Shown here one piece after another: positions 1 to 64,000 of a stretch of 64,000 bases of DNA; positions within the stretch are counted from its first letter, which is position 1; every line of letters starts with the position of its first letter. The notes below the pieces were generated by a model, which saw nothing but the letters and a program-made list of their open reading frames with translations, was not told the DNA's origin and searched no databases. The stretch is from Candidatus Brocadia pituitae (GTDB lineage Bacteria; Planctomycetota; Brocadiia; Brocadiales; Brocadiaceae). The stretch spans positions 3,976,613 to 4,040,612 of the forward strand of contig AP021856.1 of NCBI GenBank assembly GCA_017347445.1. The letters are read 5' to 3'. Both the position numbers and the translations under genes were made by a program.

Positions 1-358
1 GCCCAGCACTTATCTTCTCGTTGAATTTGTGAGTAACGTAAACAGTTGATGGATAAAACAGACTATCCTCTGTTTCATCATTCCCTCCGGTGATATCACT
101 ATCAAATTCACGTGAAGGGAAAATTAAGGTTGTTCCCGATTCAATGTGTGTCCCTTCAAGTTTATTGATTAATGCAGGATTAAAAAAAACCGCTGATGGA
201 CTATCTGTGTGTGCAATTACAGAATCTGCCTGTCCCAAAGCAGATGCCCCCTGAGTATATATAGCAAAACCAGAACTATAAGCATGCTGCGTAGTACATA
301 AGACAAAAGACAGACACATAAGAACCGCTAATTCTTTCCATACTCTTTTTTGGCACAT
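1..358 (-). CDS. FadL/OmpP1-type outer-membrane protein, N-terminal part
   Basis: The N-terminal 119 residues of a protein that runs off the left edge. An ATG at 358 follows a GGAGGA ribosome-binding site. Residues 1 to about 28 are a signal peptide ending near HAYSSG. The mature part opens with SGFAIYTQGASALGQA and then SPSAVFFNPAL, the hallmark start of the FadL/OmpP1/TodX beta-barrels, whose N-terminal hatch plugs the pore. Known members import long-chain fatty acids or aromatic hydrocarbons across the outer membrane. The substrate cannot be told from this fragment. The family call is firm. Confidence 0.85.
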   Translation of the reverse strand, partial: MCQKRVWKELAVLMCLSFVLCTTQHAYSSGFAIYTQGASALGQADSVIAHTDSPSAVFFNPALINKLEGTHIESGTTLIFPSREFDSDITGGNDETEDSLFYPSTVYVTHKFNEKISAG

Positions 359-372
359 GGTAAAATCCTCCA

Positions 373-1091
373 TTAATATATCGTCATACATTACGTATGA
401 TTTAGCATAAGATTAATTTATAGTTTTTCTTAGACTATACAAAATTCATTTTCCGTTAATAAATTTGCGACAGCATCTTTAATGTCTCCTGATAAGGGTA
501 ATCAAAAAGTTTGAATATAATTGTTCGCGTTACACGGGGGTGAATCATGGCATGGCTAACAACATAAATACTGTGTAAAAGCAAACTAACGTAACAATCT
601 TTTCTGGAAATACTGTGACGTTCCAGCAAAAAGGAATCTTAGATGAGAGGTAATTCTTTAGCTTGGTTTTGCATTGTCCAATGCCAGGATACATCTTGAA
701 ATAGGCACAAAATATACCAAATATCAGGAAGTCTCGTATTGGGAGAAAAATTTTTTTAAATCTACCCTGTGAAGGATTGGTACAGGCTATAGATGTTGTA
801 CATTCTCAACAATCAATACCATCGGTTGCATATGATTCTGAGTATATAGATAGGAGAGGCTTAGTCTTTGAATTTTTTATTCGAGAAACTTTAGTTGTAC
901 AGCGATGATAATTTTGATTTTAATACGTAATTTAGGACATATTTGAAGAATTTTTGTGCAATGAAAGACAAAAATCGACAAAATGGTTTGAGGCAGGCAA
1001 CATCGTGCTATACATGCTTTTTTTAGTAATCAATGTTTTACGGGGAATGCGTTTTACTTACAGAGGAGTGTTTTTGACAACCTCAAGAAGC
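373..1091. other. Intergenic stretch with no supported gene
   Basis: About 720 AT-rich bases between two minus-strand genes. The only longer open frame (954-1193, plus) has no ribosome-binding site, no recognisable domain, and overlaps the end of the sulfurtransferase gene. The promoter of the porin gene should lie just right of 373, but no convincing -35/-10 pair was found. Confidence 0.5.
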
Positions 1092-1994
1092 TCAGGTTTG
1101 CTGTGCTTTATAGACATCTCTTTCGTACTGGGATTTGCATTTCGATCCCGAAGTAACAGGGTTATCAGGGTTCGTGATCCATTCACTCCATGAGCCCGCA
1201 TACAAACGGGCATCTCCCAAACCTGCATGTTTGAGGGCAAGCAGGTTATGTGCTGCGGTAACCCCGGAACCACAATAGAAAACTGCACGCTCGGGCGGCA
1301 TGTCGCCGAGTGCCAAACGAAAGCGGGTCTTTAAGTCTCTCCGGGAGAGAAAGAGACCATCGGCATCTAAATTACCGGCAAAAGGCACTGATAATGCACC
1401 GGGAATATGACCGGCCACGGGATCTACGGTTTCATTTTCGCCGCGATAGCGGTCGGCGCTGCGCGAGTCAATTAATCGAAAATTCTGATCATGCAATATC
1501 TTCACGACGTCTTCAGAGCGCAACACGAAATCGTTTTGGATTCGGGAGATAAAATTTTTTTGAGCTCGTGTTTTGACACTGCTTGTTACCGGGCAGTTAT
1601 GTTTCAGCCACGTGGACCATCCGCCATTCAGGACGGCAACGGCATGATGACCAGCCCATCGCAACACCCACCAAAGCCTGGCTGCAGCCATTGCGCCCCC
1701 TTTGTTGTCGTAGGCTACCACTTGAACAGTATCATCTATTCCCCAATTCGACAGTGTCTGGGCAAATGTTTTTGGTACCGGCAACGGATGGCGTCCCGTC
1801 TTGCCAGGAACAGCCCTGCCGGATAAGTCTTCGTTCAGGTGAGCATAGACAGCGCCGGGGATGTGGGCTTGAAGGTGATCCCTGTGACCGCATTCGGTAT
1901 CATCCAAGGAAAAACGGCAATCAATGATCGCCCAATCCGGATTGGTAATATGTCTAAAAAGTGCTGAAACAGATATCAGGGTTGTGTAGGTCAT
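1092..1994 (-). CDS. sseA: Sulfurtransferase with two rhodanese domains (mercaptopyruvate type)
   Basis: A 300-residue protein with the two-domain architecture of SseA/TST enzymes. An inactive N-terminal rhodanese domain (about 1-140, with VVAYDNKGGAMAAARLWW) is followed by a catalytic one (about 160-285). The active loop CGSGVTA near residue 240 holds the cysteine that carries persulfide sulfur. The CG(S/T)GVTA form is typical of 3-mercaptopyruvate sulfurtransferases, whereas thiosulfate enzymes usually have CRKGVTA, so mercaptopyruvate is the likelier donor. No signal peptide is present, so it should act in the cytoplasm. The C-terminal 20 residues after NPDNPVT are not a family feature. 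It stands alone, 33 bases from the next gene's end. Confidence 0.88.
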   Translation of the reverse strand: MTYTTLISVSALFRHITNPDWAIIDCRFSLDDTECGHRDHLQAHIPGAVYAHLNEDLSGRAVPGKTGRHPLPVPKTFAQTLSNWGIDDTVQVVAYDNKGGAMAAARLWWVLRWAGHHAVAVLNGGWSTWLKHNCPVTSSVKTRAQKNFISRIQNDFVLRSEDVVKILHDQNFRLIDSRSADRYRGENETVDPVAGHIPGALSVPFAGNLDADGLFLSRRDLKTRFRLALGDMPPERAVFYCGSGVTAAHNLLALKHAGLGDARLYAGSWSEWITNPDNPVTSGSKCKSQYERDVYKAQQT

Positions 1995-2027
1995 AAAGAT
2001 ATTTCATGTTGATGTTTTTTGTTCGCC

Positions 2028-2777
2028 TCATTTCATATCTAATTCTATTGTAACCGTTGCATCTGCTTTCACCTCAACTTGCTTGTCTTCCGCCTTAAAT
2101 CTTTCATTCCATAGTTTTATTATATACTTCCCCTCGGGTACATTCGTGATAGAAAAATTCCCTTTGTTATCAACCCTTGCAAAGAACGGATTCTGAAGGA
2201 CCAGGACGTAAGCCAGCATGTCGACATGCACATTACACCGGATGGAAGCGACACCTAATTTGTTAAATGTAAACGGTCTCGTTTCGCCTTTTAGCCATGT
2301 CCCCAAGTTGAAATTATCAGCAACGGCATCCAGAGAATAAACATTATGCTGAACCATATCGCTGTTAAGAAAATCGACGGTAGTCCCTTGTAATATCGGG
2401 AGAACGTGGGGGATAAAGGCCATATTTTTCTGGTCTATAACAGCGCGTTCCTTCTGTGGTTCAAAGGTACCCGGCACATGCCCGATGTAGACAATGGTAT
2501 CCTTAAGATATTTAGCCTTTTTGGCCTTGACTGTCCCGATGATCGAAGCTAAATCTTTTTCTTCTGCAAACGAATGAAAAGTAAAACTTGATACTATAGA
2601 ACATACCACAATAGAAAGAACGATTGATGTCTTCATCAGCAACCGCATATTTCTCATGAAAATCTGCAGAGACAAAGACGTTAATCGTTTGACCGTACCA
2701 TCAGCAAATTCCCGGAAGTGTACCAAACCAACAGAACGAAGTCCATGCCATCTCTGAAAATTTAATTTCAAGAACAT
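2028..2777 (-). CDS. Exported cupredoxin-like (blue copper) protein with carboxypeptidase-regulatory-like tail
   Basis: The GGGGAGGAG site at 2788-2796 (read on the minus strand) favours the ATG at 2777, giving 249 residues. The hydrophobic segment KTSIVLSIVVCSIVSS then lies unusually far in (about 49-64), so a start at 2657 or 2636 with a normal signal peptide is possible. The mature part has a plastocyanin-like fold: QHNVYS supplies the first histidine, and RCNVHVDM supplies Cys, His and Met, the complete type-1 copper ligand set. A short carboxypeptidase-regulatory-like beta domain follows (FSITNVPEGKYIIKLW). It probably carries electrons or binds copper outside the cytoplasm. It lies 28 bases after the membrane protein gene at 2805-3845, so the two probably form an operon. 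Confidence 0.75.
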   Translation of the reverse strand: MFLKLNFQRWHGLRSVGLVHFREFADGTVKRLTSLSLQIFMRNMRLLMKTSIVLSIVVCSIVSSFTFHSFAEEKDLASIIGTVKAKKAKYLKDTIVYIGHVPGTFEPQKERAVIDQKNMAFIPHVLPILQGTTVDFLNSDMVQHNVYSLDAVADNFNLGTWLKGETRPFTFNKLGVASIRCNVHVDMLAYVLVLQNPFFARVDNKGNFSITNVPEGKYIIKLWNERFKAEDKQVEVKADATVTIELDMK

Positions 2778-2804
2778 AAGCGAAAATCTCCTCCCCAAAA
2801 AAGA

Positions 2805-3845
2805 TCATTTTTTAAATATCAATTCCAAAAAAAATAACAAAAAATATCCCAGCAATAAGGCAAACCAACCAAAGGCCATGATGAATTCCATGGTGGTAGA
2901 AAAAGACATGGAAAAATTCTCAGCGATCATGCTGTAAATATCTTCCAGAGCGTCAAGCGTCTTATTAATATTTGCCTTCCATTTTTCCAGGTGGAGTTTT
3001 TTGGTTATCAGATCAAACAAACGGGCAGAATACCAGTCTCCAATAAGGTTAATATTGCGTTCGGTAGCTGCAAATTCCAAAATTGATTCCATCCGTATCT
3101 GGATAATTTCACGCAAAGAGCGCCTGATCTCTCTGGATTTGAGCCATGGAATTCTTCTTGCTGTAGTCTTTTGCAAAAGTCGTGCGGCCTTTTCTAATCG
3201 GTCTTCTAACTCGTGCTCTAAAAGCCTTAATTTCAACAATTGGAGGTTAGCAATCTCGAAGAGTTCGATGTTGCTGGCAAAATCACCGCGCGGGTCGAAC
3301 ACAAAAGCTCCATCCCATTCCACAATGGTTAAATCATCCTGCGAATATTTAATATGGTATTTGAGGGTGGCGCTGATCTCCTCTTCGTCTAGAGGTATGC
3401 GTTCTGTCTTAAGGAGCCCTGCGATACTTCCTTTATATGCTGAAATAACATCCTCAGGGTCTCCCTCATAGTCGGATACACAGTATACGCTGTATTCCTC
3501 ATCAAAGTAAGGGTCACAATGATATTCCCATAAGATTGTCCTGCATTCTGCAAAGAGGCTTCTTTTGGCATCAAAAACACGCCCATCCAGAATGTTTTCC
3601 AAATCAAGAGATGCCTCTACAATGATAACTCCCGGCGGGTAAAACTTGACCAAGAAATCGACCTCTCTGGATTCAACCGTTTTCTTTTCAACCTTGACGA
3701 TCTTCTGTGTGGGAATCACGTCGGGATATGACGGGGAACTCTTTTTCTTTGTGACACCAACAATTTCTGTCGTATCAACATTGAGTTCCGTAATTCCTAC
3801 CAGGAAGGAGACCAAAGTTCCTTTGACTACAGAATTGGCAACCAT
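2805..3845 (-). CDS. DUF155/RMND1-like protein with C-terminal membrane anchor
   Basis: 346 residues. The central and C-terminal parts resemble the DUF155 family (yeast Rmd1/Sif2, mitochondrial RMND1): charged helices, LIGDWYSARLFDLITKKLHLEKW, then NKTLDALEDIYSMI and a terminal transmembrane helix (FGWFALLLGYFLLFFLELIF) ending in lysines. Eukaryotic relatives are inner-membrane proteins linked to mitochondrial translation or retrograde signalling. The bacterial role is unknown. The family assignment rests on the helix-pattern match only, so it is moderate. The gene is 28 bases upstream of the copper-protein gene on the same strand, which suggests a shared transcript. Confidence 0.6.
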   Translation of the reverse strand: MVANSVVKGTLVSFLVGITELNVDTTEIVGVTKKKSSPSYPDVIPTQKIVKVEKKTVESREVDFLVKFYPPGVIIVEASLDLENILDGRVFDAKRSLFAECRTILWEYHCDPYFDEEYSVYCVSDYEGDPEDVISAYKGSIAGLLKTERIPLDEEEISATLKYHIKYSQDDLTIVEWDGAFVFDPRGDFASNIELFEIANLQLLKLRLLEHELEDRLEKAARLLQKTTARRIPWLKSREIRRSLREIIQIRMESILEFAATERNINLIGDWYSARLFDLITKKLHLEKWKANINKTLDALEDIYSMIAENFSMSFSTTMEFIMAFGWFALLLGYFLLFFLELIFKK

Positions 3846-3974
3846 AGGTCGTCCCTCAATCTCACAATACCTTAATTTTAAATTGCGGAATGCGGATTTC
3901 GAACATGTTATTATTTAATCCGCAATCTGTAATCAGAAATGAGACCGCCTGTAACCAGTACCACATATTAATTT

Positions 3975-5156
3975 CTAAAACAGGGAATAGTGTTTTTCTA
4001 AAATCCCGGTCCATAGTTGGGGCGTTCGGCCGAGGTGCTTTTTGATGATCGTCATGCATCTCTCTTCCGCCGCTTTTTCCGGAAGGTGAGAACGGATTTT
4101 TACATGCACCAGTTGTGGTTCTGTGATGGGCATCCCTATCTGGCTCACCAGACAGCATTCTGCCTCAGAGATGTCTGGCTCTTTCGTTATCTCAGCGGAT
4201 ATCTCACCAGCAACCAGGTTATATAATTTGCCGGTATGGGTAATAGGATTTTTTCCTGCGGTTGCTTCAAGGGTCATGGGCCGGTAGGGGGTTATCAAAC
4301 CGTTAGTCCTGTTTCCCCTCCCTACCTGACCATCGTCACCACACTCGGCACTGGTTCCCGTCGCTGTTAAATAGACAATGCCCTTTTCGTAATTATCCGC
4401 AGCATTAAGAGAAATGGAAACTTCACAGCTTGTCAATTTTTTCACAAAAACCCGAATATATTCAAGGAGTTTTACTTTTAGTAGAAAATACTCGTCTTTT
4501 GAAGCAATAAATTTTGAAATAAAGGCCATCGCAATCGTAAGGCTAATGCGGTTTTTAACCCGTATGCCCATAATTTTAATATCCTCTCCAATCATGGGAT
4601 AGTCTCGTTTTACTTCTGCCGAATTTAAAAATTGTTCGGTTTGATAGACGAGGGATTCTGTTTCCGTCAGCGGTGAAAAACCAACTCCAATCGATGTATC
4701 ATTTGCTAGTGGAATCGAGCTATCAAAGGTCGCCCGCAGTTCTGCGCTGCCAGTTCTTATTCTTGTTTCAACAACGACATTTTTTTCTGGTTTCAGGAAT
4801 CTTAATCGCTTATTTAACCATCGGTTCGTTGTTTCTCTGGCAATTTCTTCCAAGGGCACCTTTTCATTGTTTACCCTTTCCACCGCCCGGCCAACAATAA
4901 TCAACTGAATAGGGGTTATCACCTCGCCCCCACCAAAACACACCTCGGAACGTCCACCCACGAGAAGGCATTTATCGATATTGTGATGGAGTACCCTGCC
5001 AAATTTCTTGAGATAATATTGAGAAAAAGCAATACTCAACTCTTCAGCAGCACGGTCACACAAGGTATCCGGATGCCCTATACCTTTGCGCTCAACAATC
5101 TCGATCATCGATTGGCGAACAGATGCGCCATCTGCTTTTTCGACAATTATTTCCAT
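3975..5156 (-). CDS. mat: S-adenosylmethionine synthetase, archaeal type
   Basis: 393 residues of the archaeal-type methionine adenosyltransferase family (PF01941), which makes AdoMet from methionine and ATP. It is not homologous in simple alignment to bacterial MetK. Recognisable stretches are ERKGIGHPDTLCDRAAEEL near the N terminus, the GGGEVITPIQLI region near 75, and the highly conserved GTSAECGDDGQVGRGNR followed by NGLITPYRPM near 270-300. Length matches the family (about 400). The C terminus (GRTPQLW) is complete. No good ribosome-binding site precedes the ATG at 5156. This enzyme type occurs in archaea and scattered bacteria, so a transfer origin is plausible. Confidence 0.92.
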   Translation of the reverse strand: MEIIVEKADGASVRQSMIEIVERKGIGHPDTLCDRAAEELSIAFSQYYLKKFGRVLHHNIDKCLLVGGRSEVCFGGGEVITPIQLIIVGRAVERVNNEKVPLEEIARETTNRWLNKRLRFLKPEKNVVVETRIRTGSAELRATFDSSIPLANDTSIGVGFSPLTETESLVYQTEQFLNSAEVKRDYPMIGEDIKIMGIRVKNRISLTIAMAFISKFIASKDEYFLLKVKLLEYIRVFVKKLTSCEVSISLNAADNYEKGIVYLTATGTSAECGDDGQVGRGNRTNGLITPYRPMTLEATAGKNPITHTGKLYNLVAGEISAEITKEPDISEAECCLVSQIGMPITEPQLVHVKIRSHLPEKAAEERCMTIIKKHLGRTPQLWTGILEKHYSLF

Positions 5157-5458
5157 ATCAAACTGTTAATTACGTAAAAAGGGGCTAAGGATGTTTTCTG
5201 GTCATAGTTCGAAGCGCCGAAGACCCGGTTGCTCATATTTCCACGCGTTCATCATAATTTTATCGTATATCGTATTTCTACGAATTATATGAGCATACCG
5301 TTTCTTCCGCCCTTTTCCCTCAAGGAGTGCGGGCACATCTGTTTTTTTCCCTTACTTGATAATGATCGCAAAAAAAGTTACCCGGTGTGCACACATTTGC
5401 TTTGTTCAGGATACCTCCGCGAAGCAATCCAAATCATTGAGACTTCTGGGTGAGGTAT
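5157..5458. other. Intergenic stretch, no gene seen
   Basis: About 300 bases between the AdoMet synthetase start and the universal stress gene end, both on the minus strand. It must contain the promoter for the AdoMet synthetase gene. No clear promoter, terminator hairpin or riboswitch could be picked out by eye. Confidence 0.45.
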
Positions 5459-5923
5459 TTACGGTTTCACTAATTCACGCTCAGGGTATCTAACGCATAA
5501 AACCGGGCATGGGGCTGTTCTGACAACCTTTTCTGCCGTACTTCCCAAAAGCGCATGGGAAAGCCCTGTCCGGCCATGGGTAGCAATGGTAATCAGGTCA
5601 ATATCATATTTCTTGGCAGCTTTCATGATTTCCAGAAAGGGCACCCCCCGTACGATAATATTTTCAACTTTTATCTTTTCCATAAATCGTTTGGGTACCA
5701 AGCGATAAATATTCTTTTTTGCATCCCGTTCCATATCAGTGTAGAGCTTTGATACCGGGAAGGCCACTCCGCCTATTCCAACAGGAACGCTTAGCTTAGG
5801 AATTACGTGCAAAATGTACAGTTTGGCGCCACGCTCTGTGGCAAAATCAAGGGCGTATTTTAAAGCATGTTTTGAACAAACAGAAAAATCAGTGGGAAAC
5901 AAAATTCTTTCGATTTTCATCAT
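5459..5923 (-). CDS. Universal stress protein (UspA family), single domain
   Basis: 154 residues, one Usp domain of usual size. It begins MKIERILFPTDFS, the canonical first strand with the Asp that contacts adenine. It ends with THGRTGLSHALLGS followed by EKVVRTAPCPVLCVR, the ATP-binding loop (G, nine residues, GS) of the ATP-binding Usp class. The cytoplasmic role is stress tolerance or energy-state signalling; the exact ligand response is unknown. The gene is monocistronic on the minus strand. Confidence 0.9.
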   Translation of the reverse strand: MMKIERILFPTDFSVCSKHALKYALDFATERGAKLYILHVIPKLSVPVGIGGVAFPVSKLYTDMERDAKKNIYRLVPKRFMEKIKVENIIVRGVPFLEIMKAAKKYDIDLITIATHGRTGLSHALLGSTAEKVVRTAPCPVLCVRYPERELVKP

Positions 5924-6069
5924 ATTATAGACTCCTTAATAAATTTTGACCGTATAGTATTACCATGTAAAAACTTTTTTTTGTAAGTTTTTCTTCGTGT
6001 CCTTTGTGTAAGACCTTGTGCGCTTTGTGGTTAAACTCTTTTTGGTTGTGGCTTTGCTGCGCTATGGTA

Positions 6070-6582
6070 TTACCGCCTCCATTCCACACGCATAAACTTT
6101 GCATTTTCATGTTTTTTATATTCTACTTCACCGCTGTAAGCCTTGAACAAGATCGATCCGATACGTTGCGCCAGTTTCGCAGAGGTAGTATGCACCTCGA
6201 TCTCACCGCCCTTTTCATGGATCTTCATAATCCTTTTTAGAGGATTATACTTCTTTGATCGGGCGTCTTCGTTATGAATAAGATTCATGATCTCCTCCTT
6301 GTGTTGTTTCAGAAAATCTCCTTTTAGCTTCACAACACCGTTCGGAACATTTTCCTTCGTTTTCTTACATGCAGGGCAGATTACCCAGTTTACATTTTTT
6401 AAACCTTTTTTTTCTTTGTACATTTTGGCATCAAGGAACCACTTTTTATTGTGATACACCGAGGTGCAATCTTTACAAATAGCAACTCCCACAAGTCCTT
6501 TGCCTTTTGGCGGTAAATACGGATCGTTTTCTGAATAGACTTTATCTCTGGTATGCTTTCCAACTTCTCTTGGTACTTTCAT
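6070..6582 (-). CDS. NMD3-like (BCAM0308-type) zinc-ribbon protein
   Basis: 170 residues from the ATG at 6582, chosen because AGAGGAGGA lies 9 bases upstream; an in-frame start at 6603 has no such site. Two Cys pairs (CKDC about residue 37, CPAC about residue 70) form a zinc ribbon resembling the N terminus of archaeal/eukaryotic NMD3, which acts in ribosome export or mRNA decay. The rest is basic with a beta-rich end (EIEVHTTSAKLAQRIGS). Bacterial homologues are annotated BCAM0308 family without known function; RNA binding is a reasonable guess. It ends 147 bases before the Usp gene. Confidence 0.7.
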   Translation of the reverse strand: MKVPREVGKHTRDKVYSENDPYLPPKGKGLVGVAICKDCTSVYHNKKWFLDAKMYKEKKGLKNVNWVICPACKKTKENVPNGVVKLKGDFLKQHKEEIMNLIHNEDARSKKYNPLKRIMKIHEKGGEIEVHTTSAKLAQRIGSILFKAYSGEVEYKKHENAKFMRVEWRR

Positions 6583-6711
6583 ACTATTGATTCCTCCTCT
6601 CATTCAAAATTGATTAAACTTTCTGCAGGCATTGGACAACGCATTCCAAGCTTTCTAACCTGTCGGGGGTCTTCACTGTTCTTCAGATATAGTTACTGAC
6701 ACCTGTTCTAT

Positions 6712-8298
6712 TTACTGATAAATATGATACCCGATATCGGAAAAGATATTATCCTTGCCCTCAATATCAGAGAGCCACGCAGCGTCAATTTTATCTGACC
6801 GAATATCATCGTAAAGTTTCGTAAAACGGCAGAGGTGTTCTTTGGTCCTTTTTGTAGCGTATTCTACCATGTCACCGGCCTTCATAATAAATGCCCAATC
6901 GCTGCTTTGCGCCAGCAAGAGTTCCCGTGCAGCCTGGTTGAGCGCCCGGTTCTGTAAAGAATTTTCGCCCCGCTGCGGATAGGTCTTCGCCAATTCAACC
7001 ATCCGCTCTGCTGCTTTATGCAGGTGGCGGTAAATCCAATCGTTGCTTTCGTTCAGCCAATACTCGTGATACCCCTTGTATCCCCAACTCGAACGAGACG
7101 GTGTGGAGATCTGGTTGACCGGATATTTTTTGAGGTATTCCTGGGGGGTAATCAGCGAAATTGCCTTGTAATCAGAGGCCATCTTTCGAAACAAAAAATC
7201 GATCCAGCGAGGTCCCTCAAACCACCAATGGCCAAAAAGTTCAGCATCATAAGGTGCAACGACGATGGGTTTTCGATCCATTACCGCAGACAGGTATTCA
7301 ATCTGCTTCTCCCGGTTAAACAAAAAATTTCCTGCATGCTCGGCAGCCTTGTCTAACGCCTTTTCAGGACAATAAGGCTCTTTTTGATCAGTCTTGCCGG
7401 TAATCCGATAATATTTAATACCAATATTGCTCCGCTTGCCATCCCCGTGGAGATACGGTCTTACATAATCATAGTCGAGATCAAAACCCACATCACGATA
7501 AAACTCGCGATAGAAAAAATCCCCCGGATACCCTTCCTTGGAACTCCACACCTGCTTGGAAGATTCCCTGTCCCTGCCGAAAGCAGCTATTCCTGAAGGA
7601 CTCAGAATGGGGGCGTAAACACCATATTTCGGCCTTGGGGAAGCAAAGAGAATTCCGTGTGTTTCCGTGATAAGAAAGCGTATTCCTGCTTCATGGAGGA
7701 TATTATCAATTTCCGGTTCATAGGCACACTCAGCCAGCCAGATTCCGCCGGGTCGCCTGCCAAAATGTTTCTCATAATGACTTACTGCCACGTGAACCTG
7801 GGCTCGCATGGCATTCACATTATGATTCATAAGGGGAAAATAGCCATGCGTAGCCCCGCAGGTAATTATCTCCACCTTCCCTGCATCCCGAAATTTTTTA
7901 AAGGCAGTAACGAGATTCCGCCGGTATTTTTCCGCAAAGATATATCGTGCATTGGTAAAATACCCGTGATACATCTGCGCAAGCCGATTAAATTCTGGCT
8001 GATGTCTCGTTCTCTCAATCTCTTTTTCTGTAAATTCAATCCGTTTTTCAATATAACAAATATAGCGAGATTGTAAAAGTGGGTCTGTCAGCATCGAGAC
8101 CAGCGGAGGCGACATGGACACCGTTACGCGAAAGTCAACGCCGTCTTCGATCAGTTTATCAAAGACATTAATAAGCGGAATGTAGGTTTCCGTAATCGCT
8201 TCAAAGAGCCAGTCTTCTTCAAGAAATTCGGTGTATTCCGAATGGCGGACAAATGGCAGGTGTGCATGCAAAATGAACGACAAATAGCCCTTTTCCAT
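6712..8298 (-). CDS. GH57 alpha-1,4-glucan branching enzyme (DUF1957 type)
   Basis: 528 residues, the length of GH57 branching enzymes such as TK1436. Conserved blocks: the N-terminal HAHLPFVRH, GGIWLAECAYEPEID carrying the nucleophile Glu (about residue 185), and APYDAELFGHWWFEGP carrying the acid/base Asp (about residue 355). The C-terminal helical DUF1957 part (QSSDWAFIMKAGDMVEYA, then HLCRF) is the lid specific to branching enzymes. It introduces alpha-1,6 branches into glycogen-like glucan in the cytoplasm. It lies 11 bases downstream of the DUF4912 gene on the same strand, so the two are probably co-transcribed. Confidence 0.9.
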   Translation of the reverse strand: MEKGYLSFILHAHLPFVRHSEYTEFLEEDWLFEAITETYIPLINVFDKLIEDGVDFRVTVSMSPPLVSMLTDPLLQSRYICYIEKRIEFTEKEIERTRHQPEFNRLAQMYHGYFTNARYIFAEKYRRNLVTAFKKFRDAGKVEIITCGATHGYFPLMNHNVNAMRAQVHVAVSHYEKHFGRRPGGIWLAECAYEPEIDNILHEAGIRFLITETHGILFASPRPKYGVYAPILSPSGIAAFGRDRESSKQVWSSKEGYPGDFFYREFYRDVGFDLDYDYVRPYLHGDGKRSNIGIKYYRITGKTDQKEPYCPEKALDKAAEHAGNFLFNREKQIEYLSAVMDRKPIVVAPYDAELFGHWWFEGPRWIDFLFRKMASDYKAISLITPQEYLKKYPVNQISTPSRSSWGYKGYHEYWLNESNDWIYRHLHKAAERMVELAKTYPQRGENSLQNRALNQAARELLLAQSSDWAFIMKAGDMVEYATKRTKEHLCRFTKLYDDIRSDKIDAAWLSDIEGKDNIFSDIGYHIYQ

Positions 8299-8309
8299 AC
8301 CTTAATCTT

Positions 8310-9128
8310 TTAAACCGGTGGTGAAACACGTGAAGTCTCGGGTGAAGAAACGCCCTCTTTTAGTATTTCCTGCCAACCCTTATGCGCCCTTTCCCTTACA
8401 GATTCACTGCTGCCAAATTCCCCCGTGCCGGGTATTTCCTCATACAGCGCTTCAATGCTCATCCACGTTTCATCAACCACCTCTGATACGCCAGCCGGGG
8501 GTGTTTTCACCGGATGCGACCGGGCAATGAGACGAAACGTCCCGTTCGGAGTAAGAAACCCGATATCCGCACAAAATGACCTGTTGGGTTTCCCGGTATG
8601 AATATACCAACTTCGCGTCCCACCCGTTACTTCAATATCAAAGTAATTATGGGCATTGTTTCCGTTAAAGATTACATCGGTGACATCATAAACCCGCAAT
8701 ACCATTTTTGCACTATGAGCCATGCTGCCGAGCGCATTGAGAATAGTACCCAAAACATCTTTCCGGAGTTCCCAGTAGGCAAACAGGCATTCCGGATCCC
8801 GTACCATCAGCACCATGCGATTGTCTCCATAATCCTCTGGAAGTTCCGGAATTATTGGAGCATACACCACACCTTCCCTTTTCCCCTGCGGTTGTGGTTC
8901 TTCCGCTCTGACCCGCGATCCTTCCGGAGCTACCGGCCAGGTATCTTCGCCGGTATCTCCCCATTCCCGTTCTTCACCCCTCTCAGGAGAAGATATATCC
9001 GTCACACCAAAAAACCTGTCCCAAATCAGGCAAAAAAAGCCTTTTATCTTTTTCCAGAGTATCTCACAAAATGTCTTGATGATCTCAATGACCAGGAGAA
9101 ATATTTCTTTGAGAATTTCTTTGTCCAT
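8310..9128 (-). CDS. DUF4912 domain protein
   Basis: 272 residues. Residues about 1-35 form a hydrophobic/amphipathic helix (ILKEIFLLVIEIIKTF). A proline- and charge-rich linker follows (about 45-95). The DUF4912 domain occupies about 100-230, with the typical RDPECLFAYWEL, then a strand-rich region with RSWYIHTGKPNRSFCADIG. The family has a carbohydrate-binding-like or SMR-related beta fold and is often found beside GH57 branching enzymes, as here. A glycogen-surface role is inference from this pairing. It starts the two-gene operon with the branching enzyme. Confidence 0.75.
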   Translation of the reverse strand: MDKEILKEIFLLVIEIIKTFCEILWKKIKGFFCLIWDRFFGVTDISSPERGEEREWGDTGEDTWPVAPEGSRVRAEEPQPQGKREGVVYAPIIPELPEDYGDNRMVLMVRDPECLFAYWELRKDVLGTILNALGSMAHSAKMVLRVYDVTDVIFNGNNAHNYFDIEVTGGTRSWYIHTGKPNRSFCADIGFLTPNGTFRLIARSHPVKTPPAGVSEVVDETWMSIEALYEEIPGTGEFGSSESVRERAHKGWQEILKEGVSSPETSRVSPPV

Positions 9129-9293
9129 AGCTTCAACCCTGACAATACGAAAGACAACCTCGTTTTAAACAACGGAAAAACAAAGGTTTAAAAAAATATT
9201 TTGCAATTATACCTCAATTAAATATACATGGTCAATGAAATTCATCTGAGAATGGATACGGAAAGACAACTTGCTGATTTGGAAACTAATCTC

Positions 9294-9321
9294 TTGACAA
9301 ACTCCTGCCATTTGGTAATAA
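9294..9321 (+). promoter_or_regulatory. Possible sigma-70 promoter of the tandem Usp gene
   Basis: TTGACA at 9294-9299 is followed after 16 bases by TAATAA at 9316-9321. It would give a leader of about 95 bases before the ATG at 9424. A perfect -35 and a reasonable -10 make it plausible, but this is an AT-rich region and it was found by eye. Confidence 0.45.
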
Positions 9322-9423
9322 TCGCAACGATATACTGTATCAATGCATCATCGATACTTTAGAAAATAAGGCTCTTATTTTTCATTCCGTTTCAAAAAAC
9401 AGACAACCGGAGGCCTTGCAGTT

Positions 9424-10272
9424 ATGATTAAACGAATACTCGTCCCTACTGATGGTTCAGACAATAGTCTCGCCGCTGCCGATTACGCAGTAGTCATAGC
9501 AGGGCTTTTTAAAGCCAGTATCAAAGGTCTGTTCGTTAAAGACGTCAAGGTATTAACCGGCCCCTTAATCCATGATATTGGGACAAGCATTGGCGGAATG
9601 GTCCCCTATGGCACCTTTAACCAAACAATCAGAGAGATGCTGGAATCTCAAGCCGATGCGGCGTTATCCCTGGTAGAAGGGAAATGCAGGCAGGCAGGAG
9701 TACTCTTTGGCCAGGAGATACGCGAAGGGGTTGTAAGCCATGAAATCGTTAAATCCTCAGATGACTGTGACCTTATCTCTATGGGGAAGATGGGGATTCA
9801 TGCAGCATGGCGCGATGTTTTTTTAGGTACAAATGTTGAGTTTGTGGTACGGCAAACCCACAAACCGGTACTCATTAGCCCGTCAGAATACAAACCTTTT
9901 ACCAGGATGTTGATTGCTTACGATGGAAGCATGTTTGCGGATAAGGCCCTGAAGAGCGGCGCTGAAATAGCAGTGGCTATGAAGTTGCCGGTAACGGTGG
10001 TTTGTGTGGCAGACACAAAAGACGCAGCTTTGGAACCATTATCAAAGGCAAAGACTTTTCTTGAAAGTTACCAACTTACCGTTAGTACCGTTGCAAAAGA
10101 AGGAGCCGACCATGCAAAAGGCATCCTGGAACTCTGTAATGATGAAGACGAAAAATACGATATCTTGGTCATGGGTGCCTATGGCCACTCAAAAATTCGG
10201 GAAATGATCCTCGGTAGCACCACGGTAAGAGTTATGAGGTCAACACACTGTCCCATCCTGTTGTATCGTTAG
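9424..10272 (+). CDS. Universal stress protein with two tandem Usp domains
   Basis: 282 residues made of two Usp domains (about 1-150 and 155-282). The first begins MIKRILVPTDGSDNS. The second begins ARMLIAYDGS-like (TRMLIAYDGSMFADKA) and ends MGAYGHSKIREMILGST, a full ATP-binding loop (G-2x-G-9x-GS). The first domain's loop (MGKMGIHAAWRDVFLGT) has one extra residue, so the two halves may differ in nucleotide binding. The ribosome-binding site is CCGGAGG. It is divergent from the DUF4912 operon. Tandem Usp proteins are linked to stress and hypoxia responses in other bacteria. Confidence 0.9.
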   Translation: MIKRILVPTDGSDNSLAAADYAVVIAGLFKASIKGLFVKDVKVLTGPLIHDIGTSIGGMVPYGTFNQTIREMLESQADAALSLVEGKCRQAGVLFGQEIREGVVSHEIVKSSDDCDLISMGKMGIHAAWRDVFLGTNVEFVVRQTHKPVLISPSEYKPFTRMLIAYDGSMFADKALKSGAEIAVAMKLPVTVVCVADTKDAALEPLSKAKTFLESYQLTVSTVAKEGADHAKGILELCNDEDEKYDILVMGAYGHSKIREMILGSTTVRVMRSTHCPILLYR

Positions 10273-10452
10273 CAATTCCCTATCGTTAAAAGTACTTGTT
10301 TTTATCTGGCTTTAAATAGTTCAAGTGCTTTCGTGTAATAAACTTGACGACCTTCTTTGAACTGCATAGCGTGTCCGCCCCCCCTGCGCTGAACCAAGGC
10401 AAAGGGCATTCTTCATCTAGCACTTTGTTGTTTCTCGATACGTTTCGTATTG

Positions 10453-10717
10453 TTATCTTTTCACCTTCACGGTTACTGCAGTCTTTAAGCCACTGGCCGC
10501 CTCAAATTTGACCTTTGCGTTACCAGTCTCCTTCATAGCTTTAATTGTAAATATAGCCTCACCACTAGCATCTGTATTTTGGCTTAACGGTGTAACCGAT
10601 ATACGTCTCTTTCCAGACTTAATCTTCGCCGTTACCGTTTCACTCACAACTGGGCAACCTTCACTGCCCGTCACCGTTACCGTTACGTTACCAATCTCCT
10701 CTCTCTTGAGTTTCAGT
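10453..10717 (-). pseudogene. 3' part of an exported Ig-like protein gene split by an IS
   Basis: Reads as an Ig-like (Big_1-type) repeat, with NVTVTVTGSEGCPV then TDASGEAIFTIKA, ending KTAVTVKVKR and stop. It has no start of its own. Taking one copy of the 12-base duplication (10706-10717 equals 12361-12372) and removing the IS joins it in frame to the 5' part at 12361-12866, restoring LKLKREEIGNV. The rebuilt protein would be 252 residues. A GTG at 10674 gives a 73-residue frame but has no support as a gene. Confidence 0.85.
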
Positions 10718-12360
10718 AAGACTTTTGCAAAATAGCTTTTGTTGGTGAGGGATGAATGAGTGCAGGCCGGTTGAGCAGGGAATTGTCTGGCCAGGAATGG
10801 ATTTGGTGGGTTGTTGGGGAGGGAAAAGTCAAAAAGAACTGGGACTAAGGAAAATGTGGGCGTACCGATTCTGTGGCAGTGCTTTGAAAGGTGAGTTTTA
10901 CGATACTTTAAGCGCTTTGCTTGAGAAGAGGCCGTTGTGAGAATGTTCTAAAACACCTGATTTTGTCAGGTTGTTTGAGAAGGAGAGCCGCAGCCGAGGC
11001 AACAAGGCTCATCGATAAATGGGCAATAGCCATCTGGTTTTGAACAATCTGTAGTTTGTAATGGGTGGTTTGTTCAGCCTCCCGGTCACCAAGACGGCTG
11101 AAATACTGTTCAACCGCAATGCGGAGCTTATGAGTTTCTTTGAAAAAGTCTGTGTCTCGTGGTACCTGAGAGCGTGCATCATGGGTAATGTCGAGATATT
11201 GTGTGCAGCCGTAGGCCTTGCCTTGAGTCAAGCGGGGATGTTGAATGGGACAACCCTTGGGGTAGTTCGCAGCGACCTTGCTGTCGGCCTTGAGCGGGCA
11301 TCGGAATTTGAGGCGGGTTCGTGGCCCTTCAGTCCATGAACCAGAGGATTTCATCTCCAGCCCGGCATCGCACAAAGGGCATCCATGATGCCCAAGGGTT
11401 TTGTCTGGTTGCCGGTTCCTGGGATTCAGGGGTATGAAGGCCTGGCTTTTCATGGTATTGACGATGAGGTTATAGAGCTCCCGGACATCATAGGCGGCAT
11501 CAGCGATAAAGAGGGCTCCTTTTTTGAATTTGAAAAGCCGTTTGAGTTTTTTGATAAGCTGCACAGCAACCTGGGCGTCGGTGGAGTTGTTTGGCAGGGT
11601 TTTCGTGACGAGCGGGACGCCTTCTTTCGACACAATGACATGAGTACGGTAGCCCCAAAAGAAGATAAAGTTGTCTTTTTTCCCCTGAACTTCCTGATAG
11701 GAATAGTAACCGAGCGTGGCTTGATGATTTCGTTTTGGGCGTTTTTCCTTGTTATGAGTGTTGCGTTTGGGATTCTTGAAGTTGTTTTCTCTGGTGGCGG
11801 CCATGATGGGTTTTGAGTCTATCAGAAAGGTGTCAAGAGATACGACGCCTGCGGCAATGAGTTGGCGGTTGACTTCGGTGTGGATGTCCTCAAAGAGCGA
11901 GGTGGGTATCTCTTTAATGAATCGGTAAAACTGGCTTTCGTCAGGAAGTGCACCCATTTCGAAACCGCACCGATGAGTAAGTATCGGGTGAGAATCAAGA
12001 AATTCAATAAGCCGGGGAACGGATTTAATCTGTTCGATGTGTTTAATGATGAAAGCCTTGAGCATAGCATGTCGTGAATAGCCAGTACGCCCAACGCCAT
12101 AGTTTTTATCGGGAAACTTTGAAAGAGAAAGAGACTGAAAGATCAGGTGATACTTACGGTAGAAGGCTGACATTTCAACGACGGCTTGCAGATTATAAAA
12201 AAGAGACAACTGGAATTTTTGCATAGAATTTTCCCCCAATAATTGCTTTAAGTCATTTATTTACAAGAAGTTATATTATAGCAAGGCTGGAGGAAAAGAC
12301 AAGAGAAAAATAAATATAAATTGCCTGTTAGTAAGAGGTTATGAATTTTGCAGAAGTCTT
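10718..12360 (-). mobile_element. Insertion sequence (DUF772/DDE type), complete, 1643 bp
   Basis: Bounded by 16-base terminal inverted repeats, AAGACTTTTGCAAAAT at 10718-10733 and its complement (one mismatch) at 12345-12360. It is flanked by a 12-base direct repeat TTGAGTTTCAGT (10706-10717 and 12361-12372). It holds one transposase gene (10908-12224). Ends, duplication and an intact open frame suggest a recent insertion. Family: DUF772 plus IS4/IS1182-like DDE domain; the exact ISfinder group was not determined. Confidence 0.9.
10908..12224 (-). CDS. IS transposase, DUF772 plus DDE domain
   Basis: 438 residues from the ATG at 12224, which has GGGGGA nine bases upstream; an upstream in-frame TTG at 12239 overlaps that site. 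An N-terminal DUF772-like helical domain (YSRHAMLKAFIIKHIEQI) precedes a DDE core: TFLIDSKP, LFIADAAYD and RIAVEQYFSRLGDREAEQ supply Asp, Asp and Glu. A Cys-rich insertion (HHGCPLCDAG, then CPLK, CPIQ) sits between the last two catalytic blocks. It cuts and joins the ends of its own element. The frame is intact, so it may be active. Confidence 0.9.
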   Translation of the reverse strand: MQKFQLSLFYNLQAVVEMSAFYRKYHLIFQSLSLSKFPDKNYGVGRTGYSRHAMLKAFIIKHIEQIKSVPRLIEFLDSHPILTHRCGFEMGALPDESQFYRFIKEIPTSLFEDIHTEVNRQLIAAGVVSLDTFLIDSKPIMAATRENNFKNPKRNTHNKEKRPKRNHQATLGYYSYQEVQGKKDNFIFFWGYRTHVIVSKEGVPLVTKTLPNNSTDAQVAVQLIKKLKRLFKFKKGALFIADAAYDVRELYNLIVNTMKSQAFIPLNPRNRQPDKTLGHHGCPLCDAGLEMKSSGSWTEGPRTRLKFRCPLKADSKVAANYPKGCPIQHPRLTQGKAYGCTQYLDITHDARSQVPRDTDFFKETHKLRIAVEQYFSRLGDREAEQTTHYKLQIVQNQMAIAHLSMSLVASAAALLLKQPDKIRCFRTFSQRPLLKQSA

Positions 12361-12866
12361 TTGAGTTTCAGTATTTTCGGAGATGCCTCTATAGATTCAG
12401 CTTCGCATACAGGCGTAGGTGTTACTGTGGGTATGGGTGTAGCCTCTGACGTAATAAAAGATTTCTCATTTCCATACGTGTATCCACCCGGAGGCTTCTC
12501 ATATACAGCTAATCTATAATAATAAGTTGTTGCAGCCAATAGTCCGCTTATGTTTGCACTTATATCCTCCTTTTTATCAGTGATAGTACCACGTACGTCA
12601 TATACAGCGCTATCATATGTCCCCTTGATAGTGCCATATTCGAAAAACTTTGTCGAAATTAATAAATAGGTTGCCCCATTCAGGGTTGCCGAGCTGGATG
12701 TCACGTTTGTTGCTTCACCAGTTATAACACTTGGCGGTGTTGGTGTTGACAATGGTGTGCCCGTAACTAGCGGTATTTCCTCCGAACATGTTAACCGTGA
12801 ACACACACTGAAGATACCACAAGCAATTAAAAAACAATAGGCAATACTCACAGATTTATTGCTCAT
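12361..12866 (-). pseudogene. 5' part of an exported FN3/Ig-like protein gene split by an IS
   Basis: Starts at ATG 12866 with an upstream AGGAGG. Residues 1 to about 28 are a signal peptide or lipoprotein-like leader (SIAYCFLIACGIFSVC). A short proline/threonine linker is followed by a fibronectin-III-like domain (SSATLNGATYLLIS, then TYYYRLAVYE). The natural reading frame ends at the duplication (12361-12372); the present frame runs five codons into the IS and stops at 12339. Probably a surface or periplasmic protein before interruption. Confidence 0.85.
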
Positions 12867-13365
12867 AATTCTACTGCCTCCTTTAAATTTTCAAAATTCC
12901 TTGCAAGCCTCAAGAAGCTTTGTAAATAGCTTGAAAAACGCCCAATAAATCTCTCTCTATTATTCTATTTTATCAAGAATCTCAAGATAAGGGATTCTGG
13001 TTTATATCGATAAGGTAAACCGCAAGAGTTCACAGCCAACAGCGTCTTTATGACGATCAAATATATTTGTCCCGTGCTTTAAACAAATCGTTCTGGGCAG
13101 AAATTGGAAAGCCAGCAGTTTCAAAACTATTAAGAATTATTTGATCAACATACCGTGCAATATTTCCCAATACGGGAAAGGTATTCGTTTGAGTTTATCT
13201 TCATCATCATCATCGTTTTATAATTTATTTCAAATATCTCAAGAAAGATTATTCCAATTTGCTCACTGTTTTTATACATGAATCTTGCACGAAATTTTAA
13301 TGCCCTCCTTGGAAATCCTTATTAATAAAGGGTTAGAAAGAACCATATTGGTTTTGATATATAAC
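12867..13365. other. Intergenic stretch with a possible transposase remnant
   Basis: No intact gene. On the plus strand two overlapping frames look once-coding. About 13005-13139 reads VHSQQRLYDDQIYLSRAL, and 13054-13281 reads KTIKNYLINIPCNISQYG and ends in stop. The second resembles the C terminus of IS1380/IS4-type transposases, with a frameshift between the two. The match is by eye and weak. Confidence 0.35.
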
Positions 13366-13465
13366 CTAACCCGAACGAGTCGGAAAAGTTTTATATTAAG
13401 GAATCAGCAAACGTAATATACAATAATAAGCGAATAGTCATTTTCAACCCACTCGTTCGGGTTAG
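13366..13465. repeat. Perfect 15-bp inverted repeat spanning 100 bp
   Basis: CTAACCCGAACGAGT at 13366-13380 is exactly complementary to ACTCGTTCGGGTTAG at 13451-13465, with 70 bases between. It sits 37 bases before the start of the 504-aa element protein. It could be the left end of that element, a MITE-like insertion of its own, or a regulatory structure. The other two element copies lack this part, so they cannot decide. Confidence 0.7.
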
Positions 13466-13502
13466 TCAGATAACAGGAAGTTATTCTCCATAAGGATTTT
13501 CT

Positions 13503-15017
13503 ATGAAACTTATCACAGAAACCCACGCGGAACATATTCGAGGTACTCTTTCATGCTATGATCGTATTATTATCCAAGGCACATTACCCTCTTTTTGTTA
13601 TGCAAAGGGTATGACATCATTTCTGCATGAGAAGAAAATCCGTATCTTTGACTACCCGCAATTTGCTCAAGGCTTGCGGAACGAATTGATTGCGCATGCC
13701 CAAAAGATTGCCAGTGAGAATAATCTCAAGATCGAATACATCCCAAAAAAGAACTTTCGCCAGGAAAAACGCATTGCAGAAATCCTGAAAAAACGTGGTG
13801 ACCATCCTGGTCTTGTTCACATCTTTTCCGTACAGGAATCCTGTACCTCCTATAAACCATGGCATGACAAGAATACCCACAAGACGTTTCTCAAATACGA
13901 TCCGAGCGGGAAGTGTCTTCACTATTACTTTTACTTTATCCATAAAATTCTTGGACTCTGCTATGTCCGTGTACCAACATGGATTCCCTTCCGGCTTCAA
14001 ATCTATTGTAATGGCCATACCTGGTTAGCATCACAGTTGCAAAAGCAGAAAATCCCTTACACTCTGTGCGATAATGCGTTTCTTGATATTGGTGATTTTC
14101 AAAAAGCACAAGAAATTGCCAACGGTTTTTCACCAGAACACCTCCATACCATCCTTGATGAGTTCTCCCGGAAGTACTGCCCGTTTCTCAAGGAGTTTCA
14201 CCTTTCGTATCATTGGAGTGTTATGCAGATTGAGTATGCAACGGATATTGTCTTTCGTCAGCAAAGCTATTTACAGACCATGTATGATACCCTTGCCAGA
14301 ACAGCTATCCATACCGTAAAACCGGAGAATATCGCAACATTTCTAGGGAAAAAACTGCATGGTAATTATCAGGACGATATGGGCAACAGATTTAACACCC
14401 GTATTGAAGGCACCCGGATCAAACATGTCATGGGTCCCGCTTCGGTAAAATTGTACGACAAATTTGGTATCATGCTGAGAATAGAAACCACAACGTATGA
14501 TGTTTCCTTTTTTGAGCACTACCGCAAGGTAGAACACCGTGACGGAACAAGTGAAACGAAGGTCGCACACGTAAAAAAAGGCATCTATAGTCTTGTTTCG
14601 TTGCAAAACATATTTTTACGTGCCAATCATCGTTATCTGGAATTCATCTCTACCTTCGATGACAATCGAGTGGGGAGTGTGAATCTGAACAAGATTTCAA
14701 AGAACGTTACTGAAAAGAATCATACGTACAAAGGATTCAACTTCTTCCATGATCATGACCAGCAGATATTCCTGAGCATTGCCCGTGGTGAGTTCAACAT
14801 CCGGGGTTTTCAAAACAAAAACCTCAGAATAAAACTGAAAGAGAAAACCACGAGCCAAATATGTCGTATCATAAAACGGCTGAGAGTTCATGGGTTAATC
14901 AGAAAAATTACCCATTCATACAAATACCACCTGACAACTTTTGGGCGTAAAGTAATCGCTCTGGGCCTGAAACTCAAAGAACTCGTGATTATTCCTCAAC
15001 TCGCTGTTCAAAATTAA
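13503..15017 (+). CDS. 504-residue protein of a repeated mobile element, function unknown
   Basis: Starts at ATG 13503 after AAGGA. Residues about 1-400 are one domain of an uncharacterised family I have seen in many copies in planctomycetes and acidobacteria. Landmarks are YDRIIIQGTLPSF, LHYYFYFIHKILG, VRVPTWIPFRLQIYCNG and SVKLYDKFGIMLRIETT. The last recalls the K-x-Y-x-K ... LR-x-E pattern of plasmid/phage Rep proteins, a hypothesis only. The C terminus (about 435-504) is a winged helix-turn-helix (TTSQICRIIKRLRVHGLI then KYHLTTFGRKV), often annotated MarR-like. No DDE triad is evident. Copies B and C are truncated. Confidence 0.75.
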   Translation: MKLITETHAEHIRGTLSCYDRIIIQGTLPSFCYAKGMTSFLHEKKIRIFDYPQFAQGLRNELIAHAQKIASENNLKIEYIPKKNFRQEKRIAEILKKRGDHPGLVHIFSVQESCTSYKPWHDKNTHKTFLKYDPSGKCLHYYFYFIHKILGLCYVRVPTWIPFRLQIYCNGHTWLASQLQKQKIPYTLCDNAFLDIGDFQKAQEIANGFSPEHLHTILDEFSRKYCPFLKEFHLSYHWSVMQIEYATDIVFRQQSYLQTMYDTLARTAIHTVKPENIATFLGKKLHGNYQDDMGNRFNTRIEGTRIKHVMGPASVKLYDKFGIMLRIETTTYDVSFFEHYRKVEHRDGTSETKVAHVKKGIYSLVSLQNIFLRANHRYLEFISTFDDNRVGSVNLNKISKNVTEKNHTYKGFNFFHDHDQQIFLSIARGEFNIRGFQNKNLRIKLKEKTTSQICRIIKRLRVHGLIRKITHSYKYHLTTFGRKVIALGLKLKELVIIPQLAVQN

Positions 15018-15065
15018 TAAATTATTTTTGCTCAAATTGTCAAAATATTTTTTATTAGATACTAA

Positions 15066-16121
15066 TACCTTCATGGCCTCAGCAAGATGCGGATTGCGAT
15101 AATCAGTTACTCCCGGTTGTCCGAAATTTTCACGGGACACCTGCCCAAAAGGGCCACCCGGACTGTGAATCTCTATACGATCTGAAAACCAGTAGATACG
15201 GACTGGCGCATTGGTACCCTCATAGGTTCGATGAAGCACCGCATTGCGGGTAAGTTGTTGAAGCGCAGGCATTGGATATTCAGGACGTTTGACTTCTAAC
15301 GTTCCGGTAGTAAGAGAGGATGCCACAGAATTATGTGCCTCTAATATTTCATCAAGTCTCCTCAAAAGATACACGAGAGTACCGTTGATCTCTTTCTGAT
15401 CACGAATAGGGTCGGTCAATATATTCCCGTCAATACGTAAAAATTGAATGTAGTCGCAGGGAATATGGCGTTGTGGGTCTTGCCCCAGGACCATCATGCT
15501 GAGTACTGTAGGTTGTCCATTATTGTCCAGGAATCGTAGTACAAGGAGTTGATCTTCGATAGAACGCTTGTTCTGTTCCAGAATTTCAGGGGCTACTGCA
15601 AGTGGTAAGTATTCTCGCCGAAAGAGGTCAAGGTCAAGATCGTGTATTGTTGCAGAAGATAATGTCCTGATGTCGAAGGGTATATCTCTTGCCCGTCTCC
15701 GCTCTGCAAGCCGCAATTCTTCCTCTGGAGTGGCAATTGCTCTTCGAGGACCTACCCGTATCCATGTCCTCCCTCTGAGACGAACAGGAGGGGCAATAGA
15801 GGGTTGAACGATAACAACTGCAAGTTCACACCCACAGAGAACCTTCTTTGCGACTTCCAGAGAAGGTATTGGTTGAATATTTCCGTCGTCCCGCATATCT
15901 GCAAGGTTACGCAATAGTCTATCCGTTATCTGAAGTCCTTTGCAGGAACCGTCATCATTAACCCCTATAAAAATAACCCCTGGTTTTCCATGGCCAGGTA
16001 AGTCATTCGCAAAGGCACATATCGCCTGACGAATACTATTAGGGTCTGAAACGGATGGCTTCCTCTCTACACGATCCGATTCCATATCTTTAAACAATGC
16101 TTCAAGTTCCGAATTAGTCAT
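15066..16121 (-). pseudogene. Schlafen/AlbA_2-type ATP-binding gene truncated by element copy A
   Basis: The native part is about 352 residues from ATG 16121. Residues about 15-130 are an AlbA_2/Schlafen domain (ESDRVERKPS, then GVIFIGVNDDGSCKG). The C-terminal part is a divergent GHKL-like ATPase block (LQQLTRNAVLHRTYEGTNAP, DRIEIHSPGGPFG, NPHLAEAMKV). At that point the frame enters the element and continues to a stop at 14916, adding about 50 foreign residues. The family usually continues roughly 100 residues more; that tail is not found left of the element. Its start overlaps (ATGA) the end of an open stretch of about 45 codons with no start codon. Family members act in regulation or defence. 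Confidence 0.8.
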
Positions 16122-16469
16122 AAACTATATCTTGTCAGAAAACAATTATCTTTTTCGGCAATTTCATGGGCAGTAATTTCAATGGCTTTCTCTAAGTCTT
16201 CATTTGCTGTAAATTTCTTTTTATAGTATAGTTGCGTATATCTTTTGTCAAGCAGGTTTTTGCTCTACAAACCCTACTTCCCCTCTCCAAATAGGAAAGC
16301 CAAAGTGGTCAGGTTTTTATCTTGCTATTGAAGCCTTTACCGTATCGCAATAATCTCATTACTCTCAGAGGTTGGCCACTTTATAGTGTAAACAATATGC
16401 CTGTCAAAATTTTGACGAATTATTGACTTGGCTTCTTTTCACATCGCCTATAAGATAAGTTCATAATAC
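16122..16469. other. Intergenic stretch upstream of kdp
   Basis: Apart from a start-less open stretch at about 16135-16270 on the minus strand (ending IEITAHEIAEKD then CFLTRYSL), no gene is seen. The region should carry the kdp promoter. ATTGACTTGG near 16420 and TATAAG near 16450 are suggestive, but the spacing is too long for a good sigma-70 site. Confidence 0.4.
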
Positions 16470-16583
16470 AATGTTCAGGAATTTCAAAGTTTCTTCTACT
16501 ATCTTACACACCCCCTACCCCTCTCAAGAGGGGATTAAAGAAGTCCCCTCCTGGGAGGGGATCCAGGGGTGGGTGCTAATCTT
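16470..16583. repeat. 114-bp dispersed repeat, copy 1
   Basis: Aligns end to end with 53320-53433 and has the same length: AATGTTcAGGAATTTCAAAG, then CACACCCC, CCCCTCTCAAGAGGGGA, GAAGTCCCCTC, AGGGGTGGG, TAATCTT. CCCCTCTTGAGAGGGG-type blocks pair within the unit, so it can fold into nested hairpins. This copy lies directly before the small kdp peptide and ends 8 bases before its AAGGAG site. Confidence 0.85.
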
Positions 16584-16596
16584 TAAGGAGCGGAAA

Positions 16597-16677
16597 ATGG
16601 ACTTATTGTTTTTAGGGATCGTTCTGATCTTTTTGGTGCTTTCGTTAGCTTTTATCACTCTCTGCGGCAGAATATAA
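16597..16677 (+). CDS. 26-residue membrane peptide at the head of the kdp operon
   Basis: ATG at 16597 follows AAGGAGCGGAAA. The peptide starts MDLLFLGIVLIF and ends ITLCGRI, a single membrane helix with a short polar end. It is 13 bases before the kdpF start. Comparable tiny helices beginning MD-L-LG and ending in a CxR motif precede kdpF in other bacteria, to my recollection. The role is unknown; it could stabilise or regulate the KdpFABC complex. The strong ribosome-binding site and operon position support it as real. Confidence 0.6.
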   Translation: MDLLFLGIVLIFLVLSLAFITLCGRI

Positions 16678-16690
16678 ATGGAGGTATGGT

Positions 16691-16783
16691 ATGACAATTA
16701 TTTATTGGATCGGTGGAATAATTTCTCTTTTTTTGTTTATTTACCTGTTTTTAGCGCTTCTCAAGCCGGAGGTTTTTAAATGA
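16691..16783 (+). CDS. kdpF: Kdp potassium pump small subunit KdpF
   Basis: 30 residues: one membrane helix (IIYWIGGIISLFLFIYLFLA) followed by LLKPEVF, the conserved KdpF tail (usually Y-x-x-x-ALL-x-P-E-x-F). The ATG at 16691 has GGAGG just upstream. The stop TGA overlaps the kdpA ATG (ATGA), indicating translational coupling. KdpF is a lipid-like stabiliser at the KdpA/KdpB interface in the inner membrane. Confidence 0.9.
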   Translation: MTIIYWIGGIISLFLFIYLFLALLKPEVFK

Positions 16784-18525
16784 ATTGGAACAACGTTATT
16801 CAAGGCTTCATTTTTCTCGCCGCGGTTATTCTGTTAGCTAAACCGCTGGGGACATACATGGCACGCATATATGAAGGTAAACCCGCGGGTCTTAATGTAT
16901 TGCTAGGACCAGTGGAGCGCTGGATCTACCGGCTTTCCGGAATTTATCCGGAAACAGGCATGTCCTGGAAAGGATACGCCGTGGCGATGATGCTGTTTAA
17001 TGGTATCGGCATAGCGGTAGTGTATACCCTTCAGCGTCTGCAGGCATATTTGCCTTTAAATCCCATGTCCATGCCAGGAGTTTCTCCGGATTTGGCTTTT
17101 AATACCGCCATTAGTTTTGCAACGAATACCAATTGGCAAAGTTATGGTGGTGAGACGACGTTAAGTTATCTTACTCAAATGGTTGGATTAACCATGCAGA
17201 ACTTCGTGTCCGCTGCATCCGGCATGGCTGTCCTTGTGGCATTGATTCGGGGATTTATCCAAAAAAAGGCAGAAACGATAGGAAATTTTTGGGTGGATCT
17301 GGTGAGATCGACGCTTTATATCTTAATACCTTTATCAATGATTTTGGCTATTTTCCTGGTTTCTCAGGGTGTGGTACAAACTTTCAAGCCGTATGAGAAA
17401 GTAACACTTCTTCAGCCTGTAATGGATGGCAATGGGGCAGTGGTGCAGGGGCAGGTGCTCGCGCTCGGCCCTGCTGCTTCACAAGTTGCAATTAAACAAC
17501 TTGGAACCAATGGGGGCGGTTTCTTTAATGTTAATTCTGCACATCCCTTTGAGAACCCGACCCCTGTAGCTAATTTTTTAGAGGTTGTTGCGATAATTCT
17601 GATACCGGCTGCCTTATGTTATACCTTTGGGTATATGGTCAGAGATAAACGTCAGGGGTGGGCGCTTTTGGCAGTGATGTTAATTATTTTTATTCCCTGT
17701 CTTTGGAGTTGCATATCCTTTGAACAACAAGGGAATCCCTTATTTAGCAGTTTAGGCATTGATCAAAAGGCGAGCGCTTTTCAGCCTGGAGGTAATATGG
17801 AAGGAAAAGAGGCGCGTTTTGGCATTGTCAATTCTGCCATTTGGGCGGTCACTACAACCGCAGCTTCAAACGGGTCGGTTAACTCAATGCATGATTCTTA
17901 TATGCCTCTAGGAGGCTTAATACCCATGTGGCTTATGCAGCTTGGAGAGGTTATTTTTGGCGGGGTAGGATCGGGTCTTTATGGCTTGATTGCATTTGCA
18001 ATTATTGCCGTATTCATAGCGGGGCTCATGATCGGACGGACTCCGGAGTATTTAGGCAAGAAAATCGAAGCATATGAGATGAAAATGGCTTCGCTTATGA
18101 TTTTAATTCTACCCGCACTTGTTCTTGCCGGAACGGCGGTTGCCGTTATTTTGCCTCAGGCAAAGGCGTCAATTTTTAATCCGGGACCCCATGGTTTCAG
18201 CGAAGTGCTTTATGCTTTTTCATCCGCAGCAAACAATAATGGAAGCGCGTTTGGTGGATTATCCGCCAATACCCCTTTTTACAATATAGCCTTGGGATTG
18301 GCCATGTTTTTTGCGCGATACTGGCTTGCCATTCCGATACTTGCCGTTGCAGGATCGCTGTCCAGGAAAAAAATTGTTCCCGTAAGCCAGGGAACATTAC
18401 CGACGCATACGCCGCTTTTTATTATATTTTTGGCCATGGTTGTCCTGATTGTAGGGGCGCTTACTTTTTTCCCGGCGCTGGTACTCGGCCCGATCGTTGA
18501 ACATTTCATGCTACATCATAGTTAA
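16780..18525 (+). CDS. kdpA: Potassium-transporting ATPase subunit A (channel-like)
   Basis: 581 residues, a ten-helix membrane protein of the SKT superfamily of K+ channels that forms the selective pore of the KdpFABC pump. Selectivity-filter repeats are visible: [46 protein letters not shown] and [13 protein letters not shown]. Length is the usual 560-590. The pump takes up K+ with high affinity when external K+ is scarce. It overlaps kdpF by 4 bases and lies 14 bases before kdpB. Confidence 0.97.
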
Positions 18526-18539
18526 GATGGGAGGTTTTC

Positions 18540-20615
18540 ATGAGGAAATCACAGAAAGCAAAATCTTTGTTTAACCTGTCTATTATTGGTCCGGCAATTA
18601 TTGATTCGTTCAAGAAGTTAGATCCCAGACATCAGATTAAAAATCCGGTAATGTTTGTGGTCCTGGTAGGAAGCATATTGACTACGGGCTTGTATTTTCA
18701 GGCGCTTTCAGGACACGGAGAAGCGCCGGCAGGGTCTATTTTAGCGATATCGTCATGGCTGTGGTTTACGTTAATTTTTGCAAACTTTGCCGAAGCCATG
18801 GCAGAAGGGCGGGGAAAAGCGCAAGCCGCGAGTCTTCGACGCACCCGGAGAGACACCCTTGCAAAAAAACTTTCAAGTCCCAGCTACGGTTCCAGTTACG
18901 AGAAGGTTTCGGCTACAACGCTTCGAAAAGGAGATGTCGTTCTTGTCGAGGCGGGGGACATTATCCCTATGGATGGCGAAGTCACCGAAGGCGTAGCGTC
19001 TGTTGACGAGAGCGCGATTACCGGAGAAAGCGCGCCTGTTATCCGCGAAAGCGGGGGAGACCGCAGCGCCGTTACCGGCGGTACGCGGGTGCTTTCAGAC
19101 TGGCTTCTGGTGCGCATCAGTTCCAATCCCGGTGAAACATTTTTGGATCACATGATTGCCATGGTTGAGGGAGCGAAAAGACAAAAAACTCCCAATGAGA
19201 TAGCGCTGAGCATTTTACTGGCAGTCTTTACCATCATCTTTCTTTTAGCGACAGTAACGCTTTTACCGTTTTCTGTTTACAGCGTCATCTCGGCCGGACA
19301 CGGAGCACCGGTTACCGTAACTGTATTGGTCGCCCTGCTGGTGTGCCTCATTCCGACTACAATAGGGGGATTATTACCTGCCATAGGGATAGCTGGTATG
19401 GACAGGATGGTGCAGGCCAACGTCGTTGCCACTTCCGGCCGTGCGGTTGAGGCGGCGGGAGATGTCGATGTCCTGCTTCTGGATAAAACCGGCACGATAA
19501 CGCTGGGAAACAGGCAGGCAGTGGCTCTTATGCCAAACCAGGGTGTCAATATTAAATCATTAGCAGATGCGGCGCAGCTTGCTTCTCTGTCTGATGAGAC
19601 CCCTGAAGGCAGAAGTATCGTAGTATTGGCAAAGAAGAAATACGGTATCAGAGAACGTCATATCCATGAACTCGATGCAAAGTTTATCCCTTTTACGGCA
19701 CAAACGCGGATGAGCGGAGTGGATTTAGGTAACGGCAGGCAAATCAGGAAGGGGTCAGCTGAAGCCATTGAAGATTATGTCCGGAAATTTGGCAGTTCTT
19801 TTCCCGAAGACCTGAAATCAAATATTGAAACGATATCGAAAAATGGCGGGACGCCCCTCGTCGTAGCTGAACAGAAACAGGTGCTCGGTGTTATTCAATT
19901 AAAAGATATCGTAAAAGGCGGCATTCGGGAACGCTTTGCCGAGCTCCGCAGAATGGGGATCAAGACCATCATGATCACAGGGGATAATCCTTTAACTGCG
20001 GCGGCTATTGCCGCGGAAGCAGGCATGGATGATTTTCTGGCCCAGGCTACGCCAGAAACAAAGCTTAAGCTTATCCGCGAAATGCAATCCGGTGGCAGGC
20101 TTGTTGCTATGACGGGTGACGGAACGAACGACGCGCCTGCCCTTGCGCAAGCAGATGTGGCGGTTGCCATGAACACCGGAACGCAAGCGGCAAAAGAGGC
20201 AGGGAATATGGTCGATCTCGACTCTAACCCTACGAAGCTTATCGAGATCGTTAAGATCGGAAAACAGCTTCTCATGACGCGTGGTTCACTGACGACATTC
20301 AGCATAGCGAACGACGTGTCGAAGTACTTTGCGATCATTCCGGCTGCGTTCGTAGGGACGTACCCATCGCTTAAGGCGCTTAATATTATGCACCTGGCAA
20401 CACCGGCAAGCGCCGTATTATCTGCGGTTATTTTTAACGCACTCATTATCATCTTTCTTATTCCGCTTGCCTTGCGAGGTGTGCCTTATAAACCGATGAC
20501 GGCAAACCGTTTTTTAAGAAATAATCTTTTAGTATATGGGGTTGGTGGAATTGTAGCGCCGTTTGCAGGCATTAAATTGATCGACATGATTCTAGCTGTT
20601 TTGCGCTTAGTTTAA
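18540..20615 (+). CDS. kdpB: Potassium-transporting ATPase subunit B (P-type ATPase)
   Basis: 691 residues, complete P-type ATPase. In order: membrane helices, the actuator domain with ITGESAPV, the phosphorylation motif [10 protein letters not shown] (Asp about 316), the nucleotide-binding domain, [36 protein letters not shown], and C-terminal helices. It hydrolyses ATP to drive K+ passed from KdpA. A ribosome-binding site GGGAGG lies before ATG 18540. A 144-base gap with palindromic repeats separates it from kdpC, unusual for this tight operon. Confidence 0.97.
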
Positions 20616-20626
20616 AATTATAGGGG

Positions 20627-20717
20627 CGAAGCATTTGCAAAAATCAGCATGAAAGCACTCTTGTTTAAGTTAGCAAATGCTTCGTCCTGTAGTGGCAATT
20701 CATGAATTGCCACTACA
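20627..20717. repeat. REP-like double palindrome between kdpB and kdpC
   Basis: Two structures sit in the 144-base gap. The first is a 12-base inverted repeat CGAAGCATTTGC (20627-20638) with its complement at 20673-20684. The second is a perfect 30-base palindrome at 20688-20717 whose half is TGTAGTGGCAATTCA. It resembles the REP/BIME-type repeats that spread in intergenic DNA. The hairpins could attenuate or protect the kdpB-kdpC transcript. Confidence 0.85.
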
Positions 20718-20759
20718 CCGTTGTAAGTCACCGAAGGCCTAATTAAAGAGGAGAATAAA

Positions 20760-21356
20760 ATGATCAGGGAACATGTAAAACCAGCAATCGTATCTTTTTT
20801 GCTTTTAACGTTTATCACGGGGATACTTTACCCGCTTACCGTAACCGGGATTGCCCAGGTATTATTCCGTGAACGGGCCAATGGGAGTTTGATTTATAGA
20901 AATGGGAACCCGGTCGGGTCGTTGCTTATTGGTCAACATTTTGGCGATCCCAAATATCTCTGGGGTCGTATTTCATCGACATCTCCCGTTCGGTTCAATG
21001 CCGCATCTTCTTCAGGTTCCAATTTAGGACCTTCAAATTCTGTGCTTGTCGATACGGTAAAAGCACGTATTGAGGCGTTAAAGGCAGCCGATCCGGATAA
21101 TACAAGTCCTATCCCGGTAGACCTTGTTACTTCTTCCGCAAGCGGATTAGATCCGCATATCAGTCTGGCAGCTGCTTATTACCAGATTCCGCGCGTAGCA
21201 CGGCTGCGGGGATTATCGCAGGATATCCTGAAAAGCATGGTCCGCAAACATAGCGATAACCGTTTCTTAGGCTTACTCGGAGAACCAGTGGTAAACGTTT
21301 TAAAAGTAAATTTGGATTTGGACTCTTATAAAATAGAGTATAATACGGAGATATGA
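20760..21356 (+). CDS. kdpC: Potassium-transporting ATPase subunit C
   Basis: 198 residues, with an N-terminal membrane helix (AIVSFLLLTFITGILYPLTV) and an external/periplasmic domain. Typical blocks are GSLLIGQHFGDPKYLWGRIS, PVDLVTSSASGLDPHISLAAA and LRGLSQDILKSMV. KdpC assists K+ and nucleotide binding by the pump. AGAGGAG precedes the ATG. Its TGA overlaps the kdpD start, so sensor and pump are translated together. Confidence 0.96.
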   Translation: MIREHVKPAIVSFLLLTFITGILYPLTVTGIAQVLFRERANGSLIYRNGNPVGSLLIGQHFGDPKYLWGRISSTSPVRFNAASSSGSNLGPSNSVLVDTVKARIEALKAADPDNTSPIPVDLVTSSASGLDPHISLAAAYYQIPRVARLRGLSQDILKSMVRKHSDNRFLGLLGEPVVNVLKVNLDLDSYKIEYNTEI

Positions 21357-23557
21357 TGAAAGAGCAATCTGATATAGATCAAATTTTGGCGAGAGTGAAG
21401 GCAGAAGAAAGCAAACGTGGGAAATTGAAAATCTTCTTTGGCGCTGTTGCAGGCGTTGGGAAGACATACGCAATGCTGGAATCCGCACGATTGAGGGAAA
21501 AAGAGGGCATGGATGTCGTGGTTGGTTATGTGGAAACTCACAAACGCGCAGAGACTGAAATTCTCTTGGAAGAACTCGAGGTGCTGCCCCCCAAAAAAAT
21601 TATGTACAGAGGAATAGAACTACGGGAATTCGATCTGGATGAGGCGTTAAAGAGGAAACCATCTCTTATTTTAGTGGATGAGCTTGCCCATACGAATGCA
21701 CCGGGTGTACGTCATGCAAAACGATGGCAGGATATAGAAGAACTCCTCAATCATGGAATCAATGTATACACCACGCTCAACGTTCAACACTGTGAGAGTG
21801 TTCACGACATTGTTGCACAGATCACCGGAGTGGCGGTTAAAGAGGCAGTGCCGGACAGCTTTCTGGAAATGGCCGATGAAATTGAATTGGTAGACTTGCC
21901 TTCCGAAGAATTACTCAAGAGACTGAAAGAAGGCAAGGTGTATCTTGGGCCTCAGGCAGAACGGGCTGCAATCAATTTTTTTAAGCCCGGAAACCTGATC
22001 GCACTACGTCAACTTGCTCTTCGCTATACTGCAAGAAGTGTTGATGCCAAGATGCGTGCTTATAAAGAAATGTATTCAATTTCAAAGGTCTGGAAGGCAA
22101 GTGACAGATTCTTGCTTTGTATTAGCGGTGATCCCTCTACGATACGGCTGATCCGTTCTGCCAAACGGATAGCTTCTGAGACTGGGGCTGACTGGATTGT
22201 TGCTTATGTCGAGACTTCTTCAGTAACCAGACGGCCTTATCGTCAGAATCAAGTTGATGCCTTGATTCGATCTGCTGAGAAACTCGGTGCCAAAACCATC
22301 ATATTAAGTGGTCAGAGAATAAGCGAAACCCTTCTGGCCTATGCGAGATCAAAAAATATCGGAAAGATCATAGTTGGTAAACCCAAACGGCCATGGTTAA
22401 GCGAACTTATCACCGGTTCGGTAGTTAATGAGCTGGCACGGCAGAGTGGGGAGATAGATATTTATATCCTCAGTGGTGAGGTAGAAGAAAAGATACCAAA
22501 GCCGATAGATGCTTCTCACCGACCCCTGTCCTGGAAAGGTGTTTTATTGTCGGTCATGATTATCTTTTTCTGCACTATGGCAAACAGCTTTTTGTTCCGG
22601 GTTGTAGAGTTGTCTAATCTTATTATGGTCTATTTGTTAGGTGTTATTTGTATTGCCTTTTTTTTCGGGAAAAGGATATCTTTTTTTCTGTCGCTTTTAA
22701 GTGTCTTGTGCTTCGATTATTTCTTTGTCCCCCCGTATTTTACGTTCGCAGTTACCGATGTTCAATATATCATCACATTTATTGTTATGTTAATTACCGG
22801 ATTAGTGGTGAGTACTTTAGCTGACAGGCTCAGGATACAAACGATATCAGCAAGGCTCAGGGAAGAACACAATCAGATTCTTTATGCATTGAACAAAGAA
22901 TTATCAAAGACATCAGATTCAGATGAGGTAATAAAAATCGCCGTTCAACACCTGGAAGAGTTTTGTCAATGCCCTGTAGCTATCTTTGGTGTTGATCAGA
23001 ATACATCAGCTGTTGTTCAGGCAAAAGGTAGTCTGTCTCTACCTTTAACCTCGAATGAGGAAGGGGTTATTAACTGGGTTTATGAGCATGGCAAGATAGC
23101 AGGAAGAGGAACAGATACACTCCCCGGTTCAAAAGGGATCTATTTGCCTCTTGTAGGCACCGAAAAAACTGTAGGAGTCTTTGGCGCTTTTCCAGGGGAT
23201 TTGCAGCTACTTTCCGATCCCAGAAAAATGCATTTTCTTGAAATGATCGTTACGCAAACGGCGCTTGCCATAGAAGGGGCGCAGCTTGCTGCGGCGATGA
23301 TTAGGGCAGAATATGCGATTGAGGACGAAAGGATAAGAAATCTTTTTTTAACAAGTTTTTCTCATGATGTACCGCAGAAACTTAATACTGTTTCCCGAAC
23401 AATCTCACAGCTATTGGAAGACGACAAGATAGGGCAAGAAGAAAAGAAGAGACTTGCTAAGCAAATACGTTTTGAAGCGGAACAACTTGACATGCTCACT
23501 GCCGAACTTCATCGAATACTTAAATCAACTGCGGGTATTGTACAGGGTAAAAAATGA
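21353..23557 (+). CDS. kdpD: KdpD-type sensor lacking the ATPase catalytic domain
   Basis: 734 residues versus about 890 for E. coli KdpD. N-terminal KdpD domain with P-loop GAVAGVGKTYAML (about 28-40) and DELAHTNAPG, a Usp-like domain (about 245-375), four membrane helices of the DUF4118 type (about 395-490), and a GAF-like region (about 510-650). A degraded dimerisation helix with SFSHDVPQKLNTV stands where kinases have SHDLRTPL. The protein then ends at KSTAGIVQGKK: the HATPase domain is absent and no kdpE follows. It cannot be a normal histidine kinase; it may sense K+ or osmotic state through its N-terminal domains, or partner another kinase. MM at the start allows 21353 or 21356. Confidence 0.9.
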   Translation: MMKEQSDIDQILARVKAEESKRGKLKIFFGAVAGVGKTYAMLESARLREKEGMDVVVGYVETHKRAETEILLEELEVLPPKKIMYRGIELREFDLDEALKRKPSLILVDELAHTNAPGVRHAKRWQDIEELLNHGINVYTTLNVQHCESVHDIVAQITGVAVKEAVPDSFLEMADEIELVDLPSEELLKRLKEGKVYLGPQAERAAINFFKPGNLIALRQLALRYTARSVDAKMRAYKEMYSISKVWKASDRFLLCISGDPSTIRLIRSAKRIASETGADWIVAYVETSSVTRRPYRQNQVDALIRSAEKLGAKTIILSGQRISETLLAYARSKNIGKIIVGKPKRPWLSELITGSVVNELARQSGEIDIYILSGEVEEKIPKPIDASHRPLSWKGVLLSVMIIFFCTMANSFLFRVVELSNLIMVYLLGVICIAFFFGKRISFFLSLLSVLCFDYFFVPPYFTFAVTDVQYIITFIVMLITGLVVSTLADRLRIQTISARLREEHNQILYALNKELSKTSDSDEVIKIAVQHLEEFCQCPVAIFGVDQNTSAVVQAKGSLSLPLTSNEEGVINWVYEHGKIAGRGTDTLPGSKGIYLPLVGTEKTVGVFGAFPGDLQLLSDPRKMHFLEMIVTQTALAIEGAQLAAAMIRAEYAIEDERIRNLFLTSFSHDVPQKLNTVSRTISQLLEDDKIGQEEKKRLAKQIRFEAEQLDMLTAELHRILKSTAGIVQGKK

Positions 23558-23575
23558 TACAGGTATATTTAATAT

Positions 23576-23832
23576 TTAAAAAAACGGGGATCCCTGATGC
23601 TTTTTATCGGGTTTAGCCGTCAAGTCTGCCAGGTTGATAATAATCTGGCCATCCAACGCATATTGCTCATAATTTTCCTCTTTGACATGAAAGACACCGC
23701 TAGCCTTACACGTTTTATCATCGGGCGGATCGCTCCCAAAAAACACGGATAATCAGGATTGCAGGTGCAACACTCAAAATATTTTACAAGTTTTGTTGAA
23801 AACACGTTCCGATTAGTGTATATATACAGCAT
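23576..23832 (-). pseudogene. Short DUF1326-like gene broken by a frameshift
   Basis: The first frame reads KYFECCTCNPDYPCF; after the T run (plus-strand A at 23738-23743) the meaningful frame shifts and continues GSDPPDDKTCKASGVFHVKE, ending HQGSPFF and stop at 23576. With one more T the two join into about 85 residues. C-x-C-N-PDYPC-F and a FHVKE..Y..LDG stretch resemble DUF1326 proteins, whose function is unknown. Either a real one-base deletion or a read error in the homopolymer. Confidence 0.5.
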
Positions 23833-23900
23833 GCACCAACTCTTTCTCGTCTCTTCAATAACGTGGTATTGTTCTAATACAGGTATCAGGAAAAGCTTTC

Positions 23901-24527
23901 ATGGAACCGGTTAGACGCTTAAAGATTGATTTCGAAAAGGAACTTATCTCTCCCATCCAACTCTACCTGATGAGCATCCTGAACACCAGTGCTATTGTAT
24001 ATGATATCGACGGAGAGGTGATAGGTGAAGTTAATGCCTCCCCGTATTGCAAAACTCTTCGGTTTATCAGCGAACGAAAAGATTTATGCCTGTCGTACAG
24101 CCGGGAATTAGCAAAGAGCGCCATCCAATTTAAAAAAACCTTTGAGGACGTGTGTCCGGGAGGCTTAACTATGCTCTCTATGCCGCTTTGCCTGGACGAC
24201 AAAACCGTTATTGGCGCACATTGTGTAACAATTTCTAATCCACTTCGCTCAAAGTTCAGTGTCTATGACATTGCAGCACAATTCCATGTCGATGCCCGTA
24301 TTCTATGGGATGCGGTAAAAAAAACGCCTCTTATACCAAGACCAATTCTGAAAATTGCCCGTGAACAAGCGATCTTGTCTACTGATCTCATGTCGAAACT
24401 GATGGGTCGTATGTATATCTTAAAACAGAGCGAAGCAACAATGGCAAAGAAGTACCATGACGCCGAGGAGTTTTTCAGAATACACAAGAATGAACAAGTC
24501 TTTAATCATGGTAAATTTATAGCTTGA
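23901..24527 (+). CDS. PocR-domain (ligand-sensing) protein
   Basis: 208 residues. The segment from about 10 to 150 matches the PocR sensory domain: IQLYLMSILNTSAIVYDIDG, SPYCKTLRF, DLCLSYSREL and a later CPGGLTMLSMPL. Cysteines at spaced positions are typical and may bind a metal or a small hydrocarbon-derived ligand. The C-terminal part is helical without an output domain, so it may act by binding a partner. The N terminus starts at ATG 23901 with a weak GG-rich upstream site. It stands between the kdp operon and parA; no functional link is evident. Confidence 0.65.
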   Translation: MEPVRRLKIDFEKELISPIQLYLMSILNTSAIVYDIDGEVIGEVNASPYCKTLRFISERKDLCLSYSRELAKSAIQFKKTFEDVCPGGLTMLSMPLCLDDKTVIGAHCVTISNPLRSKFSVYDIAAQFHVDARILWDAVKKTPLIPRPILKIAREQAILSTDLMSKLMGRMYILKQSEATMAKKYHDAEEFFRIHKNEQVFNHGKFIA

Positions 24528-24670
24528 AATTTCCATGGGAAATGCTAAACTTTCTGGCAGTTCGCTTCTCTACATGGCTGCTCCGACGTGACTCTTTTTC
24601 AGAATAACAACAAAATTTCTTATATTTGTGCCGTTTACAAGACCTACCTTTAGACAGGAGGATGTACGGA

Positions 24671-25453
24671 ATGAGAAGTATTGCATTGCTAAATCAAAAG
24701 GGGGGAGTAGGAAAAACCACGACAACTGCAAATCTGGGTGCCTGTCTCGCAATGCTGGGGAAAAAAGTGTTAACGATCGATATGGACCCGCAAGCCAATT
24801 TGAGTGTCCATCTCGGGGTGGATATTCATAGCTTAAAGCACTCTGTGTATAATCTCATTATGGGTGAATGTAAGCCGGAAGATGTGATTTTGCATACCAC
24901 GGTGCTGGGCCTGGATATTATTCCTGCCAATATAGAACTCTCCGGCGCAGAGATTGAGTTGGTGGGCATTGTGGGAAGAGAGACGGTGCTCAAGGAATAT
25001 CTTGGAAATGTCCTCGATCAATATGATTATGTTCTTGTTGATTGCCCTCCCTCCCTTGGTTTATTAACGCTCAATGTTCTGACCTTTGTGCAGGAACTCT
25101 TTATTCCCCTGCAGACCGAGTTCTTTGCCTTGCAAGGGGTAAGCAAATTGTTAGACACATATGAAGTGGTTCGAAAGAGACTCAATCATCATTTAGAGAT
25201 TACCGGGATCATTTTTTGTATGTATACCAGTCGTGCCAGGCTTTGTAATGAGGTTATTGAGAAGGTAAAAGAGTATCCACCGCTTGGAGACAAGGCATTT
25301 AGCACGATTATTCGAAAAAACGTAAAACTCTCAGAATCACCAAGCCATGGCAAGCCAATTATCTCCTATGCCCCGGGTTCTCATGGATCTGAAGACTATT
25401 TAGCCCTTGCGAAGGAAGTGCTGCAGCAGGAAAACGGTAAGAGGGCGGAGTGA
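24671..25453 (+). CDS. parA: ParA/Soj-type ATPase
   Basis: 260 residues from ATG 24671, chosen because GGAGG lies nine bases upstream. Deviant Walker A KGGVGKTTTTANLGA (residues about 9-23), IDMDPQANLSVHLG (Walker A'), VLVDCPPSLGLLTLN (Walker B) and the ParA C-terminal block KLSESPSHGKPI are all present. These ATPases position chromosomes, plasmids or protein clusters on the nucleoid. No ParB gene is near. The next gene encodes a membrane-anchored disordered protein on the same strand, a plausible partner. Confidence 0.9.
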   Translation: MRSIALLNQKGGVGKTTTTANLGACLAMLGKKVLTIDMDPQANLSVHLGVDIHSLKHSVYNLIMGECKPEDVILHTTVLGLDIIPANIELSGAEIELVGIVGRETVLKEYLGNVLDQYDYVLVDCPPSLGLLTLNVLTFVQELFIPLQTEFFALQGVSKLLDTYEVVRKRLNHHLEITGIIFCMYTSRARLCNEVIEKVKEYPPLGDKAFSTIIRKNVKLSESPSHGKPIISYAPGSHGSEDYLALAKEVLQQENGKRAE

Positions 25454-25562
25454 TACAAGAAATGGTTGCACATGACAAAGCATTGGTGCGTCATCTGGCT
25501 CAATGCCGATTTCTGCTTGTGATTTTTGTGACTATTCTCTAGTCGGGAGGTATTTCCCGTTT

Positions 25563-25585
25563 ATGCCGGTTTTTACGACCGGCAT
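25563..25585 (+). repeat. 8-bp stem hairpin between parA and the next gene
   Basis: ATGCCGGT at 25563-25570 pairs perfectly with ACCGGCAT at 25578-25585 across a 7-base loop. No T run follows, so it is not a clear intrinsic terminator. It lies 20 bases before the start of the following gene and could affect its translation. Confidence 0.6.
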
Positions 25586-25604
25586 GGTATTGGTGGGAGG
25601 AAAC

Positions 25605-26198
25605 ATGGGAAAAGATAGTGCACTTGGCCACGATCCATTAAACTGGATGAAGGTAGGAAAAGAGAGCAAAAAGACCGTTTCTTTGGGGGGTGATAATGCT
25701 AATGCTGCTGAACGGAATGCCACAGGAAATGACCAGACGTCAGGTTCCCCGATAAAAAAAGAGATGCCCTCTCCGGCAAATGATGACAAAACACCACCCG
25801 TTCCAAAACAGTCACAGCCTTCTCATAATAAGATTGATATCAGAGCTGATATTGCATCTGTGCCAAAACAAAAGGTTGTGATTGGGCGGCAGTACGAGAA
25901 GCCGTCGGCAGAAAAAGCAAAGTCGGTGTCTCAAAACGAACAAAGATCATCCCCTGTGTCCCGGCCTTCATTCCCTCCCCCTGCCCACGTACAACCGATG
26001 CAGAGAAGTGAACGAGCAATAAATCGCGTGCCTTTCTCCCTTTCTGCGGAACGGACTTCTACCTATATTGTTGTCGCTTATACGGCGCTTTTGCTTGTCC
26101 TGGGATATTTTGTTTACAACGATCTCTCGAAGCGGACGAGCAGAATTGAGGCGAGGCTTTTTGCTCTGGAAAAGGCCTTGCGTATGAAGCATCGTTAA
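25605..26198 (+). CDS. Disordered protein with one C-terminal membrane helix, beside ParA
   Basis: 197 residues from ATG 25605 (site GGGAGGAAAC); the open frame begins 34 codons earlier without such a site. The N terminus has DPLNWMKVGKES. The middle (about 25-145) is low-complexity and rich in Ser, Pro, Lys and Gln. One membrane helix (IVVAYTALLLVLGYFVY) at about 157-175 is followed by a short coiled region (RIEARLFALEKAL). No family recognised. Placement suggests a membrane anchor or cargo adaptor for ParA. It overlaps the convergent birA end by 4 bases. Confidence 0.6.
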   Translation: MGKDSALGHDPLNWMKVGKESKKTVSLGGDNANAAERNATGNDQTSGSPIKKEMPSPANDDKTPPVPKQSQPSHNKIDIRADIASVPKQKVVIGRQYEKPSAEKAKSVSQNEQRSSPVSRPSFPPPAHVQPMQRSERAINRVPFSLSAERTSTYIVVAYTALLLVLGYFVYNDLSKRTSRIEARLFALEKALRMKHR

Positions 26199-27043
26199 GA
26201 TTTAATCGTAACGTGTTCACCACGGAATATCTTTATCTGGCCACTTGTTAACTTCAGCATCAATCCACCGTTGTTCGATATATCGATGACCTTGCCCGTG
26301 TATTCAGCACCACCATCTTTAATAGTTAACGTTTCGCCAACGGTAATACAAAGGGTTTTCCATCGTTCGGTAATGTATCCAAAGTGCTCGTCTTTCAGGA
26401 TGGAAAGCCACTTGTCAATGTCCTGAAGGAGGGCCTTTGCAAGGGAGTTACGATCGATAAACCTGCGTTTTTCCAGCGTCAGGGAGGTTGCCGGCAGATG
26501 GGTTTGTTTTGGCAGACATTCTTTGGAAATATTGACATTCAGTCCAACCCCAATCAAAAACACCAATTGATTCTTTGATACCTTTTCAAGTTCTACCAAT
26601 ACGCCCCCGACCTTTTTCCCACCGATCAGAATATCATTCGGCCATTTAATTTCGGCGGGAAGTTGTAACGTCTCCCGTATGGTTTCTGTAATCGCAACGG
26701 CGATTGTGCCTACCAATAAGCAGAGATGATCGGGTGGTATGTTATGCCGTAACAGGAGAGTGAACAGCAAACCCTTATATCTGGGACAGAACCAGGCATG
26801 GCCTGAACGCCCTTTTCCCTGAGTTTGCTCCTCGGTAAAAATTACCGTTCCATTTACAAAACCTGTGCGGGCAATTTTCTTAGCAATGTCCATGGTTGAG
26901 GTTGTTTGTTCGTAAGTTACTACAGAACTTCCCACCACCTTTGTCTTGAGTTCCCTCGTGATTTCTTCAGGATTTAAACGCTCCGGTGTTTCGGTGACGT
27001 CATGGCATGTCTGATAGTTCATCGTGTTGTTGTTCTTTTTCAT
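26195..27043 (-). CDS. birA: Biotin--[acetyl-CoA carboxylase] ligase
   Basis: 282 residues, monofunctional: it lacks the N-terminal helix-turn-helix repressor domain of E. coli BirA. Motifs: TTSTMDIAKK (start of the catalytic domain), GKGRSGHAWFCP (biotin/ATP loop, with GRSGH in place of the usual GRGR), IKWPNDILIGGKKVGGVLVE, and a C-terminal SH3-like domain (GETLTIKDGGAEYTGKVIDI). It attaches biotin to carboxyl-carrier proteins. The start at 27043 is one of several ATGs; MNYQTCHD eight codons in is the alternative. Confidence 0.92.
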   Translation of the reverse strand: MKKNNNTMNYQTCHDVTETPERLNPEEITRELKTKVVGSSVVTYEQTTSTMDIAKKIARTGFVNGTVIFTEEQTQGKGRSGHAWFCPRYKGLLFTLLLRHNIPPDHLCLLVGTIAVAITETIRETLQLPAEIKWPNDILIGGKKVGGVLVELEKVSKNQLVFLIGVGLNVNISKECLPKQTHLPATSLTLEKRRFIDRNSLAKALLQDIDKWLSILKDEHFGYITERWKTLCITVGETLTIKDGGAEYTGKVIDISNNGGLMLKLTSGQIKIFRGEHVTIKS

Positions 27044-29200
<2,157 letters not shown>

Positions 29201-29279
29201 GTGCTCGCATAATTTATATACGAAATTTATACATTTTCAACATTTTGATGCTTATTTTCATGAGGAGGTAAAGAGAAAA

Positions 29280-29564
29280 ATGATCAGACCATTAGATGAC
29301 CGGGTAGTTATTGAACCCATGGAAGCCGAAGAAAAAACAGCAGGTGGAATTGTGTTGCCGGATACAGCCAAGGAAAAGCCAATGAAGGGGAAGATTATTG
29401 CCGTTGGCGACGGAAAGATGCTGGAAAATGGGAAAAGGGCAGAACTTCTGGTGAAAAAAGGAGACAAAGTCCTTTATGGAAAATACGCCGGAACCGAAGT
29501 TACGGTGGACGGTAAGGAATATCTGGTGATGAGAGAAAGTGATATTTTGGCGAAGATCGAGTAG
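29280..29564 (+). CDS. groES: Co-chaperonin GroES
   Basis: 94 residues from ATG 29280, preceded by GAGGAGG; an upstream open frame overlapping groEL is not coding. It begins [20 protein letters not shown] and has the mobile loop (about 16-32, [19 protein letters not shown]) and the terminal strand [16 protein letters not shown]. It forms the heptameric lid of GroEL. It lies between two groEL genes, so one lid probably serves both. Confidence 0.97.
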
Positions 29565-29596
29565 TGTCGGTCGCGCTGTGGAGTGTGTACGGATGA

Positions 29597-31237
<1,641 letters not shown>

Positions 31238-31276
31238 CCGTCGTTGTGTGAATAATTGAGATTTTCAGGAAGGTAG

Positions 31277-31305
31277 AAAGGCTGCATTATGTGGCCTTTT
31301 TACTT
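31277..31305 (+). terminator. Likely rho-independent terminator after the chaperonin operon
   Basis: AAAGGC at 31277-31282 pairs with GCCTTT at 31294-31299 around an 11-base loop, followed by TTACTTTT. It begins 40 bases after the groEL stop. The stem is short, so efficiency is uncertain. Confidence 0.6.
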
Positions 31306-31484
31306 TTATGCGCTTGTCAATGCTTCGGTCAATGATGAGAAAAAGCGTTTTGGGTTGGTTTGTGAGGTGTGTTGTAAAACTCCTTGATTTTATACACGTG
31401 TATGTACTATAATTTTTTTATACTAAACCGTATTTCCTATCTAATTTGCATTTCTTGAGAAAAGATCTCCTGATTTAATACAGC

Positions 31485-32603
31485 ATGGAAGAAGATTTTT
31501 ACAAAATTCTGGGTGTTGACAAAAATGCGAGCGGGGAAGAGATAAAAAAGGCGTACCGGAAGATTGCCTTAAAATATCATCCCGATAGAAATCCCGGAAA
31601 TAAAGAAGCTGAACAGATCTTTAAAAAGGCTGCCGAGGCTTATGGCGTACTGGGTGACCCTGACAAAAAGAAAAAGTATGATCAGTTTGGGATAGACGGA
31701 CTGAAAGGTACAGGTGCCCCCGGCTACAGCACCTTTGAAGATATTTTTGATGCCTTCGGGGATATCTTTGGCGGCGGCAGTATTTTTGAGGATTTTTTCG
31801 GAGGGGGTCGTGCACGGGGAAAGGCGGCGAGAAAAGGGGCAAGTCTGAAATGTGATATTGAGGTCGATTTTAAAGACGTTGCCACTGGTGTTGAAAAAAA
31901 GATCGAGCTTACGAAAAGAGAGATCTGTGATGTATGCCGCGGGACAGGCGCCCGCGAGGGTACTTCTTCCGTTAACTGTCCATATTGCAGAGGGAAAGGG
32001 GAGGTGCAGCAGTCACAAGGGTTTTTCACCCTGCGTACAACGTGTCCGAAATGTCATGGAGCAGGTAAAATAATAGAATCCCCCTGTACAAAATGCGGCG
32101 GTTCGGGACGGTATCCGAAAAAGTCCATCATCTCTATTCAGGTTCCGCCGGGAGTTGAGGATAGTACGCGGCTGAGGTTAACAGGACAAGGAGAGCCAGG
32201 TGAAAATGGCGCCCCGGCAGGAGATTTGTATTGTGATATTCATGTTAAATCACATCCGATTTTTAAGCGACAGGGAGATGATGTCCTTTGTGAGGTGCCG
32301 GTCCCATTTGCGCAGGCAGCATTAGGTTGCACCATTGATGTCCCCACCCTCACCAGCAATATTATTCAGGTAAAGATACCGAAGGGAACGCAAAACAACG
32401 AGATCATTCCGATCCGGGGAGAAGGATTTCCAAATTTGCATGGATATGGAAAAGGGAATCTGCTGGTGCAGGTAATTGTAGAAGTACCTACGAAGATGTC
32501 GCAGCGACAGGAGGAATTATTGCGTGAATTTGCAGAGCTGGAGAAAAAAAACGTTTCTCCGCGGCAAAAGAAATTTTTCGAAAAGATGAAGGACCTTTTT
32601 TGA
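31485..32603 (+). CDS. dnaJ: Chaperone DnaJ
   Basis: 372 residues with the class-A DnaJ plan. J domain with KYHPDRNPGN (HPD triad about residue 34) and a Gly/Phe-rich linker (FGDIFGGGSIFEDFFGGG). A zinc-finger region holds four Cys repeats: CDVCRGTG, CPYCRGKG, CPKCHGAG and CTKCGGSG. A C-terminal substrate domain follows. It delivers clients to DnaK and stimulates its ATPase. The ATG at 31485 lacks a strong upstream site. Its position 250 bases after groEL groups heat-shock genes. Confidence 0.96.
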   Translation: MEEDFYKILGVDKNASGEEIKKAYRKIALKYHPDRNPGNKEAEQIFKKAAEAYGVLGDPDKKKKYDQFGIDGLKGTGAPGYSTFEDIFDAFGDIFGGGSIFEDFFGGGRARGKAARKGASLKCDIEVDFKDVATGVEKKIELTKREICDVCRGTGAREGTSSVNCPYCRGKGEVQQSQGFFTLRTTCPKCHGAGKIIESPCTKCGGSGRYPKKSIISIQVPPGVEDSTRLRLTGQGEPGENGAPAGDLYCDIHVKSHPIFKRQGDDVLCEVPVPFAQAALGCTIDVPTLTSNIIQVKIPKGTQNNEIIPIRGEGFPNLHGYGKGNLLVQVIVEVPTKMSQRQEELLREFAELEKKNVSPRQKKFFEKMKDLF

Positions 32604-32680
32604 CGAAAATCGTAGTTATAAATAATCCGGAGAAGAGAAAAGGTATAAAGTGATGCCGCGGTGGCACAAAACGGATTCCA

Positions 32681-32746
32681 TTTCACCTGAACATAATAAT
32701 ACACTGTCATTCTGAGCGAAACGAAGAATCTGGTCTTAATGAGACC
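32681..32746 (+). repeat. 66-bp palindromic intergenic repeat, copy 1
   Basis: Runs from TTTCACCTGAA through CACTGTCATTCTGAGCGAA and GAAGAATCTGGTCTTAA to GAGACC. The same unit, inverted and about 90 percent identical, lies at 60803-60868. A related, more divergent hairpin is at 35922-35998. This type of TTCGCTTCGCTCAGAAT repeat is widespread in bacterial intergenic DNA. Confidence 0.85.
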
Positions 32747-32796
32747 ATTCGCCTTTGGCTCATAGAGTTTTATTTAATAATTGATGAGGGAGAGAT

Positions 32797-33063
32797 ATGC
32801 CGACGTATGATTATAAATGTAGCGCTTGCAGCCATTCATTTGAGTTGTTTCAACACATTAAGGAAAAACCCGTTAGAAAATGCCCAGCCTGCGGAAAACT
32901 GAAGGCAGAGCGGGTGATCGGGACGGGGGGCGCTGTTATCTTTAAAGGTTCAGGTTTTTATCAGACAGATTACCGGAGTGAGGAATATAAGTCAAAAGCG
33001 AAAAAAGAAACCGAGCCGGTAAAACCTGAAAAATCTGATACCAAAATAACGGAAAAGAAATGA
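32797..33063 (+). CDS. FmdB-type zinc-ribbon protein
   Basis: 88 residues. The first 45 are the FmdB/regulatory zinc ribbon: MPTYDYKCSACSHSFELFQ and KPVRKCPACGKLKAERV, giving two CxxC knuckles, then GGAVIFKGSGFYQTDYR. The tail is Lys/Glu-rich and unstructured. Members bind zinc; the partner is unknown. GGGAG precedes the ATG. Its stop overlaps the start of the YacG-like gene by 4 bases. Confidence 0.88.
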   Translation: MPTYDYKCSACSHSFELFQHIKEKPVRKCPACGKLKAERVIGTGGAVIFKGSGFYQTDYRSEEYKSKAKKETEPVKPEKSDTKITEKK

Positions 33064-33284
33064 CAGGGCAGAAATGCGATACGAGAAGAATGAATTGCCC
33101 TCAGTGTAAAAGAGAGTTTCTCTATCGAATAGTACAGGATATACCAACCTTTCCTTTTTGCAGTGAACGGTGTAAACTTATTGATTTGGGGGCATGGTTG
33201 GATGAGGAGTATCGCATTGAGGAACCTGCAAATGCTGAGGCGCTAAGGCAATTAGGAAAAAAGGAGGGCGGGGAAGATGGGTGA
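33060..33284 (+). CDS. yacG: YacG-like zinc protein (DNA gyrase inhibitor family)
   Basis: 74 residues. NCPQCKREF and FCSERCKLIDLGAWLDEEY are the two halves of the YacG zinc site (CxxC...CxxxC) with the diagnostic LIDLGAW-EEYR block. In E. coli YacG binds GyrB and blocks DNA binding. The start at 33060 overlaps the previous stop (ATGA); MNCPQCKREF at 33090 is an alternative that matches the family length better. It overlaps the next start by 8 bases, so the three genes form an operon. Confidence 0.88.
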   Translation: MTGQKCDTRRMNCPQCKREFLYRIVQDIPTFPFCSERCKLIDLGAWLDEEYRIEEPANAEALRQLGKKEGGEDG

Positions 33285-34488
33285 GATGAAAACGGTAACG
33301 CATGACTGGCGTGATATTTTTCGCGCCTTTAAAATGGCTTTTGATCCGAAGAAAATGGTGCTTGGGTACGCCGGCCTTTTGGTAAGTCTGGCATGGTGTA
33401 GTGCGGCGGTTGCGTTTTTTTCTGCATTAAAATTAATTGATACCACGCCCGCTATTTTTACCAAACTTGTCCTTTCCTCTGTTAAGGAGAGTCTTCCGGT
33501 CGCGGTAAGAAGCGTATTCTCGGCAATTGTTCCCATGGATTTTGGAGAATTTTTTGTTTTTGGTGTGCTCGTCTTTGGCCTTCTTATGATTTGGTCGTTG
33601 GTGGGTGGGGCCATTACACGCCTTGCCGCGCTGGATTATGCCAAAGATGAAAGCGTCCGGCTGTCTGATGCCCTGAAATTTGCCAGAAAAAAGGTGTGGT
33701 CGTATTTTTGGTCGCCCCTGGTGCCGGTGATTGGTGTCTTCTTCTTTGCCCTTTGTAATGTGATTGGCGGCTTAATGGGACGGATACCGGTTGTTGGTGA
33801 AGTTTTTGTCGCCTTAGGTTTTCCCTTTGCGCTGATCTCCGGGTTTTTTATGGTTTTTATTGGTGTGATTGGTGCCCTGGGACTCTGTTTTATGTTTCCC
33901 ACAATTAGCGTGGAAGGATCGGATGCCTTTGATGCGATGAGCCGTGCTTATAGTTATGTCCTTTCCCGCCCCAAACAATTTCTTGTCTACTGCATAATAA
34001 ATGTGCTTTACGGACTCATCTGTCTGTCGATAATTGCGTTTGTTGCGTGGCTCATGATACACCTGTCCTTTTGTACCGTAGGTGCTGGCATGGGGCAGAA
34101 ATTTTCTTTGATTCAATCCCTGGTATTGCAGAAATGCAATATTACCTGTCTTGGATTTTGCAGCGCTACTGCGTCGGCAGCTGCAACGACGGCAATCTCC
34201 CTTGAATCATGGTCGATGAAATTTCTTGCCGGTATGCTTATTGTTTATATCTTTCTGATCAAGTTGGCAGTATGGAGTTTTTTTACTACCTATCTTTTTT
34301 CTGCGAAGACGATTATCTATTTCCTGCTAAGAAAAGAAATTGATAGCACCGATGTGTCTGATGTTTACCTGGAAGATGATGAACAGAAAACGGAAATGGC
34401 AGGAACGACGGAAAAGAAAGACGATGATTCGTCTTCGGGTAAAGGCACGCAGGGAAATCCTTCTCCTGACACAGAAGGAAAACCATAA
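33277..34488 (+). CDS. Polytopic membrane protein of unknown function
   Basis: 403 residues with about six membrane helices (for example LGYAGLLVSLAWCSAAVAFF, FFVFGVLVFGLLMIWSLVGG, LVPVIGVFFFALCNVIGGL). An amphipathic N terminus reads WRDIFRAFKMAFDPKKM. A 60-residue acidic, disordered cytoplasmic tail ends the protein (DVYLEDDEQKTEM onward). No domain recognised; similar DUF-type proteins are common in planctomycetes. It overlaps yacG by 8 bases and lies 29 bases before der, so it is part of that operon. Confidence 0.7.
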   Translation: MGEMKTVTHDWRDIFRAFKMAFDPKKMVLGYAGLLVSLAWCSAAVAFFSALKLIDTTPAIFTKLVLSSVKESLPVAVRSVFSAIVPMDFGEFFVFGVLVFGLLMIWSLVGGAITRLAALDYAKDESVRLSDALKFARKKVWSYFWSPLVPVIGVFFFALCNVIGGLMGRIPVVGEVFVALGFPFALISGFFMVFIGVIGALGLCFMFPTISVEGSDAFDAMSRAYSYVLSRPKQFLVYCIINVLYGLICLSIIAFVAWLMIHLSFCTVGAGMGQKFSLIQSLVLQKCNITCLGFCSATASAAATTAISLESWSMKFLAGMLIVYIFLIKLAVWSFFTTYLFSAKTIIYFLLRKEIDSTDVSDVYLEDDEQKTEMAGTTEKKDDDSSSGKGTQGNPSPDTEGKP

Positions 34489-34517
34489 GCCCAAGAGATG
34501 AAATACCATTTTTTTTA

Positions 34518-35861
34518 ATGATGACTATTCCTGTTGTTACTATTGTTGGCAGGCCGAATGTAGGAAAGTCTTCCTTACTTAACTGCCTTGCAAAGCGTAG
34601 AATCTCTATCGTTGAGCCTACCAGCGGTGTTACCCGAGACCGTGTCTCGACAGATATTCAGCACCAGGATTATGTATTTGAGCTTATAGATACCGGCGGA
34701 ATGGGGGTAAAGGATGCAGATGGCCTTACGGAAGAGATTGAGTCACAGATAGAGATTGCGCTTCATAAAGCCGACGTGGTCCTGTTTGTTGTGGATATTC
34801 GTGACGGCATAACCCCTCTGGACAATATGGTAGCGGAAAAATTACGGCGATTGGGGAAAAAAGTAATCCTCATTGCGAACAAGGTTGATTCCCCGAAGTT
34901 AGAACAGCACGTGCCGGATTTCCACGCATTGGGATTTGGCAACCCCATCCCTCTGTCTGCCCTTGAAGGGTTTGGGAGATCTGAATTGCTTGATAAGGTT
35001 GTTTCGCTCTTGCCTGCGCCGTGCCCGGATTCGGTTTTCCCTGAACCGATACTGAAACTTGCCATCGTAGGGAAGCGAAATGCAGGGAAATCAACACTTA
35101 TTAATACCCTGGCAAGGGAGCCTCGGGTTATTGTGAGTGATGTGCCAGGCACTACCCGCGATTCCGTGGATGTGCGATTTGAAATAAAGGGCAAATCATA
35201 TCTGGCGATTGATACGGCAGGTCTAAGAAAGAAGCGGCAGGTTAAAGATTCTATTGAATTTTACAGTATGGCGCGCGCCCAGAGGTCGATCCGCCGGGCC
35301 GATGTGGTTTTGTTTCTTATTGATGCAACACTAAAAGTGTCTGAGGTAGATAAAAAACTGGGTGATTATATTATCTCTGAATACAAGCCGTGTATCATTG
35401 TGATTAATAAATGGGATTTGGTCTCCGGAGTAGAAACAGAAAAATTTAATGACTACTTCTATAAATGCCTGCCGGGGCTCTCCTTTGCTCCCATCTCGTT
35501 CATCAGCGCCAGGAATAATGTACACGTAATGGAAATGTTACAACTGGCTGCAGAACTTTATGAACAGTCCCATTTCCGGGTAACAACGTCTGAATTAAAT
35601 CAGACGCTGCAAGAAGCACTTGCATTACATCGGCCAACACGCACAAGGGCTCAGTCTCCGAAGATTTATTATACTACCCAGGTCGGAGTTGCTCCTCCAA
35701 CCTTTGTCCTGTTTGTTAACGATCCAAAGCTTTTTGACAGCGATTATGAACGATACCTTTCCAACCAGCTCCGCAATAAACTGCCTTTTTCTGAGGTTCC
35801 CCTGAAATTTCATTTCCGGGCCAGAACGAAAATACCGTTAAGCACCGTTTCGCCCCGTTAA
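34518..35861 (+). CDS. der: Ribosome-assembly GTPase Der (EngA)
   Basis: 447 residues. Two GTPase domains in tandem: the first with GRPNVGKSSLLN, DTGG and NKVD, the second with GKRNAGKSTLIN, DTAGLRKK and NKWD. A KH-like C-terminal domain follows (PKIYYTTQVGVAPPTFVLF then FVND). It acts in 50S subunit maturation. Codons one and two are both ATG (34518, 34521), and no clear ribosome-binding site precedes either. Confidence 0.96.
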   Translation: MMTIPVVTIVGRPNVGKSSLLNCLAKRRISIVEPTSGVTRDRVSTDIQHQDYVFELIDTGGMGVKDADGLTEEIESQIEIALHKADVVLFVVDIRDGITPLDNMVAEKLRRLGKKVILIANKVDSPKLEQHVPDFHALGFGNPIPLSALEGFGRSELLDKVVSLLPAPCPDSVFPEPILKLAIVGKRNAGKSTLINTLAREPRVIVSDVPGTTRDSVDVRFEIKGKSYLAIDTAGLRKKRQVKDSIEFYSMARAQRSIRRADVVLFLIDATLKVSEVDKKLGDYIISEYKPCIIVINKWDLVSGVETEKFNDYFYKCLPGLSFAPISFISARNNVHVMEMLQLAAELYEQSHFRVTTSELNQTLQEALALHRPTRTRAQSPKIYYTTQVGVAPPTFVLFVNDPKLFDSDYERYLSNQLRNKLPFSEVPLKFHFRARTKIPLSTVSPR

Positions 35862-35921
35862 AATTTTGTTGCATTCAACATAAGAAGTCTCTACACTAAA
35901 AAACGTTGAATCAATTTAATC

Positions 35922-35998
35922 AGATTCTTCGCTCCGTTCAGGATGACAGTTTCGCATTATTCTGTCATCCTGAGGGAGTAAAACGACTCAAGAATCTT
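35922..35998. repeat. Intergenic hairpin repeat related to the 66-bp family
   Basis: AGATTCTTCGCTCCGTTC, then AGGATGACAG (35940-35949), then a 12-base loop and the perfect complement CTGTCATCCT (35962-35971), ending AAGAATCT. The outer arms AGATTCTT/AAGAATCT also pair. It could end the der transcript, though it lacks a T run. Confidence 0.75.
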
Positions 35999-36021
35999 AA
36001 CTTTGAAATACCTTACCATAG

Positions 36022-36690
36022 ATGCATGCTAAAGTGCTTCTTGTCATAATAACCATAGTGTGTTTTTGTACCGCTACTGGTGCCAAAGAAGAGATCAGGC
36101 GTGAACGCCCAGGCACGCTCTTCAACCCTTCCAAAATACCACTCCTCGAAGACCCTGGACGCGATGTATGGCAGAAACCAGATGAGATATTAAAAGCCTT
36201 AGATATAAAAAGAGGGCAGGTTGTTGCGGATATTGGCGCCGGCCCAGGATATCTTACCGCAAAATTATCTGAATGTGTAGGGGAATCCGGAATTGTTTAT
36301 GCCGTAGATATACAGCAGGAGATGATCGACTATGCAAGGAAGAATTTGCTGGATAGAGGATTAAAAAACGTAGTACTTGTCCTTGGTGATATGGATGATC
36401 CAAAACTATCGCCTGAGAAGATGGATGTCATTGTTCTTCTCAGTACCTATCATGAAATTGCAAAAACCGTTGAATATGTAAAAAAACTGAGAGCTGCTTT
36501 GAAACCTCATGGTAAACTGGCAATTTTGGAATTTACTGACGAAAGCCCTATCGGTCCTCCTTTAAAATTTCGCCTGCCAGAGGACATCGTGATTCATGAA
36601 GTTCGGCAGGCGGGTTTTACGTTATTGCAAAAGCACACATTTCTTCTTCCTTACCAATACTTTTTGGTCTTTACTCCATCCACTTCCTAG
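36022..36690 (+). CDS. Exported class I SAM-dependent methyltransferase
   Basis: 222 residues. A clear signal peptide (AKVLLVIITIVCFCTATGA, cleavage about residue 21) precedes a Rossmann methyltransferase: DIGAGPGYLTAKLSE (AdoMet motif I, about residues 72-86), VYAVDIQQEMIDYAR (motif II), VLGDMDDPKLS and DVIVLLSTYHEI. The family resembles UbiE-like enzymes. Export of an AdoMet-using enzyme is odd because AdoMet is cytoplasmic; in anammox cells the target compartment could be the anammoxosome. The substrate is unknown. Confidence 0.8.
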   Translation: MHAKVLLVIITIVCFCTATGAKEEIRRERPGTLFNPSKIPLLEDPGRDVWQKPDEILKALDIKRGQVVADIGAGPGYLTAKLSECVGESGIVYAVDIQQEMIDYARKNLLDRGLKNVVLVLGDMDDPKLSPEKMDVIVLLSTYHEIAKTVEYVKKLRAALKPHGKLAILEFTDESPIGPPLKFRLPEDIVIHEVRQAGFTLLQKHTFLLPYQYFLVFTPSTS

Positions 36691-36727
36691 GCAGTTTCAA
36701 ACGGTTATCTGAGAGAGGAGAATCATT

Positions 36728-37117
36728 ATGAAATTTTCGAATCAAAAGGTTGGCTTTTTTTCTTTGATTTGGATTGGTATCGTTTTCCTGTGTTCGTGTG
36801 CGCCAACTCGTTCCTATCGGCCGTACGAGGAAGGGGTGCGTATCATAGTGAATCCACACAAGCTGAGTGTTCATTCTGGTTCCGAGGATAAGGTATATGT
36901 TCAGATATTGGATAAGCAGGGCGGTCCGCTCTTTGGGATAAAAGTTACGGCCACAAGTACCTTACCGACAGTTGCAACGGTTACCTCTGAGGCACTCACG
37001 GATCCCGTTGGCAAGGCCATGTTTACCGTAAGTGGGATTTCCCCGGGTACCACACAGGTCGTCTTGTCTGCAGCAGGACAAAAGGCTACGATGGAAGTTG
37101 TTTTTATTGGGCACTAA
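36728..37117 (+). CDS. Lipoprotein with one bacterial Ig-like domain
   Basis: 129 residues. The leader has a lipobox (VFLCSC, Cys about residue 24), so it is probably lipid-anchored in a membrane. The rest (about 35-129) is one Ig-like repeat: VNPHKLSVHSGSEDKVYVQI, then TATSTLPTVATVT and GTTQVVLSAAGQ, as in BIG2/Big_1 domains. The ribosome-binding site is AGAGGAG. It is 37 bases after the methyltransferase gene and possibly co-transcribed. It overlaps the convergent CDF gene by 4 bases. Confidence 0.8.
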   Translation: MKFSNQKVGFFSLIWIGIVFLCSCAPTRSYRPYEEGVRIIVNPHKLSVHSGSEDKVYVQILDKQGGPLFGIKVTATSTLPTVATVTSEALTDPVGKAMFTVSGISPGTTQVVLSAAGQKATMEVVFIGH

Positions 37118-38100
37118 TGTGCGTGATGTTCGTGCGGGTTTGTTTCCGGGTGGTGGTGTTCGTGGTGGGTGTTATTGACCTTGCATTCGCATCCGAACTG
37201 AATTACGGTATGACCGATCTTAAATTTTTCGCCCAGGACACGGTTTATTTCTTTGGAAAGCTTGGTCGTCTCACTAATCATCATATCCTTCGTGTCAATA
37301 TGACCGCTCATGGAATACATACCCGAAGTGATTGTCCAGATATGAATGTCATGCGCGTCATCAACGCCGGGAATCTGCTTGAGACCGGCGATAACGTCCT
37401 CAATATTAATTCCTTTCGGCGTTGCTTCCAGTAAAACGTCAACGGATTCCATTACCAATTTATAAGACCAGATCAAGATGAGTATGCAGATCATGACACT
37501 GATGATGGGATCGACTATGAACCAGTTGGTGTAATAGATAACAATAGCTCCAATTATGACACCGACAGAAGAAAAGGTATCGCCTAACATATGGAAAAAT
37601 GCTGTTCTGACATTCAAGCTGTGCTCATGTTCATGCGCATCCCCTTTTAGAATGAAGACACAGAGAATATTGGCAACCAGCCCCACCAAGGCTACAATGA
37701 ACATCTTGCCGCTTGAGATGGTTTCCGGGTGTACAAAACGGTGGTAGGCCTCATAAAATATCCATAGGGTAATCATAAAGAGGGTAACACCGTTAAACAG
37801 GGCCGCCAGTATCTCCAACCGATAGAAGCCATAGGTTTTTTTTTCTGTAGGGGGTTTTGCTGCAAAATAGAGGGCAAACAGGCTCACGAGCAATGCAAAC
37901 AGGTGGGTGAGCATGTGGCCTGCATCGCCAATCAGGGCAAGGCTATTAGTGATAATTCCACCAACAATCTCTACGACAAAGATACTTCCCGTTATAATGC
38001 TTGTGAGTACCAATCTCTTCCGTTCATGCGACCGGTACTCATGTTTATGACCATGCTCATCTTTTGCGTGATAATAATCTATGCTATGAATGTGTTCGAT
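37114..38100 (-). CDS. Cation diffusion facilitator (CzcD/ZitB-type metal exporter)
   Basis: About 328 residues if translation begins at ATC 38100, which has AGGAGA six bases upstream. The usual starts in this frame are absent; the first candidate is TTG 38013, which would cut off a natural His-rich N terminus (DEHGHKHEYRSHERKR). Six membrane helices; HxxxD-type metal sites LIGDAGHMLTH and HMLGDTFSS; a cytoplasmic dimer domain (DAHDIHIWTITSG). The His-rich tail (HHEHHHPETNPHEHHAH) suggests zinc. It exports Zn2+/Co2+/Cd2+ in exchange for protons. Confidence 0.88.
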   Translation of the reverse strand: MEHIHSIDYYHAKDEHGHKHEYRSHERKRLVLTSIITGSIFVVEIVGGIITNSLALIGDAGHMLTHLFALLVSLFALYFAAKPPTEKKTYGFYRLEILAALFNGVTLFMITLWIFYEAYHRFVHPETISSGKMFIVALVGLVANILCVFILKGDAHEHEHSLNVRTAFFHMLGDTFSSVGVIIGAIVIYYTNWFIVDPIISVMICILILIWSYKLVMESVDVLLEATPKGINIEDVIAGLKQIPGVDDAHDIHIWTITSGMYSMSGHIDTKDMMISETTKLSKEINRVLGEKFKIGHTVIQFGCECKVNNTHHEHHHPETNPHEHHAH

Positions 38101-38239
38101 GGTACGTCTCCTATTAAATAAATAATCGTTTTTAAAACTAATATTTACAAATTATAAATCTCTAAATGACTGAAAACAAACTTTTTTTATTGAAGCATTT
38201 AGATAAGCCATAATGACAATTGCTTATCTGAGGTAATTG

Positions 38240-39558
38240 ATCCCTTAATCTGGAAGAATTAGGGATTCCTATTCAACCCATTAAGGCAGGAGCTCATGAA
38301 TATTATCCCAGAGCGATGTTAAAGCTTATCATTTACGGTTATTCCTATGGTAATCGTAGTTCCCGAAGGTTAGAAAGGGCTTGTCATCATAATCTATCGT
38401 TTATCTGGTTGGTGTCTGGGTTAAAACCCGATTATCGGACAATAGCCCGATTTCGCAGTGAATATAAAGAAGCTATTAAAAATGTCCTCAAACAAAGTGT
38501 AAAACTGTGTATAAAACTCGAGCTTGTTGAGGGGAACACCTTATTTATTGATGGCAGCAAATTTCGGGCAAATGCTTCTATCAAGAATACCTGGACCGAT
38601 AAAAAGTGTGAAGAGTATCTTGAAAAGATTTCAAAGAACATAGACCGTAGACGAAGCAGAAAGTATTGACCAGCAAGAAGAGGAAAAAGAGTCATTGGTC
38701 AAGATAAAAAAGGAACTCATGGATCAAGAGAGGTTACAGGCAACGATTCAGGATATTGCTAATGCCCTCAAGGAGACCAAGAAGTCCTCAATCAATACCG
38801 TTGATGAGGATTGTGTAAAAGCGAAAGGGCGTCAGGGAACCCATGCCTCATATAATGCTCAAATGGTAGTTGATGAAAAGAACGGTTTGATTGTTTCAAG
38901 CGAGGCGGTGAGTGAAAACAATGATCTTAATCAATTTCACAATCAGCTTAAGGAAGCCAGTGGGGTCATAGGAGATAAACCCAAGGTAGCCTGTAGCGAC
39001 TCTGGCTATTTTAGCCTTGAAGACCTCAATCAGATACCTGAAGATATCACGGTTGTCATGCCTACACAAAAACAAGCGCAAAAGGAGAATGGCATTCTTC
39101 CGGTAAAACCGTTTGGCAAAGAGCAATTTCAGTACGATTCTACCAAAGACGAATATGTTTGTCCTGAAGGAAAGAGACTAACGTATTATTCTTCTAAACC
39201 CCGCGAAATGAGTTATAAGGCAAATGGCAAAGATTGCCAGCGATGTCCTCATTTTGGCGTTTGTACTTCATCTCGGTATGGAAGAAGAATTACCCGCATG
39301 AGAGAGGAACCACTCAAAGAGCGCCTTGAAGCTATTTATCATAGTCGTGAAGGACAAGAAATCTACCGATTACGAAAACAAAAGGTGGAATTGCTCTTTG
39401 GCCACATGAAACGAAATTTAGGAGCAGGACAATTTTTATTGCGTGGCAGAAAAGGTGTTAATGCAGAACTATCTCTTTTATCTACCTGTTTCAATATAGC
39501 CAGAATGATAACACTTGTTGGGATTCCTGCCCTGATACTAAAGTTACAAGGGATGTAA
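38240..39558 (+). pseudogene. IS1182-type transposase, frameshifted
   Basis: Two frames together make one transposase. 38240-38669 encodes the DUF772 half (AMLKLIIYGYSYGNRSSRRL, PDYRTIARF, LFIDGSKFRANAS). 38695-39558 (joined about 38640-38660) encodes the DDE_Tnp_1_6 half (GTHASYNAQMVVDEKNG, CSDSGYF, CPEGKRLTYYS, KVELLFGHMKRNLG). The shift lies in the linker near SKNIDR. The first about 30 residues of the family are also missing or out of frame upstream. Probably a dead copy. Terminal repeats were not located. Confidence 0.8.
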
Positions 39559-39811
39559 AAGAGAAAGAGCCTTTGTCTCTGGGATATCAATGGTCACTTA
39601 TCGTATTATTTCAGCTTGAAACAACTCTCTTTTGGAAAATAGTGTCTACTATATTCCTTTATCACACATTATTTGTCAAAGAACAGATTCATTTGGCACA
39701 GTCTGATAGCTTGTCCGTGTTTTTGTAATACTGCTTATTGCTTTGTGCTTGTAATGGTCTGACTTGTATTGTCTATCCAAATTTTAAAATGAATAACTCG
39801 TAAACAATGTC

Positions 39812-40675
39812 GTGCAAGTTCAACACGGACAAACGGAGTTTGTCCGTGCCACCCTGTTATCAATGGAAAATTCACATTTTATGAGCATCTTGAGTATAGC
39901 AGAATTAGCGGTGGCGAATGCTTCCTCTATAGCACTTGCTAGGTTTGCGGTAAATGGAGATAGGATTAGTGAAAATAATGTGCCTTTACCAGGTGGTACT
40001 GGTGCTGGAGTTTTTTTCAAGCCTTCTGTGTTAGGGACAAATGTAACAGAAAACATATTTTACACAAAAATAATTACTCATCCTTCTGGAAATCTTTTTT
40101 ATAATGGTATAGGCACTCAGACAAATTGGCTAATATACCGTACAGCTTGTAACCAGACTGCACATTCTTTAGAAGTATTAAACTGTTATATGTATAACCA
40201 CCCTGAATGGATTGGCATGCCCGCTATCAACAGCGCTTGTATATGGGATGGATGGAATGGTGGTTTTAAGATTGCGAAAGATTTAAGTAGCCCTCTGATG
40301 CAGCAATATCTTCACACTGAAGATGATGGCGGTGGACATCCCCAGGCAGTAATATACTTTGCTCTTAGAACGATAAAACAAGGGAACCAAGTCAATAATA
40401 TTGTTTATTTATGGAATTTTAACGCTAATCCACAACATTGGGATATTCCTTATACCAGTACTTATACTGGTAGTGCAGATAGAAGTGATCCTGCTTGGTA
40501 TATAGTGGAAACATATAAATATGATAATACAAATCATTGGGTAAGTCCTTCTCGCACAGAAGACCATCCTGATATCAAAGAACTTGGTTATAAAAATGGA
40601 ATATTTTATCATAAGGGAACTTTGGATTATTTAACAGCAAGTTCAACCACCTGGCCAGCTCCTTATTGGGACTGA
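39812..40675 (+). CDS. Unknown protein, about 270-287 residues
   Basis: An open frame to 40675 with no recognised family. The annotated 5' end (39812) overlaps a 25-base hairpin, so the real start is more likely ATG 39863 (MENSHFMSIL), 270 residues. It is rich in aromatic residues, Asn and Gly (WDGWNGGFKIAKDL, NPQHWDIPYTS, SSTTWPAPYWD), as in extracellular or carbohydrate-active proteins, but no signal peptide is evident. It ends about 100 bases before element copy B and may itself be mobile cargo or a truncated gene. Confidence 0.5.
   Translation: MQVQHGQTEFVRATLLSMENSHFMSILSIAELAVANASSIALARFAVNGDRISENNVPLPGGTGAGVFFKPSVLGTNVTENIFYTKIITHPSGNLFYNGIGTQTNWLIYRTACNQTAHSLEVLNCYMYNHPEWIGMPAINSACIWDGWNGGFKIAKDLSSPLMQQYLHTEDDGGGHPQAVIYFALRTIKQGNQVNNIVYLWNFNANPQHWDIPYTSTYTGSADRSDPAWYIVETYKYDNTNHWVSPSRTEDHPDIKELGYKNGIFYHKGTLDYLTASSTTWPAPYWD
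39824..39848. repeat. Perfect 11-bp stem hairpin
   Basis: CACGGACAAAC, a 3-base loop GGA, then GTTTGTCCGTG. Part of the same word (TTGTCCGTG) occurs about 115 bases upstream at about 39713. It looks like an intergenic palindromic repeat, which argues that the neighbouring gene starts downstream of it. Confidence 0.75.
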
Positions 40676-41253
40676 CCTATTTTGCATAGGACTGAAAATC
40701 GTTCATATAGTGTAGGGAATAGTATAATGCCTTAAGAAGGAATGATGGGTCACTCATTAGGCGCTTAAGCCCATTAGTATCTAATAAAAAATATTTTGAC
40801 AATTTGAGCAAAAATAATTTATTAATTTTGAACAGCGAGTTGAGGAATAATCACGAGTTCTTTGAGTTTCAGGCCCAGAGCGATTACTTTACGCCCAAAA
40901 GTTGTCAGGTGGTATTTGTATGAATGGGTAATTTTTCTGATTAACCCATGAACTCTCAGCCGTTTTATGATACGACATATTTGGCTCGTGGTTTTCTCTT
41001 TCAGTTTTATTCTGAGGTTTTTGTTTTGAAAACCCCGGATGTTGAACTCACCACGGGCAATGCTCAGGAATATCTGCTGGTCATGATCATGGAAGAAGTT
41101 GAATCCTTTGTACGTATGATTCTTTTCAGTAACGTTCTTTGAAATCTTGTTCAGATTCACACTCCCCACTCGATTGTCATCGAAGGTAGAGATGAATTCC
41201 AGATAACGATGATTGGCACGTAAAAATATGTTTTGCAACGAAACAAGACTATA

Positions 41254-42398
41254 GTGCTTAATTGCATAAATTCATTATAGTATTTCTTAATTGCGAACCC
41301 TTAACCTCTCTCTTACGCCACACGAAAGGTTTTGCATTCGGTTGATAAGCTTCGATGAATGCCTCGATTGCACACCTCAATTGCTCAACACTTTTAAAGC
41401 TGGCGTTCTTCAAAGCTTTTCTCGAAAGAATACCAAACCATATTTCCACCTGATTGAGCCAACTTGCAGAAGTAGGTGTAAAATGGAATTTAACATTCGG
41501 GTGTGCTGCCAACCATTCCCCGTTTCGCTTGTGAATACAGTAGTTGTCGAGAATAACATGGATTTCCTTCTTGTCGCTATCCGGTAAATCCAAAAGCAGT
41601 TGATCCATGAATGCCAGAAATTCCACTCGTCTTTTTAATTCTGTTGTTTGCGTATGAATAGTTCCTGTTGCCACGTTGAGAGCTGCAAACAGGTTCAGCG
41701 TCCCATGACGCTTATAGGTACTTTTAAGACCATGTACGATTTTTCTGTTGCTTGTACATACATAGCCTTTGGTTCGCTCTAAAGCTTGTATACTTGGCTT
41801 TTCGTCAACAGAAATCACTATGGCATTCTCTGGCGGGGACAGGTATAAACCTACGATATCAGCCGCCTTGGTCGTAAATTCCGGGTCAGTACTCACACAC
41901 CAGCTTCTTTGCCGCGCAAGGCAAATGCCTTCCTTTCGAAGAATACGCCAGATGGCATCGTCTGATGCCCCCAAATGCTTTGCAAGGGAGGGACCATCCC
42001 AACTTGCCTGTCCTTTTGGCGGCTCAAGCTCCAATGTCTTCAAAACCTGATTGCGAAACTCCTTATCATATTTCGCAGGTTTGCCGGAACGAGGCAGATC
42101 GTACAAGCCTTTGATCCCGTTTGTACTAAAGCGACCACGCCACTCAATAACAGTTTTCTGGGATGTCCCAAGGGCTGTGGCCACCTTATTCACCTGCTCT
42201 CCGGCAAGCAGCATGTTCATGATTTTAGCTCGTCCAACAAGCCTCCACTCTGCACTCCGACTATTAGCCCATTCGGCAAGAATCTGCCGATCTTGCTCCG
42301 AACAACAAGGTATTGGTGCTTTTCTTGGCATGGCAGACCTCCTTCATATAGAAATAAAAGGAGTCTACTATATTTAACTTATTTTTGCATGTATACAA
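41254..42398 (-). mobile_element. IS630-family insertion sequence, 1145 bp
   Basis: Inserted in element copy B and flanked by TA on both sides (41252-41253 and 42399-42400), the family's target duplication. Comparison with copy A (GACTATAGATGCC) shows exactly where it entered. The ends are imperfectly inverted (TTGCATAAAT near the left, ATGCAAAAAT near the right). It contains one intact transposase gene. Confidence 0.9.
41258..42331 (-). CDS. IS630-family transposase
   Basis: 357 residues. An N-terminal helix-turn-helix (VNKVATALGTSQKTVIEW, then GIKGLYDLPRSGKPAKY) precedes a DDE domain: VISVDEKPSIQALER, HVILDNYCIHK and SASWLNQVEIWFG supply Asp, Asp and Glu. This is the full IS630/Tc1-type layout. 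GGAGG lies about 10 bases before the ATG at 42331. The frame is intact, and insertion into a repeat copy suggests recent movement. Confidence 0.93.
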   Translation of the reverse strand: MPRKAPIPCCSEQDRQILAEWANSRSAEWRLVGRAKIMNMLLAGEQVNKVATALGTSQKTVIEWRGRFSTNGIKGLYDLPRSGKPAKYDKEFRNQVLKTLELEPPKGQASWDGPSLAKHLGASDDAIWRILRKEGICLARQRSWCVSTDPEFTTKAADIVGLYLSPPENAIVISVDEKPSIQALERTKGYVCTSNRKIVHGLKSTYKRHGTLNLFAALNVATGTIHTQTTELKRRVEFLAFMDQLLLDLPDSDKKEIHVILDNYCIHKRNGEWLAAHPNVKFHFTPTSASWLNQVEIWFGILSRKALKNASFKSVEQLRCAIEAFIEAYQPNAKPFVWRKREVKGSQLRNTIMNLCN

Positions 42399-43395
42399 TA
42401 GATGCCTTTTTTTACGTGTGCGACCTTCGTTTCACTTGTTCCGTCACGGTGTTCTACCTTGCGGTAGTGCTCAAAAAAGGAAACATCATACGTTGTGGTT
42501 TCTATTCTCAGCATGATACCAAATTTTTCGTACAATTTTACCGAAGCGGGACCCATGACATGTTTGATCCGGGTGCCTTCAATACGGGTGTTAAATCTGT
42601 TGCCCATATCGTCCTGATAATTACCATGCAGTTTTTTCCCTAGAAATGTTGCGATATTCTCCGGTTTTACGGTATGGATAGCTGTTCTGGCAAGGGTATC
42701 ATACATGGTCTGTAAATAGCTTTGCTGACGAAAGACAATATCCGTTGCATACTCAATCTGCATAACACTCCAATGATACGAAAGGTGAAACTCCTTGAGA
42801 AACGGGCAGTACTTCCGGGAGAACTCATCAAGGATGGTATGGAGGTGTTCTGGTGAAAAACCGTTGGCAATTTCTTGTGCTTTTTGAAAATCACCAATAT
42901 CAAGAAACGCATTATCGCACAGAGTGTAAGGGATTTTCTGCTTTTGCAACTGTGATGCTAACCAGGTATGGCCATTACAATAGATTTGAAGCCGGAAGGG
43001 AATCCATGTTGGTACACGGACATAGCAGAGTCCAAGAATTTTATGGATAAAGTAAAAGTAATAGTGAAGACACTTCCCGCTCGGATCGTATTTGAGAAAC
43101 GTCTTGTGGGTATTCTTGTCATGCCATGGTTTATAGGAGGTACAGGATTCCTGTACGGAAAAGATGTGAACAAGACCAGGATGGTCACCACGTTTTTTCA
43201 GGATTTCTGCAATGCGTTTTTCCTGGCGAAAGTTCTTTTTTGGGATGTATTCGATCTTGAGATTATTCTCACTGGCAATCTTTTGGGCATGCGCAATCAA
43301 TTCGTTCCGCAAGCCTTGAGCAAATTGCGGGTAGTCAAAGATACGGATTTTCTTCTCATGCAGAAATGATGTCATACCCTTTGCATAACAAAAAG

Positions 43396-44754
43396 GGATC
43401 TTCGCGTAGTCGTGTGGGTAAAGGGGAGTGCAAATTAGTATAAGATGGCTTTAGATAAAGGGAGAAGAGCTTTTAAAGGTGGCGTAAAATCTGTATGATT
43501 ACCTTATGGGAAAAAAGAGACGATTATTGGACGAATACTACTTCCCCGGGTTTCGCCCGCAATCTGATATACAGGGGAAATTTGGAGATCCACGCGCTCG
43601 GATTATCCGGCTTAAGAGGATCCAAAAAAAACGCTCTGCGGATGTTGTGGCACGGCACATCGGAGCCACTACGACAAGAAAGTGCAGCAGACACGGGATC
43701 TATCCTGCGGGGATGCCAGGATATACCTGGAGGCGGAGGTACGGAGAGTTAAGTGCAAGAAGTGCGGTACCGTGAAACGAGAGAAACTGCCTTGGCTAGC
43801 GAACAATCCTTTTTACACGAAGCGATTTGCCTACTATGTAGGCCGGAAGTGCCGAGCCATGACGATCAAGGATGTAGCAAAAGAGTTGAAACTGGATTGG
43901 CACACGGTAAAGGTACTGGAAAAGGAGTACATGCAGGAGCAGTTGCGGCGCAATCCTGTTGCAGCACCCAGGACAATCGGGATAGACGAAATATCTCTGA
44001 GAAAAGGGCATACCTACCGAATTGTGGTCAGCGATCTGGAAAGAGGGAAGCCGATCTGGTTTGGTGGCGAGGATCGCTCAGAGGCGAGTCTTGATATGTT
44101 TTACACCTCATTGGGACCGAAGAAGATCAGGAAGATTGAACTTGCGGTAATGGACATGTGGAAAGCCTTTGAGAAATCGACGAGAAAGAATGTTCCCAAG
44201 GCGGCAATCCTGTACGACAAGTTTCACGTTATGAGGCACCTGGGAGATGCATTGGACAAGATAAGGAAGATGGAGTACGGGCGTCTTTCCGGGAAAGATA
44301 GGTCATACATCAAGGGACAGAAGTATACGCTTTTGTCGAACCGTGAGAATCTCACGCTTGACGGTCGCAAGGCATTAAAGAAACTGCTGGGGGGCTAATA
44401 AACGGCTCAATACAGCTTATGTTTTAAGAGAATCCTTTGGGCAGCTCTGGAGCTATAAGACGGAAGGTTGGGCACGACAGTTCTTCGACAACTGGAAGGA
44501 ATCTCTGAAATGGCAAAGACTAGAACCCTATGAGAAATTTGCTGCGATGATAGAACGGCACTGGGACGGCATCGCTGCCTATAGCAGACCTGAGAATAAA
44601 GTTTCATTAGGTTTTGTTGAAGGGTTGAACAATAAGATTCGGGTGATCCAAAGAAGGGCTTACGGGTTACGTGACGAAGAGTATCTCCGACTGAAAATCC
44701 TTACCTGTATGCTCAAGGAGATATAAAATGACCCACACGACTACACGAAGACCC
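43396..44754 (+). mobile_element. ISL3-family insertion sequence between two inverted element copies
   Basis: Terminal inverted repeats of 24 bases: GGATCTTCGCGTAGTCGTGT then GGGT at the left, and the complement (two mismatches) ending at 44754. The flanking 8-mers (ACAAAAAG left, ACTTTTAC right) do not match, so there is no target duplication. Both flanks are pieces of the 504-aa element in opposite orientation, pointing to recombination between two ISL3 insertions rather than one simple insertion. Confidence 0.88.
43506..44726 (+). pseudogene. ISL3 transposase with two homopolymer frameshifts
   Basis: Reading in order: MGKKRRLLDEYYFPGF to RLKRIQKK; a shift at the A8 run (43624-43631); then LCGCCGTAHRSHYDKK, a zinc finger with RRVKCKKCG, a helix-turn-helix (MTIKDVAKELKLDWHTVK) and the DDE core (IGIDEISLRKG, AVMDMWKAF). 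A second shift at G6 (44389-44394) is followed by NKRLNTAYVLRESF, then VEGLNNKIRVIQRRAYG, to a stop at 44726. Restoring both runs gives one full ISL3 transposase of about 405 residues. Decayed, or read errors. Confidence 0.85.
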
Positions 44755-45845
44755 ACTTTTACTTTATCCATAAAATTCTTGGACTCTGCTATGTCCGTGT
44801 ACCAACATGGATTCCCTTCCGGCTTCAAATCTATTGTAATGGCCATACCTGGTTAGCATCACAGTTGCAAAAGCAGAAAATCCCTTACACTCTGTGCGAT
44901 AATGCGTTTCTTGATATTGGTGATTTTCAAAAAGCACAAGAAATTGCCAACGGTTTTTCACCAGAACACCTCCATACCATCCTTGATGAGTTCTCCCGGA
45001 AGTACTGCCCGTTTCTCAAGGAGTTTCACCTTTCGTATCATTGGAGTGTTATGCAGATTGAGTATGCAACGGATATTGTCTTTCGTCAGCAAAGCTATTT
45101 ACAGACCATGTATGATACCCTTGCCAGAACAGCTATCCATACCGTAAAACCGGAGAATATCGCAACATTTCTAGGGAAAAAACTGCATGGTAATTATCAG
45201 GACGATATGGGCAACAGATTTAACACCCGTATTGAAGGCACCCGGATCAAACATGTCATGGGTCCCGCTTCGGTAAAATTGTACGACAAATTTGGTATCA
45301 TGCTGAGAATAGAAACCACAACGTATGATGTTTCCTTTTTTGAGCACTACCGCAAGGTAGAACACCGTGACGGAACAAGTGAAACGAAGGTCGCACACGT
45401 AAAAAAAGGCATCTATAGTCTTGTTTCGTTGCAAAACATATTTTTACGTGCCAATCATCGTTATCTGGAATTCATCTCTACCTTCGATGACAATCGAGTG
45501 GGGAGTGTGAATCTGAACAAGATTTCAAAGAACGTTACTGAAAAGAATCATACGTACAAAGGATTCAACTTCTTCCATGATCATGACCAGCAGATATTCC
45601 TGAGCATTGCCCGTGGTGAGTTCAACATCCGGGGTTTTCAAAACAAAAACCTCAGAATAAAACTGAAAGAGAAAACCACGAGCCAAATATGTCGTATCAT
45701 AAAACGGCTGAGAGTTCATGGGTTAATCAGAAAAATTACCCATTCATACAAATACCACCTGACAACTTTTGGGCGTAAAGTAATCGCTCTGGGCCTGAAA
45801 CTCAAAGAACTCGTGATTATTCCTCAACTCGCTGTTCAAAATTAA
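44755..45845 (+). pseudogene. 504-aa element protein gene, copy C, 5'-truncated
   Basis: Retains about codons 142-504 of the copy A protein (from FYFIHKILGL to QLAVQN). The longest ATG-started frame begins at 44865 (326 residues) and includes the winged-helix end but not the N-terminal third. It lacks its own ribosome-binding site; transcription could only come from ISL3 or beyond. Confidence 0.88.
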
Positions 45846-45893
45846 TAAATTATTTTTGCTCAAATTGTCAAAATATTTTTTATTAGATACTAA
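44755..45893 (+). mobile_element. Repeated 504-aa element, copy C (5'-truncated)
   Basis: Equals copy A positions 13927-15065 base for base in length (1139). It begins at the ISL3 boundary with ACTTTTACTTTATCC and ends with TTAGATACTAA at 45893. Beyond this lies a gene with no relation to the flanks of A or B. Where compared, the protein is identical to copy A. Confidence 0.9.
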
Positions 45894-46243
45894 CGAAGAT
45901 CCTAATGCCTTTTTATGGTCACGAATAGCTGAGGCATTACAATGGGATCGTGCTGTAAAAAAGGTTGAACAGTTAGCTAATTCATATAAAGTTAATACAA
46001 AAAAAAATCGGTCTTGACTTTAAACAATTGTTTAAGGTTAGAAATGATGTGGCTCACGACGGAAAAATGTCTATGGAAATTCGAAATAATAAAAACTCTC
46101 CACCATACAAGCTTTTAATGGCAGCCCAATTGGGTATTAGGATTCTACTCCTTAAAAAACTTGGGTATTCAGATAAAATAATAATAACGAATAAATATGA
46201 GCGGTGTACTTATGAAGATATATCGGAATATATCGTCAAGTAA
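45894..46243 (+). pseudogene. HEPN-domain gene truncated by element copy C and frameshifted
   Basis: Right after the element end the frame reads EDPNAFLWSRIAEALQW, then AVKKVEQLANSYKVNTKK, and meets a stop. With one A fewer in the A9 run (45999-46007) it continues IGLDFKQLFKVRNDVAH to a stop at 46243. RNDVAH is the R-x4-H motif of HEPN ribonucleases (ApeA-like C terminus). The N-terminal part and start codon are gone. This is the second defence-like gene cut by this element in the window. Confidence 0.7.
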
Positions 46244-46295
46244 TAGATTTGGCGTTTGGCATAAGAAACAATAATGGATTCATTCTGATAAGATT

Positions 46296-46610
46296 ATGAG
46301 AAATATATCTTGTAGCCTTACTAAAAATAATCCAGCAATTTTTCAGTGCATAGTGATTTTATTTTTGATTCTTTTATTAAATACGCCTTTACTTCCGTCC
46401 CTTCGAGCTGATCAATTGAGTGCAATCAAACCATCATCAGATAACTCAATGCTGCAATCTGTAACTTGTCATACAGGTTATTTAGAATTTGGACTTTTGT
46501 ATTTCAAAACTAAGCAATACAATCAGGCGATAAACACTTTTGAAAAAATATTAGTATTGGAACCAAATAACTTTGATGCTCATTATTATTTAGGAGAGGG
46601 AGAGACTTGA
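46296..46610 (+). CDS. Short exported TPR-containing protein, probably truncated
   Basis: 104 residues. A hydrophobic leader (FQCIVILFLILLLNTPLLP) acts as a signal peptide. One tetratricopeptide repeat follows (YLEFGLLYFKTKQYNQAIN, EKILVLEPNNFDAHYYLG), then GEGET and stop. TPR proteins normally have several repeats, so this is likely a 3'-truncated gene. The upstream ribosome-binding site is poor. Confidence 0.5.
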   Translation: MRNISCSLTKNNPAIFQCIVILFLILLLNTPLLPSLRADQLSAIKPSSDNSMLQSVTCHTGYLEFGLLYFKTKQYNQAINTFEKILVLEPNNFDAHYYLGEGET

Positions 46611-46874
46611 GTAAGCATACTTCTATAGACGGTTAAATGCTTTGGATAATTTTCTATGGCCATAAAAGAATATATAGAGTAAAAGAGTCTTGCTTCTTAA
46701 ATTTCTAAGGAAATGCAAGCGAAGACAGATAACATCGGGAATAGGGCCGTTGTAATAATTTACAAAATCGTTTATAATCAAAAGACGAAAATAGCTTTTA
46801 AGAAATGGAAGCTACATGGGATCCTTATGAGTCAAAATTATAAATCCTATTTTTAATTCAGGAGGAAAATAAAG

Positions 46875-47093
46875 ATGGATTGGAGAAATCATATTGTAAG
46901 CACACCCGATGTGCTACGGGGTAAGCCCCGAATTAAGGAAACGAGAATTCCAGTTAGTCTTATCCTTGGATATTTAGCAGCCGGTAAAACCTCTGAGGAG
47001 ATCATAGGAGAATTTCCTGATATTACAAAAGAACAAATTGCTGCCTGTTTGGATTATGCCCGTCAGTTGTCTGAATTTGAGGTCACTGTTTAA
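46875..47093 (+). CDS. DUF433 antitoxin
   Basis: 72 residues, typical DUF433: VSTPDVLRGKPRIKETRIPV, then LILGYLAAGKTSEEIIGEFP and ITKEQIAACLDYARQLSE, a winged-helix DNA-binding fold. AGGAGG lies upstream. Its stop overlaps the start of the DUF5615 gene (TAATG), the standard antitoxin-toxin arrangement. It should repress its own operon and neutralise the PIN-like partner. Confidence 0.9.
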   Translation: MDWRNHIVSTPDVLRGKPRIKETRIPVSLILGYLAAGKTSEEIIGEFPDITKEQIAACLDYARQLSEFEVTV

Positions 47094-47461
47094 TGGCTTT
47101 AAGATTCTTTGCGGACCACTGCATATCCAATTTTGTAATCAAAACACTTCAGGATGCAGGTAACGAAGTATTTAGATTAAGAGATTATATTTCTTCAGAT
47201 TCAGCCGATCAAATTGTAATCACAAAAGCACAGGAAATCGATTCTATATTGATTTCATTAAATGGAGATTTTGCAGATATAGTAAGTTATCCTCCTGCAA
47301 ACTTTAAAGGTATTATTTCCCTGCAAGTAAAAAATCATCCGGAAATCATTCCACAGCTTATTACAAGGTTAAAAGATTATTTGTATTCTTATCCCAGTAT
47401 GAATTATTACAAAGGGAAGTTATTTGTCGTAGAGGTTCATAGAATTCGAATCCAAGAATAA
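47093..47461 (+). CDS. DUF5615 PIN-like toxin
   Basis: 122 residues. RFFADHCISNFVIKTLQDAG (first acidic cluster), ADQIVITKAQEIDSILISLN and GDFADI are the DUF5615 PIN-like pattern, with Asp residues positioned as in Mut7-C/VapC nucleases. It probably cleaves RNA and is held in check by the overlapping DUF433 protein. The frame is complete. Confidence 0.88.
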   Translation: MALRFFADHCISNFVIKTLQDAGNEVFRLRDYISSDSADQIVITKAQEIDSILISLNGDFADIVSYPPANFKGIISLQVKNHPEIIPQLITRLKDYLYSYPSMNYYKGKLFVVEVHRIRIQE

Positions 47462-47596
47462 TGAAAAATTGTAATGAAATCAAGGCCCGTTCCGCCTGTG
47501 GGCGTCCACATGCAGACAGGTCCTTGCGAGAACAAGGGAGAACAAGGGTGATTGCTTTGGTGACAGCCTTACTACGCCAAGAAATAGCTGAAACAC

Positions 47597-48169
47597 ATGA
47601 CAAATAAAATTTTCCTTATCGTTATTTTGGTTCTCGGTGTCTTTTGCCCTCGTCCTTCCTTTGCTCTGCCAGCCGACGATGTCATACCGCTCACAGATGG
47701 GGATTATTATCCGCAGGTACACCAGACATTGACCACCGCAAAGAAATCTATCGTGTGTGTCATGTACCTGGCCGATATTAATTCCAAATATAAGCAGGGG
47801 TGGGAATACAACCTGATCAACGACCTTATTAACGCACACCGGCGCGGGGTAACCGTAACGGCTATCTTTGATCAAAATGTAATGTTTTGGGAGGCAGGGA
47901 ACAAGCAGAAAAAGACGGAAAGAAAAAGTAGTGAGGCTTACGAATTGCTGAAAAAGAACGGCGTCCCTGTCTATTACGACAGTATCGACCGTGTTACCCA
48001 CAGCAAGATATTGATTATCGATGATTATATCACCATTGTGGGCAGTACGAACTGGACATATAGCGCACTGAGAAAAAACCACGAGGCGTCCGTCTTAATA
48101 AAATCACGCAGTGTGGCAGAGGCATTTCTTGAAAAACTTGGGACAATCTCAAAATATCAGCCAAAGTGA
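47597..48169 (+). CDS. Exported phospholipase-D-like nuclease (single HKD)
   Basis: 190 residues. A signal peptide (KIFLIVILVLGVFCPRPSFA) precedes one PLD domain. The catalytic motif THSKILIIDDYITIVGSTNW (H-x-K-x4-D about residue 133-140) is complete. A single HKD copy of this size matches the Nuc/endonuclease type that works as a dimer. Location is the periplasm or outside; the substrate is DNA or phospholipid. Weak upstream ribosome-binding site. Confidence 0.85.
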   Translation: MTNKIFLIVILVLGVFCPRPSFALPADDVIPLTDGDYYPQVHQTLTTAKKSIVCVMYLADINSKYKQGWEYNLINDLINAHRRGVTVTAIFDQNVMFWEAGNKQKKTERKSSEAYELLKKNGVPVYYDSIDRVTHSKILIIDDYITIVGSTNWTYSALRKNHEASVLIKSRSVAEAFLEKLGTISKYQPK

Positions 48170-48477
48170 TAGGCAAAACAAGGAGATGGATAGTCAAACA
48201 AATCAGATGATTCAACACGATTCATTCTAAATAAATAGACTTTTGGTCTAAAATTGTTGATGAAAGACAGGCACCCATACAGCATTGCCGATTGTCAATA
48301 TTTCTGTAACTACCAGAATTAATTACAACTAGAATATATTTGTATGATGTTTTTGTGGATTATCATTTTGGCATAATAATTGAGCGTTAGCTTCAAAACT
48401 GAGTTTCTTACCCAGCAATTCTCCAAACAGGGTTTGGAAATGAGTTGAATAAACCCTGAATGATCTCTGAGGAAAAA
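48170..48477. other. Intergenic stretch before the nqr operon
   Basis: About 300 AT-rich bases without a gene; nqrA is not here. The nqr promoter should lie in it. TAGACTTTTGG and TAAAAT words near 48236-48252 are not a convincing promoter. No riboswitch was recognised. Confidence 0.45.
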
Positions 48478-49545
48478 ATGCTATCACCCCCACAATTTCT
48501 CAAGCAGGATATTATGTTGCGTGTGCTGTATTCGCTCATGCCGGTTGCAGCAACGGCTATTTATTTTTTCGGATGGTGCGTTATAAGCATTATAGCTGTT
48601 TCAATGATATTTGCTTTTTTCACAGAATGGGTCATGGCTTCCTGGCGAAAAGGAAAGATAAGCTATGCATGCTTCGTCAGCGCTGGAATATATGCACTTT
48701 CTCTCCCACCGACCACACCGTTATGGATCGCTGCAGTTGGCATTATTATGGCTATTTTATTTGGGAAAGAGGTGTTTGGCGGCTTCGGCAGGAATGTATT
48801 TAACCCTGCTATTGTGGGGCGTGCCTTTGTATTCGTATGTTTTCCCGTTGAACTAACAGGGCGTTTTGTACCGGTATTCACCGGCTTTCCTGGTGGTTTC
48901 GGCCATTGGAGCATGGCAAGTTTGGAACAACTACCGGGATTTATTACCGAAGCAGGGTTGAGAGTTGTTGATGCCGTAACCGCTGCAACACCCATGTGGA
49001 CGAACAGAGATTATGGTTTTACGAGTTCGACGCTTTCCTTATTCCTCGGTAATATAGGAACCATTTTCGAATATGAAGGCCAAAAAATGGTTCTGGCAGC
49101 CGGTTCAATGGGTGAAGTTTCTGCGCTGGTCATATTGTTGTCATGTGTGTATTTGTTGTTGACCAAAACGGCACACTGGCGTCTGTCTTTATCAACTTTG
49201 CTGGGGGCATTCATCGCTTCACTTGTTTTCAGGTATATTTTTGGCTTCAAAACAGTGCCTCCGCCACTCTTTACCCTCTTTTCCGGTGCACTCTTTTATG
49301 CGGCTGTCTTCATGGTTACGGATCCGATCAGTGCGCCAAAAGTGGTTCTGTCGCAGTGGATTTATGGTTTTTTTATTGGTATTATGATCGTTGTTTTCCG
49401 CTTCAAAAGCATTTTCGCCGGTGGCGCAGCATTTTCTATTCTCCTTGGCAATATGCTCGCCCCGTCTCTTGATTTATGGATTACACGAGTGAAAAAGCCT
49501 AAAAAAGGAACTACACCGGACAGCAAAGAGGCACTATCTTCATGA
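48478..49545 (+). CDS. nqrB: Na+-translocating NADH:quinone reductase subunit B (NqrB/RnfD)
   Basis: 355 residues from ATG 48478 (TGAGGA just upstream); an in-frame ATG at 48460 lacks such a site. About nine membrane helices. GKEVFGGFGRNVFNPAIVGRAFVF is the NqrB version of the shared NqrB/RnfD block. DAVTAATP holds the Thr that covalently binds FMN. It is shorter than classical NqrB (about 410) at the N terminus, near RnfD size. It is the first gene of a five-gene nqr cluster and overlaps nqrC by 4 bases. Confidence 0.85.
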   Translation: MLSPPQFLKQDIMLRVLYSLMPVAATAIYFFGWCVISIIAVSMIFAFFTEWVMASWRKGKISYACFVSAGIYALSLPPTTPLWIAAVGIIMAILFGKEVFGGFGRNVFNPAIVGRAFVFVCFPVELTGRFVPVFTGFPGGFGHWSMASLEQLPGFITEAGLRVVDAVTAATPMWTNRDYGFTSSTLSLFLGNIGTIFEYEGQKMVLAAGSMGEVSALVILLSCVYLLLTKTAHWRLSLSTLLGAFIASLVFRYIFGFKTVPPPLFTLFSGALFYAAVFMVTDPISAPKVVLSQWIYGFFIGIMIVVFRFKSIFAGGAAFSILLGNMLAPSLDLWITRVKKPKKGTTPDSKEALSS

Positions 49546-50207
49546 CAAAAACCTCACCTGCCTATATTCTCATCTTTATGATAATTCTTTGTACGGTATT
49601 TGGCACAGCCATTTCTTCGGTGTATTATGCTACGCTCGACATGCTCAAAAAAAATGAAAAACTGCATAAAAACAGAATCATTTGTCAAGCGTTTAAGCTC
49701 CCTGTCTCCGGAGTATCGGCTGATGCTTTTCAAAAAGCAATTGATGATAATATTAGCTATGATCAGATAACCTATCAGGGACGCCCATGGGATACGTTCA
49801 AACAAAAGGATACAGGCAGTATCGGATTTATTTTCAGCGGCACGGGATTCTGGGACCGTATCACCGGCATTATGGTGCTTTCGCCGGATCTGTTAAAATG
49901 CATGGCTATTCAGTTTCTTGACCAGAAGGAGACACCCGGATTGGGGGCACGTATTGAAGAAGAATGGTTTACCGATCAGTTTAAAGGCGTTCCTATTGCA
50001 TGGGACCAGCCGGCTGATAAACGTATTATTATAGGCCCGTCACCAATCCCTAATGCAAAAAACCGGGTTGATGCCATTACCGGCGCAACGCAGACATCTC
50101 TTGCACTCATGAAGTTTTTAAACAGCGAGCTTGAGTCATTTAGAGCAGCAAGAAAAGAATGGCAGGAAAAAAAGATATTTGAGGTTCCATCTCCTTCGTG
50201 GGAATGA
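49542..50207 (+). CDS. nqrC: Na+-translocating NADH:quinone reductase subunit C
   Basis: 221 residues. One N-terminal membrane helix (YILIFMIILCTVFGTAISSV) and a periplasm-facing FMN domain. RVDAITGATQTSLALMKFL carries the flavinylation motif (Asp-x-x-(S/T)-GAT-x-(S/T)), where FMN is attached to Thr. ETPGLGARIEEEWF matches the NqrC/RnfG family. A 135-base gap with a repeated TTCGGATTTA word separates it from nqrD. Confidence 0.92.
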   Translation: MTKTSPAYILIFMIILCTVFGTAISSVYYATLDMLKKNEKLHKNRIICQAFKLPVSGVSADAFQKAIDDNISYDQITYQGRPWDTFKQKDTGSIGFIFSGTGFWDRITGIMVLSPDLLKCMAIQFLDQKETPGLGARIEEEWFTDQFKGVPIAWDQPADKRIIIGPSPIPNAKNRVDAITGATQTSLALMKFLNSELESFRAARKEWQEKKIFEVPSPSWE

Positions 50208-50342
50208 CACAGATTCCTGAGAGCGGTGTAGTCACAAAAAGTTATTTGAATTTGTAATGTATTAGATTGTTTCGGATTTAGGATTTCGCGCTTCGGATTT
50301 AGTACTCTTTAGTGAACATACATTTACCGATAAGGGCATTCT

Positions 50343-50954
50343 ATGGCTTATACACCCAAACAAGTTTTTTTAAATGGTATCTGGCTGGATAATCCAGTCT
50401 TTCGGCAGGTATTAGGAATCTGTTCTACCCTGGCAGTCACCAATCTCCTGGCAAATACCCTTTTTATGTGCTTTGGATTAATTTTTACTACCACCCTTTC
50501 CAACCTTACCATTTCATTCTTGCGTGACTACATCCCAAAGCGTATACGCATGATTGTGCAGGTGCTGATTATCGCCTGCTATGTCATGATAATTGATATC
50601 ATCATCAAGGCGCTTGCTCCTGATATTCATCATTTCATCGGTCCTTATGTAGGCCTGATTACCACGAATTGTATCGTCATGGGACGAGCAGAGGCCTTTG
50701 CCAGCCAGAACAAGCCGCTGCTTTCGATGTACGATGGTATCGCATCGGGAGTTGGCTATTCCCTTGTGCTTATCTTTATTGCATCCGTGCGTGAGCCGCT
50801 TGGATTTGGAACTATTCTGGGCATGACCTTGCCTGCCCGTGATGTATGGTGGCACGCATGGACCATCATGATCATGCCTCCGGGGGCGTTCTTTATGCTT
50901 GGCCTGTTTACCTGGTTTGCCCGAAGATGGCTCACCAGGGAAGTCAAACGTTAA
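50343..50954 (+). CDS. nqrD: Na+-translocating NADH:quinone reductase subunit D
   Basis: 203 residues, six membrane helices. NPVFRQVLGICSTLAVTN and GLITTNCIVMGRAEAFA are the NqrD/RnfE signatures; one conserved Cys of each half-repeat binds the intramembrane iron centre together with NqrE. The start at 50343 is supported by position. It is 11 bases before nqrE. Confidence 0.93.
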   Translation: MAYTPKQVFLNGIWLDNPVFRQVLGICSTLAVTNLLANTLFMCFGLIFTTTLSNLTISFLRDYIPKRIRMIVQVLIIACYVMIIDIIIKALAPDIHHFIGPYVGLITTNCIVMGRAEAFASQNKPLLSMYDGIASGVGYSLVLIFIASVREPLGFGTILGMTLPARDVWWHAWTIMIMPPGAFFMLGLFTWFARRWLTREVKR

Positions 50955-50965
50955 AGGAGGATATC

Positions 50966-51574
50966 ATGGACCAATTACAGAACATGAATTTCTTTGCATC
51001 ACTCATCCTTATTTTTACCTCTGCTGCTTTTACTGACAATATCCTGTTAGCCCGGTTTCTGGGTATGTGTTCGTGCCTTGCCATCTCCAAAAAGGTAGAT
51101 AACAGCATTGGTCTGGGTGGTGCGGTAATTTTTGTAACTGCGAGCACAACTGCGTTTAATTATTTGATTTATAAATATGTTCTTGTCCCGCTGGGTATTG
51201 AGTATTTACGTTTGTTAATCTTTATTGTCATTATTGCGGCATTTGTGCAACTCCTGGAAATGATTGTTGAACGCTTTTCCGAGAAGCTCTATTATGCCCT
51301 GGGTATTTTTTTGCCGCTTATTACCGTTAACTGCGCAATCCTGGGCATTGCGCTTTTTATGCTCAACAAACCTTATTCCTTTTGGCAGGCCTTTGCCTTT
51401 GGCCTGGGTGGAGGTTTTGGCTGGTTTATGGCAATTACCCTGATTGGCGGTATTCGTGAAAAAATAAACGAAAGCGATCTTCCGAAAGGCCTGGGAGGCC
51501 CTGCTATTACCCTTATCATTATTGGCATTATGTCGCTTGCCTTTGTAGGATTTTCGGGGATGCTAAAGATATGA
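50966..51574 (+). CDS. nqrE: Na+-translocating NADH:quinone reductase subunit E
   Basis: 202 residues from ATG 50966 (AAAGGAGGATATC); a longer frame overlaps nqrD without support. Six helices in inverted topology to NqrD. FTDNILLARFLGMCSCLAIS and IFLPLITVNCAILGIALF supply the conserved Cys residues of the Fe site shared with NqrD. LGGIREK-type end (GGIREKINESDLPKGLGG) favours Nqr over RnfA. Confidence 0.93.
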   Translation: MDQLQNMNFFASLILIFTSAAFTDNILLARFLGMCSCLAISKKVDNSIGLGGAVIFVTASTTAFNYLIYKYVLVPLGIEYLRLLIFIVIIAAFVQLLEMIVERFSEKLYYALGIFLPLITVNCAILGIALFMLNKPYSFWQAFAFGLGGGFGWFMAITLIGGIREKINESDLPKGLGGPAITLIIIGIMSLAFVGFSGMLKI

Positions 51575-51665
51575 AACTCGTGAATGCTGAGACACCGTTC
51601 CGTGTGGCTGGTTTTGCGCTGAAATACAGTTCATACACTTTTCATTACCTCAACGAATTTAAACT

Positions 51666-52784
51666 ATGATAACAGGCAGTATTCTCATCTCCGTCGGTAT
51701 TTCAGTTGGTTTCCTTTTGATCACAGGGCTGATTTTGGCAGCGCTGCTCATTCTTGCTGAGAAGAAGATCCTGAATTACGGCACATGCTGTATCGATATT
51801 AACGATAGTGAACGCACGTTGAAAATTCCCGGCGGCGGGTCCCTCTTATCGACGCTTGCTGAGAATAATATATTTATTCCCTCAGCCTGTGGAGGACGTG
51901 GCAGCTGTGCATATTGTAAGGTGCAGGTGACGGAAGGGGGCGGCATGGTTAGCCCCGTCGAAGAACCCCATCTGGACGCTGAAGAGCGCAAAAACCAAGT
52001 CCGCCTTGCCTGCCAGGTCAAGGTGCGAAAAGATATTAAAATCTGCGTGCCGAAAGAATTGTTCTCTGTAAGGAAATACCATGGAAGGCTTCTTCATAAA
52101 CGGCCACTGACGTATGATATTATGGAATTACGCATAGAGCTTGTCTTGCCAAAGACCATTGATTTTGTTGCGGGACAATATGTTCAGCTTGAATCCGAAG
52201 AGTATGGTGGCCACGACCGGGTTATGCGCGCCTATTCCATGGCGTCTCTCCCTTCCGATAAAGATCGTGTAGAACTGATGGTCCGTAAAGTGCCCAGCGG
52301 TATTTGTACTGGCTGGGTATTTGAGCATCTCAGGGAAGGACAGGAAGTTACCTTCAGCGGGCCGTACGGTAAATTTCACATTTCGGGTACCAATACAGAG
52401 ATTGTCTTTATTGCGGGTGGAAGCGGCATGGCGCCGATCTGGGGCATGCTGAGGGATCTGAAGGAAAGAGGCATTGTACGCAAGTCCACCTATTTTTTTG
52501 GCGCCCTTACCCAAAAAGACCTGTTTTTTGTTGATGAATTAACCAAATTTCAGCAAGAGGTTTCCTGGTTCAGGTTCGTTCCGGCGCTTTCCAACGAGCC
52601 TGCCGAATCAGACTGGAAAGGTGAGCGAGGTCTCATCACTGATGTTGTGGCGCGATACATGTCCGATTGCTCGAACCATGAAGCCTACCTCTGCGGTTCG
52701 CCTGGCATGATCGATGCCTGTATTAAAGTTTTGAAAAAAGGCGGCATGACGGAAGACCGCATTTTTTATGACAAATTTGCATAG
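51666..52784 (+). CDS. nqrF: Na+-translocating NADH:quinone reductase subunit F
   Basis: 372 residues: an N-terminal membrane helix (about 5-30), a 2Fe-2S ferredoxin domain with CGGRGSCAYC and a downstream Cys (LACQV), an FAD domain (RAYSMASLP), and an NADH-binding domain (FIAGGSGMAPIWGML, CGSPGM). It takes electrons from NADH into the pump, so it defines the complex as Nqr rather than Rnf. It lies 91 bases after nqrE. Confidence 0.95.
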   Translation: MITGSILISVGISVGFLLITGLILAALLILAEKKILNYGTCCIDINDSERTLKIPGGGSLLSTLAENNIFIPSACGGRGSCAYCKVQVTEGGGMVSPVEEPHLDAEERKNQVRLACQVKVRKDIKICVPKELFSVRKYHGRLLHKRPLTYDIMELRIELVLPKTIDFVAGQYVQLESEEYGGHDRVMRAYSMASLPSDKDRVELMVRKVPSGICTGWVFEHLREGQEVTFSGPYGKFHISGTNTEIVFIAGGSGMAPIWGMLRDLKERGIVRKSTYFFGALTQKDLFFVDELTKFQQEVSWFRFVPALSNEPAESDWKGERGLITDVVARYMSDCSNHEAYLCGSPGMIDACIKVLKKGGMTEDRIFYDKFA

Positions 52785-52796
52785 GAATACCGGTGT

Positions 52797-53264
52797 ATGA
52801 AACGGTCACCGCAGGATCAGAAGCTTATTCATAATCTGGAGCCATCGAAATTTTCGAAAGAAGGTTTCTTCGGGACAGATACCCGGTCACTGGAAGAGAT
52901 TATTGCCGGTGATTTACGCGTCCTTATAGACTCGGGTGTGACAAAGCAATCGCTAGTAAAGGAGCTGAAAGAAGTTTACCAGCGAGCGAAACAGGCCTTT
53001 GGTGCGGAAGTGGAGGTAAAAGAAAAAGTGAAGGCGGTATTTCACGAATCAATGGGACGTATTCCATCGCCGTTTTGCAGGGACGGTCTCTTTGAAAAAG
53101 GCGAAGTGGTCGTTATTGATCAGACCAGCAACCTTTCGCTTGTAATCACCAGTCTGGGTATAAACCTTATCGAAAAGCATGATTTCTTTCAGGGCAAGGG
53201 ATGCAGGTTTAGAATCGATCCTTTCGCTGCAATAAAAATCTTTAAGCTGGCACCAGAGATCTAG
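52797..53264 (+). CDS. Unknown protein encoded directly after nqrF
   Basis: 155 residues, 12 bases after nqrF on the same strand, so probably in the nqr operon. It is soluble and mixed helical/beta: DTRSLEEIIAGDLRVLIDSG then KQSLVKELKEVYQRAK, and a beta-rich end with GEVVVIDQTSNLSLVITSLG. No family recognised and no cysteines suggesting cofactor binding. It could be an assembly or regulatory factor for the pump; that is inference from position only. Confidence 0.6.
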   Translation: MKRSPQDQKLIHNLEPSKFSKEGFFGTDTRSLEEIIAGDLRVLIDSGVTKQSLVKELKEVYQRAKQAFGAEVEVKEKVKAVFHESMGRIPSPFCRDGLFEKGEVVVIDQTSNLSLVITSLGINLIEKHDFFQGKGCRFRIDPFAAIKIFKLAPEI

Positions 53265-53319
53265 AATATTTGCGAAGCTGAGATCGGGATGGGGGGGGGA
53301 GTAGCCGAAGGTCTAATTC

Positions 53320-53433
53320 AATGTTTAGGAATTTCAAAGTTTTGTTATTGCCCTACACACCCCTTGCCCCTCTCAAGAGGGGAATTTGAGAAGTCCCCTC
53401 TTGAGAGGTGATTTAGGGGTGGGTATTAATCTT
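53320..53433. repeat. 114-bp dispersed repeat, copy 2
   Basis: The partner of 16470-16583, same orientation and equal length. CCCCTCTCAAGAGGGGA and GTCCCCTCTTGAGAGG fold into hairpins. A GCCGAAGG(T/C)CTAATT word occurs at both sides (53303 and 53449) and also near 20733 before kdpC, hinting at a larger modular repeat. The hairpins may end converging transcripts here. Confidence 0.85.
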
Positions 53434-53461
53434 GTTATATAAAAGTTGCCGAAGGCCTAAT

Positions 53462-54316
53462 TTAAGCGTCAAGATATTCTTTCAATGCCTCTTGCCACGG
53501 TCGCATGGTATGACCGCTCGCCGTAGCGTACTTTAAGCAGTTTAAAGTAGAATTCTGAGGCACGGTAGCTACGCGTTTGTAATCCCCTGTTTTCAAAGGA
53601 TATACTGATACCTGATCGCCGGTTAGTTCAAAAATCTTTCTTGCCCATTCATGACGCGAACATGTTCCCGTGTTCGCCACATGATATATGCCCTGAAGAT
53701 TCCTTGAGATGATCGTCCAAATAGCATGCGACAGATCAGCCGTATAGGTTGGAGAGCCACACTGATCTGTTACCACTGACACAGAGCCATTCTTGTTTCC
53801 TATATCTCGTATGGTAGTTACAAAATTTTTCTTACCGTGTCCGTAAAGCCATGCAGTTCTGATGATCGTGTATGCATCGCTGATTTCCTGAATAGCAAGT
53901 TCTCCCTCAAGTTTTGATTTACCATACTGGGAAACAGGGTTTGGCTGGTCGGTTTCGACATAGGGTTCGTTTTTTGTGCCGTCGAATACGAAATCAGTGC
54001 TGATATGGATAAGCCGCGCACTGATCTCTTTTCCTGCAAGCGCGATATTTTTTGCCCCCGATGCATTGACCCCAAAGGCCTCCGTTCTCTGCGTCTCGCA
54101 TGCATCGACATTTGTGAACGCGGCACAGTTCACAATGATGTCCGGCCTCTCACGAACGATAAACCTGGATGTATCTGTACCCCGGGTAATATCTACCTGT
54201 GTATGATTTGCAGCAATCACCGTAATCGGGGAAAGTGACGCACGTGCAAAGGCTGGTAACCGGCTGACCAGTTCTTTGCCAAGCATACCCTGTGAGCCAA
54301 GAACAAGTATTTTCAT
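53462..54316 (-). CDS. rfbD: dTDP-4-dehydrorhamnose reductase
   Basis: 284 residues, extended-SDR fold. The N-terminal GSQGMLGKELV binds NAD(P)H; STDFVFDG and YGKSKLEGE supply the Ser and the Tyr-x-x-x-Lys catalytic pair; TDQCGSPTYTADLSHAIW is the family's C-terminal block. It makes dTDP-L-rhamnose for surface polysaccharide. The other rhamnose genes are not nearby. Its start overlaps the MsbA-type gene's stop by 4 bases, so the two are coupled. Confidence 0.93.
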   Translation of the reverse strand: MKILVLGSQGMLGKELVSRLPAFARASLSPITVIAANHTQVDITRGTDTSRFIVRERPDIIVNCAAFTNVDACETQRTEAFGVNASGAKNIALAGKEISARLIHISTDFVFDGTKNEPYVETDQPNPVSQYGKSKLEGELAIQEISDAYTIIRTAWLYGHGKKNFVTTIRDIGNKNGSVSVVTDQCGSPTYTADLSHAIWTIISRNLQGIYHVANTGTCSRHEWARKIFELTGDQVSVYPLKTGDYKRVATVPQNSTLNCLKYATASGHTMRPWQEALKEYLDA

Positions 54317-56202
54317 GTCTGAAGGGTATCGAAGTGCAATTGGTAAACCCGTTTGTATTCTCCTTCTTCTGACATCAGGGACTCATGGTTGCCTGTTTCC
54401 ACAATACAGCCGTTTTTCATGACAATGATCCGGTCGCAATGGAGTATGGTGGAAAGACGATGGGCAACGATAATGGTTGTTTTCCCGGTAATCAGGTTGT
54501 TGAGTGCATCCTGAACCAGTTTTTCAGATTCATAGTCAAGGGACGAAGTCGCTTCGTCCAGGAGTAAAATTGGCGCATTTTTCAGGATGGCACGGGCAAT
54601 AGCAATCCGCTGCCGTTGTCCCCCTGATAATTTTACCCCTAATTCACCTACAACGGTATCGTATCCTTTGGGGAGACCGACAATAAAATCATGAATATTG
54701 GCGGATTTTGCAGCTGCATAAATCTCCTCAGCGGCGGCATCTTTCCTACCGTAAAGGATGTTTTCACGAAGACTGCGGTTAAACAGAAATGTCTGCTGGG
54801 AAACGATAGCAATGTGCTCCAGCAGGGCTTCGCGTTTTATCTTTCGTATATCGATTCCGTCAATTTCCACACTGCCTTTGACCGGGTCGTAGAAACGGGG
54901 TATCAGATTGACGAGTGTCGATTTTCCTGCCCCGCTCTTGCCGACAAGAGCGACAACCTCTCCCTTGTGGATTGTAAGGTTAATATCCTTTAGGATAAAA
55001 TCTGCGCTGTTATCATAGGAAAAACTGACGTTGTTAAATGAAATGCCCTTGTGAATGTTTTTCAGGGTAACAGCTTCGGGATGATCTTTTATGGCAGGTT
55101 CGATGGCAAAGAGCTCGAACACCCTGTTGACACCAGCCAGAGACTCCTGCAAACTTGCATACCCTTTGGCCAGTTTCTTGACGGTTGTGATGACCATAAA
55201 ACCGATGGCGGTAATAAATCCGCCCAGCTCTCCGGGCGTGATCTTCTTTGACATAATCACATATCCGCCCAGAATGATCAGGAGGGCCAGTCCCAGGGTA
55301 TAAACAAATTCACTGGTGCTGGCGTTGACTGCCTTTGCCTTGACCAGTTTCATTCTTTTCATAAAAAACCGGTTGCTGATTTCGTGAATTTCGCGGCTCT
55401 CTTCTGCCTCCATCTTAAACGCCTTTACAATTCGAATCCCCGCAAACATTTCCCGCAGCGCGTCGGTGAGGTCAGCAAGATGCCGTAAGCTACCCTTCCC
55501 ATGCTTCTTGATCTTCTTTCCCATGATCAGCACGGGAATAAATATTACCGGAAAGGCGATAATGATCAACAAAGATAGTTTCCAGCTAAAATAAAATGCA
55601 AGCGACAGGCCGCAAATCAATTTCAGCGGCTGTAGCAGGATATCATCAAAAAGCACCGTGAGCCCCGACTGCGTCACCGCAATATCGTTTGTTAATCTGG
55701 AGAGGAGGTCGCCACTCTTCCGGTTCTCAAAAAAACTCAGCGGCTGGGGCAGGATGTGGTCGCATACCTTGTTTCGGATATCCACGACGATAGCCCACAT
55801 GACCAGATTTCTGAAATATTGCTGGGAATAGCACGACAGGAAAATAATGGGGGCAAAGATTGCCATTGCCACGCCGATACTTGTGAATGAATGGGTGGCA
55901 CGTTGTTGTAACTTTTCTATAAACGTGAATTTGCCGAACACCTGTTTCTTAAACTGCTTCGCCGGCGAAGTACTCTTCGGCGATGGTACATCCTGGTCTA
56001 TATCGATCTTCGGCAATGAAACAACCGTGCTGGTATTCCCTAACAGGAGTTTGTCTATGAGAGGTTTGATTAACGAAATCTGGATGCCATTTGCCGAGGT
56101 ATAAACAACCATGCTGATAATGGCAAACGCAACATGTTTCCGGTAGGGTCTTGCAAATGACAATAACCGGACACATTCACCAAAGATACTGTCTTTTCTC
56201 AT
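54313..56202 (-). CDS. msbA: MsbA-type ABC exporter (lipid/lipid A flippase)
   Basis: 629 residues, half-transporter with membrane domain first (six helices, about 20-340) and ATPase after. GKSGAGKSTLVN is Walker A, KLSGGQRQRIAIARAI the signature, ILLLDEATSSLD Walker B, AHRLST the H-loop. A 45-residue insertion between helices 1 and 2 (SLPKIDIDQDVPSPKSTSPA) is unusual. It probably flips lipid A or a related glycolipid across the inner membrane, in keeping with rfbD downstream. Confidence 0.9.
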   Translation of the reverse strand: MRKDSIFGECVRLLSFARPYRKHVAFAIISMVVYTSANGIQISLIKPLIDKLLLGNTSTVVSLPKIDIDQDVPSPKSTSPAKQFKKQVFGKFTFIEKLQQRATHSFTSIGVAMAIFAPIIFLSCYSQQYFRNLVMWAIVVDIRNKVCDHILPQPLSFFENRKSGDLLSRLTNDIAVTQSGLTVLFDDILLQPLKLICGLSLAFYFSWKLSLLIIIAFPVIFIPVLIMGKKIKKHGKGSLRHLADLTDALREMFAGIRIVKAFKMEAEESREIHEISNRFFMKRMKLVKAKAVNASTSEFVYTLGLALLIILGGYVIMSKKITPGELGGFITAIGFMVITTVKKLAKGYASLQESLAGVNRVFELFAIEPAIKDHPEAVTLKNIHKGISFNNVSFSYDNSADFILKDINLTIHKGEVVALVGKSGAGKSTLVNLIPRFYDPVKGSVEIDGIDIRKIKREALLEHIAIVSQQTFLFNRSLRENILYGRKDAAAEEIYAAAKSANIHDFIVGLPKGYDTVVGELGVKLSGGQRQRIAIARAILKNAPILLLDEATSSLDYESEKLVQDALNNLITGKTTIIVAHRLSTILHCDRIIVMKNGCIVETGNHESLMSEEGEYKRVYQLHFDTLQT

Positions 56203-56482
56203 GGGTTACTGTGCAGAGTATAAAATGAAAAACCTTGCAGGGTGAAGGAACAAAGAAGGGACGTCAGACCAGCAATCGCTATTTCTCTCAGGCGCATAAT
56301 TTCCTGAAATGGAATTCATGGCAAATGGTATCACATTGCCAGGTGTTTTTCAATAAAAGTTTTGACGTATCTAAAACAAAAGAAAACAAGAGACAAAGTA
56401 ATTTCCATGTTGTTTATTCTCCCGGGTATCGTTCTAAATATCTACACGTTTTATATCTTTATGCTTTTTCTGAAAGCATCTT

Positions 56483-57670
56483 CTAACTACCCAAAAACTT
56501 TTCAAACCGGTCTATCCCCTTTTCGATATTTGCCATAGAGGTCGCATACGAAATCCTCATGTAGTCGTCGGCCCCAAACGGGGCGCCAGGGACAAAAGCA
56601 ACAAACGCCTTTTCGAGCAAAAGATTCACTAATTCGAAAGAGTTTGCCACTATTTGACCGGCAATCTTTCTCTGGTAAAGATCGGACACCCTGGGGAATG
56701 CGTAAAATGCGCCCTGCGGAAGCACACAGGAAACCCCTTTGATCTTGTTTAGCCTGTTAACAATATACTGCCGTCGCTTATCAAATTCCTTCACCATAAT
56801 ATCCACCGAATCCTGACTGCCTTTTAATGCCTCGACACCGGCCTTCTGGGTAATGGAATTTGCGCCGGAGGTCGTATGGTCCTGGATGTTTGTTGCCGCC
56901 TTGATAATCTCCTCCGCACCGGCTGCATAACCAAGACGCCAACCCGTCATGGAATAGACCTTTGAGAATCCATTTACCGTAATTACCTTCTTAAAGCATT
57001 CGTCACTAAAGGTCGCGGAGCAGACGTGCTTTGCCCCGTCATACAAAATCTTTTCATAAATCTCATCGGAGATAACGTACATTCCTTTTTCAACCGCGAA
57101 AGATACGATTTCCCTTAACTCCTTTTCCGTATAAACCATACCCGTCGGGTTGCCCGGACTGTTCATGAAGAGTAATTTCGTCCTGGGTGTTATCACTTTG
57201 GCAAGAGATTCTTTGGTTATCTTGAAATATTCTTTGTCTGTGGTATTCAGAAATACCGGTTTAGCTCCTGCCATGATGACCATTTCAGGATAGCTTACCC
57301 AGTACGGAGAAGGGATGATGGCCTCATCCCCGGTGTCACACAGGACGAGCACAATATTCAGGATGGATTGTTTTGCTCCTGCAGACACCAGGATCTGGGA
57401 AGGGGTATATTTCAGTTGATTGTCTTTAAGAAGCTTTTCACAAATAGCCTCTTTTAATTCCGGCGCACCAGATGTAGGCGTGTATTTGTTGTAGCCATCT
57501 TTAATGGCCTTGATTGCAGCATTTTTTACGTTTTCCGGTACGTCAAAATCAGGTTCCCCTGCACCAAAGCCAATGATATCTACGCCTTTTGCCGCCAACT
57601 GCTTGGCCTTGGCGGTGATGGCAAGCGTTGCCGACGTCTTTACCTCCCTCGCTATTCTTGATAACGCCAT
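56483..57670 (-). CDS. aspC: Aspartate/aromatic aminotransferase (PLP, class I)
   Basis: 395 residues from ATG 57670, preceded by AAAAGGAG ten bases away; the frame opens two codons earlier with TTG. GFGAGEPDFDVPENVK near the N terminus, NSPGNPTGMVYT, SDEIYEKILYDG, and NGFSKVYSMTGWRLGY with the PLP lysine are all type-Ib aspartate aminotransferase motifs. It converts aspartate and 2-oxoglutarate. Monocistronic. Confidence 0.92.
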   Translation of the reverse strand: MALSRIAREVKTSATLAITAKAKQLAAKGVDIIGFGAGEPDFDVPENVKNAAIKAIKDGYNKYTPTSGAPELKEAICEKLLKDNQLKYTPSQILVSAGAKQSILNIVLVLCDTGDEAIIPSPYWVSYPEMVIMAGAKPVFLNTTDKEYFKITKESLAKVITPRTKLLFMNSPGNPTGMVYTEKELREIVSFAVEKGMYVISDEIYEKILYDGAKHVCSATFSDECFKKVITVNGFSKVYSMTGWRLGYAAGAEEIIKAATNIQDHTTSGANSITQKAGVEALKGSQDSVDIMVKEFDKRRQYIVNRLNKIKGVSCVLPQGAFYAFPRVSDLYQRKIAGQIVANSFELVNLLLEKAFVAFVPGAPFGADDYMRISYATSMANIEKGIDRFEKFLGS

Positions 57671-57829
57671 ATACAAACATCTCCTTTTCTCGTATTAATG
57701 TATTTCTGTGGATAAAAAACCACGGAGGCACAGAGGTACAAAGATAAAAAGTAAATTTTTTCAGAACAATATACTTTTATGAATTTCTCCGTGCCTTTGT
57801 GTCTCCGTGGTTCAAGAAGTCCTTTGTTG

Positions 57830-59230
57830 TTAAAATATTTTCCCGGGATTTAATATGCCCTTGGGATCAAAAAGTTGCTTTATATCCTTCATAATCCCTA
57901 ATTCCATGGGTGGAATTTCAAGGGAGAGAAAGGCCGATTTTACATTCCCGATACCGTGTTCTCCTGAAACTGTTCCTCCCACTTCCACGGTGTTGCGGAG
58001 GATCTCTTCAATCATCCTTTCTGCCAATGCCCTTTGCTGTTCCCCATTATCATACATAACATTTACGTGAATATTGCCATCGCCAATATGTCCAAAACTC
58101 GCAACCTTTAAGGAAGGATATTGTTTGTGAATGCTGGCTATCCTGTCTAATATCTCCAATATCCTGCTTCGTGGAACACAAATGTCTTCGTTGATTTTAT
58201 AAGGAGCTATATTATAGAGTGCCGGAGAGATAGCACGCCGTACCTCCCAGAGTGTGTTGCGCTCTTTGGAACTTTTTGCGGAAGCAATCGTAAGTGCATT
58301 GTTTTCTCGAACAATTTTCTCTATGAGTGATGCTTCTGCTTTAACGCTTGATTCTCTTCCGTCAACGTCGATAAGCAGCAAGGCATTTACCTCTGCAGGA
58401 ATTTGAATCTCTTGCTTGTATCCTTTGACGCAGTTGATACTTGATTTGTCAATAAATTCCATCGCACGGGGCAAGAGGTTGTTAAAAATAATCTGGCTCG
58501 CCGATTGTACAGCATCCTGAGTTGTTGCAAAAAAGGCCAGGAGAGTTTCGATCTTTTCGGGGAGGGGAAGCAGTTTTACCGTGATCTGGGTAAAGACACC
58601 CATTGTGCCCTCTGAACCGACGAAGAGACGGGTAAGGTCATAACCCGTGACACTCTTCAACGTCTTGCGGCCCGTGTGGATAATACTTCCATTGGCAAGG
58701 ACGACCTCCAAAGCCAGAATATAATCCCGCGTAACGCCATATTTTAAACCGGTGATTCCTCCGGAACATTCGGCTACATTGCCGCCTATGGTAGAGAATG
58801 GGGCGCTTGCGGGGTCCGGTGGATAAAACAGCTTATGTTTTGCAACCTCGTTTTGCAATGTTTGGGTGATAACCCCTGGCTCTACCGTGGCTGTCAGGTC
58901 TTCAGGGCTAATCTCTACAATGTGATTCATTTGGGTGAAATCCAAAACGATACCACCTTTCACCGGCACGGCACCGCCGGTGAGCCCTGAACCCGCACCA
59001 CGGGGATAAACAGGGATTTCCTGCTCATATGCAAACCGCAGGATACCGGAAACGTGTTGCGCAGACTGAGGTCGCACCACAACATCTGGTAAGTACTTTT
59101 GTTTGGAGCCGTCGTATGAGTAACAGATGCGGTCTTCGAGCAGGTGAAGTACATTTTCTTTCCCAATGAGCCGGCTTAATTCGTGGGTTAATCCGTCTGT
59201 CTTCGTCTTTTTCGTGGTAGTAGTATTCAT
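57830..59230 (-). CDS. glcD: FAD-linked oxidase (GlcD / D-lactate dehydrogenase type)
   Basis: 466 residues. PCMH FAD domain with YPRGAGSGLTGGAVPVKGGI and DPASAPFSTIGGNVAECSGG, then the C-terminal domain with FGHIGDGNIHVN (metal/substrate His) and GEHGIGNVKSAFL. This is the GlcD/DLD family, which oxidises glycolate or D-lactate. The partner subunits GlcE and GlcF are not adjacent, so a single-subunit D-lactate or 2-hydroxyacid dehydrogenase is likely. Confidence 0.88.
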   Translation of the reverse strand: MNTTTTKKTKTDGLTHELSRLIGKENVLHLLEDRICYSYDGSKQKYLPDVVVRPQSAQHVSGILRFAYEQEIPVYPRGAGSGLTGGAVPVKGGIVLDFTQMNHIVEISPEDLTATVEPGVITQTLQNEVAKHKLFYPPDPASAPFSTIGGNVAECSGGITGLKYGVTRDYILALEVVLANGSIIHTGRKTLKSVTGYDLTRLFVGSEGTMGVFTQITVKLLPLPEKIETLLAFFATTQDAVQSASQIIFNNLLPRAMEFIDKSSINCVKGYKQEIQIPAEVNALLLIDVDGRESSVKAEASLIEKIVRENNALTIASAKSSKERNTLWEVRRAISPALYNIAPYKINEDICVPRSRILEILDRIASIHKQYPSLKVASFGHIGDGNIHVNVMYDNGEQQRALAERMIEEILRNTVEVGGTVSGEHGIGNVKSAFLSLEIPPMELGIMKDIKQLFDPKGILNPGKIF

Positions 59231-59636
59231 AGGCTAAAGCAATTACAGATAATCAAACGCTCTCTTGTTAACAAGTTTTTTCACAACCACCATAACAGGT
59301 GTATTCCCGAATGTTTGTTTTCCTGTTCTTCAGGCGGAGTCCACTATGTCCCCCGCGGGCGGGGGGGGATGGACATTCACTGAACATATTATCCAAGTTC
59401 CTATTAACCAGGAGGCAAGGAGATTGTCTTTTGCGCCTGATTCAAAACATCTTGTCCTTTTCTCCGTGAAAGCTAAAGGCTTATGGACGTTTACTTTAGT
59501 ACATTGCGATACATAAGTCAAATTTTTTCCCCCCGGCAGGAATGGGCAGGGCGGTACTTTTTAGCAGTAGACTTTTGAACGTTTCTGGTTATCCGGGGTA
59601 CCCGGAGAATGCGCGGTGTGGAGACAAGGAGTGGGT
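59231..59636. other. Intergenic stretch, no gene supported
   Basis: About 400 bases between two minus-strand genes. It contains a G-rich tract (GCGGGCGGGGGGGG near 59355-59368) and a short plus-strand open frame with no ribosome-binding site or known domain. It should hold the promoter of the glcD-type gene near 59240-59300. Confidence 0.45.
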
Positions 59637-60731
59637 TCAGGCGCATTGGAGGGGTTTTCTGCTTTTCCTCTCAATCCATCCTCCACCGACAACCGTGTCG
59701 TTATCATAGAAAACGACTGCCTGCCCCGGAGTGATGGCCCTTTGTGGTTCTTTGAATACGACACGTACCGCATCCGTCTGGTACGGATATACGGTGGCGT
59801 CTGCTGCCACATGATGGTACCGTATCTTTGCCTGCACGTTCATTGGAGCATCAAGTTTATCAATTGATATCCAGTTGATAGCCGATGCCACCAATTCATC
59901 TTCCAGAAGCTCGTTGTCGGTGCCGATTATCACGGTGTTTTCCTGTGGATTTATATCGACCACGTATCTGGGTGTCCCCAGGGCAACGCCAAGCCCTTTG
60001 CGTTGTCCAATGGTAAAGAAAGGTGCTCCCGGATGCTTGCCCAGAACGTTCCCCTGTGTGTCCTTAAGAAGTCCCGGAGTTATACGGTCACCAAATCTTT
60101 CATACAAAAGGGTGTGGTAGTTATTATCGAGGACAAAGCAGACGTCCTGACTTTCCGGTTTGTCCTTGGTCTTTAGATTCAAGTTCCCGGCGATTTCCCG
60201 GACAGCCTCTTTGGTTGTCGTACCCAGGGGAAAGATGGTTCTTGAGATCTGCCCCTGCTTTAATGAGAACAAGACATAGGATTGATCCTTGCGGGCGTCT
60301 GCGCCCTTTTTCAAAAGAAACCGGTTATGAAACTTCTCAACTTTCGCGTAGTGGCCGGTAGCAATATAATCGGCATTCAACATCTTTGCAAAATCAAGCA
60401 ACCTGCCAAATTTGAGATCCTGATTGCAGAGGATGCAGGGGTTGGGTGTTCTGCCATTGAGATACTCGGTACAAAAGGTATCAATGATACGGTCAAAGGC
60501 ATCTCTAAAGTTCAGTACATGAAATTGAATGCCAAGCTGGTCTGCCACGGTGCGGGCATCGTTGGCGTCCTCAAGACTGCAACAGACCTTTGTCCTGGTT
60601 ATCGTATCGAGTTTATCAATACCCAGGCGCATAAACAGGCCAACGACTTCATACCCCTGTTCGACCAGAAGATGCGCGGCAACACTGCTATCAACACCAC
60701 CGCTCATTGCAATAACAACCTTAATCTTCAT
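59637..60731 (-). CDS. mnmA: tRNA-specific 2-thiouridylase MnmA
   Basis: 364 residues from ATG 60731 (MKIKVVIAMSGGVDSSVAAH, with the PP-loop SGGVDSS); the frame opens 23 codons earlier without merit. NPCILCNQDLKFG and ESQDVCFV provide the two catalytic Cys; TIGQRKGLGVALG is the central block. It thiolates U34 of tRNA Lys, Glu and Gln with sulfur from a persulfide carrier. Standalone gene. Confidence 0.96.
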   Translation of the reverse strand: MKIKVVIAMSGGVDSSVAAHLLVEQGYEVVGLFMRLGIDKLDTITRTKVCCSLEDANDARTVADQLGIQFHVLNFRDAFDRIIDTFCTEYLNGRTPNPCILCNQDLKFGRLLDFAKMLNADYIATGHYAKVEKFHNRFLLKKGADARKDQSYVLFSLKQGQISRTIFPLGTTTKEAVREIAGNLNLKTKDKPESQDVCFVLDNNYHTLLYERFGDRITPGLLKDTQGNVLGKHPGAPFFTIGQRKGLGVALGTPRYVVDINPQENTVIIGTDNELLEDELVASAINWISIDKLDAPMNVQAKIRYHHVAADATVYPYQTDAVRVVFKEPQRAITPGQAVVFYDNDTVVGGGWIERKSRKPLQCA

Positions 60732-60802
60732 TAGAATATAAGATCCATGAGCGTCTAGCTCACAAGAGATAGTAAAAATGTCATCCTGGGTCGAAGGCAT
60801 AG

Positions 60803-60868
60803 GGTCTTGTTAAGACCAGATTCTTCGCTTCGCTCAGAATAACAGTGTGTTATTATTTTCAGGTGAAA
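60803..60868 (-). repeat. 66-bp palindromic intergenic repeat, copy 2
   Basis: The inverted counterpart of 32681-32746, differing at about seven positions. GGTCTT (60803-60808) with AAGACC three bases on makes a small hairpin, and TTCTTCGCTTCGCTCAGAAT forms the core. It lies upstream of mnmA. Confidence 0.85.
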
Positions 60869-61025
60869 GACAACTTTTAACAATCGGCCGGATAAGGCGA
60901 AGTTATGCCGCCCCCAAAACTATACTAAAAAACTTTACGTACTCATACTATAACAGATTATATAAAACATCTTTTTATTATTTTAACAATTTCAATCCTC
61001 TACGTCTAATTCTTTAATCCATGCA

Positions 61026-61119
61026 CTAATTGATATCATAGTTAATGAACAAATCAAAGTTCTTCCTCGGTAAAGCCGCAATGTTGGGCAAATATCTTGT
61101 CCAATTCACCTTTGTTCAT
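61026..61119 (-). pseudogene. C-terminal scrap of a restriction-modification methylase
   Basis: From ATG 61119 (overlapping the preceding stop as ATGA) it reads MNKGELDKIFAQHCGFTEEEL and stops. With one T fewer it continues DLFINYDIN to a stop at 61026. The EEELD-FINYDI ending is typical of C termini of large DNA methylases. Only about 30 codons remain, so it is a decayed tail. Confidence 0.45.
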
Positions 61120-61637
61120 TTACTTACAGCATCTCTTATGATCTTATTAAGGTCATTTGGGTCAAATGAAACAGCCCAACTCCATTTTCCGAAACCTCCA
61201 TGCTGATTAACAGCCCTGCACCACTCATCTAAAAATGCCCTTTTTGTTTTGTTCTGTTCGCTATCTTGTCCTTTGGTTTCAAGAACGAGACGCTCTCCGT
61301 TCTTCAATCTGATAATAAAATCGGGGAAATATCGTCTGATAACTCCCTGGTAGTTGTAAAGAATGGTAAAACCCAAATGATCGTTCTTCACGAATGATTC
61401 TACAAACTCGCAATCGTTAATGGTTCTTGCCTCAAGAAATTCCATTTTGCTGTCAACGACGGTAAAGTTGATATGTGTTTTTGTAAAATCCTCACACGGC
61501 TTGCTTGTCCACCATGTGCGCACATCAGCAGTTGAGCGAATGGGATGTTCTTTGTCAAATACCGGGGTGAGTTGCGTCGTATTCTCTGCCCGTATTTCAT
61601 TCCAGATATGCTGGATGACTTTGTTCATATTGAGCAT
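61116..61637 (-). pseudogene. C-terminal fragment of a type III-like restriction helicase
   Basis: 173 residues with KVIQHIWNEIRAENTTQLTP, RTWWTSKPCEDFTKTHINF, KNDHLGFTILYNYQGVIRR and YFPDFIIRLKNGERLVLETK, the nuclease-side C terminus of DEAD/DEAH type III Res-like enzymes (PDFI...LETK is a PD-(D/E)xK site). The helicase part, about 700 residues, is absent. It is fused in frame to the broken HEPN gene, separated only by one TGA. Not a functional restriction enzyme. Confidence 0.8.
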
Positions 61638-61649
61638 AATCAGCCGATT

Positions 61650-61877
61650 TCACATGTTGATTATGATTCTCCAGGGGATATGCGGGAATTGCTCGCGACA
61701 ATCTGCTGAAACATTGGTGGCAGCCTCGCCTATAATCTCAACATCCTTGACAAGGGAAAGCACCAGCATCCGGTTTTTGTCGAGTGACTTTCTGGTCTTC
61801 CCTTGAGCAAAAGAAACTGCTTCTTTTGTGGCATCGAGTATATGATGCATCCGAACAATATCCGCTTTACTGCACAT
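61650..61877 (-). pseudogene. HEPN (DUF86) toxin cut off at its catalytic motif
   Basis: 75 residues: [20 protein letters not shown], then LVKDVEIIGEAATNVSADCR and HIPWRIIINM, then TGA. Family members continue with an R-N-R-L-I-H motif. Here TGA takes the place of the Arg codon, NRLI follows in frame (61638-61649), and the His is replaced by MLN of the restriction fragment. The RNase site is therefore destroyed. It overlaps the MNT gene by 11 bases. Confidence 0.8.
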
Positions 61878-62172
61878 ATTGCACCTCTGCCGACCCGACT
61901 ACCTCTTTGCGGAAATAGCGGCTTAAATCTTCCGGTGTCCTCAAGTCTACTTTCCGCCCGATGATTTCGCTTAATTCGATCTCCATGCCTGATAAGGTTA
62001 TGAGACCTGGAATACGATCCGGCTCAAACTCAACAAGAAGGTCTCTATCGCTTTCTGGCCCAAAATCGCCATGCAGACAGGAACCGAACAGTGATAGCTT
62101 GCGTATATGGTGCCGCTTACAGAATTCGACGATCTTGTCTTTCGGCAATTCTATATGACTTTTCCTTTCCAT
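61867..62172 (-). CDS. MNT-type nucleotidyltransferase antitoxin
   Basis: 101 residues. [20 protein letters not shown] holds the GS-x10-DxD nucleotidyltransferase motif (DRD here), followed by [19 protein letters not shown] and [14 protein letters not shown]. In HEPN/MNT modules this protein AMPylates and blocks the HEPN RNase. The gene is intact although its toxin is broken. The stop overlaps the HEPN start; the start abuts the AIPR stop (62172), so all are one transcript. Confidence 0.9.
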
Positions 62173-63920
62173 TATTTCCCCTCAGTTAAAATATTATTTA
62201 TTTCAACTTGATTTAGAACACTGTTATATTCACTATTAAGAAATGTAACAAACGCCTTTGACTTTGCAATAGTGTTAATTGGTTGGTTGCCTTGCGATGT
62301 AGCATATTTCTGAGCTATTTGAATAAGTTCTGACAACGCTTGATTTAGTATGTCGAATGTTGCATCCAATTCAAAGCTTTCCAACGATTCTATGTCTTTG
62401 AAACCATATTTAGTTTTCTTAAGTATTTTAAACATTAAGAGCATCGCTAAGTGATATTTAAGGTTGCTCTTATCATGAACTGAATAATCGTTAGCATAAG
62501 AACGTATAAACATGTCTATTGTTTTGATTATTTTTGCACAAAATAGGTACATACCAAGCTTAAAAGAGTTATCGAAAACACTCTTGTAATCAACATCTCG
62601 CTTTATAAGAGAAGATGGTTTAGACCTGGCATTATGAGGCTCGCAAAGGACTACAGCCATAACTGCCTGAGCTAAATATGGAATGCTGATGATTTTGTCA
62701 ACTTGTTTCCCTAAGTTCTTATAGTAATTCTTACGGCGCTCGTAGAACCAATTATGACTTAAAAAATAATCCTCAATATCACGATGTATGCGATCAGTAG
62801 CTCGCAAAGAAGCCGGAGGAATGGCCGTTTGAAAGTTAGTGGCTTTGATAATGCGGTCTCTAGTTTCAGGATCTGATGTCACAATGATCCTTATTAAAAT
62901 TGACCTATTTTCGTCCTTCGTATTTTTCCCTTTTAAATGATTATAAATTGTCGTGGTTGTTTGAAGTCCGTTAACTACTTGAACGTCATCAAGTGTGATA
63001 GTTTTCCCAACAATGCTTGCCTTGGATGCAAGGATTGTTATTCCATTATTAAGCCACCAAAAATCTAAATTGTCATTAGACTCTAACGTCCGTTGTATAT
63101 CTCTATTAACCTCAACTTCCCCTTGATAATCACGAACATTTGATTCAAAAATATATCGTCTTAACTTGTCGTCTTTATCAATAACAAAATCATAGTAGTC
63201 TTTCAAGGTAGATAATATCACATAATTATCAGCACCTCTTGAAATATAGTTTTCAAGAAAACGTAGCTGAAGAGTATAACTCTTCTCTAATCGTGTCATT
63301 TCAAGAAGTTCACGTGCACCCATAAATCCATTTATTGCACTAGCTCCAGCAAATTTTTTAGAAATAATATCATTTAAGGTTTCGGCTTTATGACGCACTT
63401 TAGGATGGATATTGTCTGTATCTCCCTTACTTGCAAAAAGATAATTTACTTGTAACTCTGGATGGTTTGCTGCCAATTCAAGGTAGGCTTTTCGAAACAT
63501 TTCGGCTTTGTCTATAAGATTTGCATTATAAATGCTTCTCAAGACAGACATATCTTTTGTTAAATCAAAGATTTCTTCAACTGTCGTTATTGCACGTTCA
63601 ACCGCAATTTCAGAAAAAGAAGGGGATCGTTTGGCCTGAATTAAAAATAATACAATCGTAGGATTCTTCTTAAATGTTGAGAGGTCCGCATCTTCATCGA
63701 GAAGTTCTTCATTTACGAAAGCAAAAAAACCATCAATTCCACCGTCATCACCACCGCCAATTTTCCCAGATATGAACTCTTCATAAGAAAGTTCATAATT
63801 TTTTAGAATTTGTTCAAAAGTGAATATTTCAAAGAAATCGTCATCCGCCAAAGAGTTTGCAACTTGTTTTTTCTTTTGCTCTAAAATATTTTTTAAAAGT
63901 ATGATGTCATTGTCCGCCAT
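62172..63920 (-). CDS. AIPR-family abortive phage-infection protein
   Basis: 582 residues from ATG 63920 (GGGAGGCGGAG just upstream; the frame also has GTG at 63923). The N-terminal part has [18 protein letters not shown], then [11 protein letters not shown], which look like the Asp and Q-x-K of a restriction-like nuclease fold. The middle carries the AIPR (PF10592) signatures [15 protein letters not shown] and [17 protein letters not shown] helical C terminus follows. Relatives abort phage infection. It lies in one polycistron with the upstream partial gene (TGATG overlap) and the HEPN/MNT module. Confidence 0.85.
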
Positions 63921-64000
63921 CACTCCGCCTCCCTAATAATCTTCAAACCCTCAATCCCTCTTGCGTCAATATTCTTTACAGCTACCAGAGGGCTATTTAG
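63920..64000 (-). CDS. C-terminal end of an unknown gene, cut by the window edge
   Basis: 27 codons read LNSPLVAVKNIDARGIEGLK, then IIREAE and a TGA that overlaps the AIPR start (TGATG). The open frame and coupling to the AIPR gene make it a likely defence-operon component. The fragment is too short to name a family. Confidence 0.55.
   Translation of the reverse strand, partial: LNSPLVAVKNIDARGIEGLKIIREAE

Follow-up and report, generated by a model that had tools for sequence, protein, structure and literature searches.

The question raised by this locus is how a repeated DNA element moves when its only gene encodes a protein that is not recognizable as a transposase. The window considered here is a 64,000-nt stretch of the Candidatus Brocadia pituitae genome (complete, 4.08 Mb; contig AP021856.1, positions 3,976,613 to 4,040,612 of the forward strand). 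The element copies in it, and two other insertions that interrupt them, are as follows (window coordinates):

13368-15063, plus strand: element copy 1, complete, 1,696 bp, beginning AACCCGAACGAG and terminating TTAGATACT, with a single 504-aa gene
13365-13367, plus strand: CCT, left half of the target, as in native sites of relatives
15064-15065, plus strand: AA, right half of the target; at this point the gene broken by copy 1 reads TATCCTAATACC in its intact orthologues
42395-43395, minus strand: 5' part of copy 2, without the left end (BLASTN within the window)
40774-41254, minus strand: 3' part of copy 2, including the right end (BLASTN within the window, where it starts at 40773)
44755-45893, plus strand: right-hand fragment of copy 3, including the right end (BLASTN within the window)
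41255-42394, minus strand: IS630-type element splitting copy 2, separate from the repeat (DDE_3, E 9.5e-21)
43396-44754, plus strand: ISL3-type element bordering copies 2 and 3, separate from the repeat (DDE_Tnp_ISL3, E 6e-36)

A sequence-only reading of this DNA had proposed three near-identical copies of a mobile element with the same right end. Their positions, the common right terminus TTAGATACTAA and the unrelated flanks stand, with identities to copy 1 of 99.8-100% for the parts of copy 2 and 100% for copy 3 (BLASTN, window), but only copy 1 is complete, copies 2 and 3 being fragments. That reading had the element start at 13503, the first base of the gene. Homology of same-genus relatives to copy 1 spans 13365/13366 to 15065, so that the left end is upstream of the gene, while the proposed right limit of 15065 holds if the target AA is included; these limits and the empty-site cut point CCT^AA (below) define the element proper as 13368-15063. 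Its copies do not extend into a larger known element, and exact ends, empty sites and many copies, described below, confirm its mobility: the repeat is an insertion sequence. The gene interrupted by copy 1 is a Schlafen/AlbA gene. The ISL3-type element truncates both copy 2 and copy 3, and its position adjoining fragments of both is probably due to an earlier inversion; its own transposase frame is broken (window 43396-44754). There is also a DDE transposase (DUF772 / DDE_Tnp_1) at 10908-12239, ~1.1 kb to the left of copy 1.

Empty sites were identified by rejoining the flanks of individual copies and searching related genomes for the result. In the main family, a 98%-identical locus shows the empty site of one copy (L132) as GATCCTAATAGG; that of a second (L142) is ATACCTAAAAAG; and the site of a third (L133) reads CTCCTGATG in relatives. 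Native main-family sites are GATCCT^AATAGG and ATACCT^AAAAAG. For copy 1, orthologues of the broken gene from four same-genus genomes align across the exact right junction, reading TATCCTAATAC in three genomes and TATCCAAGTAC in G005, with CCT^AATACC at the junction in intact orthologues. Together, these empty sites and right-junction orthologues place insertion between CCT and AA, with nothing duplicated or lost. A shorter main-family target, C^AA, was considered and is ruled out by the empty sites with CCT^AA; rejoining the copy 1 flanks as C+AA gives the peptide KVLLYI, and as CCT+AA gives KVLGYI, near the KVLGYV of the intact orthologues.

A 29%-identical version of the element is found in the G020 genome (4.4 Mb, one contig) as 21 full copies and one split copy. 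The native site of this subfamily is C^AC, as seen in a 97%-identical paralogue and in the restored reading frame of a gene with paralogues. Its flanks (aaccac-aaag-gg to the left of the element, aaag-aacacg to the right) could be taken for a 4-nt duplication plus two extra bases, but the native sites show a simple C^AC insertion. No target duplication was found at the empty sites of either the main family or the G020 subfamily.

The left junction of copy 1 is less regular. Its left flank (window 13300-13365) has no homology to the rest of the AlbA-type gene, whose orthologues go on QRFGVGIQIAREELRKNG. Because the sequence left of CCT is unlike that of the orthologues, this junction appears to have been rearranged or otherwise formed, whether by subsequent deletion or by an event involving one end, and the empty-site proof for copy 1 covers the right junction. 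At another locus (L086), a tandem array (AAGTACCT)n with CCT^AA in every unit adjoins the right end of the element; it could possibly have arisen by repeated nicking and slippage.

The ends are equally well defined in genomes with many copies. The 15 G020 copies compared begin and end at the same base pair in unrelated flanks (one is off by 1 base, at the right end), and the copy sets of Dorea, Lachnospiraceae A4, Rhodocyclaceae, and Anaerolineales likewise have exact ends and unrelated flanks. With the target included, the common ends of the family are CCTAASCCGG-N5-CCGGAACCAAACAGG... on the left and ...RKACTAA on the right. These multi-copy sets provide the unbiased evidence for the ends; a 49-locus end logo was gathered by a pattern demanding CCYAA, and its CC column is therefore not independent. 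One same-genus copy has GCTAA instead of CCTAA. The terminal features of copy 1 are:

15055-15063, plus strand: right-end terminal motif TTAGATACT, in the family RKACT^ (end alignments)
13371-13383, plus strand: hairpin CCGA-ACGAG-TCGG of the left end, starting 3 nt in from the cut (family covariation)
13366-13383, plus strand: left arm of an 18-bp internal inverted repeat, 94% complementary, with arms 64 nt apart
13448-13465, minus strand: right arm of this repeat, an inverted copy of the left end (same repeat search)

The earlier reading had seen no inverted ends, and end alignments of multi-copy sets from several phyla show no terminal inverted repeats, but there are a left-end hairpin and the internal 18-bp inverted repeat. 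Across 21 distinct left ends, the family hairpin AASCCGG-N5-CCGG has a 4-bp stem with 98.8% of cells paired. It covaries: both sides have changed in three of the four pairs, with nine compensatory and zero one-sided cells, and slid controls collapse. The family right ends have no consistent fold (mean z -0.6), and there is no Rfam match for the element. An inverted left-end copy close to the true left end is also present at two other loci (L054 and L056).

At first glance, the occurrence of CTAA at the left end, the right end and the target of the main family suggests a conservative site-specific recombinase, exchanging duplex DNA over a 4-bp core. In the G020 subfamily, however, the left end (C^CTAG), right end (AGT^AC) and target (C^AC) have no common core, there is no match to serine or tyrosine recombinase families in Pfam or NCBIfam, and duplex exchange would not give the strand bias described below; such a recombinase seems improbable.

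Some copies consist of little more than ends. In addition to its full copies, G020 has at least 12 short elements of about 180 bp, at the C^AC target, whose likeness to the full element is confined to about 29 bp at the start and 43 bp at the end. In the window genome there are solo left ends and a mini-element of ~130 bp (L009), now decayed. These non-autonomous copies suggest that the ends are sufficient in cis. Near-matches to the left-end 15-mer number 25 in the window genome, vs. seven for a reversed control. Among the solo left ends are L005 (G000:2501278-2501377) and L006; the former is a ~104-bp palindromic unit, with a left end facing an inverted left end (CCTAACCCGAATGAGT...ACTCGTTCGGGTTAGG), similar to a REP doublet. 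In G020, two copies 200 bp apart (L046, G020:985197-988803) lie in duplicated flanks at the same relative site, and other duplicates of this flank have short elements at that same site.

The family is apparently widespread and unclassified. Homologues were found in 21 of the 98 relatives searched, and 217 related stretches were confirmed in a scan of one-genome-per-species contigs. The best 80 of these 217 include Desulfobacteraceae, Acidobacteria, Bacteroidales, Chloroflexi, Lachnospiraceae, Betaproteobacteria, Nitrospirota, Planctomycetota, and others, along with one archaeon, Ca. Bathycorpusculum. Distant members, annotated as hypothetical or ArsR-like, are carried on plasmids of Mycobacterium, Rhodococcus, Caballeronia, and Paraburkholderia; on a Mycobacterium riyadhense plasmid (L311, 1983-5403), two adjacent divergent members are found behind IS4-type transposase genes. 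Distribution inside single families is sparse (6/151 and 3/150 genomes). A phage origin was considered and is rejected, there being no sequence relatives in 50,697 phage records and two in 2.9 million viral contigs.

The gene and the codons discussed below are:

13503-15017, plus strand: transposase gene, 504 aa (ORF), with a catalytic region at about residues 1-400 and a MarR-like winged helix at about 434-492
13560-13562, plus strand: codon for D20, putative metal ligand (Rep_trans D46); invariant; in strand 1, residues 12-27
14232-14234, plus strand: codon for E244, putative metal ligand (Rep_trans D142); invariant; in strand 237-251
14448-14462, plus strand: codons for K316-L-Y318-D-K320, with Y318 the proposed nucleophile; K, Y and K invariant; in strand 313-320
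14478-14486, plus strand: codons for R326-I-E328, with E328 a putative metal ligand (Rep_trans E214); invariant; in strand 324-331

A single gene of 504 residues with a C-terminal winged helix, not a recognized transposase, had been described from the sequence, and database searches bear this out. In Pfam, NCBIfam, PHROGs, and PADLOC, the window protein has only weak matches, to winged-helix models and to families of unknown function; among Pfam transposase families there is none that matches it or five diverse relatives, and NCBIfam, which names transposases for annotation, has no transposase match for it. A role as a defense system was also considered, and is rejected as PADLOC gave one weak match, to the winged helix only.

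The winged helix is the only part recognizable in databases, and one plasmid-borne copy bears the annotation ArsR-family regulator, so the gene could be conceived of as a passively carried ArsR/MarR-like regulator in an element mobilized in trans by some other transposase. It is, however, the sole gene, conserved between constant ends across many phyla and genomes, with a set of invariant residues that looks catalytic (below), and this is the least probable of the explanations considered here.

The AlphaFold model has a pLDDT of 87 for the full protein and 89 (pTM 0.87) for the catalytic region alone, and is rich in long antiparallel strands. In Foldseek searches with the full model, the matches were to a viral TATA-binding protein (TBP) in the viral library (E 7.5e-5, prob 0.98), the inoviral Rep A0A8S5Q7Q4 (E 1.2e-3, prob 0.97) and the TBP structure 1mp9 in the PDB (prob 0.94), with MarR regulators matching the C-terminus. 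The catalytic region alone had no significant match in the PDB, with TBP and Rep_trans absent from the top 50. The full-model matches suggest a possible TBP-like fold.

Fourteen residues are invariant among 55 relatives down to 20% identity: D20, R21, G103, G151, P162, N170, G171, N191, E244, K316, Y318, K320, R326, and E328. A further set including actinobacterial members agrees, with D20 missing in one sequence only, because its chosen start is downstream. Y318 is the sole invariant tyrosine in the 55 sequences, and no H-x-H pair is conserved among them.

In principle, the invariant acidic residues could be those of a transposase of DDE or RNase-H-like (DEDD, IS110-like) type that has diverged beyond recognition. 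In IS110 elements, too, inverted repeats and long duplications are missing, a parallel to the present family. Such an origin seems highly improbable: in the searches above, the window protein matched no transposase model of Pfam or NCBIfam and five diverse relatives matched none of Pfam, the antiparallel-strand model has TBP-type rather than RNase H matches, and there is no target duplication.

A better candidate is Rep_trans. Its members, documented in plasmids, phages, and integrative and conjugative elements (ICEs), make up the second group of rolling-circle nickases. These enzymes have the TBP fold, and the active site of RepDE is made up of D46, D142, R189-x-Y191-x-K193, and R212-x-E214, on strands 1, 6, 10, and 11 (PMC4797284). 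Seven of the 14 invariants mirror it: D20, E244, K316-x-Y318-x-K320, and R326-x-E328. The last two groups lie within SVKLYDKFGIMLRIETT, which the sequence-only reading had already thought reminiscent of Rep-type initiators. Its suggestion of a single-strand mechanism, either HUH or Rep-like, survives in the second form: the motifs are Rep-like, but the HUH alternative gains no support, as no H-x-H is conserved and the fold of Rep_trans is a different, TBP-like one.

The published Rep_trans motifs are N' (D), I (RxD), II ([TS]x[YE]xG), III (YxKxxE), and IV ([WL]xRxE) (PMC5714925). The present family has N' as the invariant D20 on strand 12-27; III as YxK on strand 313-320, with a basic residue two before the Y but no final E; and IV as R326-x-E328 on strand 324-331, at a shorter distance from III than in Rep_trans. 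In place of motif I it has Q242-x-E244, with the acid invariant as E and the R not kept, and no clear match is seen on the strand that precedes the Y strand (303-310, TRIKHxMG), where motif II would be expected. There is no match to PF02486 at E<=1 for the window protein or five diverse relatives, and hhalign against seven Rep_trans proteins gave a probability of 0.5%. Direct profile comparison by hhalign thus shows no sequence-level kinship with Rep_trans, and membership in PF02486 is not claimed. The nic site of Rep_trans/MOBT enzymes is CT'AA (PMC9371924), and the recombination point of the main family, from empty sites, coincides with it (CCT^AA; C^AC in one subfamily). This agreement is independent, as it was not used for alignment or motif assignment.

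In G020, GC skew and coding bias, taken over 40 sampled windows, agree on a replication origin near 1.93 Mb and a terminus near 4.02 Mb. The transposase strand is on the lagging-strand template in 20 of 22 copies (p 1.2e-4), a count from one genome with sampled GC skew, in which two neighboring copies may not be independent. For a DDE control element in the same genome the figure is 8 of 20 (Fisher p 8e-4), and the bias persists (18-20 of 22) for origin positions from 1.8 to 2.15 Mb. Elements of the IS608 type target the lagging-strand template (PMC6006769).

The likely explanation, in our view, is an autonomous insertion sequence with single-strand movement, driven by a Rep_trans-type (TBP-like) tyrosine endonuclease and not by a classical tyrosine, serine, DDE or HUH recombinase. 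In this scheme, the enzyme would be placed on the transposase-coding strand by its C-terminal winged helix together with the left-end hairpin. When this strand is single-stranded as lagging-strand template, Y318, with metal on D20, E244, and E328, would cleave the left end at CCT^AA and the right end at ACT^AA; the 3'OH groups of flank and element would then swap on the 5'-phosphotyrosines, resealing CCTAA and releasing a single-strand circle in which ACT is joined to AACCCGG. Movement would thus be by excision rather than copying, and insertion into a new CCT^AA could take place by the same chemistry.

The main rival to such a peel-and-paste process is IS91-like rolling-circle copying by the same type of enzyme, in which one end is nicked, a single-strand circle is formed by replicative displacement and the donor stays in place. 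Initiation of rolling-circle replication is the normal function of Rep_trans enzymes; IS91 likewise has no inverted repeats or duplications (PMC5714925); there are up to 22 near-identical copies per genome; and one-ended events could leave a left flank unlike the interrupted gene, as at copy 1. On the other hand, both ends are equally precise in each multi-copy set, both are kept in the short derivatives, and lagging-strand bias is a mark of peel-and-paste elements such as IS608 (PMC6006769). Copying is possible, but we think it rather unlikely.

Single-strand transposition is known for HUH enzymes (IS200/IS605, IS91, and Helitrons). The part of the literature covered describes neither a transposase of Rep_trans type nor a named family to which this protein belongs. 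On balance, we favor the view that it represents a DNA transposase class that is new: a tyrosine endonuclease with a TBP fold, like Rep_trans, that evolved separately from the HUH transposases and moves an insertion sequence in single-stranded form at CCT^AA, in many phyla of bacteria and at least one genome from the archaea. The enzyme class, not the element type, would be new, since the element itself is an insertion sequence, and the label hinges on the catalytic assignment. If it is correct, the family would supply a Rep_trans-like transposase, single-strand transposition would have arisen at least twice, from unrelated nickases, and proteins now annotated as hypothetical or ArsR-like would acquire exact ends and a function that can be tested. 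Since complete genomes contain the element in many identical copies, it is directly assayable.

Among known systems, DDE insertion sequences have inverted repeats and target duplications, both missing in this family, and IS110 transposases have DEDD and Transposase_20 domains, whereas this protein has no Pfam match to these. IS91, ISCR, and Helitrons (Y2-HUH) share Rep-related single-strand transposition without inverted repeats or duplications, but this family has neither HUH nor a conserved tyrosine pair, and a different target. The IS200/IS605 elements (TnpA Y1-HUH; IS608, ISDra2) are closer in behavior, with no inverted repeats or target duplication, a conserved target beside the left end, a subterminal hairpin and lagging-strand template bias. 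They have hairpins at both ends, however, where only the left is supported here, and a short Y1 TnpA; the present family has a 504-aa protein with no HUH motif, no TnpB and a target that spans the cut (CCT^AA).

As to replication proteins, the rolling-circle initiators of filamentous phages (inoviral Rep) are similar by structural match only, with no sequence relatives among the 50,697 phage records. Rep-Arvir (RepSNJ2, DUF7845) has a similar pattern of structural matches, a C-terminal MarR-like domain and a link to Rep_trans that is invisible by sequence (PMC13107129). The likeness extends to TBP-like matches mainly in the viral library, a tyrosine with acidic residues and the MarR-like winged helix, but Rep-Arvir is archaeal, replicates plasmids and viruses, and has no transposon ends. 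With Rep_trans itself (pT181 RepC/RepD, RepSTK1, and the MOBT relaxases NicK and RelSt3), the family shares residue order, strand positions, the CT^AA site and predicted TBP-like matches. It differs in its additional C-terminal MarR-like winged helix, in a cut beside the hairpin rather than in the hairpin loop, and in serving an insertion sequence where Rep_trans serves a replicon or ICE.
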